Source of the DNA: Desulfobacteraceae bacterium
Lineage (GTDB): Bacteria > Desulfobacterota > Desulfobacteria > Desulfobacterales > JAABTS01
Length of the DNA stretch: 40,284 bases
Reading direction: 5' to 3'
Assembly (NCBI GenBank): GCA_011389735.1
Contig: JAABTS010000034.1
Span: 1 to 40,284 of the forward strand
The notes below the pieces were generated by a model that ran no database searches, had not been told where the DNA came from, and worked only from the letters and a program-made list of their open reading frames with translations. Shown in pieces: positions 1 through 40,284 of this stretch. A program made the position numbers and the translations under genes. The first letter of the stretch is position 1. Each line of letters begins with the position of its first letter.

Positions 1-6
1 CAAAAG

Positions 7-50
7 AAACAATGGTCGGGCAGTCAAAGCCTTGCTGGCGCCCATTGTTT
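7..50. repeat. Imperfect palindrome upstream of the first gene
   Basis: AAACAATGG at 7-15 is matched by CCATTGTTT at 42-50, and a weaker inner pairing (CAG/CTG) continues the stem. It could be the end of an upstream transcription unit or a repeat remnant. Only three T residues follow, so it is a poor intrinsic terminator. Nothing else is recognisable in the first 96 bases. Confidence 0.35.
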
Positions 51-96
51 GATGCAACCCCAAAATGAAAATTCTATTGCAAATGGAGAAACAAAA

Positions 97-642
97 ATGA
101 ATCATTTAAAGACTGTCTTTGTGATGATCGCCGTATTTATGACTATTTCATACTCCGGTCAAAATCAATTGAACGCCGCCGAATCCCTGGCCTACGATTT
201 CAAGTTGCCCTATTTGACCGGGAAAGGCGAACTTCAGCTATCTAAAATTCTTCCTGAACGTGACTTTACGGTTTTGATTTTTTTCAACAGCAAATGCGAC
301 TCCTGCATGCTTGCGGTTGAGCAACTCAAAAATGCTCCTGAAGAGTTCAAGGAAATGGGCTTTTCCGCTCAGATGGTCGCCGTGAATAACGACGCTGAAA
401 ATTTGAATCGCATACGTGCTTTCGTTAAAAGCGCCGGGTTGACATTTCCTGTTCTCTCGGATAAAAAAAACAGGGTCGCTTCGGCGTATGGTTGCGACGG
501 ATACAGCTTCAGCAGTTTCATTATCGATAAAACCGGACGCATTCCGGACGTCCATTACGACAAACGGGAAGATATGCCGGATTACCTGATTCAGGCATTG
601 ATGAAATTGTCAAACTCAAACCGGTCAGGAGGCGCAAATTGA
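97..642 (+). CDS. Exported thioredoxin-fold (TlpA/redoxin-like) protein
   Basis: A 181-residue protein. I chose the ATG at 97 because GGAGAA lies at 85-90; an in-frame TTG/ATG at 49/52 lacks a ribosome site and would bury the signal peptide. Residues 1-28 are a signal sequence ending near LNAAES. The mature part has a redoxin fold with the redox motif CDSC (FFNSKCDSCM) after a beta-strand VLIFF, and a later SSFIIDKTGRIP strand-turn typical of AhpC/TSA-TlpA proteins. It probably acts in the periplasm as a thiol-disulfide protein. Its stop overlaps the TTG start of the next gene (TTGA), so the two are probably translationally coupled. The partner substrate is unknown; the porin-like neighbour, which has its own CGSC motif, is a candidate. 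Confidence 0.8.
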   Translation: MNHLKTVFVMIAVFMTISYSGQNQLNAAESLAYDFKLPYLTGKGELQLSKILPERDFTVLIFFNSKCDSCMLAVEQLKNAPEEFKEMGFSAQMVAVNNDAENLNRIRAFVKSAGLTFPVLSDKKNRVASAYGCDGYSFSSFIIDKTGRIPDVHYDKREDMPDYLIQALMKLSNSNRSGGAN

Positions 643-2111
643 CAAAAAACATATATTACAACAGATTACGAACGGTATTGACTACGATATCGGTTTTAGC
701 GGCGGTTTTCGCCTGCTTTCCCGAACCCGGGCGCTGCGAGGCGTTGAATCTTCCATCCTTGCCTTCAGCCGATTCCGATGACACATCCATCCAATTTCAT
801 GGATGGGGCAAAATCAGGCTGGAAAATATTTCGGCGTCCCAAAATGAAATTTCAGGACTCTACGGCGAACCGCTGGAAGAAGGCGGCGCTGTATCCCACC
901 GGTTTTTCTTTGAAGCCGTCTCGGTTTTGAGCGATCATTTCACCGCTGGAGCCCGGTTCAGGCTTTCCGATGAGGACGACAGCGTACTTCTCAACGGGCC
1001 GGTGTATTTCAAAAATGAATACGGGAGCGTGTTCGGCGAAGCGTCTTTTGGCGGCGCCAGCGTCAGGCTGGGATATTATGACATTTTTTTTACACCGTTG
1101 ACGCTCATGCGGTTCGACCCGAAAGATCTCCCTGAAATCGGCGGTTCAAGCGGCTGCGGAAGCTGTACGTCGAGCGGCGGATTGATCGGCGGTTCCCTGA
1201 TGGAAGACATCGATGAGGAATTGACCTTCGAAGGCGGTATCGCCAAAATGGAATTCGGAGACGCCTTTGACGCCGCGGTTTTATACGCCAGGTCCCAGCA
1301 GGCGGTTGAGCTGGAACGATACCGCCGCCATTCCGTCGGCGCACGGCTCAGGTTTCAATACTATCTTCCTCACGCAAAAGATTTTCTTCAAATCAGCGCT
1401 CAATATTTATACCATGACGACGACGTCTGTTCCGTGGATGAATCTCCCGCCTACTATCCTCTCACCAACCACGTCGGCGGCCTGTATCTGAATTTGCCGG
1501 TTTTCAAGGCTGCGGGCGTTTTCGGCGAATGGGCCGTGTCCCGCCTGGAGCAACGTTTTCCGTGTGTTTCAAATGCTGAAGATATCACCAATGACGGACA
1601 CGCCGGCACAGCCGGAATCAATATCGGCCCTGCCAACGGATTCAACGCCCAGATCGCATGGTTGTACCGTGAAAAGGAATTTGCAAGCCTGTTCAGCGCA
1701 TTGACCTATTTGCCCAACCGGCATGGCGGGAGGCTGAGCGCATCCTGGATGGAGTCCGGCGAACGCTTTTCGATTGATTTTTTCGGCAAGTATCTCGAAG
1801 AAATCGACGCCGCCGAAGGTGAAGAAACCACGGCCTATATCAGTCTGAGCGCCGGAGTGTCAGTGGTTCCTATCGACGATCTGACCGTCCGGGCAAGCTG
1901 GTTGTCCGAATTGCAACAGCGGGACGCGGGGACGAGTTCGCCTGAAACGGACACTCGCACCGACGCGGCCACGCTTCAATCCAGTTTCGAGTTATTCCGC
2001 CATAATTATCTGGATTTGAAATATCAGTTCATTCAATTTAACGATGAACAGGATCAGCAACAGGATTATGACGCGCATATCGTTTCAGCGGAAATGAATA
2101 TTAAATTTTAA
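639..2111 (+). CDS. Putative outer-membrane beta-barrel protein
   Basis: 490 residues from a TTG start with a strong AGGAGG at 627-632, overlapping the previous stop. The signal peptide (to about residue 33, ending GRCEA) is followed by alternating amphipathic strands rich in aromatic and glycine residues (for example SVRLGYYDIFF and LDLKYQFIQF). The chain ends NIKF, with the terminal phenylalanine expected of BAM-inserted barrels. A cysteine pair CGSC in a glycine/serine-rich loop near residue 177 is unusual for a barrel and may relate to the CxxC protein encoded just upstream. Family and transported substrate are not recognised. It is the middle gene of a three-gene export operon. Confidence 0.7.
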   Translation: MTKNIYYNRLRTVLTTISVLAAVFACFPEPGRCEALNLPSLPSADSDDTSIQFHGWGKIRLENISASQNEISGLYGEPLEEGGAVSHRFFFEAVSVLSDHFTAGARFRLSDEDDSVLLNGPVYFKNEYGSVFGEASFGGASVRLGYYDIFFTPLTLMRFDPKDLPEIGGSSGCGSCTSSGGLIGGSLMEDIDEELTFEGGIAKMEFGDAFDAAVLYARSQQAVELERYRRHSVGARLRFQYYLPHAKDFLQISAQYLYHDDDVCSVDESPAYYPLTNHVGGLYLNLPVFKAAGVFGEWAVSRLEQRFPCVSNAEDITNDGHAGTAGINIGPANGFNAQIAWLYREKEFASLFSALTYLPNRHGGRLSASWMESGERFSIDFFGKYLEEIDAAEGEETTAYISLSAGVSVVPIDDLTVRASWLSELQQRDAGTSSPETDTRTDAATLQSSFELFRHNYLDLKYQFIQFNDEQDQQQDYDAHIVSAEMNIKF

Positions 2112-2151
2112 TCCATTTAAACGCGCCGGAAATCCGGCCGATGGAGGCGAC

Positions 2152-2841
2152 GTGAAAACAGGTTACAAAAAAATGTGGTTATACCTTGCAATGTCGGCCA
2201 TGCTGGCCATGAACGCCGGATGTTCGTCGGATGACGATTGCTGTTCGGAAGATACGCCGCAGGGTTCCGGAGCGGAAGTCATTGCTCCCGCCGACGGTTC
2301 AGTATTCACAACGAACGATGCTATTGTGGCGTTCGTCGGGTCGGTGTCGGACGCCGACGGATCGGAACAATACCGGTGGGTGTCCAGCATGGACGGCGAA
2401 CTGGGAACCGGGTCGGAACTTGAAGTTTCGACGGCGGCTCTGTCAACCGGCGTTCATCAAATCACCATGGAAGTCTACCGGGGAGATGTCATGATCGGCG
2501 CCGGGGATATCGTGATCACAGTTTCCGGCGAAACGGTCGATTCTCCCCCGGAAACTTTCATTCGAAGCGCTCCTCCCGAATCATTTTCCGGAAACCATTT
2601 TGTCCGGTTTTCCTGGGAAGGCGTCGATCCGGCGGGCGGATCCTTGTTTTTCCGTTATCAACTGGAAGGGCCGATTACTACCAACGGGTGGATAAACACC
2701 GAAGCCCTGGAAAACGAACCCGTTTGCATCAACGTATCCGGAGAATATACGTTTACCGTTCTGGCGGTCAATGAGCAGACCGGCCTTTCAGATCCGACCC
2801 CGGCGGTGTACCGGTTTGAGGCGGATGCTTGTTCCACCTGA
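2152..2841 (+). CDS. Putative lipoprotein with Ig-like domains
   Basis: 229 residues from a GTG start with GGAGG at 2143-2147. A hydrophobic leader ends NAGCSSDDDCC, a lipobox-like site with Asn at -3 (non-canonical) and an acidic Cys-rich stretch after it. Residues about 40-125 form an Ig/PKD-like repeat, with IVAFVGSVSDADGSEQYRW followed by LSTGVHQITMEV. Residues about 130-225 form a second Ig/FN3-like module (VRFSWEGVDPAGGSLFFRYQLEG). It probably sits on the cell surface or in the outer membrane as an adhesion or binding module. It lies 40 bp after the barrel gene and is likely co-transcribed. The ligand cannot be inferred. Confidence 0.65.
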   Translation: MKTGYKKMWLYLAMSAMLAMNAGCSSDDDCCSEDTPQGSGAEVIAPADGSVFTTNDAIVAFVGSVSDADGSEQYRWVSSMDGELGTGSELEVSTAALSTGVHQITMEVYRGDVMIGAGDIVITVSGETVDSPPETFIRSAPPESFSGNHFVRFSWEGVDPAGGSLFFRYQLEGPITTNGWINTEALENEPVCINVSGEYTFTVLAVNEQTGLSDPTPAVYRFEADACST

Positions 2842-2859
2842 GGGAGCGTGCCTTGTGTA

Positions 2860-2878
2860 GATTTCTAGGATAGAAATC
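2860..2878. repeat. Perfect small hairpin after the lipoprotein gene
   Basis: GATTTCTA-GGA-TAGAAATC, extended by CCTTG/CAAGG outside a bulge. It lies 19 bp after the stop at 2841. There is no U-run on the + strand, so it is a weak terminator candidate, or mRNA 3'-end protection. Confidence 0.4.
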
Positions 2879-2979
2879 AAGGTTTCAAAAGAAAACAATT
2901 TGATTAATGTATACAAGCTCGCTGTTTAATAAAGAACTCTCACCAGGACTCCAGGCAAAGAACGATCTTAGCGCCTTTG

Positions 2980-3159
2980 GGGCTTGATTCTAAGATCGGC
3001 CGGAGCGCCGTTAGTAGGGTAAGCCGGGGGTTGCAAACCCCCTCTGAGCGGGTCTCTTGCTCTGAGCGGGTTTGTAACCCGCGACTTACGAAGTGCGGCC
3101 TTCGGCTTTGGCGCTCCAGAGCAACCCGAGAAATTATGGCCGAAATTAGAACCAAGCCC
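2980..3159. mobile_element. Family A palindromic element, copy A1, with 8-bp direct repeats
   Basis: The ends are inverted repeats: GGGCTTGATTCTAAGATCGG at 2980-2999, mirrored by a right end reading GGCCGAAATTAGAACCAAGC into CCC at 3159. The element is flanked on both sides by CGCCTTTG (2972-2979 and 3160-3167), an exact 8-bp direct repeat. Inside are GGAGCGCC/GGCGCTCC and a long imperfect palindrome running from GTAAG (3019-3023) to CTTAC, with a direct repeat CTCTGAGCGGGT around its centre. Several ORFs overlap it, but none has a start signal or family resemblance. Copy A2 shares nearly the same interior. Confidence 0.85.
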
Positions 3160-3191
3160 CGCCTTTGTGAGATCTTTCATGCGGAAAAAAT

Positions 3192-3213
3192 GGTCGAAGA
3201 TAGAACCAATGCC
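3192..3213. repeat. Isolated family A-like right end
   Basis: GGTCGAAGATAGAACCAATG resembles the family A right end GGCCGAAATTAGAACCAAGC. No clear left partner is visible. A degraded one may lie at 2951-2970 (CAGGCA...GATCTT), in which case copy A1 was inserted into an older relative. Confidence 0.4.
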
Positions 3214-3245
3214 TGTTCCGGAAATTCAATTCTGAAAGAATATAT

Positions 3246-3370
3246 GGCGTCTTTCATAAATTATGATAAATAGTTTGCACTTCCCAAATCGGTATCGAAA
3301 TCGGCGTCGGTATCGAATTATTACGATCCCGATCCCGATCCCGATCCCGATCCCGATAATTAAGGATGCC
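3246..3370. mobile_element. Family D element, copy D2, with exact 8-bp direct repeats
   Basis: It begins GGCGTCTTTCAT and ends AAGGATGCC (the reverse complement starts GGCATCCTT). It is flanked by GAATATAT at 3238-3245 and again at 3371-3378. The core contains ATCGGTATCG/ATCGGCGTCGG units followed by five GATCCC hexamers (about 3326-3357), which can fold back on the upstream ATCGGnnTCG units. It ends 14 bp before the 3' end of the MORN gene. Confidence 0.85.
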
Positions 3371-3384
3371 GAATATATCATCCA

Positions 3385-3951
3385 TTATTGACTCATTTTG
3401 CTCATGAAACGGCCATTTGAAAACCGTCCTTCTTCTTTTTTGCCGTCGGGGTATTCCATGACGCCCTGCCCTGAAATTGAATTATTCGTCATTTCACCAA
3501 TATATTTTCTTCCGTCCGGAAATTTGACGATTCCCTTTCCATGAGGCGCGCCATTCTCAAACTCACCTTCATAAACGACGCCGTTGCCCATGGTCAAAAC
3601 CCCCTTATGCATTTCATCGTCTTTAAACCGGCCTGAAAATTTGGTCGTCCCGCCGTTAAAAGTGAATGTTCCCCGGCCTTCCTTGATCCCGTTTTTCACT
3701 TCGCCTTCATAAACCCCTTTTCCGGGATTAATGAATTTTCCTTTTCCATTGGGGGCTCCGTCTTTAAATTCCCCCCGGTATTCGACGCCGTCGCTTCTTT
3801 TCATTACCCCTTCACCGTTTTTGCAATTTCCTTCAAGACATTCTGTCTTCAATTCCGGCCTTAAAGCTTTACAACCGCAGCCGACGGCGAATACGTTCAC
3901 AGGGATAAAAGCGAGGGTGGAAATAAATGCAATCAACACAATTCTTGACAT
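3385..3951 (-). CDS. Exported MORN-repeat protein
   Basis: 188 residues. The ATG at 3951 has AGGAG upstream on the minus strand. Residues 1-22 form a signal peptide (IVLIAFISTLAFIPVNVFA). A short cysteine-rich segment follows (VGCGCK, ECLEGNC), then about five to six MORN repeats of the YxGEFxxGxxxGKG type (YRGEFKDGAPNGKG, YEGEVKNGIKEGRG, YEGEFENGAPHGKG, YIGEMTNNSISGQG), covering nearly the whole mature chain. MORN repeats are beta-hairpin modules; in bacteria their partners are mostly unknown. The signal peptide puts this one in the periplasm or at the surface. The cysteines after the cleavage site could carry a lipid (weak lipobox AVGC) or form disulfides. It is a single-gene unit; a minus-strand TATAAT lies at 3975-3980 without a good -35. 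Confidence 0.8.
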   Translation of the reverse strand: MSRIVLIAFISTLAFIPVNVFAVGCGCKALRPELKTECLEGNCKNGEGVMKRSDGVEYRGEFKDGAPNGKGKFINPGKGVYEGEVKNGIKEGRGTFTFNGGTTKFSGRFKDDEMHKGVLTMGNGVVYEGEFENGAPHGKGIVKFPDGRKYIGEMTNNSISGQGVMEYPDGKKEEGRFSNGRFMSKMSQ

Positions 3952-4006
3952 AGCGAATCTCCTTTTTTTTAAAGATTATAAATTTTGTTTTTTATTGTTG
4001 TGTAAA

Positions 4007-4054
4007 ATGGCGGGCGGGACGCCCGCGCTCCCAGGATTACCTTCTCACACCCTG
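4007..4054. repeat. GC-rich double hairpin between MORN gene and acr3
   Basis: GGCGGGC-GGGAC-GCCCGC is followed by CCCAGG...CCTGGG. These are two adjacent stem-loops in the 137-bp spacer. They lie just 3' of acr3 on the minus strand but lack a U-run, so a role as acr3 terminator is uncertain. Confidence 0.4.
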
Positions 4055-4088
4055 GGGTGATCGCCTCGAACATGAACGTTATTTTCAT

Positions 4089-5276
4089 TCACTTATCAGT
4101 GTGGGAAAACCAATGTCTGGTGTTCAAACAAATTTTTACCAGCATCAGCATCACAGGCACTTCAATCAGAACACCCACGACCGTGGCAAGAGAAGCGCCC
4201 GACGACAGCCCGAACAACATGGTCGATGTGGCGATCGCCACCTCGAAATGGTTCGATGCGCCGATCATCGCCGAAGGCGCGGCGTCTTCGTATTCAAATT
4301 TGAAAAATTTCGACAGTCCGTATCCGATCCCGAAAATCAGCACCGTCTGAATGAACAACGGAACCGCGATCCATAGAATGCTCAACGGGTTGGATACAAT
4401 TACCTCTCCCTTGAATGAGAACAGAAGAATCAGCGTAATCAGGAGTGCGGATATGGTGATGGGCGTCAGAACATGAAGAAATTTTTGATTGAACCATTCC
4501 TCGCCTTTAGCGCTGATAATGGCTTTGCGGGAAATATAGCCGGCGACTAAAGGCAGTGCGACATATATTCCTATTGAAAGCAGCAACGCCTGCCAGGGAA
4601 CCGGCAATTTCCCGACGCCCAGAAGCAATCCGCCAAGAGGGCCGTAAAGAAACAGCATGGTCAATGAATTGATAGCGACCATGACAAGCGTGTGTCCGTC
4701 ATTGCCTTTCGCCAGAAAACCCCATACCAGGACCATGGCGGTGCAGGGCGCGATTCCCAATAGAATGCATCCCGCCAGGTAACTGCGCCAGAGAGGAACC
4801 TGAAGCATTTTCACGCCGTCATGCAAAACAACCATGCCGACGCCGTGCGTTTCTCCAACCTGTAAATTCATTCCTAACGGCATTTTTACATAATCCACCG
4901 CGTCCGGTCCGATCAGATGATAAAATACCGTTCCCAGAAAAAAGACTGAAATTCCGTACATGGTGAACGGCTTGACAGCCCAGTTGACGACCAAAGTCAA
5001 TGCGACCGGTTTGAAATTTTTGCCGGCGGCCAGCACCTGAGTGAAATCGATCTTGACCATGATCGGATACATCATGAAAAACAAACAAATTGCGATTGGG
5101 ATTGAAACAACGGGGGCTCCGTTCACATAAACCGCCATTCCGTCCAGATATTTTGCGACACCCGGCGCAATCTTGCCCAGCAGGACGCCGCACAGAATAC
5201 ATAACGCCACCCAGACATAGAGATATCTTTCAAACCATCCCAACCCTTTTCCTGATTGTTCAACGGACTCTTTCAT
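4089..5276 (-). CDS. acr3: Arsenite efflux permease, Acr3 family
   Basis: 395 residues, a usual length for Acr3. About ten hydrophobic segments, beginning [21 protein letters not shown]. The conserved Acr3 cysteine is present in [18 protein letters not shown], and the following transmembrane helix and the [23 protein letters not shown] region match the family. It exports arsenite using the proton-motive force. Its start overlaps the end of arsC by 4 bp (ATGA), so the two genes form a coupled detoxification operon: ArsC makes arsenite and Acr3 pumps it out. No arsR or arsA lies nearby. Confidence 0.93.
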
Positions 5277-5716
5277 ACTGTTTCCTTAATTATCATAAAT
5301 ACATCCGGCATACTTTCCACAAATCCTTTGATTTCATCTCTTACTCTTCGATAGATTCCAAGCGCCGCTTTTTCATCCAAACCGGCCGCCAATTTCGGCG
5401 GATCGTCAAAACTCTGGTGGATGCGCCTTGTGTTCCCTGGAAAAAAGGGACAGGTTTCGTTGGCGTGATCACATACGGTCACGACATAATCGAATCGCAT
5501 ACCTGCTAATGAATCCACATGCTTCGCCTGATTTTGGGAAATGTCGATTCCCACTTCGTTCATGACCTTTACCGCATTGATATCCACAACGCCGGGATTC
5601 ACTCCAGCGGAATACGGGATAAACAGATCCTTTCTTAAATACCCTGTCCAGGCTTCCGCTATCTGGCTGCGGCAAGAATTTCCCGTGCATAAAAACAGAA
5701 TGTTTTTTCGTTCCAT
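5273..5716 (-). CDS. arsC: Arsenate reductase, thioredoxin-coupled LMW-PTP type
   Basis: 147 residues. The P-loop CTGNSCR (CX5R) at residues 10-16 follows ILFL. A second cysteine pair in [14 protein letters not shown] (about residues 82 and 88) is the redox relay of the Staphylococcus pI258 type, which uses thioredoxin rather than glutaredoxin. It reduces arsenate to arsenite in the cytoplasm. It is the first gene of the arsC-acr3 operon. A minus-strand TATAAT at 5750-5755, about 35 bp upstream, is a candidate -10; no matching TTGACA is seen. Regulation is not visible because no ArsR gene or clear ArsR-type palindrome is present. Confidence 0.93.
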
Positions 5717-5881
5717 CGGTTCGATCTCTGTTTCTGATTCGTCATTTCAATTATAGCCCTTATTCACATCCGGATAAACGGCGATCCATTCAGGTGCAAA
5801 GTTTCCCGGCCTGGACGCCACGAAGATTATCGATAACCGGAATGATTTCCGGGGCAACGTTCAACCAGTATCGTAAATTTT

Positions 5882-6028
5882 GGGCTTGATTCCATTTTCG
5901 GCCAGTATTTTTTTACCGCAAAGGCGCAAAGAGCGAAAAGCATATAATTTATTTCACCTTTGCGAACTCTGCGTCTCTGCGGTGAGTTTTTTCAAACGGT
6001 GGTCGTGGCCGAAGTTATAACCAAGCCC
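5882..6028. mobile_element. Family A element, copy A3
   Basis: Left end GGGCTTGATTCCATTTTCGG at 5882-5901; right end GGCCGAAGTTATAACCAAGC reaching CCC at 6028. The two ends match at about 17 of 22 positions. Inside, ACCGCAAAGGCGCAAAGAG (from 5914) pairs imperfectly with CTCTGCGTCTCTGCGGT (to about 5983). The flanks are TAAATTTT on the left and TAAATTGG on the right, so six of eight bases are repeated. The second copy runs straight into element A2. Confidence 0.7.
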
Positions 6029-6034
6029 TAAATT

Positions 6035-6209
6035 GGGCCTGGTTCTAAGATCGGCCGGAGCCCAGGGGTAAGCCGGGGGTTGCAAAACCCCTCTGAGCGG
6101 GTCTCTTGCTCTGAGCGGGTTTGCAACCCGCGACTTACGAAGCGCCGGTCTCCGGCTTCGGCGCTCCGGAGCAACCCGAGAAACTATGGCCGAAATTAAA
6201 ATCAAGCCC
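6035..6209. mobile_element. Family A element, copy A2, abutting A3
   Basis: Starts GGGCCTGGTTCTAAGATCGG and ends CCGAAATTAAAATCAAGCCC. The interior is almost the same as A1, including GGGGTTGCAAA, the duplicated CTCTGAGCGGGT and the CTTCGGCGCTCC arm. It begins six bases after A3 ends. No direct repeat flanks A2 alone, as expected if it was inserted beside or into the A3 target duplication, or arose by recombination. Confidence 0.75.
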
Positions 6210-6828
6210 CACAAACACATAATTCCCGATTTTGAAGCATTTTCACGATTTTCAATCTATTTTGATCTTAAAGCGATTTCATGACGTTCATAAATTGTTT
6301 CATCATATTCTCCATCCAATATTCCAATACAGGAATATATAAATTCAATTATTTTTATTGTCAACATATTTTTCGGGTTTTGAATTCTGATGTTTGACAA
6401 ATATTTTTTGTAATATGAAACGATTAGCATTTTTAATGCGAAAGTTTCAACATTCTGTAATTATGGAGAAAAAAATTGTTGGAGCGAGACGCCCCTTGTT
6501 TCCGAACTTTATTTATACCAACTTAAACGTTTGTATTTTTAGTGTAATCCGTGTCGGTTTTTCTTTTTCGAAACTCAAGCATATCTTATGTATAGGAAAT
6601 TGTGTCCGGCTTTTCCTTTTTGAAAAACCAAAATGTGCGTTTTGAAAACCCGAAATGGCCCTGACGGACTTTCACTTTTCTATTGTGAACATTCCTATAA
6701 TTGCATATTGTATCTATTTATGAGGGTTTCATGGAATTTCAATTAAGGTCGAAGACAAGCAGAGCTGTGTTCAGCAGGATTTGCAGTGTAATTTTTATTT
6801 TTCTCGGGCTGGATATTTAAATAGGCAG
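6210..6828. other. Gene-free AT-rich stretch
   Basis: No credible gene. A TTGACA at 6394-6399 has no properly spaced -10. A short ATG frame at 6731-6820 (23 codons, beginning MEFQLRSK and turning hydrophobic) could be the start of a lost membrane protein, but it has no ribosome site. An 83-codon frame at 6394-6645 has no family resemblance. Confidence 0.5.
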
Positions 6829-6845
6829 GGGGTTGGTTCTAAGAT
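6829..6845. repeat. Family A left end truncated by a family B element
   Basis: GGGGTTGGTTCTAAGAT matches the first 17 bases of family A (GGGCTTGATTCTAAGAT) and then switches directly into CAATACCC, the family B terminus. Confidence 0.6.
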
Positions 6846-7013
6846 CAATACCCATGAATGAATACCATTCAGCCGGTTTTATCCGCGTAGAACAGGCATC
6901 CTTGCCTGTTTATCCGCGTAGAACAGGCATCCTTGCCTGTTTTTTCCCGTAAAACAGGCATCCTTGCCTGTTAAACCGCCTGTCATCGCCATTTTTAATT
7001 TTGTAAAAAAATA
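6846..7013. mobile_element. Family B element, copy B1, right end missing
   Basis: Starts CAATACCCATGAATGAATAC, as in B2. It contains three copies of the palindrome AACAGGCATCCTTGCCTGTT at 6891-6910, 6922-6941 and 6953-6972 (31-bp period), against one copy in B2. The later part (CCGCCTGTCA.CGCC, then A-rich to ATATG) aligns with B2 to about 7013, after which the right terminal repeat is absent. Confidence 0.75.
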
Positions 7014-7107
7014 TGCTGATTTCCGGAACACCATAGCATAGCTATAGCATCAGTAATACGCCGTCGAGGGACGAGGACGGTTTCCAACGGGGGTTTGTAG
7101 TGTCAGA

Positions 7108-8388
7108 TCAGTCATCATCAAAATCATCATCGTCCCAGTCAGGATATTGATCAGGCGCTTTTCCTGTTTTTTGGAGCAGTTTTGGTTTTTTCAAATCCGG
7201 ATCGATATCTCCGATTTCCTCCAGTTTTACGATAAATTCCCAGTTGTCCCCGAAATCATATAAAAACAATACGATTTGTCCAGGCGTCCTAAAAACTTCC
7301 TTGATTGGTGTTTCATCGGCCAGGGGCGGATCTTCCATGTACGGATGATTGATGAACGATCTTTTTCCAATATCATTCTCATAAATAAATTTGTAGAGAT
7401 GGTCAAAATCAAAATCAAAGTGATTCAGAATTGTTTCCGCCAGAAAATCAAAAGTCAAATCGCCGGGAAAAGCAAATGTTCGTTTTGCGCGCCCTAAAGA
7501 AACGTTAAGAACGAACACGCCTTCTTTTATTTCTTGTTCCGGCGACACCAAATTGTTTTTCCAATCCTTGAAATAGGGGGAGAATCGATTCTGTAGTTTG
7601 CCGAACGGTTCGTTTTCGTCATCAATCCTGCTGGGGAATATAATATGGAACCCCTTTTCGGGGCTGACGAACCTTCCGTCGGTCAAAAAAATTAGAAACG
7701 CTTTTCCCAGTGAATTTTTTCGGATGGAAAGAAGATTGCATCCCTTACCGGGCTCAGGATCGCCGTATTCCAAATCGATAAATCCGAAAAGGTTCAATAA
7801 GGAAAGAAAGAGACGCCCCGGCAGATACCGGAGATAGCCGGAAAAATCAGCGTCATTTTGAATCGTGACGATATCTTTGCCGCTGGTGTATTCATCGAAT
7901 TTTTTCCATCTGAACAAAGGGCCGTTGTATCTGCCTGTGTCGGATTCTCCGATGATTTCCAATGAACCTCTAAACCACCACGCCTCCAGTAATGTGAAAT
8001 ATTTTTCGACTGGATTTAGTGATCGCCATGATTTGAGAACATCTTCGTTGGGGACGATCCTGTATTTGTTATTCTCAAGGTCGATTTTAGCTACTCGCGT
8101 CGTTCTCAGCAACAAGTATAAGCCGTTAACGTTTGGAAATGATTTTTGAATCGGCCGCTTTAGATCGACTTGAAGCGGTTCGGTCAACCTCGAATTCAGT
8201 TCGATGGGAGTTTTGCCGGTGAGCATTTTGTTTTTAGAGCCGATAACAGGTTTTTGTTCGGCGACGAAATCCAGCATTGTTTCAAAATCACGCAGAATGG
8301 TTCCCGGCCCATTTTCGTCAATCACCAGATCCGTCAAGATACGTTCAACATCGGTTGTGCTTTTTATTTTCTTGTCTTTTTTTTTCAT
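7108..8388 (-). CDS. Plasmid pRiA4b ORF-3 family domain protein with long N-terminal region
   Basis: 426 residues. Residues about 290-410 match the PRiA4b_ORF3 domain (PF07929): VFVLNVSLGRAKRTFAFPGD, then HLYKFIYE, an acidic stretch with a TPIKEVF element, and the signature LFLYDFGDNWEFIVKLEEI. The tail is acidic (DWDDDDFDDD). The first 280 residues (for example NGLYLLLRTTRV and EAWWFRGSLEIIG) are not recognised; they include Trp-rich segments and may be a helical or winged-helix region. The molecular function of the domain is unknown. The gene stands alone; the region upstream of its ATG is AT-rich with a poor ribosome site, so the start is uncertain. It neighbours several palindromic repeats. 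Confidence 0.8.
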   Translation of the reverse strand: MKKKDKKIKSTTDVERILTDLVIDENGPGTILRDFETMLDFVAEQKPVIGSKNKMLTGKTPIELNSRLTEPLQVDLKRPIQKSFPNVNGLYLLLRTTRVAKIDLENNKYRIVPNEDVLKSWRSLNPVEKYFTLLEAWWFRGSLEIIGESDTGRYNGPLFRWKKFDEYTSGKDIVTIQNDADFSGYLRYLPGRLFLSLLNLFGFIDLEYGDPEPGKGCNLLSIRKNSLGKAFLIFLTDGRFVSPEKGFHIIFPSRIDDENEPFGKLQNRFSPYFKDWKNNLVSPEQEIKEGVFVLNVSLGRAKRTFAFPGDLTFDFLAETILNHFDFDFDHLYKFIYENDIGKRSFINHPYMEDPPLADETPIKEVFRTPGQIVLFLYDFGDNWEFIVKLEEIGDIDPDLKKPKLLQKTGKAPDQYPDWDDDDFDDD

Positions 8389-8436
8389 TTTTTATTGACT
8401 CTTGGTTTGAAAGTGAGAAGATTGAGTATCACTTGT

Positions 8437-8502
8437 ATCGCCTTACAGATATTAAATTTCACTGTATCGCCAGCCTGGAATTTAATTTCTGAATGTTTAT
8501 AG
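8437..8502. repeat. Family C compact palindrome, copy C8
   Basis: CAGATATTAAATTTCACTG and CCAGCCTGG are followed by GAATTTAATTTCTGAATG and TTATAG. This is a shortened version of the family C arms without an inner core. It lies 49 bp upstream of the pRiA4b-domain gene start. Confidence 0.6.
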
Positions 8503-8682
8503 CAAATTCCGATGATTCTTTCAAGGCCCCGACGTTCCAAAATCAAACTACGGCGGCCGGGAAGTTTGGTTTCGGGCGCCGAAACGGAACTAAAATCCAA
8601 TCTACCGCAAATTAAGTTGAAAGCATTCCCGGTTTACCGGCCCGTCTGAAAAACCTTAAATGCGGATATCCCAGATTTGAAA
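8503..8682. other. Spacer without recognisable features
   Basis: About 180 bp between C8 and D1. Short GC-rich inverted bits such as GGCGCCGAAACGG occur, but no gene, promoter or repeat family is recognised. Confidence 0.4.
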
Positions 8683-8690
8683 CAAATTAC

Positions 8691-8778
8691 GGCATCCTTC
8701 ATAAACCCAGGAAAGTGGTTGACACTTTCCAAGTCGGGATCCCGATTTCAAAGTGTAAACTGACAGATGAAGGATGCC
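8691..8778. mobile_element. Family D element, copy D1, with exact 8-bp direct repeats
   Basis: It is 88 bp long. GGCATCCTTCAT at 8691-8702 is the perfect reverse complement of ATGAAGGATGCC at 8767-8778. The exact 8-bp direct repeat CAAATTAC lies at 8683-8690 and 8779-8786. The core is a second palindrome, ACACTTTCCAAGTCGGGATC folding onto GATCCCGATTTCAAAGTGT, centred on GGGATCCC. It lies about 40 bp upstream of the catalase promoter. Confidence 0.9.
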
Positions 8779-8817
8779 CAAATTACCATCAAAACGACGA
8801 TCAATAGAAAATTACGC

Positions 8818-8846
8818 TTGACAATTAAGAATAAATACTATTTAAT
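8818..8846 (+). promoter_or_regulatory. Candidate katA promoter
   Basis: TTGACA (8818-8823), 17-bp spacer, TTTAAT (8841-8846), 124 bp upstream of the chosen catalase start. CTATTTAATAG at 8838-8848 is a near palindrome over the -10. A peroxide or iron repressor could act here, but no established PerR, Fur or OxyR site is clear. Confidence 0.5.
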
Positions 8847-8970
8847 AGCCTTTCAAAAAATTCATTCGCTGCGGCGATGAATTCCTGGAAGGCTGTATAC
8901 ATGAATTATCGGCGATCGCCCATTATTGAATGGAAATATGAACCCTGTCATCAATTCAGAGGAGGACACA

Positions 8971-10428
8971 ATGACCGAAAAAAAGAAATTGACCAACAAC
9001 GCAGGAGCCCCTGTAGCCGACAATCAAAATGTCATGACCGCGGGACCACGCGGCCCCATGCTGCTTCAGGATGTATGGTTTCTCGAAAAGCTCGCCCATT
9101 TCGACCGGGAAGTCATTCCGGAACGCCGGATGCATGCAAAAGGTTCCGGCGCATATGGTGATTTTACGGTCACTCATGACATTACCGGATACACGAAGGC
9201 CAAAATCTTTTCGGAGATCGGGAAAAAAACCGACTTGTTTATACGTTTTTCCACGGTTGCCGGTGAACGGGGAGCGGCGGACGCGGAGCGGGATATTCGA
9301 GGTTTTGCGATCAAATTTTACACCGACGAAGGAAATTGGGATCTGGTGGGGAATAATACGCCCGTGTTTTTTTTGCGGGACCCGCTCAAATTTCCGGATT
9401 TGAATCACTCCGTCAAGCGTGATCCCCGCACGAATCTGCGAAGCGCCCGGAACAACTGGGATTTCTGGACATCGCTGCCTGAATCGCTGCATCAGGTCAC
9501 AATCACCATGAGCGACCGTGGAATCCCGTATTCATATCGCCATATGCACGGTTTCGGAAGTCATACTTTCAGCATGATCAATGCGGACAACGAACGGTTT
9601 TGGGTCAAATTCCACCTGCATACTCAACAGGGAATCAAGAATCTCACCGATGCGGAAGCCGAAACGGCTATCGGCAAATGTCGGGAAAGCCATCAGCGGG
9701 ATTTGTACGATAGCATCGAAAAAGGCGATTTTCCTCGCTGGACCCTGTATATTCAGGCCATGCCGGAAAAAGAGGCGTCGTCCTGTCCATACAATCCCTT
9801 TGACCTTACCAAGGTCTGGTTCCATAAGGACTATCCCTTGATCGAGGTCGGCGTGCTTGAATTGAACCGCAATCCTGAAAATTATTTCGCCGAGGTCGAA
9901 CAGTCCGCATTCAATCCGGCCGGCATTGTGCCGGGAATTGGATTTTCTCCGGATAAAATGTTGCAGGGGCGCCTGTTTTCCTATGCCGACGCCCAGCGAT
10001 ACCGGCTCGGCGTAAACCACCACCTGATTCCGGTCAACGCGCCCCGATGCCCTTTCCATAGCTACCACCGCGACGGCGCCATGCGGGTGGACGGCAATTA
10101 TGGAAGCACCCTGGGCTATGAACCGAACAGCTATGGCGAATGGATGGAACAGCCCGACTTTTCCGAACCGCCCCTCAGCCTGGAAGGCTCTGCCGACCAC
10201 TGGAATCATAGGGAGGACGACGATTATTACTCTCAACCCGGAAGATTGTTCCGAATGATGACCGCCGAACAGAAGCAGGCGCTTTTTGGGAATACGGTCA
10301 GGGCCATGGGCGATGCGCCCAAAGAGATCAAAATCCGGCATATAGGCAATTGTTTGAAAGCTGATCCGGAATACGGAAAAGGCGTGGCCGAGGAACTTGG
10401 AATACCGCTCAGTGAAGTCCCGAAATAG
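8971..10428 (+). CDS. katA: Monofunctional heme catalase
   Basis: 485 residues from the ATG at 8971, which has a strong AGAGGAGG at 8958-8964; an in-frame ATG at 8926 lacks this and would add 15 residues absent from the family. Small-subunit clade length. The distal histidine is in [11 protein letters not shown], the distal asparagine in [13 protein letters not shown], the proximal heme tyrosine in [15 protein letters not shown], and the NADPH-region motif family is retained ([13 protein letters not shown]). It breaks hydrogen peroxide into water and oxygen in the cytoplasm. There is no signal peptide. In an anaerobe it would protect against transient oxygen. It is a single-gene unit with its own candidate promoter at 8818-8846. 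A family D element sits upstream and a family C element follows its 3' end. Confidence 0.95.
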
Positions 10429-10511
10429 AGTTTGCCTTTTAACGCCGGTCAATCCGGAATCCGGGCGGCGTCCCGAATTTCAACGTGCAATGATTCGTCA
10501 TTTCGGGGAAA

Positions 10512-10694
10512 TATAGTTTTTCAGAAATTAAAGTTCACGAGGCGGCGGCCCGGGGATTGTTGAATTTTTTGTTGAATGCTAAATGTTAAATGTTAAATGT
10601 TAAATGATGGGACTTACATTCAACATTCAACATAAGAAAATTCGTATATCTCCGGGCCGGCAACACAGTGAAATCAATTATCTGAAAAGCTATG
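10512..10694. repeat. Family C palindromic element, copy C1
   Basis: The left arm starts TATAGTTTTTCAGAAATTAA and runs through GGCGGCGGCCCGGGG (to 10555). The right arm starts CTCCGGGCCGGCAACACAGT and ends CTGAAAAGCTATG. The arms are imperfect reverse complements over about 45 bp. The core holds TTAAATG units repeated three times and, on the other side, CATTCAACATTCAACAT, which pairs back with TTGTTGAATG. It lies 83 bp after katA. I see no flanking target duplication. Confidence 0.7.
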
Positions 10695-10754
10695 GCAATA
10701 TCTCGGGACTGCCGCTTTGGAGATTTTAATTTTTTTAAACCTGTAGCATCCGGA

Positions 10755-10892
10755 AGGCTTGGTTCTAACTTCGGCCATTTCCATTTATCGGGATCGATAT
10801 CGGGATCGGGATCGAAATTAAATCCTTCGATTACGATCCCGATCCCGATTCCGATTTGAACATATCGATTGGCCGAAAATAGAACCAAGCCC
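10755..10892. mobile_element. Family A element, copy A4, with 8-bp direct repeats and GATCCC core
   Basis: Left end AGGCTTGGTTCTAACTTCGG from 10755; right end GGCCGAAAATAGAACCAAGC, ending CC at 10892. It is flanked by CATCCGGA at 10747-10754 and 10893-10900 (the match continues two bases into the element start). The core is unlike A1 and A2: it is a palindrome of GGGATC units (10790-10807) against GATCCC units (about 10837-10850), the same type as in family D copy D2. Confidence 0.85.
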
Positions 10893-10963
10893 CATCCGGA
10901 AGATTGGAATATGAAAAAAATCGGCTGTATGATAAGAAAAAAAGTATAAAGGTGAAACGGATT

Positions 10964-12085
10964 ATGTTGACTGAAACAGCGATCATCGAAGAAGGAAAAC
11001 GGCTGGGGTTTGAAGATGTCGGTTTTACGACCGCTGATCCATTTGAAGATCACAAGCGGTTACTGATGGAGCGGCGCGAAGAATACGGATGGGCTGAAAG
11101 CGTGGGCCTGGACCTGTTGAGCGGCGTTGATCCGAAAAATATCATGCCTGGAGCCCAATCCATTATCGTTCTCATGGAGGTTTATTTCCGGAAAGCCTAT
11201 CCCCGTTCAATGGAAGGGTGTTTCGGAAGGTGTTATCTCGATGACGACCGGGTGACGCGGGACGGGCTTTACCAGCGTATAAAGGCGTTCAGGGGATTTT
11301 TGCGCGATCACGGGATCGATTCCAAAACGCCGTTTAACCTGCCCCATCGTGTGGCGGCGGCTCGAGCGGGAATGGGAACATTCGGTAAAAACTGCCTGTT
11401 TTACTCGAATTCCGTCGCTCGGGGCGGTTCCTGGACGCTTCCCATCGCCGTGGTCGTGGACAGGGCCTTCGCGCCGGGAACTGCGACCGTAAAAACCGAT
11501 TGTCCGGATTGGTGCAGGAACGTATGCATCGCCGCCTGCCCGACCAGGGCGCTCAAGGGAAACAGCCGGATCGATCCACGAAAATGCATTTCTTATCTGA
11601 CCTATTTCGGCGAAGGCATAACGCCGCTTGAATTAAGAGAGCCGATGGGGATGTACGTTTACGGCTGCGACCGGTGTCAGAACGTCTGCCCTCGAAACCG
11701 CCCCTGGCTGGCTCAGGAACTTCCCATGAACGAAAAGGTCCTCGCCAAAGCGAATGATTTCAACCTTCCGGCTTTGCTTCATATGGACAAAACTTACTTT
11801 GAAACCAAAATCTGGCCCCATATGTTTTACATGTCTTACAATGATATCTGGCGATGGAAAATGAACGTCGCCAGAGTCATGGGAAACAGCCGTGATGGAG
11901 GATACATTCCGGATTTGATACGTGCGCTCGAAGAAAACAGCGACGACCGTGTTAAAGGCATGGCGGCCTGGGCTCTCGGGAATATCGGCGGCAAAGACGC
12001 CCGGCGGGGGCTTGAATCGGCGAGGGGAAAAAATTTTGCGGAGACCGAAAATGAAATTGAATCGGCGCTGGCGCGTTTTTCGTAA
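10964..12085 (+). CDS. QueG-like 4Fe-4S double-cluster protein with HEAT-type tail
   Basis: 373 residues from the ATG at 10964 (AAAGG at 10948-10952). The N-terminal DUF1730-like region carries LPHRVAAARAGMGTFGKNCLFYS, close to the QueG pattern. It continues to a first cluster region CPDWCRNVCIAACPTRAL, then RKCISYLTYFGEGI and the second cluster YGCDRCQNVCPRN. Residues about 300-373 look like a HEAT/PBS repeat (DGGYIPDLIRALEENSDDRVKGMAAWALGNIGG), also found in QueG. Epoxyqueuosine reductase makes queuosine in tRNA using cobalamin. Here the first cluster has a CxxxCxxxCxxxCP arrangement rather than the standard CxxCxxCxxxCP, so it may be a QueG paralogue with another substrate. No other queuosine gene is nearby. 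It converges with the gene ending at 12130. Confidence 0.75.
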   Translation: MLTETAIIEEGKRLGFEDVGFTTADPFEDHKRLLMERREEYGWAESVGLDLLSGVDPKNIMPGAQSIIVLMEVYFRKAYPRSMEGCFGRCYLDDDRVTRDGLYQRIKAFRGFLRDHGIDSKTPFNLPHRVAAARAGMGTFGKNCLFYSNSVARGGSWTLPIAVVVDRAFAPGTATVKTDCPDWCRNVCIAACPTRALKGNSRIDPRKCISYLTYFGEGITPLELREPMGMYVYGCDRCQNVCPRNRPWLAQELPMNEKVLAKANDFNLPALLHMDKTYFETKIWPHMFYMSYNDIWRWKMNVARVMGNSRDGGYIPDLIRALEENSDDRVKGMAAWALGNIGGKDARRGLESARGKNFAETENEIESALARFS

Positions 12086-12129
12086 TGACGGAGTTTCGAT
12101 GCTTTTATTGATTTGCCGGGCGTTGAGGA

Positions 12130-13161
12130 TCACCGGGCCTGATTGATCAGTTCGGCGGTGTGTTCAGACAGGTAAAACGATTCCAGCCGGGCGCGGATCC
12201 GTTCTTCCACATATCCCGTGGACAGCGCTTTTTCAAGGCCCGGCGAAAATACTTCGCAAAATTCCCGGATCACCATTTCACGGGTGACTCCCATATCCTC
12301 GATAATCAGGTCGAGATTCCGGTCTCCGTATTTTTCGAAAAAATAGGCGACGGAATTTCTGAAAATGTTTTGGAAATATTCCGTATTCCGGAAATGCAGC
12401 CAGAATTCGAAACCAATGATGATAAAGTCTTCCAGGTCATCGGTGTTTATCTTATCGAAATATCCGGAAAGCGTTCCTTTGGAGATGGTTTGCCGGATTT
12501 CCTCTCCGGTTTCGACAATCAGGTTTTCATCGATAAAATCCTTCAAGAATGATTTGCTGTTCTGGATCGTTTTATCCAGGGTTCGTTCAACATAGGCTTC
12601 CAGCCGGCGGTCTATAGCGGCTTCCAGGACGGCTAACCCGGGAATTTTTTTAATCACCGCCGAACCGCCGAACTGGATGAGGGAATACAGCATCGGCGCT
12701 TTTTGCGCCAGGAGGTTTTCCGACAGCAAATACCCCTTCACGGTCTGGTACATCACGTTGGAAATCAATGTCAGATAGGCGGAACTTTTTACCAGCCGGT
12801 CGATTACGGCGTCCCGAAGGTTTTTCATCCCGGCGAGCTTGTCGATAATATCGTCGAATTGCTTTCGCGCAAAAATATCTTCCAGACTGGTTTCACGGTT
12901 GATGTCCGCTGTGAACACATTGCGGCTCATTTCCCCTATCAGCTCGGTTATACCTCCGGATACGGGAAGATCGACCACAACCCGTTGAATGAGATTGACG
13001 ATTTCTTCCGGAGTAGCGATATCTTCCAATTTAATCCCTTGAATCCAATCAAAAAGAAGCCCGATTTCCTCTTCAACGGCGTTTCGGTAAGATCCGTTTT
13101 GAAACCGGTCCAGTTCATGCGCCACATGGGCTTCCAGCAATATTCGATTCAAATCCTTCAT
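12130..13161 (-). CDS. Uncharacterised 343-residue protein coupled to a FabR-like regulator
   Basis: I do not recognise the family. It is predicted mostly alpha-helical, with no signal peptide and only one moderately hydrophobic stretch (residues about 165-200, MLYSLIQFGGSAVIKKIPGLAVLEAAI). Amphipathic helices rich in Ile, Leu, Glu and Arg dominate, and pairs such as IIEDMGVTREMVIREF suggest helical hairpins. Its ATG overlaps the stop of the upstream TetR gene (ATGA), so it is translated as the second cistron of that operon. Given the regulator type and the nearby hydrolase and wax-ester synthase, a role in membrane or storage lipids is a guess from context only. No catalytic motif is visible. 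Confidence 0.75.
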   Translation of the reverse strand: MKDLNRILLEAHVAHELDRFQNGSYRNAVEEEIGLLFDWIQGIKLEDIATPEEIVNLIQRVVVDLPVSGGITELIGEMSRNVFTADINRETSLEDIFARKQFDDIIDKLAGMKNLRDAVIDRLVKSSAYLTLISNVMYQTVKGYLLSENLLAQKAPMLYSLIQFGGSAVIKKIPGLAVLEAAIDRRLEAYVERTLDKTIQNSKSFLKDFIDENLIVETGEEIRQTISKGTLSGYFDKINTDDLEDFIIIGFEFWLHFRNTEYFQNIFRNSVAYFFEKYGDRNLDLIIEDMGVTREMVIREFCEVFSPGLEKALSTGYVEERIRARLESFYLSEHTAELINQAR

Positions 13162-13880
13162 GAGTTTTTCTCCCGCCGGAGGTTTTGGCTTGTAACGGCT
13201 CCGAGTATAAGATAATTGAGTTTCCCGGCCAGGGGCCTTTTTAACGTTTCCCTGTTTCGATCCGGTAAAAAAATGCTTTCAATGGCGCCGGCCGCAACCA
13301 TTGAAATCATGGCGCCGGCCGTCCATCTGATCCGTGCTTCGGCGTCTTCGCCGTTTGAATCGTCTTCCGAACCGGCCGTATCCGGCGCGCCGACCTTTTC
13401 GAAAAAGGTTTTCAGTGGAACGCAAAGCATATCCGTGAGACGCTCCATTCCTTTATGAGCCCCTTCCCGCAACGCCGGCGAATTTCCTGTCCGTTCCTGA
13501 AAAAAGAGGCTCAGAAGCTGAGAATGGTCTTCCATGCAGGCCAGCATTCGATCCGTAAAAGGGGTGACCAGAACCTGGCGGATCGATTGCTCCAGTTTCA
13601 TGGTGGAAAGGTCGGCCATGGAATACACCTGCATTATGTCGACTGCTTGAGCCATGCAGGACTCCAGCACCCCAACGGCTTTTTCGATAATGGCCGCGCC
13701 CATTTCATCTATGTCCCTGAAATGGCGGTAAAAAGAAGTGGGAGCGATGCCGGCTTTCCGGGCCACGGACCGCAGGCTCAAACTGGCGTAGCCTGTATCC
13801 GCCGCGAGTTGAAGCGCCGCTTCAATAATCGCTTCGCTGATTTTTTCTTTCTGAACTTTCAATTCTTGCCTGGATACCAT
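13158..13880 (-). CDS. TetR-family regulator, FabR-like
   Basis: 240 residues from the ATG at 13880, chosen for AAGGTGG five bases upstream; the longer frame to 13949 would add 23 residues with no family match. The N-terminal helix-turn-helix reads [20 protein letters not shown] then [11 protein letters not shown], almost the FabR sequence of Escherichia coli ([20 protein letters not shown]). The ligand domain includes [19 protein letters not shown], again like FabR (LLLRERSGTSAAFR). FabR and the related DesT sense acyl-CoA or acyl-ACP and control unsaturated fatty acid genes. Here the linked genes suggest control of neutral lipid or fatty acid handling. The C-terminal half has an acidic insert ([12 protein letters not shown]). 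It is probably autoregulated, but no clear palindrome of the hydrolase type is seen upstream. Confidence 0.88.
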   Translation of the reverse strand: [240 protein letters not shown]

Positions 13881-13929
13881 AATCCACCTTGTTCCGTAAA
13901 AGCTGTCCTCAAAACCAAACCATAGGTTC

Positions 13930-14010
13930 GGCAATTTTTTATCTTGCACTCACTTTTTAAAACACCACGTTAATATACAGTTTATTGTTTCAGTGCAAGA
14001 TTAAGATGCC
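13930..14010. repeat. Family D-like palindrome, copy D4 (candidate)
   Basis: It starts GGCAATTTTTTATCTTGCAC and ends with the reverse counterpart AGTGCAAGATTAAGATGCC. It shares the family D outer GGCA/TGCC and the inner TTGCACT arm found in D2. No target duplication survives; family C copy C2 begins at once on the right. It covers the upstream region of the TetR gene, where a minus-strand TTGCAC and TATATT (spacing 15) could serve as promoter. Confidence 0.5.
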
Positions 14011-14011
14011 G

Positions 14012-14265
14012 ATATAGCTTTTCAGGTAATTAATTTCACTGCGTTGTCGGCCCGGGGATATGCGAATTTTATTGTGTTGAATGTTGAGTGAGGGTGCAGG
14101 GTACAGAGTGCAAGGTCAAGGTGGAGGCTTTTTCATAATTCCGGTTCCAGCCTGCCTCCTTGAACCTGCCCCCTGAAGCCTGCACCCTTAATTCAGCACT
14201 CAACACAAAATGCAACAATCCCGGGCCTGCAGCCTTGTGAAATCAAATTTCTGAAAACCTGTAGC
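14012..14265. repeat. Family C palindromic element, copy C2, with long hairpin core
   Basis: The left arm ATATAGCTTTTCAGGTAATT continues through CGGCCCGGGG (to 14057). The right arm ATCCCGGGCCTGCAGCCTTG ends CTGTAG. The core is a further long palindrome: TTGTGTTGAATGTTGAGTGA continuing with AGGGTGCAGGG and GTGGAGGC, against GCCTCCTTGAACC, GCCTGCACCCT and CAGCACTCAACACAA. The whole 250 bp can fold into one hairpin between the TetR operon and the hydrolase gene. Confidence 0.75.
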
Positions 14266-14315
14266 TTTTCAGATTATCAGAGGCTGAACGAAAACCTCCT
14301 TCGCAATAACTTCTT

Positions 14316-15179
14316 TCAAGCGAAAAGCCTTCCCCGGCTGCGGTGGGAATCAAACAAAAACGTTCTTAAATCATCCGCAAACGTATCGACAACGTCAAGA
14401 TGCGGGAAATGGCCGCAATCCGGGTATGTAGTAAGAGAAACGCCGGTGGAATGATCCGCCATGGAGCGTCCCTGTTTTACCGGCAGAATCGGATCGTCCT
14501 CCCCCCAAAATATGGCGATCGGCGGAATGGCGTCAACATCGTCGGCGCAATCCTCAGTTTTCATATACTGGCCAAAAATATTGATGACGCTTCCCACAGC
14601 TCGTTGAAAAGCCAAATCCGTTCCGGGAATACGGCTCAGCGCCATCGATATCTTCAGCTCTTCCGGATCTCTTTTGCCAAAATACCGGGGCGCGAATTTC
14701 ATGATCACCGGGATCAGATAGCGCATCACCAGAGGTGTGATTTTGCGGCCGAGCATTGGAAATGTCATATATTTCAACCACATGAAGACTTCATTGCCCA
14801 GGCCGCCCGGTGCAACCAGCGCCATGCGCTCTATCCTGTCCTTGTGTTCGAGCAGCATCCACTGAGCCACGCCGCCGCCATACGAATGACCGCAAAAATG
14901 AGCCTTTTCAACGCCGATTGCATCCATCCAGGAAGCGATCATCCGGGCGTACCATTCCAGGGTGTACGGCGCATCCGGCCTGTCAGAAAGACCGTTGCCG
15001 GGCAGGTCGATCATGATGACCCGAAAATCATCGGCAAGCAACGACGCCGCTTTGCTCCATACACGATGAGAATCCCAGAATCCGTGGATCAGAATCAGCG
15101 GCGTTCCGCTTCCTATTTCACTCCACGCGATTGAAACGCCGTTCACGATTGTTTTGTTGCTTTTTGGGGTTAACGCCAT
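14316..15179 (-). CDS. Alpha/beta-fold hydrolase
   Basis: 287 residues, a usual length. The oxyanion region is LILIHGFWDSHRVW. The nucleophile elbow GHSYGG (Ser near residue 98), the acid in FWGEDDPILPV and the histidine in DCGHFPHLD give a complete catalytic triad. The strand DDFRVIMIDLPGNGLSDRPD is typical of esterases and C-C hydrolases. There is no signal peptide, so it is cytoplasmic. It is transcribed divergently from the wax-ester synthase gene; the shared 285-bp region carries two palindromic operator candidates, so it may release or trim acyl esters in the same lipid pathway. The substrate is unknown. The start has AAGGAC upstream. Confidence 0.88.
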   Translation of the reverse strand: MALTPKSNKTIVNGVSIAWSEIGSGTPLILIHGFWDSHRVWSKAASLLADDFRVIMIDLPGNGLSDRPDAPYTLEWYARMIASWMDAIGVEKAHFCGHSYGGGVAQWMLLEHKDRIERMALVAPGGLGNEVFMWLKYMTFPMLGRKITPLVMRYLIPVIMKFAPRYFGKRDPEELKISMALSRIPGTDLAFQRAVGSVINIFGQYMKTEDCADDVDAIPPIAIFWGEDDPILPVKQGRSMADHSTGVSLTTYPDCGHFPHLDVVDTFADDLRTFLFDSHRSRGRLFA

Positions 15180-15260
15180 TTTTTTAGTCCTTTTTCGTTA
15201 ATTTGAGGTAAATGACAAACGGTATAATACATGAAAAATCTAATGTAAAAACGAATATAA

Positions 15261-15272
15261 GTACATATGTAC
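15261..15272. promoter_or_regulatory. Palindromic operator candidate 1
   Basis: GTACATATGTAC, a perfect 12-bp palindrome within AAGTACATATGTACC, covering the -10 of the hydrolase promoter. The half-site GTACA resembles the core of FabR-type sites. Confidence 0.6.
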
Positions 15273-15294
15273 CATTATGGCTGGTTAATGTCAA
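15266..15294 (-). promoter_or_regulatory. Promoter for the alpha/beta hydrolase gene
   Basis: On the minus strand, TTGACA (15294-15289), 17-bp spacer, TACATA (15271-15266). The -10 lies inside the palindrome GTACATATGTAC. Confidence 0.6.
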
Positions 15295-15330
15295 CACATA
15301 AAAATCAAGAATTTATATTAAAGATAATTC

Positions 15331-15359
15331 TTGACAAACGATGCATAAAACACATAGAA
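15331..15359 (+). promoter_or_regulatory. Candidate promoter for the wax-ester synthase gene
   Basis: TTGACA at 15331-15336 with a weak -10 (CATAGA or ATAGAA, 15353-15359) at 16-17 bp spacing. The operator candidate at 15360-15371 follows directly, covering the expected transcription start. Confidence 0.5.
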
Positions 15360-15371
15360 GTGCATATGTAC
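15360..15371. promoter_or_regulatory. Palindromic operator candidate 2
   Basis: GTGCATATGTAC within AAGTGCATATGTACGC differs from operator candidate 1 by one base. The two sites are 99 bp apart, each placed to block one of the two divergent promoters. Confidence 0.6.
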
Positions 15372-15464
15372 GCAACAGTGTAATTGCAAATGTGACTATA
15401 CGTAAACGTTCCGCCCGGCGGAACAATACCCACAACCTTCATTATTAAAAGGAGAATCGATGTC

Positions 15465-16979
15465 ATGAAAACGGAACCCATTTCTCAAATAGACAATTTC
15501 TGGCGGAATCTGGACGGCCCCACGAACCTGATGATTATTACGGCGGTGTTTGAGTTCGGCCAGCCGATAGATTATGCCCGGTTGCAGGCTACGATCGAAA
15601 ATCGTTGGCTGGTTTTCGACCGATTTAAAAAGCGGATCAAAAAGACGGCTTTCGGCGGTTTTCGATGGGAAATCGATCCGGAATTCCATATCCGGTCTCA
15701 CCTGCACCGTGTTGCATTGCCGGGGAAGGGAGGCCGCGAAGAGCTTCAGGACATGATCGCGGATCTGACAGCCATGCCCCTGGATCCGTCCAAACCATTG
15801 TGGCAAGTCCATTTGATTGAAAATTATAATGGCGGATGCGCCCTGTTCTGGCGAATTCATCATTGTATCGCCGACGGGATATCCCTGGCGAACGTATTGC
15901 TTTCCACCGCGGATAAAACGGCGGACGGCGAACTTGAAGTGAAGAAAACGCCGGAAAAAAGGGATGTTATAAAAAGGGGAAAAAGCGGCGGGAAGATTTT
16001 TGGCGGAGTGTTCAATTCTCTTTCATTTAAGCCGTTGAAAACAGCGGCCGCCGATTTGTCCGATATCGGCCTGGTGTTATGCAAACAGATTATTTCCGAG
16101 CCGAAAACCGTTTTGAAGGGCAGGGTGGGCGTACGCAAGTCCGTCGCCTGGAGCGAGCCCCTGTCTTTAGACGCCGCCAAATCCGTGGGGCGGGTGTTTG
16201 GCGGCACATTGAACGACGTATTGGTTTCGGCGGTTACAGGGGCTTTAAGACGATATTTGATGGAACGGAATACGCCGATGAGCGGGCTCAATCTTCGAGT
16301 GTCCATGCCGGTCAATATACGGCCCAGGGGAACCGAACTTGAATTGGGCAACCGGTTTGGCCTGGTGTCTCTGAGCCTTCCTGTTTTTATTGAAGATCCG
16401 ATCCTGAGATTGAACGAGGTCAAAAGACGGAATGACCGGATCAAAGGATCTACCGAGGCGTCCGCCAGCTTTAGAATTCTAAAGGCCATGGGAAGAGCGC
16501 CGGCGAATATAGCCAAAAAGACTGCGGATTTTTTCGCTGATAAAGGAACGGCTGTTTTGTCCAACGTCCCCGGTCCGTCAACGCCGCTTTATTTCGCGGG
16601 GCGAAAAATCAAAAATATTATGTTTTGGGTTCCCTGCACCGGCCACACTGGAATGGGGATCAGCATCATCAGTTATGCCGGAAAAATCATTCTGGGGCTG
16701 GCGACGGATGAGAGTCTGATTGCAGATCCGGATGTGATTCCAAGGTTTTTCAAAGCGGAAATGGAAGATATGATAAAGCGGGCTCGCATTATCGACGAAT
16801 CGGCTGATAACGCCGGCGTCGCCTGGGAGCATTCGCCTGGAGTTGATTTCGAAGGTTCAGGGGCGGCCGGAATTCCGGAAACACAATACTTGAGCATTAT
16901 TGACAAAGCCTGCAAAAAGTGCGACATTTCTTTTCATGACGCGAACGTTAAGAATGGAGATATCCGGATATCCGCATAA
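15465..16979 (+). CDS. Wax ester synthase/diacylglycerol acyltransferase (WS/DGAT)
   Basis: 504 residues; AAAAGGAGA lies at 15447-15455. The catalytic HHxxxDG motif is intact in RIHHCIADGISL (about residue 133). Other family marks are the N-terminal FWRNLDGPTNLMIITAVFEF, the PLW motif in DPSKPLWQVHLIE, and SNVPGPSTPLYFAGRKI with GISIISYAGKIILGL in the C-terminal half. It transfers acyl groups from acyl-CoA to alcohols or diacylglycerol, making wax esters or triacylglycerol for inclusion bodies. The tail beyond about residue 450 is longer than in many homologues and not recognised. Probable regulation is by a repressor at the two GTACATATGTAC-type sites upstream. Confidence 0.92.
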   Translation: MKTEPISQIDNFWRNLDGPTNLMIITAVFEFGQPIDYARLQATIENRWLVFDRFKKRIKKTAFGGFRWEIDPEFHIRSHLHRVALPGKGGREELQDMIADLTAMPLDPSKPLWQVHLIENYNGGCALFWRIHHCIADGISLANVLLSTADKTADGELEVKKTPEKRDVIKRGKSGGKIFGGVFNSLSFKPLKTAAADLSDIGLVLCKQIISEPKTVLKGRVGVRKSVAWSEPLSLDAAKSVGRVFGGTLNDVLVSAVTGALRRYLMERNTPMSGLNLRVSMPVNIRPRGTELELGNRFGLVSLSLPVFIEDPILRLNEVKRRNDRIKGSTEASASFRILKAMGRAPANIAKKTADFFADKGTAVLSNVPGPSTPLYFAGRKIKNIMFWVPCTGHTGMGISIISYAGKIILGLATDESLIADPDVIPRFFKAEMEDMIKRARIIDESADNAGVAWEHSPGVDFEGSGAAGIPETQYLSIIDKACKKCDISFHDANVKNGDIRISA

Positions 16980-17133
16980 CGTCGCGCAGCACGGCAATTG
17001 CAGACGGCAAGCTTTTTCGGATGCTCTTCATCTACTATTTTGGAAACGAATTGAATCCGAATTAAACCGTGTCCGAAAATTTATATCAGCGTAACAACCG
17101 GGTTTAGAATTCAGTATAAAGAGGAAATCTAAA

Positions 17134-18054
17134 ATGAACAGTTCAAATTTTTTTAATCATTATAAAGGATACACGATTGGAGCAGTTTTCCTTTTATTGA
17201 TTTTTATTGGAGGTTGGGGATACTTCCAATATCAAAAAAAAGGCGTGGAAGAAGAACAAGAAACCGTAAACAAGCCGACTGTCAAAATTGTATATGTAGA
17301 CTGGGCTTCGGAAAGAGCGAGTGCGAATGTAGTTAAAGCCGTTATTGAAAAGAAGATGAATATGAATTGTGAACTTACCTCTGTTTCATTAATCGCTATG
17401 TGGGAATCAATAGTGGAAGGAGATCAAGATGCGACGGTTGCTGCATGGTTGCCGACATTACAGGATCCGTATTACAGCAAATTCAAATCCGAGGTTGATT
17501 ATCTTGGCCATAATCTGGAAGGTACTCGTATCGGATTGGTGGTTCCGGAATATGTCAACATTGATTCTATTCAAGCGTTAAAAAAAAATGCAGAAAAATT
17601 CGATAGCAAAATTATTGGTATAGACCCTCAGGCGGGCCTTATGACAAAAACTGATTCAGCAATTGAAAAATATGAGTTGGATAATTTTAATCTGGTTTCC
17701 GGAAGCGGCCCTACTATGACTACCGCGCTCGAAAGAGCAATTTCAGAAAAGCGCTGGATTGTTGTTACCGGCTGGACGCCCCATTGGAAGTTTGCAAAAT
17801 GGGATTTAAAATATCTCAAAGATCCAAAAAAAGTTTATGGAGACGATGAATATATAGATACGGTCGCCAGAAAAGGTTTAAAAGAAGAAATGCCGGGAGT
17901 TTACAACTTTTTAAAACATTTTCATTGGGCGCCTGCCGATATGGAAAAGGTTATGCTATGGTCCCAAGAAGAACAGACAAGCTATTTTGAGGCGGCGAAG
18001 CGATGGGTGGAAAAAAATGACAACCTTGTAAATTCCTGGATAAATGGCAATTAG
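17134..18054 (+). CDS. Membrane-tethered OpuAC-type glycine betaine binding protein
   Basis: 306 residues; GAGGAAA precedes the ATG. Residues about 12-29 form one transmembrane anchor (TIGAVFLLLIFIGGWGYF) with no lipobox. The rest is a substrate-binding domain of the OpuAC/ProX type: KIVYVDWASERASANVV, AAWLPTLQDPYY, GLVVPEYV, GIDPQAGLMTKT and VTGWTPHWKFAKWDLKYLKDP, with the tryptophans expected for a quaternary-amine cage. Family members deliver betaine, choline or similar osmolytes to ABC permeases. No permease or ATPase gene is adjacent. The next gene encodes a membrane SpoIIE-type phosphatase, so a sensing rather than transport role is possible (inference). Codon use is AT-richer than in the lipid genes to the left, a possible sign of transfer. 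Confidence 0.87.
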   Translation: MNSSNFFNHYKGYTIGAVFLLLIFIGGWGYFQYQKKGVEEEQETVNKPTVKIVYVDWASERASANVVKAVIEKKMNMNCELTSVSLIAMWESIVEGDQDATVAAWLPTLQDPYYSKFKSEVDYLGHNLEGTRIGLVVPEYVNIDSIQALKKNAEKFDSKIIGIDPQAGLMTKTDSAIEKYELDNFNLVSGSGPTMTTALERAISEKRWIVVTGWTPHWKFAKWDLKYLKDPKKVYGDDEYIDTVARKGLKEEMPGVYNFLKHFHWAPADMEKVMLWSQEEQTSYFEAAKRWVEKNDNLVNSWINGN

Positions 18055-18111
18055 ATGCTTTTGCGCTGCGAATGCTTTGATGATCAACACCGGATGGGAA
18101 AATATAAATGG

Positions 18112-18215
18112 ATATAGCTTCAAAGAGATTTAATTCCGCTGAAGCCGTCAGGGATATATTAATTGTATGATCCCGGGCCCGCCGCATTGTGAAATTTTAT
18201 TCTGAAAATCTGTAA
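18112..18215. repeat. Family C palindromic element, copy C3
   Basis: The left arm starts ATATAGCTTCAAAGAGATTT and ends at about 18157. The right arm runs from ATCCCGGGCCCGCCGCATTG to TCTGAAAATCTGTA. The flanks carry a short direct repeat ATGGA on each side, the only hint of target duplication in this family. It lies between the binding-protein and phosphatase genes. Confidence 0.6.
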
Positions 18216-18466
18216 TGGAAGAACGCCGATTTTAAATTTTACCTCGATTTTTGACACTTTGAGGCCAGGGATAGGGAAATTGTTAACCTGTTTTTTTATA
18301 GTTTTCCGGGAATATAATTCCGCCGCTTCGCCGGACTGATGTATACAAAGCATATGATTACGGGTTCCATTTTGTGAGATTCAACGCCTGACAAACTATC
18401 GGCTCCCATTTTCCTTTGGCTCTCTCCCTGGAGGGATAGAAAGTCGGATTGGAAGGAACAATTTTT

Positions 18467-19915
18467 ATGGTTAAAGATAAAAACAAGGCGTATCACCCGG
18501 TAAAAAATCCATATACAAAAAGATGGTTTATAACTTCCGTAATATTAACAATTTTTTTAATCATCATACTATTTTTGAACATTTTATTTTCCTTCTATTT
18601 GCTGAATTCATTTAAGAATAAGGAGCTTGCTACAGAACGCGAATCTCGAAAACTTTTACTTTATGCTGAAACAATGCAGATGTCGGTGCGTATAAGCGCC
18701 GCGAGCGGCAATCTGAAATGGCAAGAAGAATATATAAAAACTAAACATAAATTGGAAAAAGCATTAAACGAGATATCCCTTCTTGTATTTAATCAAGAAA
18801 CAATCATCAGGATAGAGGAGATAAAAAGTTATATCGAAAAAATAGGGGGTATTGAAAGCGAGGCCTTCAGACTTGTAAGCCGTGGAATGAAAGATGAAGC
18901 GGTTGATCTTTTAGCCGGTTGGAAATATACGAAAAATCAATTAAAATTATCAAAAGTGACCAAGAATTTTGTTTCATATATCAAGACAAGCATTGAAAAT
19001 AAAATTTCAGTTTATAAAACTCAAATCACGTTTTTAACGCTGGTGGTCGTTCTATTTATAATCATATTGTTTTTTTTATGGAGAAAAACGGTTGGATTGT
19101 GGAATATTCAGATTGAAAAAAGGCAAAAAGCCGAAAAGGAACTTCAATATGCAAATGATAAAATTATGGATAGTATCAGATATGCGCAAATCATACAAAA
19201 TGCTATCTTGCCGAATAACAAAGAATTATCAAGGGCTTTTGCTCATAATTTTATTTTATGGATGCCAAGGGATATTGTGGGCGGTGATTACTATTGGTTT
19301 AAGAAAACAAAAGATGGATTCCTGTTTTCATTAATAGATTGCACCGGCCACGGTGTGCCCGGCGCTTTAATGAGTATGTTGTCAAAAGCCGTTCTAGATG
19401 GAATCGTAGCGCATTCATGTGATGATAATCCGGCGGAAATATTAAAAGAATTGAATATTATGCTCAAAAAGAACCTGTATGACGGAAATAAAGATAAAAG
19501 AATAAACGAAGGTTTAGATATCGGCGTATGTTATATAACTCCCCAAAAGAAGAAAATGGTATATGCAGGCGCAAAGATTAGTTTATACGTTTCCGAAAAT
19601 GGTCAAGTTAAAAGAATAAAAGGGGATAAACAAAGTCTCGGGTACAGACGTTCAAAGCTTGATTATCAATATACAAATAAAGAAATTGATTTTTTTGATA
19701 ATGATAGTTTTTACTTAACTTCTGATGGTTATGTAGACCAGCTTGGCGGAGAAAAGAAGAGGAGTTTTGGGAGAAAAAATTTCATAAAAATTTTAGAAAG
19801 CGAATATAATAAAAGCTTTGAAGAACAAAAAGAAAAGATTTTAGAATCATTGAAAGATTATATGGGAAACACCAATCAAATGGACGACATAACCGTTGTG
19901 GGATTCAAGATTTGA
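18467..19915 (+). CDS. Membrane sensor SpoIIE-type (PP2C) serine phosphatase
   Basis: 482 residues from the ATG at 18467 (GGAAGGAAC upstream). Transmembrane segment 1 covers residues about 19-45 and segment 2 about 193-213 (ITFLTLVVVLFIIILFFLW), enclosing an extracytoplasmic helical sensor domain of about 145 residues. A coiled coil (EKRQKAEKELQYANDKIMDS) leads into the phosphatase: RYAQIIQNAILP, the metal site DIVGGDYYWF, then LIDCTGHGVPGALMSML, and the final MDDITVVGF, all with acidic ligands kept. Such proteins dephosphorylate anti-sigma-factor antagonists or similar STAS partners. No STAS or kinase gene is adjacent, so its target is elsewhere. The neighbouring binding protein might provide its input. 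Confidence 0.9.
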   Translation: MVKDKNKAYHPVKNPYTKRWFITSVILTIFLIIILFLNILFSFYLLNSFKNKELATERESRKLLLYAETMQMSVRISAASGNLKWQEEYIKTKHKLEKALNEISLLVFNQETIIRIEEIKSYIEKIGGIESEAFRLVSRGMKDEAVDLLAGWKYTKNQLKLSKVTKNFVSYIKTSIENKISVYKTQITFLTLVVVLFIIILFFLWRKTVGLWNIQIEKRQKAEKELQYANDKIMDSIRYAQIIQNAILPNNKELSRAFAHNFILWMPRDIVGGDYYWFKKTKDGFLFSLIDCTGHGVPGALMSMLSKAVLDGIVAHSCDDNPAEILKELNIMLKKNLYDGNKDKRINEGLDIGVCYITPQKKKMVYAGAKISLYVSENGQVKRIKGDKQSLGYRRSKLDYQYTNKEIDFFDNDSFYLTSDGYVDQLGGEKKRSFGRKNFIKILESEYNKSFEEQKEKILESLKDYMGNTNQMDDITVVGFKI

Positions 19916-19918
19916 CGA

Positions 19919-20028
19919 GATATAGTCTTTCGCAAATTAAATTTCACTGCTTTGTGGGCCTGGAGTGTACGAATATAGCATTATCTACTCCTTCTATTCT
20001 TCTGAAGTGTAATATCTGAAAACTATAG
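19919..20028. repeat. Family C palindromic element, copy C4
   Basis: The left arm ATATAGTCTTTCGCAAATTA continues through TTTCACTGCTTTGTGGGCCT. The right arm is shorter and ends ATATCTGAAAACTATAG. It begins only 3-5 bases after the phosphatase stop codon and could form a 3'-end hairpin on its mRNA. No target duplication is seen. Confidence 0.6.
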
Positions 20029-20059
20029 AACGATCTTGCAATGAATCATTTCGAAATTC

Positions 20060-20221
20060 GGCATACTTCATTGATCAGTTTACACTTTTATGGTTGTCAC
20101 ACAAAGGCACAAAGAACACAAAGTCTTCATTTCTTTGCGCCTTCGTGTCTTTGTGTGACATGAATCCTGATTTTTGTATTGGAAAAGTGTAGACTACTTT
20201 GGCGCCTTTTTGAAAGATGCC
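20060..20221. mobile_element. Family D element, copy D3, with exact 8-bp direct repeats
   Basis: It starts GGCATACTTCATTGATCAGT and continues TTACACTTTT; it ends AAAAGTGTAGACTAC...TGAAAGATGCC. The exact repeat CGAAATTC lies at 20052-20059 and 20222-20229. The core is a strong hairpin: GTCACACAAAGGCACAAAGA (20096 on) pairs with CTTTGCGCCTTCGTGTCTTT...GTGTGAC (to about 20159). Confidence 0.88.
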
Positions 20222-20364
20222 CGAAATTCAACGAAAAACGGAAGACGGTATAAGCGGAGATTATAAAGACGGGCCCAAGGATTCGCGTAAAAACCAATAA
20301 TAAAATATTGTGTGTAAACGGAATTAGCATATTTTCTCTGATGAAAAATAACAAGGATAAGTTC

Positions 20365-21561
20365 ATGTTCTACGATTTTTTCGCGGGCGCGGGGCTTGCT
20401 GGGCTGGGGCTCGGTGAACGCTGGAATTGCCTGTGGGCGAATGATATCGATCCTCGAAAAGGAGAGGTTTTCAACGCCAATTTCGGTTCCACCCCCATTG
20501 TTGTCGATGATGTTGGTAATGTGGATGCAGCGAGCCTTCCCGGAACTGCGGATCTGGCGTGGGCCTCGTTCCCTTGCCAGGATTTATCTCTTGCGGGATG
20601 GCGGCGAGGCATGACCGCCGAGCGAAGCGGTGCTTTTTGGGAATTTTGGCGTATTATCCGTGAACTCCAGGATGACGGCCGCGCTCCGAAAATGCTGACG
20701 ATAGAAAATGTCGCCGGTCTTCTATACGGCGATAATTTCACCGGGCTTTGCGAAGCGCTGGCGTCGCTTGGATACCGGTTCGGAGCGGTTATGATCGACG
20801 CCAGACATTTTGTTCCTCATTCCCGGCTCCGAATATTTATCATTGCAATCGAAGGTCGGATCGATGTTTCTACTTTCACCTGTGAACAGTCCGATTCGGT
20901 TCCGGCTGTCCGGCGTACGCCGAAACTGGTGAAAACCGTGGAAAGTTTTCCCCCCGGCCTCAGAAAATTCTGGGTCTGGTGGAATCTTCCGAAACGGGTT
21001 GAATCAAACTTGACTCTGGCCGATGTTGTCACCGAACCCGACGAACACGATCCGTCCTGGTTTTCAGACTCCGAAGTGGAAAGATTGTTGAGCCTGATGA
21101 ACTCCCGCAATCGCCAAAAAGTTGAAGCGGCCGCCAACGGCGGTATGGCGGTGTTGACCGTTTATAAGCGAATTCGAAACGGCCGCCAGCAGGCCGAAGT
21201 CAGAAATGACGGATTGAGCGGATGCCTGAGAGTCCCCGGCGGCGGATCGAGCAGGCAGACAGTTATTATCGTTCAAAAAGGCAAGATCAAGGCCAGGCTG
21301 ATGAACCGCCGGGAACTGGCCCGTTTGATGGGCGCTCCTGACAGTTTCAAGTTGCCGGATAATTACAACAGTGCATATCGAGCGATGGGGGACGCGGTCG
21401 TGGTTCCGGCGGTGCGATGGCTGTCCGATAATCTGTTAACGCATATTGCTGAAAAGATTCGCAACATCATTCCATCATCGGATCAGACGCATCAGTCCCA
21501 ACGCCTGTATTTAAACCGCTCTCTGAAGCGTATTGAACAGTGGAAACAAAACGGGAACTAA
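20365..21561 (+). CDS. dcm: DNA cytosine-5 methyltransferase, apparently orphan
   Basis: 398 residues from the ATG at 20365, preceded by AAGGAT with good spacing; an upstream ATG at 20341 and TTG at 20308 have none. Conserved motifs in order: I (FFAGAGLAGLGL), IV with the catalytic cysteine (ASFPCQDLSLAG), VI (ENVAGL), VIII (HSRLRIFIIA), then a target-recognition region of about 150 residues, and X (YRAMGDAVVVPAVRWL). It would methylate cytosine at C5 in an unknown target sequence. No endonuclease or Vsr gene is adjacent, so it is orphan or a solitary regulator. The stop codon lies inside the 10-bp target duplication of family B copy B2, which begins 3 bp later. The symbol is given for the enzyme class only. 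Confidence 0.9.
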   Translation: MFYDFFAGAGLAGLGLGERWNCLWANDIDPRKGEVFNANFGSTPIVVDDVGNVDAASLPGTADLAWASFPCQDLSLAGWRRGMTAERSGAFWEFWRIIRELQDDGRAPKMLTIENVAGLLYGDNFTGLCEALASLGYRFGAVMIDARHFVPHSRLRIFIIAIEGRIDVSTFTCEQSDSVPAVRRTPKLVKTVESFPPGLRKFWVWWNLPKRVESNLTLADVVTEPDEHDPSWFSDSEVERLLSLMNSRNRQKVEAAANGGMAVLTVYKRIRNGRQQAEVRNDGLSGCLRVPGGGSSRQTVIIVQKGKIKARLMNRRELARLMGAPDSFKLPDNYNSAYRAMGDAVVVPAVRWLSDNLLTHIAEKIRNIIPSSDQTHQSQRLYLNRSLKRIEQWKQNGN

Positions 21562-21564
21562 AGG

Positions 21565-21697
21565 CAATACCCGTGAATGAATACCATTCATCCGGTTTTA
21601 TCCCAGTAGAACAGGCATCCTTGCCTGTTTATACCGCCTGTCAGCGCCGTTATTAATGTTGTTCAAAAATATGAATCGAATTCATGCATGGGTATTG
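21565..21697. mobile_element. Family B element, copy B2, with 10-bp direct repeats
   Basis: It is 133 bp long. CAATACCCGTGAATGAAT at the left and ATTCATGCATGGGTATTG at the right match as inverted repeats at 16 of 18 positions. The exact direct repeat GAACTAAAGG lies at 21555-21564 and 21698-21707; the left copy contains the methyltransferase stop codon. The core has one palindrome AACAGGCATCCTTGCCTGTT (21610-21629). Confidence 0.9.
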
Positions 21698-21707
21698 GAA
21701 CTAAAGG

Positions 21708-22046
21708 GACGTAAATAATCTTGAGCGGCCATCCGGAAAGTAGATATGCGGAAGATCAAATTTATTGAATTCACATAATATAATTTATTTGACGGAAAAC
21801 CAGAAATCGGAGTTTTTCAGAATTATCATTGACAATTTGGAAATCATTCATTACAGATCCTGGAAACTAATCTTTCGAATTGGCTTTGGGTGGCGTTGCT
21901 TATGTATTTCACAAGGTCCCGCCATGAATTGATAAAGTGAATCTATTATATGTGTTTATGAGATGAATCATTTCTATTGTGGTCATGAAGTAGGGAGCCA
22001 AAAAAATAAATCCAGTTTTTTTATCTTTGCAATCCGGAAGAACAAA
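21708..22046 (+). promoter_or_regulatory. Leader region of the polysaccharide export genes
   Basis: AT-rich stretch without a gene. A TTGACA at 21829-21834 with TACAGA at 21852-21857 (17-bp spacing) is a modest promoter candidate for the wza-like gene, leaving an untranslated leader of roughly 180 bases. An in-frame ATG at 21963 lacks a ribosome site. Confidence 0.4.
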
Positions 22047-23297
22047 ATGAAGAATATTTCAACTAAATTTTATAAGACTAAATTTGCTGTCATAAAAAAA
22101 CCGTTCAAACCGGAAATCATTTTCTTAGTTCTGCTTTTTATAATCTTATTGTTAAATGGCTGTTCTTTGTCGCCAGGCCTTTATATTGACAACATAGAAG
22201 ACAAATTAAATTTGGATTCCAGATCCGATCTCAATCAATTGGAAGAAGAAATAAAGATTGTTCCGCTTAACGCAAACACAATAAAGTCTATGTTGGAGAA
22301 AGAAAACGCCTTTTACAAATCGTGGAAGGAAAACAGAGACGTCCCGCCTAAATTGAGGAAGCCGCAAGAATACCGAATTGGACCATACGATGTTTTGAAT
22401 GTTTTTGTTTGGGACCATAACGATTTGAATATCGTCAATCGGAATATGGCTGGTAGTTCTGACAAACAGCCGAATATTACAGGCCACACTGTTGATGGCC
22501 GTGGTGAAATCTATTTTCCTTATATCGGCACTGTTCGCGTGGCGGGTTTAACGGTAGGCGAAGCCCGCAGCTTGATAACTGAAAAGCTCGGTAAGTACAT
22601 ACCGGAACCGCAGCTCGACTTGAATGTCAACGAGTATCGTAGCAAGAAGGCATATATTGTTGGAGAGGTAAGAAAAAGCGGTGAATTCCCCCTGGAGGAC
22701 AAGCCGGTAAGCGTTTTGGAGGCTGTCGCCATAATGGGAGGACTAACAGAAAATGCGGATACGATGAATGCAAAGCTTGTTAGGGGGGACGACACCTATT
22801 GTATAGACTATAGCGCGATTCTGAGAGGCGACGTTGAAACGAATTACATTCTTCAAGATGGAGATATGCTCATATTTCCGGATAACCGGCTAAACCGGGT
22901 TTTCGCAATTGGAGAATTCGCCGACAATCTGCATAAAACATTATTTATTCCGAATTCGAGGCGTCTAACGTTGGCGGATGTGATAAACTCAGCAGGCGGC
23001 TTAAACTTGAATACAGTTGATCCCCAAAAGATTTTTATCTTCAGATTTGTTCAACATCAAAAAATATTTGGAGATAACAGCCCCGGTGAGAAACGGCCTT
23101 TGATTTATCATCTTGATAGTAAATCCGCTGAAGGGATGCTGCTCGCCACCAAATTCCATATGCGCCCCTTGGACGTTGTTTATGTAGGAAGTAAAAGAGT
23201 TGTTCGCTGGAATCGGTTAATCAAACAGTTAATCCCAAGCCTACAAATGTTACATTATCCGACTCAATTATTATATAATGTAAATAATTCGTTTTAG
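22047..23297 (+). CDS. Polysaccharide export lipoprotein, Wza-like
   Basis: 416 residues from the ATG at 22047 (CGGAAG upstream). A hydrophobic leader (EIIFLVLLFIILLLNGC) ends in a lipobox-like LLNGCSLSPG. The Poly_export domain (PF02563) starts YRIGPYDVLNVFVWDH, with VDGRGEIYFPYIGTVRVAGLTVGEAR, followed by two SLBB-type modules (KKAYIVGEVRKSGEFPL, and RVFAIGEFADNLHKTLF). The family forms the octameric outer-membrane channel for capsule or exopolysaccharide. The autokinase gene follows after 29 bp, the usual Wza-Wzc pairing. Codon use is AT-rich. No glycosyltransferase, Wzx or Wzy gene lies in the window, so the polymer pathway is incomplete here. Confidence 0.9.
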   Translation: MKNISTKFYKTKFAVIKKPFKPEIIFLVLLFIILLLNGCSLSPGLYIDNIEDKLNLDSRSDLNQLEEEIKIVPLNANTIKSMLEKENAFYKSWKENRDVPPKLRKPQEYRIGPYDVLNVFVWDHNDLNIVNRNMAGSSDKQPNITGHTVDGRGEIYFPYIGTVRVAGLTVGEARSLITEKLGKYIPEPQLDLNVNEYRSKKAYIVGEVRKSGEFPLEDKPVSVLEAVAIMGGLTENADTMNAKLVRGDDTYCIDYSAILRGDVETNYILQDGDMLIFPDNRLNRVFAIGEFADNLHKTLFIPNSRRLTLADVINSAGGLNLNTVDPQKIFIFRFVQHQKIFGDNSPGEKRPLIYHLDSKSAEGMLLATKFHMRPLDVVYVGSKRVVRWNRLIKQLIPSLQMLHYPTQLLYNVNNSF

Positions 23298-23326
23298 ATT
23301 CATTTTGGGTAAGGTGAATTGAAAAA

Positions 23327-25564
23327 GTGACTCCGATGGTTTCTCAAAATAATGGGTGCAGCCAAAATTTAAATGGAGCCGATTTTTCATTGTTATTAAA
23401 AGTCATATCAATGAATAAATTGGTGATCGCAGGTATTATTACTATCATAATGGGATTGGCCGCTGTTTATCTTTATACCGTTTCTCCCATTTATCATAGT
23501 TCAGTTATGCTCCAGGTGCATCCTGAGAGTAATTCTTTAACTGCACTGAAAGATATTTCTGAATTATTGATTGATCAACATGTGAAAGTTTATGATGAAC
23601 TCGAAATACTGAAATCGAGAAGGATCATCGGGAGAGTGGTGAGTGAATTAAAATTGGATGTTTCTGTTGAACCGAACCATTTTCCTGTTATTGGTTCAGC
23701 GTTTGCTCGTCGTTACAAAGGTGATGAACCTTCTAAACCGATTTTTGGACTGAAACGATATGCATGGGGAGGCGAATCTATAAATGTTGTCAGTTTTTCT
23801 ACGGATTCGGATCATGAAGGTAAGGATTTCAGGCTTGTTGCAATAGATGATCAACGGTATGAACTATATGATGATAATGGAAAATTTTTGCTGAACGGCG
23901 TTATTAATCAATTTTATAATTTAAATGCATCTCAAATTCAAATTGAAGTCTCTGAACTCAATGCAAGAGAAAACACTGAATTTTCTATCATAAAACACAA
24001 CTTGAAGGAAGTCGTTAAAAAATATCGAAATATTGTCAGAGTAAAAGAGAAAAGACGAGGTTCCGGGATTATTGAACTGAGCTTAAACGGCGATGACAAA
24101 GAACGTATAACAAAATTCTTGAATGTTGCTGCAAATGAGTACGTCAATCGAAGTGTTGAAAATCGAATACAGGACATTGAAAGGATGATATCTTTTATAA
24201 GCAGCCAGTTGCCGGTTGTAAAAGCAAACCTGGACACTGCGGAATTGGATCTGGATGCATACAATAAAAAGTATGGAGGAATTGATATAAATTTAGAAAC
24301 CCGTACTTTACTATCGAGATTAGCTGAAATTGAAAAGCAGAGTTCCGATTTGGAATTATTGAAGGTGGATTATAAGCGAAAATATACCTCTCAGCATCCT
24401 CAACTCGTTATACTTGAAAAACAACTGGAGCAATTAAATAACGAACGGATCGAAACCAAGCGCCGCATTCAAATGTTACCGGAGGCTGAATTGGAAGTGA
24501 TTCGTGTGATGAGACAGGTTAAGACTGCAAGCGAGGTATATGCCTTGTTGTTGAAAAAGTCGCAGGAATTAAATATTGCAAAAGCTGGAATCGCCGGAAA
24601 CGCACGGATAATTGATCCCGCCATTGTCCCTGTAAACCCAGTGAAGCCAAAAATAATTAAAACTGCTATTATTACGTTCTTTTTAAGCCTTTTTATTAGT
24701 TTTTTTATTGCCGCCGCACGATATTTCATCCGTGATTATTACCATAATTACATAGATCTCTCCAACATAATAGAAAAAGATTACCAACTCCCTGTGTATC
24801 CTGTGCTTTATTCAAAAGCGCAATCAAAGTTCAATAAAAAAGTTATGAAAAAACGGGATGTTCATAGTATGTCTCTCGCTCATGCTATTCCCAATGACGA
24901 AGCGATTGAGGGTTTGAGAAACATCCAAACAAATCTTCATTTTGAAATACAAAATTCAGGGAAAAAGGTGATAGCAATCACAAGCACTACTCCTGAAGCC
25001 GGCAAAAGCTTTTTGACCCTCAATTTAAGTTATATGTTCGCTTTTATGGGGAAAAAGGTCGCTGTTATAGACGCAGATATACGCAGAGGATGTTTGCATT
25101 TATACTATAATAAAGAATGTTATCCGGGATTATCCGATATTATTTCGGGATCTGTTGATACGGAAAACGCTGTTCGTGAAATTAACATAACTTCAGAAAA
25201 GATTAATAATGGCGGCGCGTTGCAATTTATTCCTTCTGGATCTCCAGTTTTGAATACGGCCGATTCCCTTGTTTCTAAAAAATTTACCGCTCTATTAGAT
25301 AAAATGAAAGCTTCCGCTGATTATATTTTTATTGACACCCCTCCTGTTATTCATTTGGCGGATGCTTTGATAATCGCCAGGTACGCCGATTATAATATTC
25401 TTGTCGTTGATATTAATAAGGATTCTCTTAATGATATCAAAAACACATTGAAAAGGTGTTACCAGAGTAATATAGGCTTATTCGCTGTCATCTTCAACAA
25501 AATCCAGCCGAATCCTGAAAATGGATACGCATATTATCAACGCTATAAAAATTACCGAAAATGA
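23327..25564 (+). CDS. Wzz/Wzc-like polysaccharide chain-length regulator and tyrosine autokinase
   Basis: 745 residues from a GTG start with AAGGTGA at 23311-23317. Transmembrane segment 1 is near residues 30-50, followed by a Wzz domain (YHSSVMLQVHPES). A long periplasmic coiled-coil region (about 240-400) has a GNVR-like exit, and transmembrane segment 2 (IIKTAIITFFLSLFISFFIAA) is near residue 450. The cytoplasmic BY-kinase has Walker A STTPEAGKSFLTLNL, Walker A' VAVIDADIRRG and Walker B YIFIDTPPV. The C-terminus is a tyrosine cluster (YAYYQRYKNYRK), the usual autophosphorylation tail. It controls assembly and export of polysaccharide with the Wza-like channel. Walker A has PEAGKS instead of the usual PGEGKS. 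Confidence 0.92.
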   Translation: MTPMVSQNNGCSQNLNGADFSLLLKVISMNKLVIAGIITIIMGLAAVYLYTVSPIYHSSVMLQVHPESNSLTALKDISELLIDQHVKVYDELEILKSRRIIGRVVSELKLDVSVEPNHFPVIGSAFARRYKGDEPSKPIFGLKRYAWGGESINVVSFSTDSDHEGKDFRLVAIDDQRYELYDDNGKFLLNGVINQFYNLNASQIQIEVSELNARENTEFSIIKHNLKEVVKKYRNIVRVKEKRRGSGIIELSLNGDDKERITKFLNVAANEYVNRSVENRIQDIERMISFISSQLPVVKANLDTAELDLDAYNKKYGGIDINLETRTLLSRLAEIEKQSSDLELLKVDYKRKYTSQHPQLVILEKQLEQLNNERIETKRRIQMLPEAELEVIRVMRQVKTASEVYALLLKKSQELNIAKAGIAGNARIIDPAIVPVNPVKPKIIKTAIITFFLSLFISFFIAAARYFIRDYYHNYIDLSNIIEKDYQLPVYPVLYSKAQSKFNKKVMKKRDVHSMSLAHAIPNDEAIEGLRNIQTNLHFEIQNSGKKVIAITSTTPEAGKSFLTLNLSYMFAFMGKKVAVIDADIRRGCLHLYYNKECYPGLSDIISGSVDTENAVREINITSEKINNGGALQFIPSGSPVLNTADSLVSKKFTALLDKMKASADYIFIDTPPVIHLADALIIARYADYNILVVDINKDSLNDIKNTLKRCYQSNIGLFAVIFNKIQPNPENGYAYYQRYKNYRK

Positions 25565-25634
25565 GCAAAAGTTCAATTTTCGGGCGGATCATGACATTGC
25601 GACATGGTCAAGCCGCCGGGGAGCTGCTGCATTC

Positions 25635-25982
25635 TATAGCGTTTCAGATAATTGTAGCGCGTTTCCATGTCCGGCGCTGATGAACACCTGTACCATCGGC
25701 CCGGTTCATGAAATCGTGTCGTTGGGCTTGCCACTTCATGCCGGAGCTTTCAGTTGACGATTTACAAAAACTTGTCGACGAGCGAAGCCGTTTTTTTGAT
25801 TCAGTTTTTCCTTTTGTAGGCGGTGTAATGAACCGCATTTTTTTCAGTTCATCAAGGGGCCGAACGAATTGCCATATGTTACGTTTTAAACGGTCAAACG
25901 CTTTTTCGGTGGTGTTGTTCCATTTATAAAGATTCATCTGAATTATATTCAGTTTACACGAATGATAACTTGAAAGGCTATA
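25635..25982. repeat. Possible family C-ended segment with remnant sequence
   Basis: TATAGCGTTTCAGATAATTG at 25635-25654 is loosely inverted at 25960-25982 (AATGATAACTTGAAAGGCTATA). The interior holds only degraded frames; a minus-strand frame at 25644-25988 (TTEKAFDRLKRNIWQFVRPL) vaguely recalls transposase C-termini but I cannot assign it. It overlaps the stop of the TerD-like gene at its right edge. There is no other gene between 25565 and 25977. Confidence 0.3.
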
Positions 25983-26511
25983 TTTCAAGGAAAACGGTCA
26001 ATTCGTCAAAATTGTGTAGGCCTTTCAATATCCCCGTTTTAGGCGTGTTTTGAACTACGACGCCTTCCCGGGGCGCATTGGTGATCGTTGCGAGCCGGAG
26101 TACGTTTCCGGGGCCGTCGATTGACGCAGGAATGTCGACTGCGTCTCCCGTCTCTCCGCTGATCGATAATCCGGCTCCGCTGTCTTCAAAGGCGGCTGGA
26201 ATTCCCTGGTTGATTTTATCGTAATCCCAGCAGAGTATCCAAACTTGTTTCAGTTCGGACATTTTCGATATATGGAGCGTTTCCGTTTGCACGGATCCCG
26301 AATCGTCCGCGCCTTCGTCTCCGATCAAGAGCATATATGGAAACGATCCGAGACTTCCGAGTTCTCCGAAATAGATCAGCCCCCGGGCCCCGTCGTTGGA
26401 TTCGTAAACCGCCGAAAGGTCAAAATCATCGTCGGTTTGCCACGAAAGCGCCGCTTTCAGAGCGTCGATTCCGCCAAACGTTTTCTTTTCCCCTTTTTGA
26501 AGCTTTTCCAT
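25978..26511 (-). CDS. TerD-family (tellurium-resistance/stress) domain protein
   Basis: 177 residues; GGAGAG precedes the ATG. The sequence follows the TerD beta-sandwich: ALKAALSWQTDDDFDLSAVY, GLIYFGELGSLGSFPYMLLI, then GDEGADDSGS in place of the calcium loop GDxxxGxxDGDDE, an ETLHISKMSEL helix-strand and VWILCWDYDKINQG. The distal part (residues 125-177) reads like TerA tails (GVVVQNTPKTGILKGL). The domain binds calcium and is linked to stress and phage resistance in ter operons. No other ter gene (terB, terC) lies here, so this is a stand-alone member, downstream of a phasin-like gene in the same direction but separated from it by a terminator. Confidence 0.72.
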   Translation of the reverse strand: MEKLQKGEKKTFGGIDALKAALSWQTDDDFDLSAVYESNDGARGLIYFGELGSLGSFPYMLLIGDEGADDSGSVQTETLHISKMSELKQVWILCWDYDKINQGIPAAFEDSGAGLSISGETGDAVDIPASIDGPGNVLRLATITNAPREGVVVQNTPKTGILKGLHNFDELTVFLEI

Positions 26512-26739
26512 GGTTTTTCTCTCCGGAGGTATGTCCGTTTGTCTTTAAATGGTGATTGAACGGCCTCGTTCGCCCGGCTGTCGCTTTGTAGGCCGTCCTT
26601 AGCACAAAACGCACAAGGTGTTCAAAGGTTTGCGGCCCGTGTCACGCCTTGTGTTCAGCAAAGGACTTAATGTGCAACCGACCGTTAAAAAGATGTTTAT
26701 AAATCATGCGGAAAGAAAGATCAAGAAGCGGGTTTCAAT
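26512..26739. other. Spacer between TerD-like gene and phasin terminator
   Basis: No gene seen. A loose inverted repeat GCACAAGG...CCTTGTG lies at about 26609-26655. No good promoter for the TerD-like gene was recognised. Confidence 0.4.
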
Positions 26740-26785
26740 AAAAAAAAACGCCCCCTCGAATGAACATCGTCGTTCAAGGGAGCGC
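26740..26785 (-). terminator. Intrinsic terminator of the phasin-like gene
   Basis: On the minus strand, a GC-rich stem CGCTCCCTTGAACG pairs imperfectly with TTCATTCGAGGGGGCG and is followed by a run of T (26748 down to 26740). It lies about 35 bp after the stop at 26818. Confidence 0.75.
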
Positions 26786-26817
26786 TTTTGGGTGATGGAG
26801 AAAAGAAAGGGCCGGGC

Positions 26818-27285
26818 TTAGGCGTTTTTCGCCAGCGTATCCACTTTATTGTTCAGGGCTTCGAGATCCGTAATCAATTTCTCGATCTCTTTTTTTCCGG
26901 GCAGATTCATCATCGTCGGAATCCTGTCAAGATTTTTATTGACCTTCTTTTCGATGTTATTTTTCACCGGCATGTTGTTGACATATTTCTTCCAGCCGTC
27001 AATGTAGTCATTGAGTTCCTTTCGATATTTTTCAACGTTTTCTTTGGTGGTCTTGTAACGTTTATCGATTTCATCGTTGACTTTCTTGTAGTTCTTGTCA
27101 AAGAAGTCTTTTCCGGTCTCCATATGTTTCTTCACATACTTCTCGTTGAAATCTTCGATTTGTTTGGTGATCGATTCCCGGGTTTTGTCGAAATTGACTT
27201 TGATCGAAAACTGAGCCGCTTCTTTCTTTTCAGGGGTTTCTACGGTCGCTGCTGCTGTTGCGGTTGCTGTGGCGTCTTTTGTCAT
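26818..27285 (-). CDS. Phasin-like inclusion-associated protein
   Basis: 155 residues from the ATG at 27285, chosen for AAGGAGG upstream; the longer frame has none. It begins with an Ala/Thr-rich segment (MTKDATATATAAATVETP). A long Lys/Glu-rich amphipathic helix follows (FNEKYVKKHMETGKDFFDKN, NEIDKRYKTTKENVEKYRKEL type), then LDRIPTMMNLPGKKEIEKLI and a final leucine-zipper-like LEALNNKVDTLAKNA, which resembles the PhaF/PhaI ending (LPTRxEVxxLxxxLxxLxxxV). Phasins coat polyhydroxyalkanoate granules or lipid droplets. No PHA synthase is in the window, so the wax-ester/triacylglycerol droplets implied by the WS/DGAT gene are an alternative cargo. It has its own strong promoter and terminator and is probably highly expressed. 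Confidence 0.68.
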   Translation of the reverse strand: MTKDATATATAAATVETPEKKEAAQFSIKVNFDKTRESITKQIEDFNEKYVKKHMETGKDFFDKNYKKVNDEIDKRYKTTKENVEKYRKELNDYIDGWKKYVNNMPVKNNIEKKVNKNLDRIPTMMNLPGKKEIEKLITDLEALNNKVDTLAKNA

Positions 27286-27360
27286 GATTGATTCCTCCTT
27301 GTTTTGAACATTGTTATTGTTAGAATACGTTTGTTTTTGTTTTGAACATCGTTTGAATAC

Positions 27361-27383
27361 AATATGACGCATTGTGTCATATT
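27361..27383. promoter_or_regulatory. Operator candidate inside the phasin promoter
   Basis: AATATGAC, seven bases, GTCATATT: an exact 8+8 inverted repeat filling the space between -35 and -10 and overlapping the -10. A dimeric repressor there would block RNA polymerase. Confidence 0.6.
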
Positions 27384-27389
27384 TGTCAA
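27361..27389 (-). promoter_or_regulatory. Promoter of the phasin-like gene
   Basis: On the minus strand, TTGACA (27389-27384), exact 17-bp spacer, CATATT (27366-27361), about 75 bp upstream of the start codon. Confidence 0.75.
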
Positions 27390-27636
27390 GACACTTTTCA
27401 ATATTTTTTTCGGATTTATTGGTTTCAGTCTTCTCGGTGTCTGTAATATGTAGAAATGATAAGGATTTTCATTTCAATAGGTTTTTAAGAGCGGGAGCGA
27501 ATAATTGAATATGGTGTTGACCGATGCGGGGAAAATTTATATGGTGTTTATCCTTTTCGCCGGTTTCCGGTGATACACGGATGGAAAAGCTATGCCGCAG
27601 GGCGGATGTGAAAAGATATCGGGAAGGAATTGAGTT
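27390..27636. other. Spacer upstream of rfbA
   Basis: No gene seen. It presumably holds the rfb promoter, but no convincing -35/-10 pair was found. AAGGAA lies about ten bases before the rfbA start. Confidence 0.4.
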
Positions 27637-28512
27637 ATGAAAGGAATCATTCTCGCCGGAGGATCGGGCACCCGGTTGTACCCGATCACCAAAGTGATCA
27701 GCAAACAGATACTGCCCATATACGACAAACCGATGATATATTATCCTCTGTCGGTTTTGATGTTGTCGGAAATAAAGGACATTCTGATAATTTCGACGCC
27801 CCATGACCTGCCCTTGTTTGAAAGGTTGCTCGGAGACGGATCCCAATTGGGGATCAGCATATCTTATAAGGAGCAGCCCCGTCCCGAAGGGTTGGCTCAG
27901 GCGTTTATCCTCGGGAGGGACTTTATCGGGGATGATTCCGTCTGTTTAATCCTGGGGGACAATATTTTCTATGGTCACGGGTTTTCTGAAAAGCTGATCG
28001 CCGCTCGTTTGAAAAACAGGGGCGCGACTGTGTTCGGGTATTGGGTGAAAAATCCGCAACGATACGGGGTCGTCCATTTCGATGGCGAGGGAGGCGCCCT
28101 GGGAATTGAAGAAAAGCCGGAAACGCCGAAATCCCATTATGCTGTAACTGGTCTTTATTTTTATGACAACCGGGTTTCGGATATCGCATCCCGGCTCAAG
28201 CCGTCTCCTCGGGGCGAACTGGAAATCACCGACGTGAATCTGGCTTATTTATCCGAAAACGAATTGACGGTGGTCAAATTGGGGCGTGGGATCGCCTGGC
28301 TGGACACGGGGACGCACGAGACATTGATGCAGGCGTCCAATTTTATCGAAGCCATTGAAAGCCGCCAGGGCCTGAAAGTGGCCTGTATAGAAGAAATCGC
28401 CTACCGCAAGGGATATATTCAAGGCGATCAACTGGAAAAACTGGCCCAGCCGCTTTTGACGAACAGTTATGGCGATTATCTGTTAAACCTTCTAAAATAT
28501 GAACGGAAGTAG
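27637..28512 (+). CDS. rfbA: Glucose-1-phosphate thymidylyltransferase
   Basis: 291 residues, the usual RmlA length. The nucleotide-binding start [18 protein letters not shown], followed by [20 protein letters not shown], and later [25 protein letters not shown] and [20 protein letters not shown] are all diagnostic. It joins glucose-1-phosphate and dTTP to make dTDP-glucose, the first step to dTDP-rhamnose, in the cytoplasm. It leads a tight rfbA-rfbC-rfbD operon (4 bp to the next start). rfbB (dTDP-glucose 4,6-dehydratase) is absent from the cluster and must lie elsewhere. It is close to the Wza/Wzc genes, so rhamnose may enter the same exported polymer. Confidence 0.97.
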
Positions 28513-28515
28513 CCA

Positions 28516-29082
28516 TTGAAGATAGAAAGCACGGAACTTAAAGACGTATTGATCGTGGAACCGGATGTATTCGAAGATCGGCGGGGATTTTTCATGGAAC
28601 TGTACAATGAAAAGCGATACTTGAGATCGGGGATAGCCCGGAACTTTGTTCAGGACAATCTATCCTATTCGGTCCGGGGTACATTGAGGGGGCTTCATTT
28701 CCAGTTAAAACAGGCGCAGGCGAAACTGGTTCAGGTGCTGGAAGGTGAAATATTCGATGTGGCTGTTGATGTTCGATACGGGTCGCCCACATTCGGTAAA
28801 TGGGTGGGGGAGGTTTTATCCAGCCGCAACAGGCGCCAGCTCTTTATTCCGGAAGGATTCGCTCATGGATTCTGTGTTTTGAGCGAAACGGCCTATTTTA
28901 TGTATAAATGTTCCGATTTTTATTCGCCGGGCGATGAACGGGGCTTATTCTACGCTGATCCCGCTATCGCCGTCAAATGGCCGGTCACAAACCCCGTTAT
29001 TTCAGAAAAAGACCGGAAGAACCCTTTTCTTGACGCTTTCGAGCGGGACGCCTTGCCGGTTTACAAAGGGGAGGCGGTATGA
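28516..29082 (+). CDS. rfbC: dTDP-4-dehydrorhamnose 3,5-epimerase
   Basis: 188 residues from a TTG start (GGAAG a few bases upstream), 4 bp after rfbA. Family motifs: DVLIVEPDVFEDRRGFFMELY, FVQDNLSYSVRGTLRGLHFQ with the catalytic His region, AKLVQVLEGEIFDVAVDVR, and FIPEGFAHGFCVLSETAYFMYKCSDFY. It epimerises the keto-sugar at C3 and C5 in dTDP-rhamnose synthesis. Its end overlaps the rfbD start by 4 bp (ATGA), so translation is coupled. Complete, with usual length. Confidence 0.96.
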   Translation: MKIESTELKDVLIVEPDVFEDRRGFFMELYNEKRYLRSGIARNFVQDNLSYSVRGTLRGLHFQLKQAQAKLVQVLEGEIFDVAVDVRYGSPTFGKWVGEVLSSRNRRQLFIPEGFAHGFCVLSETAYFMYKCSDFYSPGDERGLFYADPAIAVKWPVTNPVISEKDRKNPFLDAFERDALPVYKGEAV

Positions 29083-29963
29083 CGATCCTGGTGATTGGAA
29101 AAAACGGGCAATTGGGATCGCAATTGCTGGCGCGGCCGAATCATACCGGATTCGAAATTGCCGGCGTGGGCCGTCAGGAGTGCGATATCGGCAAGATCGG
29201 CAGTGTTCGGCGGGTGATCGGTGAGATACGTCCCTGTCTGGTGATCAACGCCGCGGCCTATACGAATGTCGACGGCGCCGAATTGGATCGGGATTCGGCG
29301 TTTGAGGCGAATCGGGACGGCCCCGGCAACCTGGCGTCGGAATGCCGGAAATTTGAAATTCCCATGATTCATATCTCTACGGACTACGTGTTTGACGGTT
29401 GCAAATCGGAGCCGTATTTGGAAACCGATCCGGTAAATCCCGTAAGCGTATACGGCGAAAGCAAGGCTGGTGGAGAAAAAGCGGCCGCCGAGGCTCTGGA
29501 CCGGTTGATTATTGTCAGAACTTCATGGTTTTATGGATGTAACGGTCCGAACTTTGTCAAGACGATCCTTCGGCTTGCCGCAGAACGGGACGAACTGAAA
29601 ATCGTGGATGATCAGTACGGATGTCCTACAACGGCGGTGGATATGGCGGACGCGGTATTGGAAATATCCCGCCGGATCGTAAACGGCGGACCCGTCCCAT
29701 GGGGAATTTATCATTATTCAGGACAGGGGGAGACCACCTGGCGAAGGTTCGCCGACGCGATTGTGAAATGTGCGAAGCAATACATTCCGCTTCAGGTGAA
29801 AACAATCCATCCGATTACGACGGCCGAGTATCCTACGCCCGCCAGGCGGCCCGCGTATTCGGTGCTGAACTGTCATCGAATCGAAAGAGAATTCGGAATC
29901 GAGACAAAGGTCTGGAAAGATCGGTTGACGTCAATGATTCCCCACATGATTGAAAGTGAATGA
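29079..29963 (+). CDS. rfbD: dTDP-4-dehydrorhamnose reductase
   Basis: 294 residues. The Rossmann start ILVIGKNGQLGSQL has the GxxGQLG form. VINAAAYTNVDGAE, IHISTDYVFDG, VYGESKAGGEKAA (Tyr-x3-Lys active site) and IIVRTSWFYGCNGPNFVKTI follow. The C-terminal PARRPAYSVLNCHRIER is typical. It makes dTDP-L-rhamnose from dTDP-4-keto-rhamnose with NAD(P)H. Last enzyme gene of the operon; a small ORF starts 6 bp later. Confidence 0.96.
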   Translation: MTILVIGKNGQLGSQLLARPNHTGFEIAGVGRQECDIGKIGSVRRVIGEIRPCLVINAAAYTNVDGAELDRDSAFEANRDGPGNLASECRKFEIPMIHISTDYVFDGCKSEPYLETDPVNPVSVYGESKAGGEKAAAEALDRLIIVRTSWFYGCNGPNFVKTILRLAAERDELKIVDDQYGCPTTAVDMADAVLEISRRIVNGGPVPWGIYHYSGQGETTWRRFADAIVKCAKQYIPLQVKTIHPITTAEYPTPARRPAYSVLNCHRIEREFGIETKVWKDRLTSMIPHMIESE

Positions 29964-29969
29964 AATCAA

Positions 29970-30182
29970 ATGCCTGAACCCATTGAACCGATTGATCCGA
30001 TCCTTGCGGCGGCGATTGATAAGATCGCTGGATTCGTCACTGCTACGACGGGAACCATTCCGTCGCCGAAAGAAATCGCCGGAGCCTTGACGAAATATTT
30101 TGTAATGAAGGAGATCAAGGAGCATATTGAAATGGAACGGGAGTCCCAGCGGAAATCCGACGCGGGCGGGGATGACCCGTAA
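29970..30182 (+). CDS. Small hypothetical protein downstream of rfbD
   Basis: 70 residues, not recognised. It begins MPEPIEPIDPILAAAIDKIA and has an alpha-helical, charged C-terminal half (KYFVMKEIKEHIEMERESQR). It starts 6 bp after rfbD on the same strand, so it may be the last cistron of the operon. The ribosome site is weak (GTGAATGA region). It has no signal peptide or transmembrane segment. Confidence 0.5.
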   Translation: MPEPIEPIDPILAAAIDKIAGFVTATTGTIPSPKEIAGALTKYFVMKEIKEHIEMERESQRKSDAGGDDP

Positions 30183-30238
30183 TGCTGAACGGCCGGTACG
30201 GTAAGTTTTTAGCCCGGAACCCGTTCAAGCCCTCGGAT

Positions 30239-31264
30239 TTATTCCATATTGATCCTGATGTCCCCTTCGGAAAGCGAATGATCCGGAAAGACGCGGATAC
30301 CCGAGAAACCGAAACGGACTTGCAGTGTTTTAATATTCTCATTGCCGATTCCTCTCATGATTGAAATCGTTCGAGGGTTGACATGAATGATCAACACGCC
30401 GCCGACTGATGAATGCGAATCAATGGCCGCCGTCGCCTTATCTAAAATTACCGCCGATTTGACAAGGTGTCCGAAGGCCGGATGATACGGACCCGCAATC
30501 AGCGACGACGGATCGTCAAATCCGTCCGAGGCCTGTAGCCCCATTCGGATTACCGGAACGTCGTTTTGCGTGAACATTTGATATAATTTTTTCACCTGTG
30601 CAACGCATCGATGAAGCGGGGTCGGTTCGTACCGTCCTTTGCGGAACATATCTGCCAGGGGGCTGTTTTCAAACACCAGCGCCGGATAGATCCGGACAAA
30701 ATCAGGGGCTAAGCCGATAATACGGGTTGCAGTGGCGAAGAGACTCGATTCATCGTCACCCGGAAGTCCGGTCATGAGCTGGACTCCCGTTTCATATCCT
30801 TCCGACTTTACGAATCGGACGGCCGCCTCAGCATCATCGGCCGTGTGCCCGCGTCCGGAAGCCCTTAGTACACGGTCATTCATGGATTGAACCCCGATTT
30901 CAACGGTTTGCACCGAAAAAGGTGTGATCAAGGCCATCCTTTTACCGTCGATGGTGTCGGGCCGTGTGGAAAAGCGGACGCCGCCGATATCTCCGTGTTC
31001 GACGAACGATTCGCATTCATTCAGATATTGTTCGACCAGGTCAGAGGCCAGTCCCAGAAAATTACCGCCGTAAAAGGAAATTTGCGTTTTTCCGCGTTTA
31101 GCCCCTTTATAGGTTAGAAACCTTGTTATATGAGCGGCGATTTGTTGAGGGGAGGGAGGTTCCGATTCAATTCCGGTGATTCGCCTTTGATTGCAGAAGA
31201 CGCATCGATGGGGACATCCTGAATGGGGGAGAAATACGGGAATAATAAAGGGCGGGTAGGGCAT
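30239..31264 (-). CDS. Radical SAM protein, Elp3-like, linked to rnc
   Basis: 341 residues. The radical SAM cluster motif is CPHRCVFC near residues 17-24, in FIIPVFLPHSGCPHRCVFCN. Further motifs are ISFYGGNFLGL, RFSTRPDTID, TVEIGVQSMNDRVLRASGRGH and GVQLMTGLPGDDESSL, all of the Elp3/HemN-like type. No acetyltransferase domain follows, so it is not a full Elp3. Homologues beside ribonuclease III are frequent in Firmicutes and deltaproteobacteria, but their substrate is unknown; tRNA modification is a guess. It is the last gene of the dksA-PHP-rnc cluster, 50 bp after rnc. No strong ribosome site was seen at its start. Confidence 0.85.
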   Translation of the reverse strand: MPYPPFIIPVFLPHSGCPHRCVFCNQRRITGIESEPPSPQQIAAHITRFLTYKGAKRGKTQISFYGGNFLGLASDLVEQYLNECESFVEHGDIGGVRFSTRPDTIDGKRMALITPFSVQTVEIGVQSMNDRVLRASGRGHTADDAEAAVRFVKSEGYETGVQLMTGLPGDDESSLFATATRIIGLAPDFVRIYPALVFENSPLADMFRKGRYEPTPLHRCVAQVKKLYQMFTQNDVPVIRMGLQASDGFDDPSSLIAGPYHPAFGHLVKSAVILDKATAAIDSHSSVGGVLIIHVNPRTISIMRGIGNENIKTLQVRFGFSGIRVFPDHSLSEGDIRINME

Positions 31265-31313
31265 GGTCGATTAACGTTCGGTCTGTTTCGGTTTTTCGGA
31301 AATGAACGGCGCC

Positions 31314-31994
31314 CTAAATAATGAATTCAAGCAATTTTCGAGCTGCGTCCTGCTCCGCGGCTTTTTTGCTTCTGCCCACCCCTTCCGCGGAAATGTCCTT
31401 GACTGTCGTTCGAACCACAAACAGTTTGTCATGATCCGGCCCTTCCTCGCGAATAAGCTGATATGTAGGCGTTTCCCGGTGGGCCGCCTGGACGATAATC
31501 TGCAAATGGCTTTTATAATCCTGAAAAGACTCCGGAGATTCAAGGCCTGTGATGGGATCGGCAAAATGCCTTTCAATGAATTCAAACGCCTCGTTGAAAC
31601 CTCCGTCAAGATACACTGCGGCGATGACCGCTTCGAATGTATCCGCAAGGATTGAATTTTTATTTCTGCCCTCGGTTTGCATTTCTCCTTTTCCAAGCTT
31701 GATATACCCGCCCAGATTGAAACCTCTGGCGATATCGGCGAGCTGGGTTTCATTGACGAGAGCAGCGCGCATTCGGGATAAATCGCCTTCCGGCAAATGA
31801 GGGGAACGCTGCAATAAAATATGCCCGATCACCAGATTCAAAACAGCGTCGCCTAAAAATTCGAGCCGTTCGTTATTGTTTAATTGCAGTTCAGGATTTT
31901 CATTTACGAAAGACCTGTGCCTCAACGCTTCCTGGATCAGGCCGGCGTCGGAGAAGGCGTAGTTCAGTTTTTTTTCAAGCTCCGGATGCTTCAT
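31314..31994 (-). CDS. rnc: Ribonuclease III
   Basis: 226 residues, the usual length. The catalytic signature is NNERLEFLGDAVLNLVIGHIL, and the second acidic site is DTFEAVIAAVYLDGGF. A double-stranded RNA-binding domain (residues about 155-225) ends GRSKKAAEQDAARKLLEFI. It cleaves double-stranded RNA such as rRNA precursors. The many long palindromic transcripts possible from this genome would be potential substrates. It sits between the PHP gene (25 bp) and the radical SAM gene. Confidence 0.97.
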   Translation of the reverse strand: MKHPELEKKLNYAFSDAGLIQEALRHRSFVNENPELQLNNNERLEFLGDAVLNLVIGHILLQRSPHLPEGDLSRMRAALVNETQLADIARGFNLGGYIKLGKGEMQTEGRNKNSILADTFEAVIAAVYLDGGFNEAFEFIERHFADPITGLESPESFQDYKSHLQIIVQAAHRETPTYQLIREEGPDHDKLFVVRTTVKDISAEGVGRSKKAAEQDAARKLLEFII

Positions 31995-32018
31995 GATAAA
32001 ACATAAAAGTTAATACGA

Positions 32019-32912
32019 CTAATGAGGGAATGAAACGGGCTCAATCGAATTCAAAAATTTTTCGATATCCTTGACCGATACTGAAAAATTATCTTTTGCA
32101 TATCCGATTTGCGTATCAGGAGTGATATCGCCGTGGAAATCCGTTCCGCCGGTGACAAACAGATCATAACGGTCGGCGACGCTTAAACAATGATTCGTTT
32201 GATGCGCCGTATGATGAGGGTAAAACGCTTCTATGCCGCGTAACCCCAGAGGAATCGATTCTTTGATGAGATTTTCGATCATGCTCTCCTCGCCGCCCTG
32301 AATAAGGTAAGGATGAGCAAGGACAGGGACTCCGCCCGCGTCCAGGATCATTTTGACCGCATCGGCGTATGGAATGCGTTGTTTCTCCACATAGGCCGAT
32401 TTCCCATTGCCTAGAAAAACATCGAACGCTTCATGAATGGAACCTACAATGTTTTTGTCCGCCATCAGTTGAGCGATATGGGGTCTGCCGATCTGGCCGG
32501 CCGGAAAAGACGCTGATAGTTCTTCCATGGTAATATCCACGCCCAAACTGTTTAATGCGGCAAGGATACGAGGGGTCCGGTTCAATCTGGATTCTTGCAG
32601 TAATTCAAGATTCCGTTTTAATCGCTCGTCGGCCGGGTCGACATTGTAGCCAAGAACGTGAATACTTCCTTTACGGGGTAAAAACGGCGGATAATCGGCG
32701 CTGATCTCGACTCCCGTAATAAACTGCATTGACGGCGGTATACCAGCTTCCATCGCCTGGACAGATCCGGAAATCGTATCGTGGTCCGTTATTGCGATAA
32801 CCTGCACGCCTCCGCGCAAAGCCGAAGAAACGATTTCGTCCGGGGAAAGCGTGCCGTCCGACTCAGTGGAATGAATGTGAAGATCTGCTTTTACGGGATG
32901 TTCATAATCCAA
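32019..32912 (-). CDS. PHP-domain phosphoesterase (RNase AM/TrpH-like)
   Basis: About 297 residues from a TTG at 32912 that follows GGGAGAGGG and overlaps the dksA-like stop by 11 bp; the longer frame from 32951 adds an Arg-rich, non-family N-terminus. PHP metal motifs: ADLHIHSTESDGTLSPDEIV, VIAITDHDTISG, GVEISADY, PVLAHPYL and GTDFHGD. The inserted helical region (LNSLGVDITMEEL, GRPHIAQLM) is typical of the YciV/TrpH group, which degrades 5'-phosphorylated oligoribonucleotides or 3',5'-bisnucleotides. It is cytoplasmic. The neighbouring rnc suggests an RNA-processing context. Confidence 0.9.
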   Translation of the reverse strand: MDYEHPVKADLHIHSTESDGTLSPDEIVSSALRGGVQVIAITDHDTISGSVQAMEAGIPPSMQFITGVEISADYPPFLPRKGSIHVLGYNVDPADERLKRNLELLQESRLNRTPRILAALNSLGVDITMEELSASFPAGQIGRPHIAQLMADKNIVGSIHEAFDVFLGNGKSAYVEKQRIPYADAVKMILDAGGVPVLAHPYLIQGGEESMIENLIKESIPLGLRGIEAFYPHHTAHQTNHCLSVADRYDLFVTGGTDFHGDITPDTQIGYAKDNFSVSVKDIEKFLNSIEPVSFPH

Positions 32913-33264
32913 GCGCCCTCTCCCTTGCCTCCTCCTTTGTCTTGCAATCAATACACAGCGTGGTCACCGGTCTTGCTTTGAGCCGTTCTATACTGATTTC
33001 CTCACCACATCGATCGCAAATCCCGAATGAGTTGTTTTCAAACCGATCCAGCGCTTTTTTTATTTTTTTTATTAGTTTGTGTTCCCGGTCGCGAATCCGA
33101 AGCATAAAATTTCGATCAGATTCAAGAGTCGCCCGGTCAGTAGGATCCGGGAAGTTCTCTTTAACGGAAGTCATACCCGATACGGTGTCGTCTGCTTGAT
33201 TTAAAAGATCCTCAAGCCGCTGAGAAAGCAAATCTTTAAAATATTCCAGATCTTTCTGATCCAT
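32902..33264 (-). CDS. DksA/TraR-type C4 zinc-finger regulator
   Basis: 120 residues from the ATG at 33264 (GAAGGTGA upstream; the longer frame lacks one). An N-terminal coiled coil (DLEYFKDLLSQRLEDLLNQA) is followed by DPTDRATLESDRNFMLRIRDR, and the zinc site CDRCGEEISIERLKARPVTT ends LCIDC. The coiled-coil tip DPTDRA resembles the DxxDxA tip of DksA that enters the RNA polymerase secondary channel. It would tune transcription, for example with ppGpp. It is first of a four-gene minus-strand cluster and has a good promoter at 33304-33332. Confidence 0.92.
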   Translation of the reverse strand: MDQKDLEYFKDLLSQRLEDLLNQADDTVSGMTSVKENFPDPTDRATLESDRNFMLRIRDREHKLIKKIKKALDRFENNSFGICDRCGEEISIERLKARPVTTLCIDCKTKEEARERALGL

Positions 33265-33303
33265 AGCGTTCACCTTCAATAATATTGATAATTAAAAAGA
33301 CGA

Positions 33304-33332
33304 ATTATAAAACGAACAATGGAATTTGTAAA
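33304..33332 (-). promoter_or_regulatory. Promoter of the dksA-PHP-rnc cluster
   Basis: On the minus strand, TTTACA (33332-33327), exact 17-bp spacer, perfect TATAAT (33309-33304), 40 bp upstream of the dksA-like start. Confidence 0.75.
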
Positions 33333-33444
33333 GTAAAAAAAGTGAAAGGATTCTCAAATTGATATAATTATAGGATATAATAGGAAATAAAATTTATTCT
33401 GAACGAACGAAAGGTGTGAAGGCAATTATTTCGAAAACTGCTTC

Positions 33445-33480
33445 AGGTTTTCGGAAAATTTAATTTATGGAAGGCTATAT
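33445..33480. repeat. Collapsed family C palindrome, copy C6
   Basis: AGGTTTTCGGAAAATTTAAT and AATTTATGGAAGGCTATA are the outer arms of family C joined without a core. It lies between the dksA-like promoter region and the yibQ-like 3' end. Confidence 0.45.
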
Positions 33481-33509
33481 TGTTTTCCCATCGAATTTTC
33501 CCGGAATTG

Positions 33510-34382
33510 CTACCCGATGATATGAACGATTGCGGACGCCGGGACCATTTCAACCCGGGACCGGATTTCGGGGAGCATTTCGGACAGGGTGTTGAGCGTC
33601 GCTCTGTAGGGGTGGCCGATACCGATAGCTTCTCCGTAACTTTCGGCGAATTCCAGGAGCAGGTATATCTGGTTCCGGATATCTTCGGGATCCTGGGAAT
33701 TATCGATAAAAATATCCCGTTTTGCGAAAGGGATTTGCATAACTCGCGCCGCGGAACGGCAGACACTGCCGGATGTCGTGAAGCTGTCCACAAAAAACAG
33801 ATCGTGATTTTTGAGAGTCGAAAAGATTTGAACCATATTGCCGTGAACCGTGGTCATTTTGGAGCCCATATGATTGTTGACGCCGCCGACGTATGCAAAG
33901 CCTTTGAGGTTCGTCAGCAAGCGGCGTTCCAGCTCGCCGGCGGACATTGAACACAACAGGGCTCCGGGCCCCGGATTGACTTCGGGATATTCGGCCGGCT
34001 CCATGGGGAGATGCATCATGATCTCGCACCCTCGCGCTAGTAATTTGCCGATCGACTGCTTTTGATAAGGGCTAAAGGGCAGCACGGAATAGCTAAACGT
34101 CGCATCGAGATCCAGAAATTTTTTTAAAATGGATGTGTCGTAGCCGATATCGTCTATAATAATGGCGACTTTGGGCCTTTTATGCTTGACGCCGGGAAGA
34201 ATCGGAACATCGGTTTCCGTATCCTCCGGATAGATTTCAAATATGGGATTCGAAAGGGCGCGGTCGGCGTTATGGCTTGAATGGGTTGAATAGTTCGCGG
34301 CGATATAACCAAAACATAGAAAAAACAGGATCAGGATGAAAACTATTTTTGGTTTTTTCTTTTTCAAAGCGGTTTTATTCAC
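33510..34382 (-). CDS. Divergent polysaccharide deacetylase (YibQ/DUF610 family)
   Basis: 290 residues. An N-terminal transmembrane anchor or signal segment (KIVFILILFFLCFGYIA) is followed by the domain start RPKVAIIIDDIGYD, then FSYSVLPFSPYQ, EIMMHLPMEP (the LPMEP motif), GVNNHMGSKMT, FVDSFTTSGSV and the end-of-domain AIGIGHPYRATLNTLSE. The family has a polysaccharide-deacetylase fold with altered metal residues and lies near envC/ctpA genes in many proteobacteria. It probably acts in the periplasm on cell-wall glycans, with the substrate unproven. The gap of 228 bp to ctpA holds family C copy C5. Confidence 0.88.
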   Translation of the reverse strand: MNKTALKKKKPKIVFILILFFLCFGYIAANYSTHSSHNADRALSNPIFEIYPEDTETDVPILPGVKHKRPKVAIIIDDIGYDTSILKKFLDLDATFSYSVLPFSPYQKQSIGKLLARGCEIMMHLPMEPAEYPEVNPGPGALLCSMSAGELERRLLTNLKGFAYVGGVNNHMGSKMTTVHGNMVQIFSTLKNHDLFFVDSFTTSGSVCRSAARVMQIPFAKRDIFIDNSQDPEDIRNQIYLLLEFAESYGEAIGIGHPYRATLNTLSEMLPEIRSRVEMVPASAIVHIIG

Positions 34383-34451
34383 GAATAAGCCTGAAAAACC
34401 GTATATATGGATTCCATTTTGTTGCCCATGGGTCTCAAAAGGTGTTGTACA

Positions 34452-34560
34452 TATAGGTTTTCAGAAATTAAATTTAACAAAACGGCGGGCCCGGGATCAT
34501 ACTCTTCGTAGATATCCCGGGCCGGCGACGCAGTGAATTTTTATTTCTGGAAGACTATAG
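34452..34560. repeat. Family C palindromic element, copy C5
   Basis: The left arm ATATAGGTTTTCAGAAATTA continues through GGCGGGCCCGGGATCAT. The right arm GATATCCCGGGCCGGCGACG continues to TTTCTGGAAGACTATAG. This is the cleanest family C copy, with about 45-bp arms and a 10-bp loop. The left flank GTACA and right flank GTTCA are only similar. It lies between ctpA and the yibQ-like gene. Confidence 0.75.
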
Positions 34561-34610
34561 TTCAGGTTTTACCGAAAACGGCGGCCTTTGGAGTAGCTTT
34601 CGATCAAGCG

Positions 34611-35990
34611 CTAATTTTTCAGAATATTGAACCCTTCCAGGATTTCCAGTGCTCTGACCACCTGGTTATCGGTCATCAGGGCGTCAATTTCCAGAGGGCC
34701 GTACCGATAATCTCTTTTTTGGGTATTTTCAAGATCTTCGGATTTTTCCGGTTCTTCAGCTCCCTCTTCCGTTTCCTCTTCAATCTCCTGGATGATAAGA
34801 TCAGGTTCGGCTTCGAGATGATTTTTTAGATCCTTTTCTTTAAGCAGACCTCCCTCTCCCTCTCCTTCTTTTTCTTCCAGGTTGATAAATTCGTGTTTTA
34901 TTGTGATGTCCGGTTCAATGCCCTGCGCCTGAATGGATTTTCCGTTTGGAGTGTAATACCGGGCGATCGTGTATTTCAATCCGTATCCGTCCCTCAATGA
35001 TTCCACCGTTTGAACGGAACCTTTCCCGAATGATGTGGTTCCGAGAATAAGAGCGCGTTTATGGTCCTGGAGCGCGCCGGCTACGATTTCCGAAGCGCTT
35101 GCACTGCCGCCGTTGATCAGGACGACCAGAGGATAAAGACGGGTTTGCGTATCATCGTGCGCATTGTAGCTTCGCGTGTGTTCTTCGTGCCGGCCCCGGA
35201 TGGAAACAATCGCGCCGTCGGACAGAAACACGTCGGACATTTGGATGGCCTGGGTCAGCAATCCGCCCGGATTGTCCCTGAGATCCAAAATCAGTCCTTC
35301 CATTTCCATTTCACTTTCAAGCGCGTCCATCGCCGATTTAAGATCATCGGTCGTGCTTTTCTGGAAATTCGTGACCCGGATATACCCGAAACCGGATTTG
35401 AGCGTGATATATTTAACGCTTTCGATCGGAATGATATCCCGAGTAATATTAAACACAATCGGTTTTGCGGCGCCTTTCCTGACAATCGTTATTTTAACCG
35501 ATTCTCCCTTGGGCCCGCGCATTTTGTTGACCGCCTCCCACAGCATCATGTCCTTGGTGGGTTCATCGTTGACTTTGATGATGATATCGCCGGCCTTAAT
35601 GCCTGCTTTGTGCGCAGGCGTGCCTTCAATGGGGGAAATGACCGTAAGCACTCCTTTTTGCATCGTGATAACGATTCCGATGCCGCCGAATTCGCCTTCA
35701 GTGTCGATTTGAAGCTCTTTGAAGGCTTCCGGCGGAAGCAGTTGCGAATGCGGGTCCAGGCTGTTGACCATGCCATGAATCGCTTTTTGGATCAGCTCTT
35801 TGGAATCCACGGGATCGACATAATTGTTTTCGATGAGGTCGATAACTTCTGAAAAAATCTGGAGCCCCTTATATGTTTCGTTGTCTCCGGCTGAAAGGTT
35901 TCTGTAAAAACCGGAGCCGATCGTACAAAAGATGATCGCGAAAATCATCGCCGCCCATAGTTTACGATGTTGTTCATTGTTTGGATTCAT
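34611..35990 (-). CDS. ctpA: Carboxyl-terminal processing protease, S41 family
   Basis: 459 residues. A signal or anchor (AAMIFAIIFCTIGSGFY) is followed by an N-terminal helical region, a PDZ domain (GEFGGIGIVITMQKGVLTVI, HKAGIKAGDIIIKVNDEP) and the S41 core: FGYIRVTNFQKST, LILDLRDNPGGLL, the nucleophile serine in LINGGSASASEIVAGALQD and the lysine in LGTTSFGKGSVQTVESL. After about residue 375 comes an acidic Glu-rich tail (EIEEETEEGAEEPEKSED) not needed for catalysis. It degrades or trims periplasmic proteins by their C-termini, often murein hydrolases. It lies 12 bp after envC, so the two are co-transcribed. Confidence 0.95.
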   Translation of the reverse strand: MNPNNEQHRKLWAAMIFAIIFCTIGSGFYRNLSAGDNETYKGLQIFSEVIDLIENNYVDPVDSKELIQKAIHGMVNSLDPHSQLLPPEAFKELQIDTEGEFGGIGIVITMQKGVLTVISPIEGTPAHKAGIKAGDIIIKVNDEPTKDMMLWEAVNKMRGPKGESVKITIVRKGAAKPIVFNITRDIIPIESVKYITLKSGFGYIRVTNFQKSTTDDLKSAMDALESEMEMEGLILDLRDNPGGLLTQAIQMSDVFLSDGAIVSIRGRHEEHTRSYNAHDDTQTRLYPLVVLINGGSASASEIVAGALQDHKRALILGTTSFGKGSVQTVESLRDGYGLKYTIARYYTPNGKSIQAQGIEPDITIKHEFINLEEKEGEGEGGLLKEKDLKNHLEAEPDLIIQEIEEETEEGAEEPEKSEDLENTQKRDYRYGPLEIDALMTDNQVVRALEILEGFNILKN

Positions 35991-36002
35991 TCAAATCTCC
36001 TT

Positions 36003-37193
36003 TTATCCTTGTTTCAGCCATTTAATCGGATCGATGGGATTTCCGTGATGGCGGACTTCGAAATGGAGCTTCGCTCCGTCCATGGTTCCGGTGTCGCCTA
36101 CGGTTCCGATCACTTCATCGGTCTCCACCCGGTCTCCTTCGGTTTTATACAGTTCCCTGGCGTGAGCGTAAAGCGTGTAATAACTATCCCCATGATCGAT
36201 GATAATAAGATTGCCATAGCCTTTGAACCAGTTTGAAAAAAGCACCTTTCCGAACTTGACCGCCCGGATGGGCTCCCCCATGTCGGCCTCTATATCGATC
36301 CCGCTCCGAAAGTTCACAATATCGAATTCGGTATTTTTGTAAGGACCAAATTCAGATATCACTTTACCTTTGACGGGCATTTTAAGCAACCCTGTATGAG
36401 AAGAAATTTTTTCAGCCGCCTTTTTCACGGGCCGTTCCTGCTTCGCCTTTAATGTTAACCCCTTGATTTTTTGATTTAAATCCGCTTGGGTGATCTTCAA
36501 GGATTTGGCCGACAGCATCGCCAGGGATTTGTCTTTTCTGACCGCCGCCAGAAGATTCGAACGATTCGATTTTTTTGTCTCCAGATCCGATCTACGGTTT
36601 TTATATTCCTTTTGAAGGGAAGCCTGGCGGTTTTTATTCTTTTCCAGTGATGATATCAGGGTTCCAAGCCGGCGATACTGTTCTTCGAGGGTTGAAATCA
36701 ATTTCATATCATGGGCCAAAATTTCCTCTACGGCCGTTTTTCTCCGAAAATAGTCGTTTACCGAATCCGCGGACGCCAGAATTTGCACCTTTCCGATTCG
36801 TGTCAATTTGTATAGAGCTACCAGGCGTTTTGCCGCATAGGTTTCGTTATCGGCAATTTCCGTGCGCACGGTTTCCAATTCCCGTTGGGCTTTCCCGATT
36901 TGATGATCCAGGCTGGAAATTTCTGATTTCAGCGCGGCGGTTTTCCGTTGAATGCGGTTCAAGTTCCGGCCCACTTTGTCAAGGGCGTCGATATAACGTT
37001 TTTCTTTTTCGGTGTAGGTTTGTATCTTATGTTCAGCTTTTTCGATTTTCCGTTTGACTCTTTCCGCTTCTTCCCTGGCGTCCCGGATCGCTTCATCCGA
37101 ACTCGACGCGCCTGACGCCGGAAAACAGAAAAGGGCAAACAAGATCGGAATTATTTTAAAAACCGTTTTAACGATAGAAAACATCCTATCCAT
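36003..37193 (-). CDS. envC: Murein hydrolase activator, EnvC type
   Basis: About 396 residues from the ATG at 37193; one at 37184 is also possible, and both overlap the end of ftsX. A signal peptide (VFKIIPILFALFCFPASGA) precedes a long coiled coil (residues about 30-250), then a LytM/M23 domain: GKVISEFGPYKNTEFDIVNF, SGIDIEADMGEP, YGNLIIIDHGDSYYTLYAHA, and KLHFEVRHHGNPIDPIKWL. The first zinc histidine of active M23 enzymes (HxGxDI) is replaced by serine (RSGIDI), as expected of an activator of amidases rather than a peptidase. The coiled coil binds FtsX, so with the adjacent ftsEX it should couple ATP hydrolysis to septal wall cleavage. Confidence 0.93.
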   Translation of the reverse strand: MDRMFSIVKTVFKIIPILFALFCFPASGASSSDEAIRDAREEAERVKRKIEKAEHKIQTYTEKEKRYIDALDKVGRNLNRIQRKTAALKSEISSLDHQIGKAQRELETVRTEIADNETYAAKRLVALYKLTRIGKVQILASADSVNDYFRRKTAVEEILAHDMKLISTLEEQYRRLGTLISSLEKNKNRQASLQKEYKNRRSDLETKKSNRSNLLAAVRKDKSLAMLSAKSLKITQADLNQKIKGLTLKAKQERPVKKAAEKISSHTGLLKMPVKGKVISEFGPYKNTEFDIVNFRSGIDIEADMGEPIRAVKFGKVLFSNWFKGYGNLIIIDHGDSYYTLYAHARELYKTEGDRVETDEVIGTVGDTGTMDGAKLHFEVRHHGNPIDPIKWLKQG

Positions 37194-38002
37194 CCAACCA
37201 TGACGCTTCCGCCGAAAATTGAGCAAGCGATTTCAGGCGGAAGAAAGGATAACGAAACCAGATTTGCCGGCAAACCGGATAATACGCTGGTTTCCAGCAG
37301 GCGAAACAGAATATAGAGGGCCGCCAGCCCGACGCCCCCGCCGATACCCCCGTGAAGCAGGCTGTTTATATAAAACGGGGTTTTTATGTAGCGATCTGAA
37401 GCGCCCACAAGTTTCATGATTTCAACTTCATCGCGTTTGGAATACAAAACCAGCCGTATCGTATTGGCCACGAAAAATACGGAGGCTCCAATGAACAGTG
37501 CGCTCATGGCGTATACGGTTATTTTAAACAATTTTATGATATTTGCAATACGTCCGAGCCATTTTTCTCCGTATTCGACTTCGCTTACCTCCGGTATTTG
37601 CTCCACAAACCGCGCCAGCCGTTCGAACCGGCCAAAATGTTCCGGAACATGGACGGGATGCAATTCAAACGAATCCGGCAGCGGATTCACTTTTAAATTG
37701 TCAAAAATCGATTGATGGCGTTTCATTTCACTCTTTAACTGTTCAAGCGCTGTATCTCCGGAAATGAAAACAACCAGGTCAATCCCTTCGAGGGCTTGAA
37801 GCTGAGTTCGTATTTGATCGATCCTTTGCGAATCGATATCCGGTTCCAGGTAGGCCATGATTCGAACGTCTTTTGTCCATGACGCCATTACCATATCCGC
37901 GTTTACGATAAAAAGGAGAAAAGCGCCCACTGTCAAGCCGGATAAAGATATGGTGGCGATGGTGATAAAATTGAAAAAGCCTTTTTCAATAAAGGTTCGC
38001 AC
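37151..38002 (-). CDS. ftsX: Cell-division membrane protein FtsX
   Basis: 283 residues from a GTG. Four transmembrane segments: one near residues 14-35 (ITIATISLSGLTVGAFLLFIV), a periplasmic loop of about 130 residues including SWTKDVRIMAYLEPD and PEVSEVEYGEKW, then three C-terminal segments (AMSALFIGASVFFVANTIR, GGVGLAALYILF, IACSIFGGSVMVGWIGCFL). The motif KRDEVEIMKLVGASDRYIKTPF is typical. It works with FtsE to control EnvC. It lies 30 bp after ftsE, and its end overlaps envC. Confidence 0.95.
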   Translation of the reverse strand: MRTFIEKGFFNFITIATISLSGLTVGAFLLFIVNADMVMASWTKDVRIMAYLEPDIDSQRIDQIRTQLQALEGIDLVVFISGDTALEQLKSEMKRHQSIFDNLKVNPLPDSFELHPVHVPEHFGRFERLARFVEQIPEVSEVEYGEKWLGRIANIIKLFKITVYAMSALFIGASVFFVANTIRLVLYSKRDEVEIMKLVGASDRYIKTPFYINSLLHGGIGGGVGLAALYILFRLLETSVLSGLPANLVSLSFLPPEIACSIFGGSVMVGWIGCFLSLKRFLK

Positions 38003-38032
38003 TACTCGTCCGATTCATATGCAGTTTAAAGG

Positions 38033-38737
38033 TTATTCCAGTTTTGGGATGACGGTCATGACGTCGAGCCGGCCTTGATCGAGCAAAATGACCTTGCCTC
38101 CGGTTTTACGAATAAGTTCGGTGTCGTGTGTCGCAATCAGAACCGTAGCGCCGTTTTGGCGGCATTCTTTCAAAAGGTCAAATATTTTGGCCGCGGATTC
38201 GGCGTCCAGACTGCCGGTCGGTTCGTCTGCGAGAATGATCTTGGGGTTTCCGGCGATCGCCCTCGCCAATGCGACTCTTTGCTGCTCGCCTCCTGAAAGA
38301 CTGGGCGGATAGCACTTTTCCTTGTCGTCAATCCCAACGTTTCTCAATAAACTGCGAACCTTTTTTTTTATCAGGCTTCTTTTAATCCCCTGAGCCTCCA
38401 ATACAAGCGAAATGTTTTCGTAAGCGCTTTTTGACGGAATTAATTTGAAATCCTGAAAGATAATACCGAATTTACGCCTTAATAATGGAATAGCACGATG
38501 ATTGATCCTTTTCAGGTTCATGCCGTCGACGATGATTTCGCCTTCGCTGACCGGTTCTCCGAGATACAGGAGCTTTAAAAGAGTGGATTTGCCCGCCCCG
38601 CTGGGACCGCTGATAAAAACAAAATCGTTTTCACATATATCCAATGTGATATCAAACAATGCGTTTTTGCTTCCATATCGTTTGGTGACATGGAAAAAAC
38701 GAATTACGGCGTTTTTCTTGTCAAACTCATCATTCAA
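38033..38737 (-). CDS. ftsE: Cell-division ATP-binding protein FtsE
   Basis: 234 residues from a TTG start (a weak AGGAAAAA upstream). Walker A GPSGAGKSTLLKLLY, Q-loop FGIIFQDFKLIP, signature LSGGEQQRVALARAIAG, Walker B IILADEPTGSLD and the H-loop THDTELI are intact. It is the cytoplasmic ATPase of FtsEX. It leads the ftsE-ftsX-envC-ctpA-yibQ order. No promoter was recognised upstream; the 315-bp spacer to the preceding gene holds a + strand hairpin and a family C remnant. Confidence 0.96.
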   Translation of the reverse strand: MNDEFDKKNAVIRFFHVTKRYGSKNALFDITLDICENDFVFISGPSGAGKSTLLKLLYLGEPVSEGEIIVDGMNLKRINHRAIPLLRRKFGIIFQDFKLIPSKSAYENISLVLEAQGIKRSLIKKKVRSLLRNVGIDDKEKCYPPSLSGGEQQRVALARAIAGNPKIILADEPTGSLDAESAAKIFDLLKECRQNGATVLIATHDTELIRKTGGKVILLDQGRLDVMTVIPKLE

Positions 38738-38835
38738 TGGAAGGTTTTTCCTATGCGGTTTTAATTGACCATTGTGCTGTTTTTTGTTATGAAGCGGCGG
38801 AGTACAAGGAGTGCTTATATGGTTTTCCTTACTCG

Positions 38836-38891
38836 AAAGCCTTCACTGATGAAAAAGTCGGCTTCTTCCATATTCAGTGAAGGCTTTTTTT
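38836..38891 (+). terminator. Strong stem-loop with U-run between two minus-strand genes
   Basis: AAAGCCTTCACTGA pairs with TCAGTGAAGGCTTT as a perfect 14-bp stem, with an inner GAAAAAG/CTTCTTC arm, and is followed by seven T on the + strand. On the minus strand the stem is not followed by T, so the intrinsic-terminator polarity is + strand, where no gene is seen. Confidence 0.6.
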
Positions 38892-38901
38892 ACGCCTTCG
38901 A

Positions 38902-38968
38902 CAGCCTTTCAGAATTCGCATATCCCGGGCTGATAGCGCAGTGGAATTTGATTTCTGGAAAACCATAG
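38902..38968. repeat. Family C palindrome with short left arm, copy C7
   Basis: CAGCCTTTCAGAATT is a left stub. The full right arm starts CATATCCCGGGCTGATAGCG and ends TTTCTGGAAAACCATAG. It lies 85 bp beyond the 3' end of the transglycosylase gene. Confidence 0.6.
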
Positions 38969-39052
38969 CTCGGAAAGCCTGTAAACGATAAGCTCGGATT
39001 TTATCCGTTAGCGCCGAAAGTCAATTAGTTCATCGATTCGTTTTCAGTAAGA

Positions 39053-40284
39053 TCAGTCTACATAGAGGGTTTGTCCCGGATAAATAACGCTGGTCGGCGA
39101 TAAATCATTTATTTTCAGAAACCGTTTCAGGGACATGTTGTGTCGGTTGGCGATTTTATGGGGTATATCGCCGTTTCTGACCGAATAATGCCGGAGGCCG
39201 CTTTTGGAACTGGATGCGATACGGTTGTTTTTTTTGCTTGTTGCGGCTCCTCCCAAACCGGGAATTTTCAGCTTCTGCCCGATGGAAAGATTCGTCGATC
39301 TCAGGTTGTTTAGCGCCATAATGTCTTTGGTGCGGGTATTGTACCTGTTGGCGATGATCCATAAAGAATCCCCACGGCGAACAACGTACGCACCAACGTT
39401 TTTGTATTTTCCGGATGCGGTTTTAGATTTATGCCGATACGATTTCGCCAACGGCACTTTTATGACCCGGCCGGTTACGATGTAATGCTTTCGGAAAATG
39501 CTGTTCGCGTTCATGATCCGGTTGACGCTTGTGCCGTAACGTTCCGCAATCGTGGACAATGTTTCGCCCTTTCTGATTTTATGATAGGTGACGGCGCCGC
39601 TTGAAGAGTACCGGGGGGATGAGGAGTTTTTGGGGATTGAATCAATCTTTGACAGCAAGATTTCTTTGTTGCCCGGCGGAACCTTTAAAGGGTACGCCCC
39701 TCCGTTCGGGATCACGTCATAGCGTAGTTCAGCGTTGAGTTCATTTAAAATGGACGCGGGTGTGTTGATGGCTTTTGCAATTTTATCCAGATGGAGTTGT
39801 CTTGTGATATTGACCGTTTCGTATTTCATTGGCGAACAGACGGTCAGCTCTGTAAAATCATATTTTTCCATGTTCTGGAGGATATGAAGCACGGCCATGA
39901 ATTTAGGGACGTATCGAGCTGTTTCCCTGGGAAGACGCTCATACAAATCCCAGAAATTATCCAAATAATTGGTGCTCTGGTTTCTGATCACTTTTAAAAC
40001 ACGCCATTCGCCGCAATTATACGCTGCAAGCACCGTGGACCAGTCACCGAATATTTTATGAAGCGCTTTGAGATATGCAATCGCCGCTTTAGTCGATTTT
40101 ACAGGGTCCATACGCTCGTCCACATAACGGGTCCGTTTGAGTCCGAATTTGTAACCGGTGGATGGGATGAATTGCCATAGCCCCAGCGCCCGAGCGGGAG
40201 ATAAGGCGTTTACCTTGAAACCGCTTTCAATCAACGGCAGCCAGGATAATTCGACGGGTAATCCCGCTTCTTTCAATTCACGGA
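39053..40284 (-). CDS. mltD: Membrane-bound lytic murein transglycosylase with LysM repeats (partial, 5' end outside window)
   Basis: About 410 residues are visible; the frame runs on past the window end (RELKEAGLPVELSWLPLIES), so the signal peptide and N-terminus are missing. The SLT catalytic glutamate is in LPLIESGFKVNALSPARALG, followed by LWQFIPSTGYKFGL, and AAIAYLKALHKIFGDWSTVL then AAYNCGE. Three LysM domains follow: YHKIRKGETLSTIAERYGTS, YVVRRGDSLWIIANRYNTRT and HYSVRNGDIPHKIANRHNMS, the last ending at the stop. It cleaves glycan strands to 1,6-anhydromuramyl ends while LysM binds peptidoglycan. It probably works near the FtsEX-EnvC genes downstream on the same strand. Confidence 0.93.
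   Translation of the reverse strand, partial: RELKEAGLPVELSWLPLIESGFKVNALSPARALGLWQFIPSTGYKFGLKRTRYVDERMDPVKSTKAAIAYLKALHKIFGDWSTVLAAYNCGEWRVLKVIRNQSTNYLDNFWDLYERLPRETARYVPKFMAVLHILQNMEKYDFTELTVCSPMKYETVNITRQLHLDKIAKAINTPASILNELNAELRYDVIPNGGAYPLKVPPGNKEILLSKIDSIPKNSSSPRYSSSGAVTYHKIRKGETLSTIAERYGTSVNRIMNANSIFRKHYIVTGRVIKVPLAKSYRHKSKTASGKYKNVGAYVVRRGDSLWIIANRYNTRTKDIMALNNLRSTNLSIGQKLKIPGLGGAATSKKNNRIASSSKSGLRHYSVRNGDIPHKIANRHNMSLKRFLKINDLSPTSVIYPGQTLYVD

Follow-up and report, generated by a model that had tools for sequence, protein, structure and literature searches.

Short palindromic elements (family A) recur along a 40,284-nucleotide stretch of a Desulfobacteraceae bacterium contig, here called the window. 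They raise the question of whether such sequences are mobile and, if so, which enzyme has moved them.

Family A copies in the window

The relevant features were as follows (unstranded unless a strand is given):

2972-2979: left target duplication of A1, CGCCTTTG, read from the sequence
2980-3159: A1, complete MITE of 180 bp, GGAGCG/CATAAT subfamily, interior strongly palindromic
3160-3167: right target duplication of A1, CGCCTTTG, an exact match to the left one
3191-3214, minus strand: relic single end of family A, 3 mismatches, own partner not seen
5882-6028: A2, MITE of 147 bp, interior type different from that of A1, flanks TAAATTTT and TAAATTGG (6/8 bases shared)
6035-6209: A3, MITE of 175 bp, A1 subfamily, 6 bases from A2
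6829-6842, plus strand: left end of family A, alone; another repeat (CAATACCC...) begins within 3 bases
10747-10754: left target duplication of A4, CATCCGGA, read from the sequence
10755-10892: A4, MITE of 138 bp, interior of GATCCC/GGGATC hexamers in an inverted array
10893-10900: right target duplication of A4, CATCCGGA, an exact match to the left one

The exact 8-bp repeats that a preliminary description had reported around A1 (CGCCTTTG) and A4 (CATCCGGA) were confirmed, giving an exact duplication for two of the four complete copies. Its further claim of six repeated bases out of eight beside “A3” held for the element at 5882-6028 but not for its neighbor at 6035-6209, whose flanks (CCTAAATT and CACAAACA) agree at only 4/8 positions and show no visible duplication. 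The sequence GGGCTTGGTTCTAA had 10 matches in the window (≤3 mismatches) versus 3.03 expected, a count reached by none of 100 shuffled windows (maximum, 9). A mover gene inside the window was ruled out: paired A ends lie at most 180 bp apart, leaving no room for a transposase.

Ends, duplications, and an empty site across genomes

Across the 6.5-Mb host assembly, the 22-base terminal repeat GGGCTTGGTTCTAANNTCGGCC was found 490 times with ≤3 mismatches (249 forward, 241 reverse), and the reversed-pattern control was found in neither orientation. The A1 subfamily alone has at least 40 nearly full-length copies. Flanks of 20 bp were extracted for 51 distinct complete elements, a sample in which end pairs were sought at 80 to 400 bp only and well-preserved copies are over-represented, the loci having been picked by best A1 score, exact end, or family D end (see below). 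Rather than random flanks, this revealed exact, flush duplications in 34 of the 51 copies (27 of 8 bp and 7 of 9 bp); tolerating one mismatch added 3, for a total of 37, and left 14 copies without a duplication. When flush exact repeats of 4 to 12 bp were screened in the same copies, only 8 or 9 bp was ever the longest, and exchanging flanks among elements gave at least 7/8 agreement in 40 of 9,976 draws (0.4%). All but one of the 51 copies measured 134 to 195 bp; they are non-coding, and interiors diverge among subfamilies while the ends are retained.

A nested copy made an empty site available inside one genome. Once its A1-type copy and one ATTGAATC are removed, locus L012 is identical to L034 in 140 of the 144 columns aligned without gaps; the 24 columns with gaps all lie away from the junction, where L034 has a single ATTGAATC. 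In a search of genome contigs, exact 22-base ends were identified in 24 stretches from 15 genomes, all with titles naming Desulfobacterota-type organisms (two genomes merely as “Deltaproteobacteria bacterium”), and 8 of 15 end pairs from these genomes were flanked by an exact 8-bp repeat.

The genome-wide ends, the flanks, and the empty site thus bear out the earlier proposal that family A is of transposon type with 8-bp target duplications. Family A combines terminal inverted repeats, a duplication of fixed length, a length too short for a transposase, and many copies, and its ends are shared with an autonomous element in another genome (L083, described below): these elements are MITEs, i.e., short, non-coding, non-autonomous transposons. 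Bacterial MITEs, for example MITEAba12 (PMC6382973), are likewise short and non-coding, with terminal inverted repeats, target duplications, and many copies. Family A differs from bacterial MITEs generally in that its partner comes from a family lacking a transposase annotation and in that several unrelated interiors occur under one end pair.

DUF6399 as the candidate transposase

In a Desulfobulbaceae MAG, positions 1 to 1934 of L083 have an A end at either side, one with 2 mismatches and the other with 0, around one long ORF of 558 amino acids, which matches Pfam DUF6399 at an E value of 1.1e-39; the left flank is cut by the contig end, making the duplication unreadable there. Two other contigs of the same genome start in the end of the same gene (100% identity over 26 to 27 residues) and share the right end before entering different flanks, indicating at least three insertion sites of this 1,934-bp element. 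Among 17 hand-picked DUF6399 loci (loci without the C terminus, plus L089, L090, and L122 to L124, were omitted), an A-type end (0 to 5 mismatches over 22 bases) finished 29 to 53 bp beyond the gene or match end at nine, against a background of 14 hits in 89,668 bp; these nine are not independent, since a single element accounts for L083, L105, and L108, and one genome contains both L099 and L103. Of the remaining eight, L114 and L115 had no end, and the other six had either a different end type or half of an A end. At L090, outside the 17, an A-like end lies 56 bp away.

Scanning ten DUF6399 loci without preset ends revealed terminal repeats with exact 8-bp duplications at L121 (GTCCAACC) and L104 (TAGTTTAC), with ends matching at 19/22 positions and a score of 35.0 versus ≤28.5 for all other candidates listed; the resulting elements of 1,916 bp and 1,759 bp, respectively, each enclose the DUF6399 gene. 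The other eight (L083, L085, L098, L117, L119, L122, L123, and L124) gave no convincing combination of ends and duplication. A second scan of nine further loci added L103, internally deleted, with A-like ends (19/22) and the duplication ATCATAAT, and gave nothing convincing at the other eight. A DUF6399 gene within inverted repeats bounded by an 8-bp duplication, the definition that we propose for these elements, therefore describes L121, L104, and, in deleted form, L103.

DUF6399 matches occurred in 6 of the 15 exact-end genomes (5 of 14 excluding the query's own), with none in the other 9, and in 2 of 394 other genomes of the host's phylum. ORFs were listed inward of 19 A ends, with family scans for the two at L070 and a separate scan of the L083 protein; a full transposase was recognized in L083 only. 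The protein was found in Desulfobacterota, Gammaproteobacteria, and Cyanobacteria, and ends with duplications in the first two only. Searches of viral contigs and phage records returned no DUF6399 relative; plasmid searches returned four or five records each. At least three end types exist (GGGCTTGGTTCTAACTTCGGCC, GGCCTTGATCATCGTTTCGGCC, and GGCTACCTACCTAAGCCGGGAC), very different between sub-clades, and they track the protein tree with the minimum of two changes (0 of 200 shuffles as low), group A by itself forming one clade in just 29% of bootstrap trees. The A-type enzymes compared share 49 to 70% over the C-terminal domain and their ends are nearly identical between genera, so that end recognition can be tested directly across species.

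A single full-length DUF6399 gene is present in the host assembly, its ends differing from the A type, together with three relics. Of these, C421 is A-like and consists of the C-terminal part and the inner half of an A end; no intact A-type autonomous copy was observed in the assembly, and such a copy seems to have decayed in this host. With only this C-terminal relic present, the MITEs, about 245 in number if each of the 490 ends has a partner, probably stem from a burst that is old or has been orphaned.

Several features of the DUF6399 proteins fit a transposase. D159, D213, D233, and E484 (L083 numbering) are invariant in all seven proteins compared, in a D...D...DxFH...E pattern as in ISL3-type transposases, with D233 belonging to the DxFH. 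An N-terminal HTH was detected, its best E value of 2.6e-5 falling just short of the Pfam cutoff, and three of the seven weakly matched the integrase core (rve; E, 0.026 to 0.079). Single members weakly matched NCBIfam models for IS481, IS3, IS21, and IS630 (the last, two members) at E values of 0.0012 to 0.013; the L083 protein had no NCBIfam match, and neither Pfam nor NCBIfam labels DUF6399 proteins as transposases. A PDB sequence profile search returned chance-level hits alone (E ≥ 0.044), and in PHROGs the L083 protein had one match (E, 1.3) and other members single weak matches (E ≥ 0.0035, among the best 25 of 36 families).

In alignment with ISL3 (PF01610), the first D, the second D, and the DxFH fall in the same register, and the ISL3-type trait of 8-bp duplications with GG ends is present in the DUF6399 and family A elements. 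The profile comparison (hhalign) was not significant (probability, 0.8%; P = 0.067; reversed control, P = 0.56). None of the seven proteins was listed by the Pfam or NCBIfam ISL3 models at E ≤ 10, a result to be read knowing that HMMER filters discard most weak matches. DUF6399 frames are 528 to 577 amino acids long (six untruncated), compared with 404 to 469 for ISL3 (11 used). No ISL3 is annotated in the first 50 kb of plasmid pWW0.

We therefore consider it very likely that a DUF6399-family transposase of the DDE type, acting in trans, amplified the family A MITEs. Such a transposase would recognize ends of the form GGGCTTGGTTCTAANNTCGGCCA, excise or copy the element, and insert it at an AT-rich target with a stagger of 8 bp (sometimes 9 bp), whose repair would leave the direct repeat. 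The DUF6399 protein would be the catalyst, an ISL3-like RNase H-fold enzyme with D159, D213, and E484 as its putative active site. It also seems somewhat more probable than otherwise that an unrecognized IS family, with ISL3-like chemistry, a separate sequence, and at least three end types following the protein tree, has DUF6399 proteins as its transposases and spread in Desulfobacterota largely as MITEs, in one genome by the hundreds after decay of the autonomous copy. This would offer a function open to testing for a Pfam family that has none assigned, point to a likely unlisted insertion-sequence family, and link one mover to hundreds of hairpin repeats here and to comparable repeats in sulfate reducers and cable bacteria. 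Among the open-licence PMC papers searched, none named DUF6399 or bore the letters of the end; one, on integrons, paired MITE with Desulfobact-, and one mentioned ISDol1, its ends not given in the accessible text.

Alternative explanations and family D

The predicted folds are very stable (A1, -99.9 kcal/mol, z = -9.0; A4, -75.4 kcal/mol, z = -11.4; A2, -52.7 kcal/mol, z = -5.1) and the four complete window copies lie, by coordinates, between large ORFs and never within them, as might be expected if family A were REP/BIME-like or RNA-level structured repeats with a cellular role (terminator, mRNA stability, nucleoid) and not transposons. Target duplications, nested insertions, and the empty site make this very improbable, as do subfamily interiors that vary while the ends stay, and Rfam had no match at gathering scores across 2900-11000. 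A cellular role is already disfavored by the duplications; a function could have been gained later.

If family A is mobile, a recognized transposase family (IS1595, ISL3, DDE_5 type, or other) might move it, the A ends on DUF6399 elements being coincidental or captured. ISL3 elements also have GG-starting ends and 8-bp duplications, at L163 (CTCCTTGG) and L165 (TACTTTCT) among 12 loci scanned, and IS1595 elements (PF12762) share 8-bp duplications and GG-rich ends with family A. Against this, the host search for known families, which covered these two, gave 0 matches to PF12762 and 0 to PF01610 at E ≤ 0.001, and both were set aside as movers; for IS1595, no match was listed for any DUF6399 protein either. 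L070 has two DDE_5 fragments (E, 5e-5 and 8e-5, below the cutoff) 0.4 to 1.5 kb inside an unpaired A end; the sequence following this end resembles the 132-bp MITEs at L064 and L080, and the fragments were taken as separate relics and set aside. With A ends adjoining DUF6399 genes at 9/17 loci and L083 holding the one full transposase recognized inward of the 19 ends, we regard a recognized family as an unlikely mover. Less likely still is a role for DUF6399 as an accessory or passenger gene, with catalysis by another recombinase. The domain has “unknown function” in Pfam, its catalytic role is predicted from sequence, and a fold prediction from the single L083 sequence was unusable (pLDDT, 39); yet DUF6399 is the sole long gene of the L083 element and lies inside those of L121 and L104, and the HTH, invariant acidic residues, and integrase-core matches fit a transposase. 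Amplification by a DUF6399 transposase thus remains the preferred reading.

A second family, D, had been described as separate from A with the same duplication length, and this was upheld: its ends (GGCATCCTTCATCTGTCAGTTTACACTTT) had 119 matches versus 0 in the control, and 19 of 30 D loci had an end pair with at least 7/8 flank bases repeated. No single consensus spanning the A and D ends was apparent. Like A, D has 8-bp duplications and, in some interiors, GATCCC hexamer hairpins; unlike A, its ends read GGCATCCTTCAT... and no partner was found, neither an autonomous element nor, by motif search, a DUF6399-like frame in the 30 loci, nor any such frame in the ORF lists for 8 of them. By eye, a DUF6399 sub-clade end (GGCTACCTACCTAAA) agrees with that of D (GGCATCCTTCATAAA) at 11/15 positions. 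The D ends may represent one more end type of the DUF6399 enzymes, and one transposase superfamily could possibly lie behind both families. At L031, a D copy is lodged within an A-type MITE.

Family A in the window and across the host genome

The preliminary description had placed two palindromic elements of family A, A1 and A4, between exact 8-bp flank repeats, and the window sequence bears out both the positions and the repeats. The copy that it credited with six of eight repeated flank bases fits the complete element at 5882-6028.

Family A copies in the window
2980-3159: A1, exact 8-bp repeat CGCCTTTG on both sides
3191-3214: lone relic end
5882-6028: A2, complete element, six of eight flank bases repeated
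6035-6209: complete element, four of eight flank bases repeated
6829-6842: lone relic end
10755-10892: A4, exact 8-bp repeat CATCCGGA on both sides

The window holds 10 family A ends (up to 3 mismatches), against 3.03 expected and a maximum of 9 in 100 shuffles. Across the host assembly (6.52 Mb, 477 contigs), the 22-base end GGGCTTGGTTCTAANNTCGGCC had 490 matches at up to 3 mismatches and its reversed control pattern none at that threshold; about 245 elements would therefore be present if every end is paired. At least 40 A1-type copies (40 candidates scored out of 490) could be aligned across almost the full element. Duplications were read from 51 distinct complete elements, each with 20 bp of flank on either side, taken from the window and from fetched loci (L001-L060, L125-L154), a sample in which well-kept copies are overrepresented because loci were chosen by A1 similarity, an exact end, or an end of family D, another MITE family of the window. 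Of these, 27 had an exact flush duplication of 8 bp and 7 one of 9 bp, and 37 of the 51 had a duplication once one mismatch was tolerated. With flanks swapped between elements, agreement at 7 or more of 8 positions arose in 40 of 9976 draws. Counting both reading directions, the targets of the 27 exact 8-bp duplications were AT-rich, with A preferred at positions 2-3 and T at positions 6-7.

A family A copy nested in another A-type MITE provided an empty site within the genome: with the insert and one ATTGAATC removed, the outer element equaled that of locus L034 at 140 of 144 ungapped columns, and the 24 gap columns (runs of 18 and 6) fell in hexamer arrays, none at the junction. For three further A4-type copies the match to this outer element was 82-87%. 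The gaps of 18 and 6 between the A4-type copies L012 and L034 suggest that the hexamer arrays may slip. Inverted GATCCC/GGGATC arrays lie inside A4-type and D-type MITEs alike (10785-10860 in the window; L034, L055, and L139). At 1360-1677 of L002, a composite combines an A4-type left end with an A1-type right end; its outer ends are bordered by an exact CATTATTT duplication, which gives the impression of two MITEs transposed together as a single unit.

In the genome_contigs collection, which may omit the host itself, the exact 22-base end occurred in 24 stretches from 15 genomes, including Candidatus Electrothrix, Desulfosarcina, Desulfamplus, Desulfobacter latus, and Desulfocicer; every one of the 24 titles was that of sulfate reducers, cable bacteria, or their uncultured relatives (two genomes being titled just Deltaproteobacteria bacterium). 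An exact 8-bp duplication accompanied 8 of 15 end pairs at these loci. With up to 1 mismatch, A ends were present in 4 of 395 genomes of the host's phylum, host counted, the other three being of one family. Such a patchy distribution fits mobile DNA, as expected.

Family A ends and DUF6399 elements

Family A very probably comprises ordinary MITEs whose unexpected partner is a putative transposase family, DUF6399, still listed as of unknown function. Locus L083 (Desulfobulbaceae MAG 13_Jan_SF_Bin14) has one A end at 1, with 2 mismatches, and another at 1934, with none, around a single long gene (229-1905), whose 558-aa product matched Pfam DUF6399 (E 1.1e-39) and no NCBIfam model. Its duplication is unreadable because the left end is the contig end; L105 and L108, two more contigs from this genome, start in the end of that gene and cross the same right end into differing flanks. 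Among 17 DUF6399 loci with a match reaching near the C terminus, an A-type end, mismatched at 0-5 of its 22 bases, finished 29-53 bp beyond the gene or match end in 9, which are partly dependent (L083, L105, and L108 represent a single element, and L099 and L103 come from one genome). The background for this search was 14 hits per 89,668 bp, in loci themselves containing real ends. Scanning 10 DUF6399 loci without a preset end sequence yielded ends with exact 8-bp duplications in two, each scoring 35.0 against at most 28.5 for all other displayed candidates.

DUF6399 elements recovered without a preset end
L121: Thiodictyon plasmid gene, 1916 bp, duplication GTCCAACC
L104: Desulfobacter latus gene (25% identity), 1759 bp, duplication TAGTTTAC

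Nine more loci gave one positive, L103, where an A-like pair of ends flanked by ATCATAAT left and right encloses a copy with an internal deletion. Three annotated plasmid proteins carry the public name "DUF6399 domain-containing protein." The family was present in 6 of the 15 genomes with an exact A end (5 of 14 without the query's own) and in 2 of 394 other genomes of the phylum (1 of 394 by the Pfam model), rates not strictly comparable with 6 of 15, as the phylum searches scored fewer candidates per genome.

Among ORFs listed inward of 19 A ends, a full recognizable transposase appeared in L083 only, the family scan being limited to fragments in L070. There, at 2435-3556, two degraded DDE_5-type transposase fragments in opposite orientation adjoin a family A end; they match DDE_5 below the cutoff and are read as separate relics because the sequence onward from that A end resembles that of the 132-bp MITEs in L064 and L080. 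Considered as movers, IS1595 and ISL3 had no match in the host assembly.

End types, host copies, and the DUF6399 protein

DUF6399 genes are associated with three end types: A, a second (GGCCTTGATCATCGTTTCGGCC), and a third (GGCTACC...GCCGGGAC). The second surrounds the host full-length gene (L085) and is one base off an end of the Thiodictyon element; the third occurs in the Desulfobacter latus element and two host relics (L119 by pattern, L117 by eye). Ends and enzymes go together: on a C-terminal-domain tree of 13 rows, 10 of them labeled by end type, the labels required the minimum of two changes (0 of 200 shuffles as low), and 100/100 support separated A and the second type from the third type with cyanobacterial and Methylomonas proteins. 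A alone formed one side of a branch in just 29% of bootstrap trees.

DUF6399 genes and relics of the host
C333: full-length gene, 557-aa frame, second end type
C189 and C230: relics, third end type
C421: relic, 64% identity to the L083 C terminus over 70 residues; of the A end, only TTCGGCCATT found

Three second-type ends lie around the full-length gene (L085 893-2842), and the scan without preset ends found no duplication there. The host assembly yielded no intact A-type element; it may be absent because repeats break contigs, or may truly have been lost. Some MITEs are similar to L083 past the terminal inverted repeat: the L083 right end shares 29 of its first 30 bases with an end of the Electrothrix MITE L061, and 27 of 30 with one end of the host MITE L047 (134 bp, 9-bp duplication). 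The other L047 end matches the L083 left end at only 22 of 30 (21 for the right end), and an origin of L047 by internal deletion, read by eye from the common GGGGTTGG and CCAATTA, thus stays a suggestion. The interiors of A1 and A4 are by eye unlike L083, so A ends have probably also been placed around foreign sequence. By eye, two host DUF6399 relics are also adjoined by a block that resembles ACTCACCGCAGAGGCGCAAAG of the A2 interior (5882-6028) (L119, minus strand; L086 from about 1735).

In L083 numbering, D159, D213, D233, and E484 were invariant across 7 of 7 DUF6399 proteins. Several weakly matched an HTH at the N terminus, the best at E 2.6e-5 and narrowly short of the Pfam cutoff, and three of the seven had weak integrase-core matches (E 0.026-0.079). 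NCBIfam transposase models for IS481, IS3, IS21, and IS630 were matched by single members (E 0.0012-0.013), and the HTH is the suspected source. In a profile comparison with 11 ISL3 proteins, the first D, second D, and DxFH of DUF6399 aligned in register, but the comparison was not significant (P 0.067, probability 0.8%; reversed control P 0.56). In a similar scan, 2 of 12 ISL3 loci had GG ends with exact 8-bp duplications. The DUF6399 protein may therefore be likened in its working to an ISL3-type transposase, without being classed as ISL3.

Family D and other repeats

D ends had 119 matches and their control 0, and of the 30 loci read, 19 showed 8-bp duplications agreeing at 7 or more positions. 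In L031 a D copy interrupts an A-type MITE; the empty site obtained from it measures exactly 134 bp and agrees with L047, ungapped, at 124 of 134 positions, and the duplicated 8-mers differ at one base. No partner transposase for D was found in the 30 D loci; the suggestion of the preliminary description that the A and D transposases may belong to a common superfamily is plausible.

Family D MITEs in the window (ends GGCATCCTTCAT and variants; exact 8-bp duplications by eye)
3246-3370: GAATATAT
8691-8778: CAAATTAC
20060-20221: CGAAATTC

A palindromic family whose ends resemble ATAGNTTTTCAGAAATTAAATTTCAC, with an inner GGCCCGGGAT, occupies 10512-10693, 14012-14263, about 19920-20030, 34451-34563, and 38920-38971; by eye, these window copies had no clear target duplication. 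A further repeat, with ends CAATACCC, lies at 21565-21697, where a 10-bp flank repeat GAACTAAAGG was seen by eye, and from 6846, 3 bases beyond a lone family A end.
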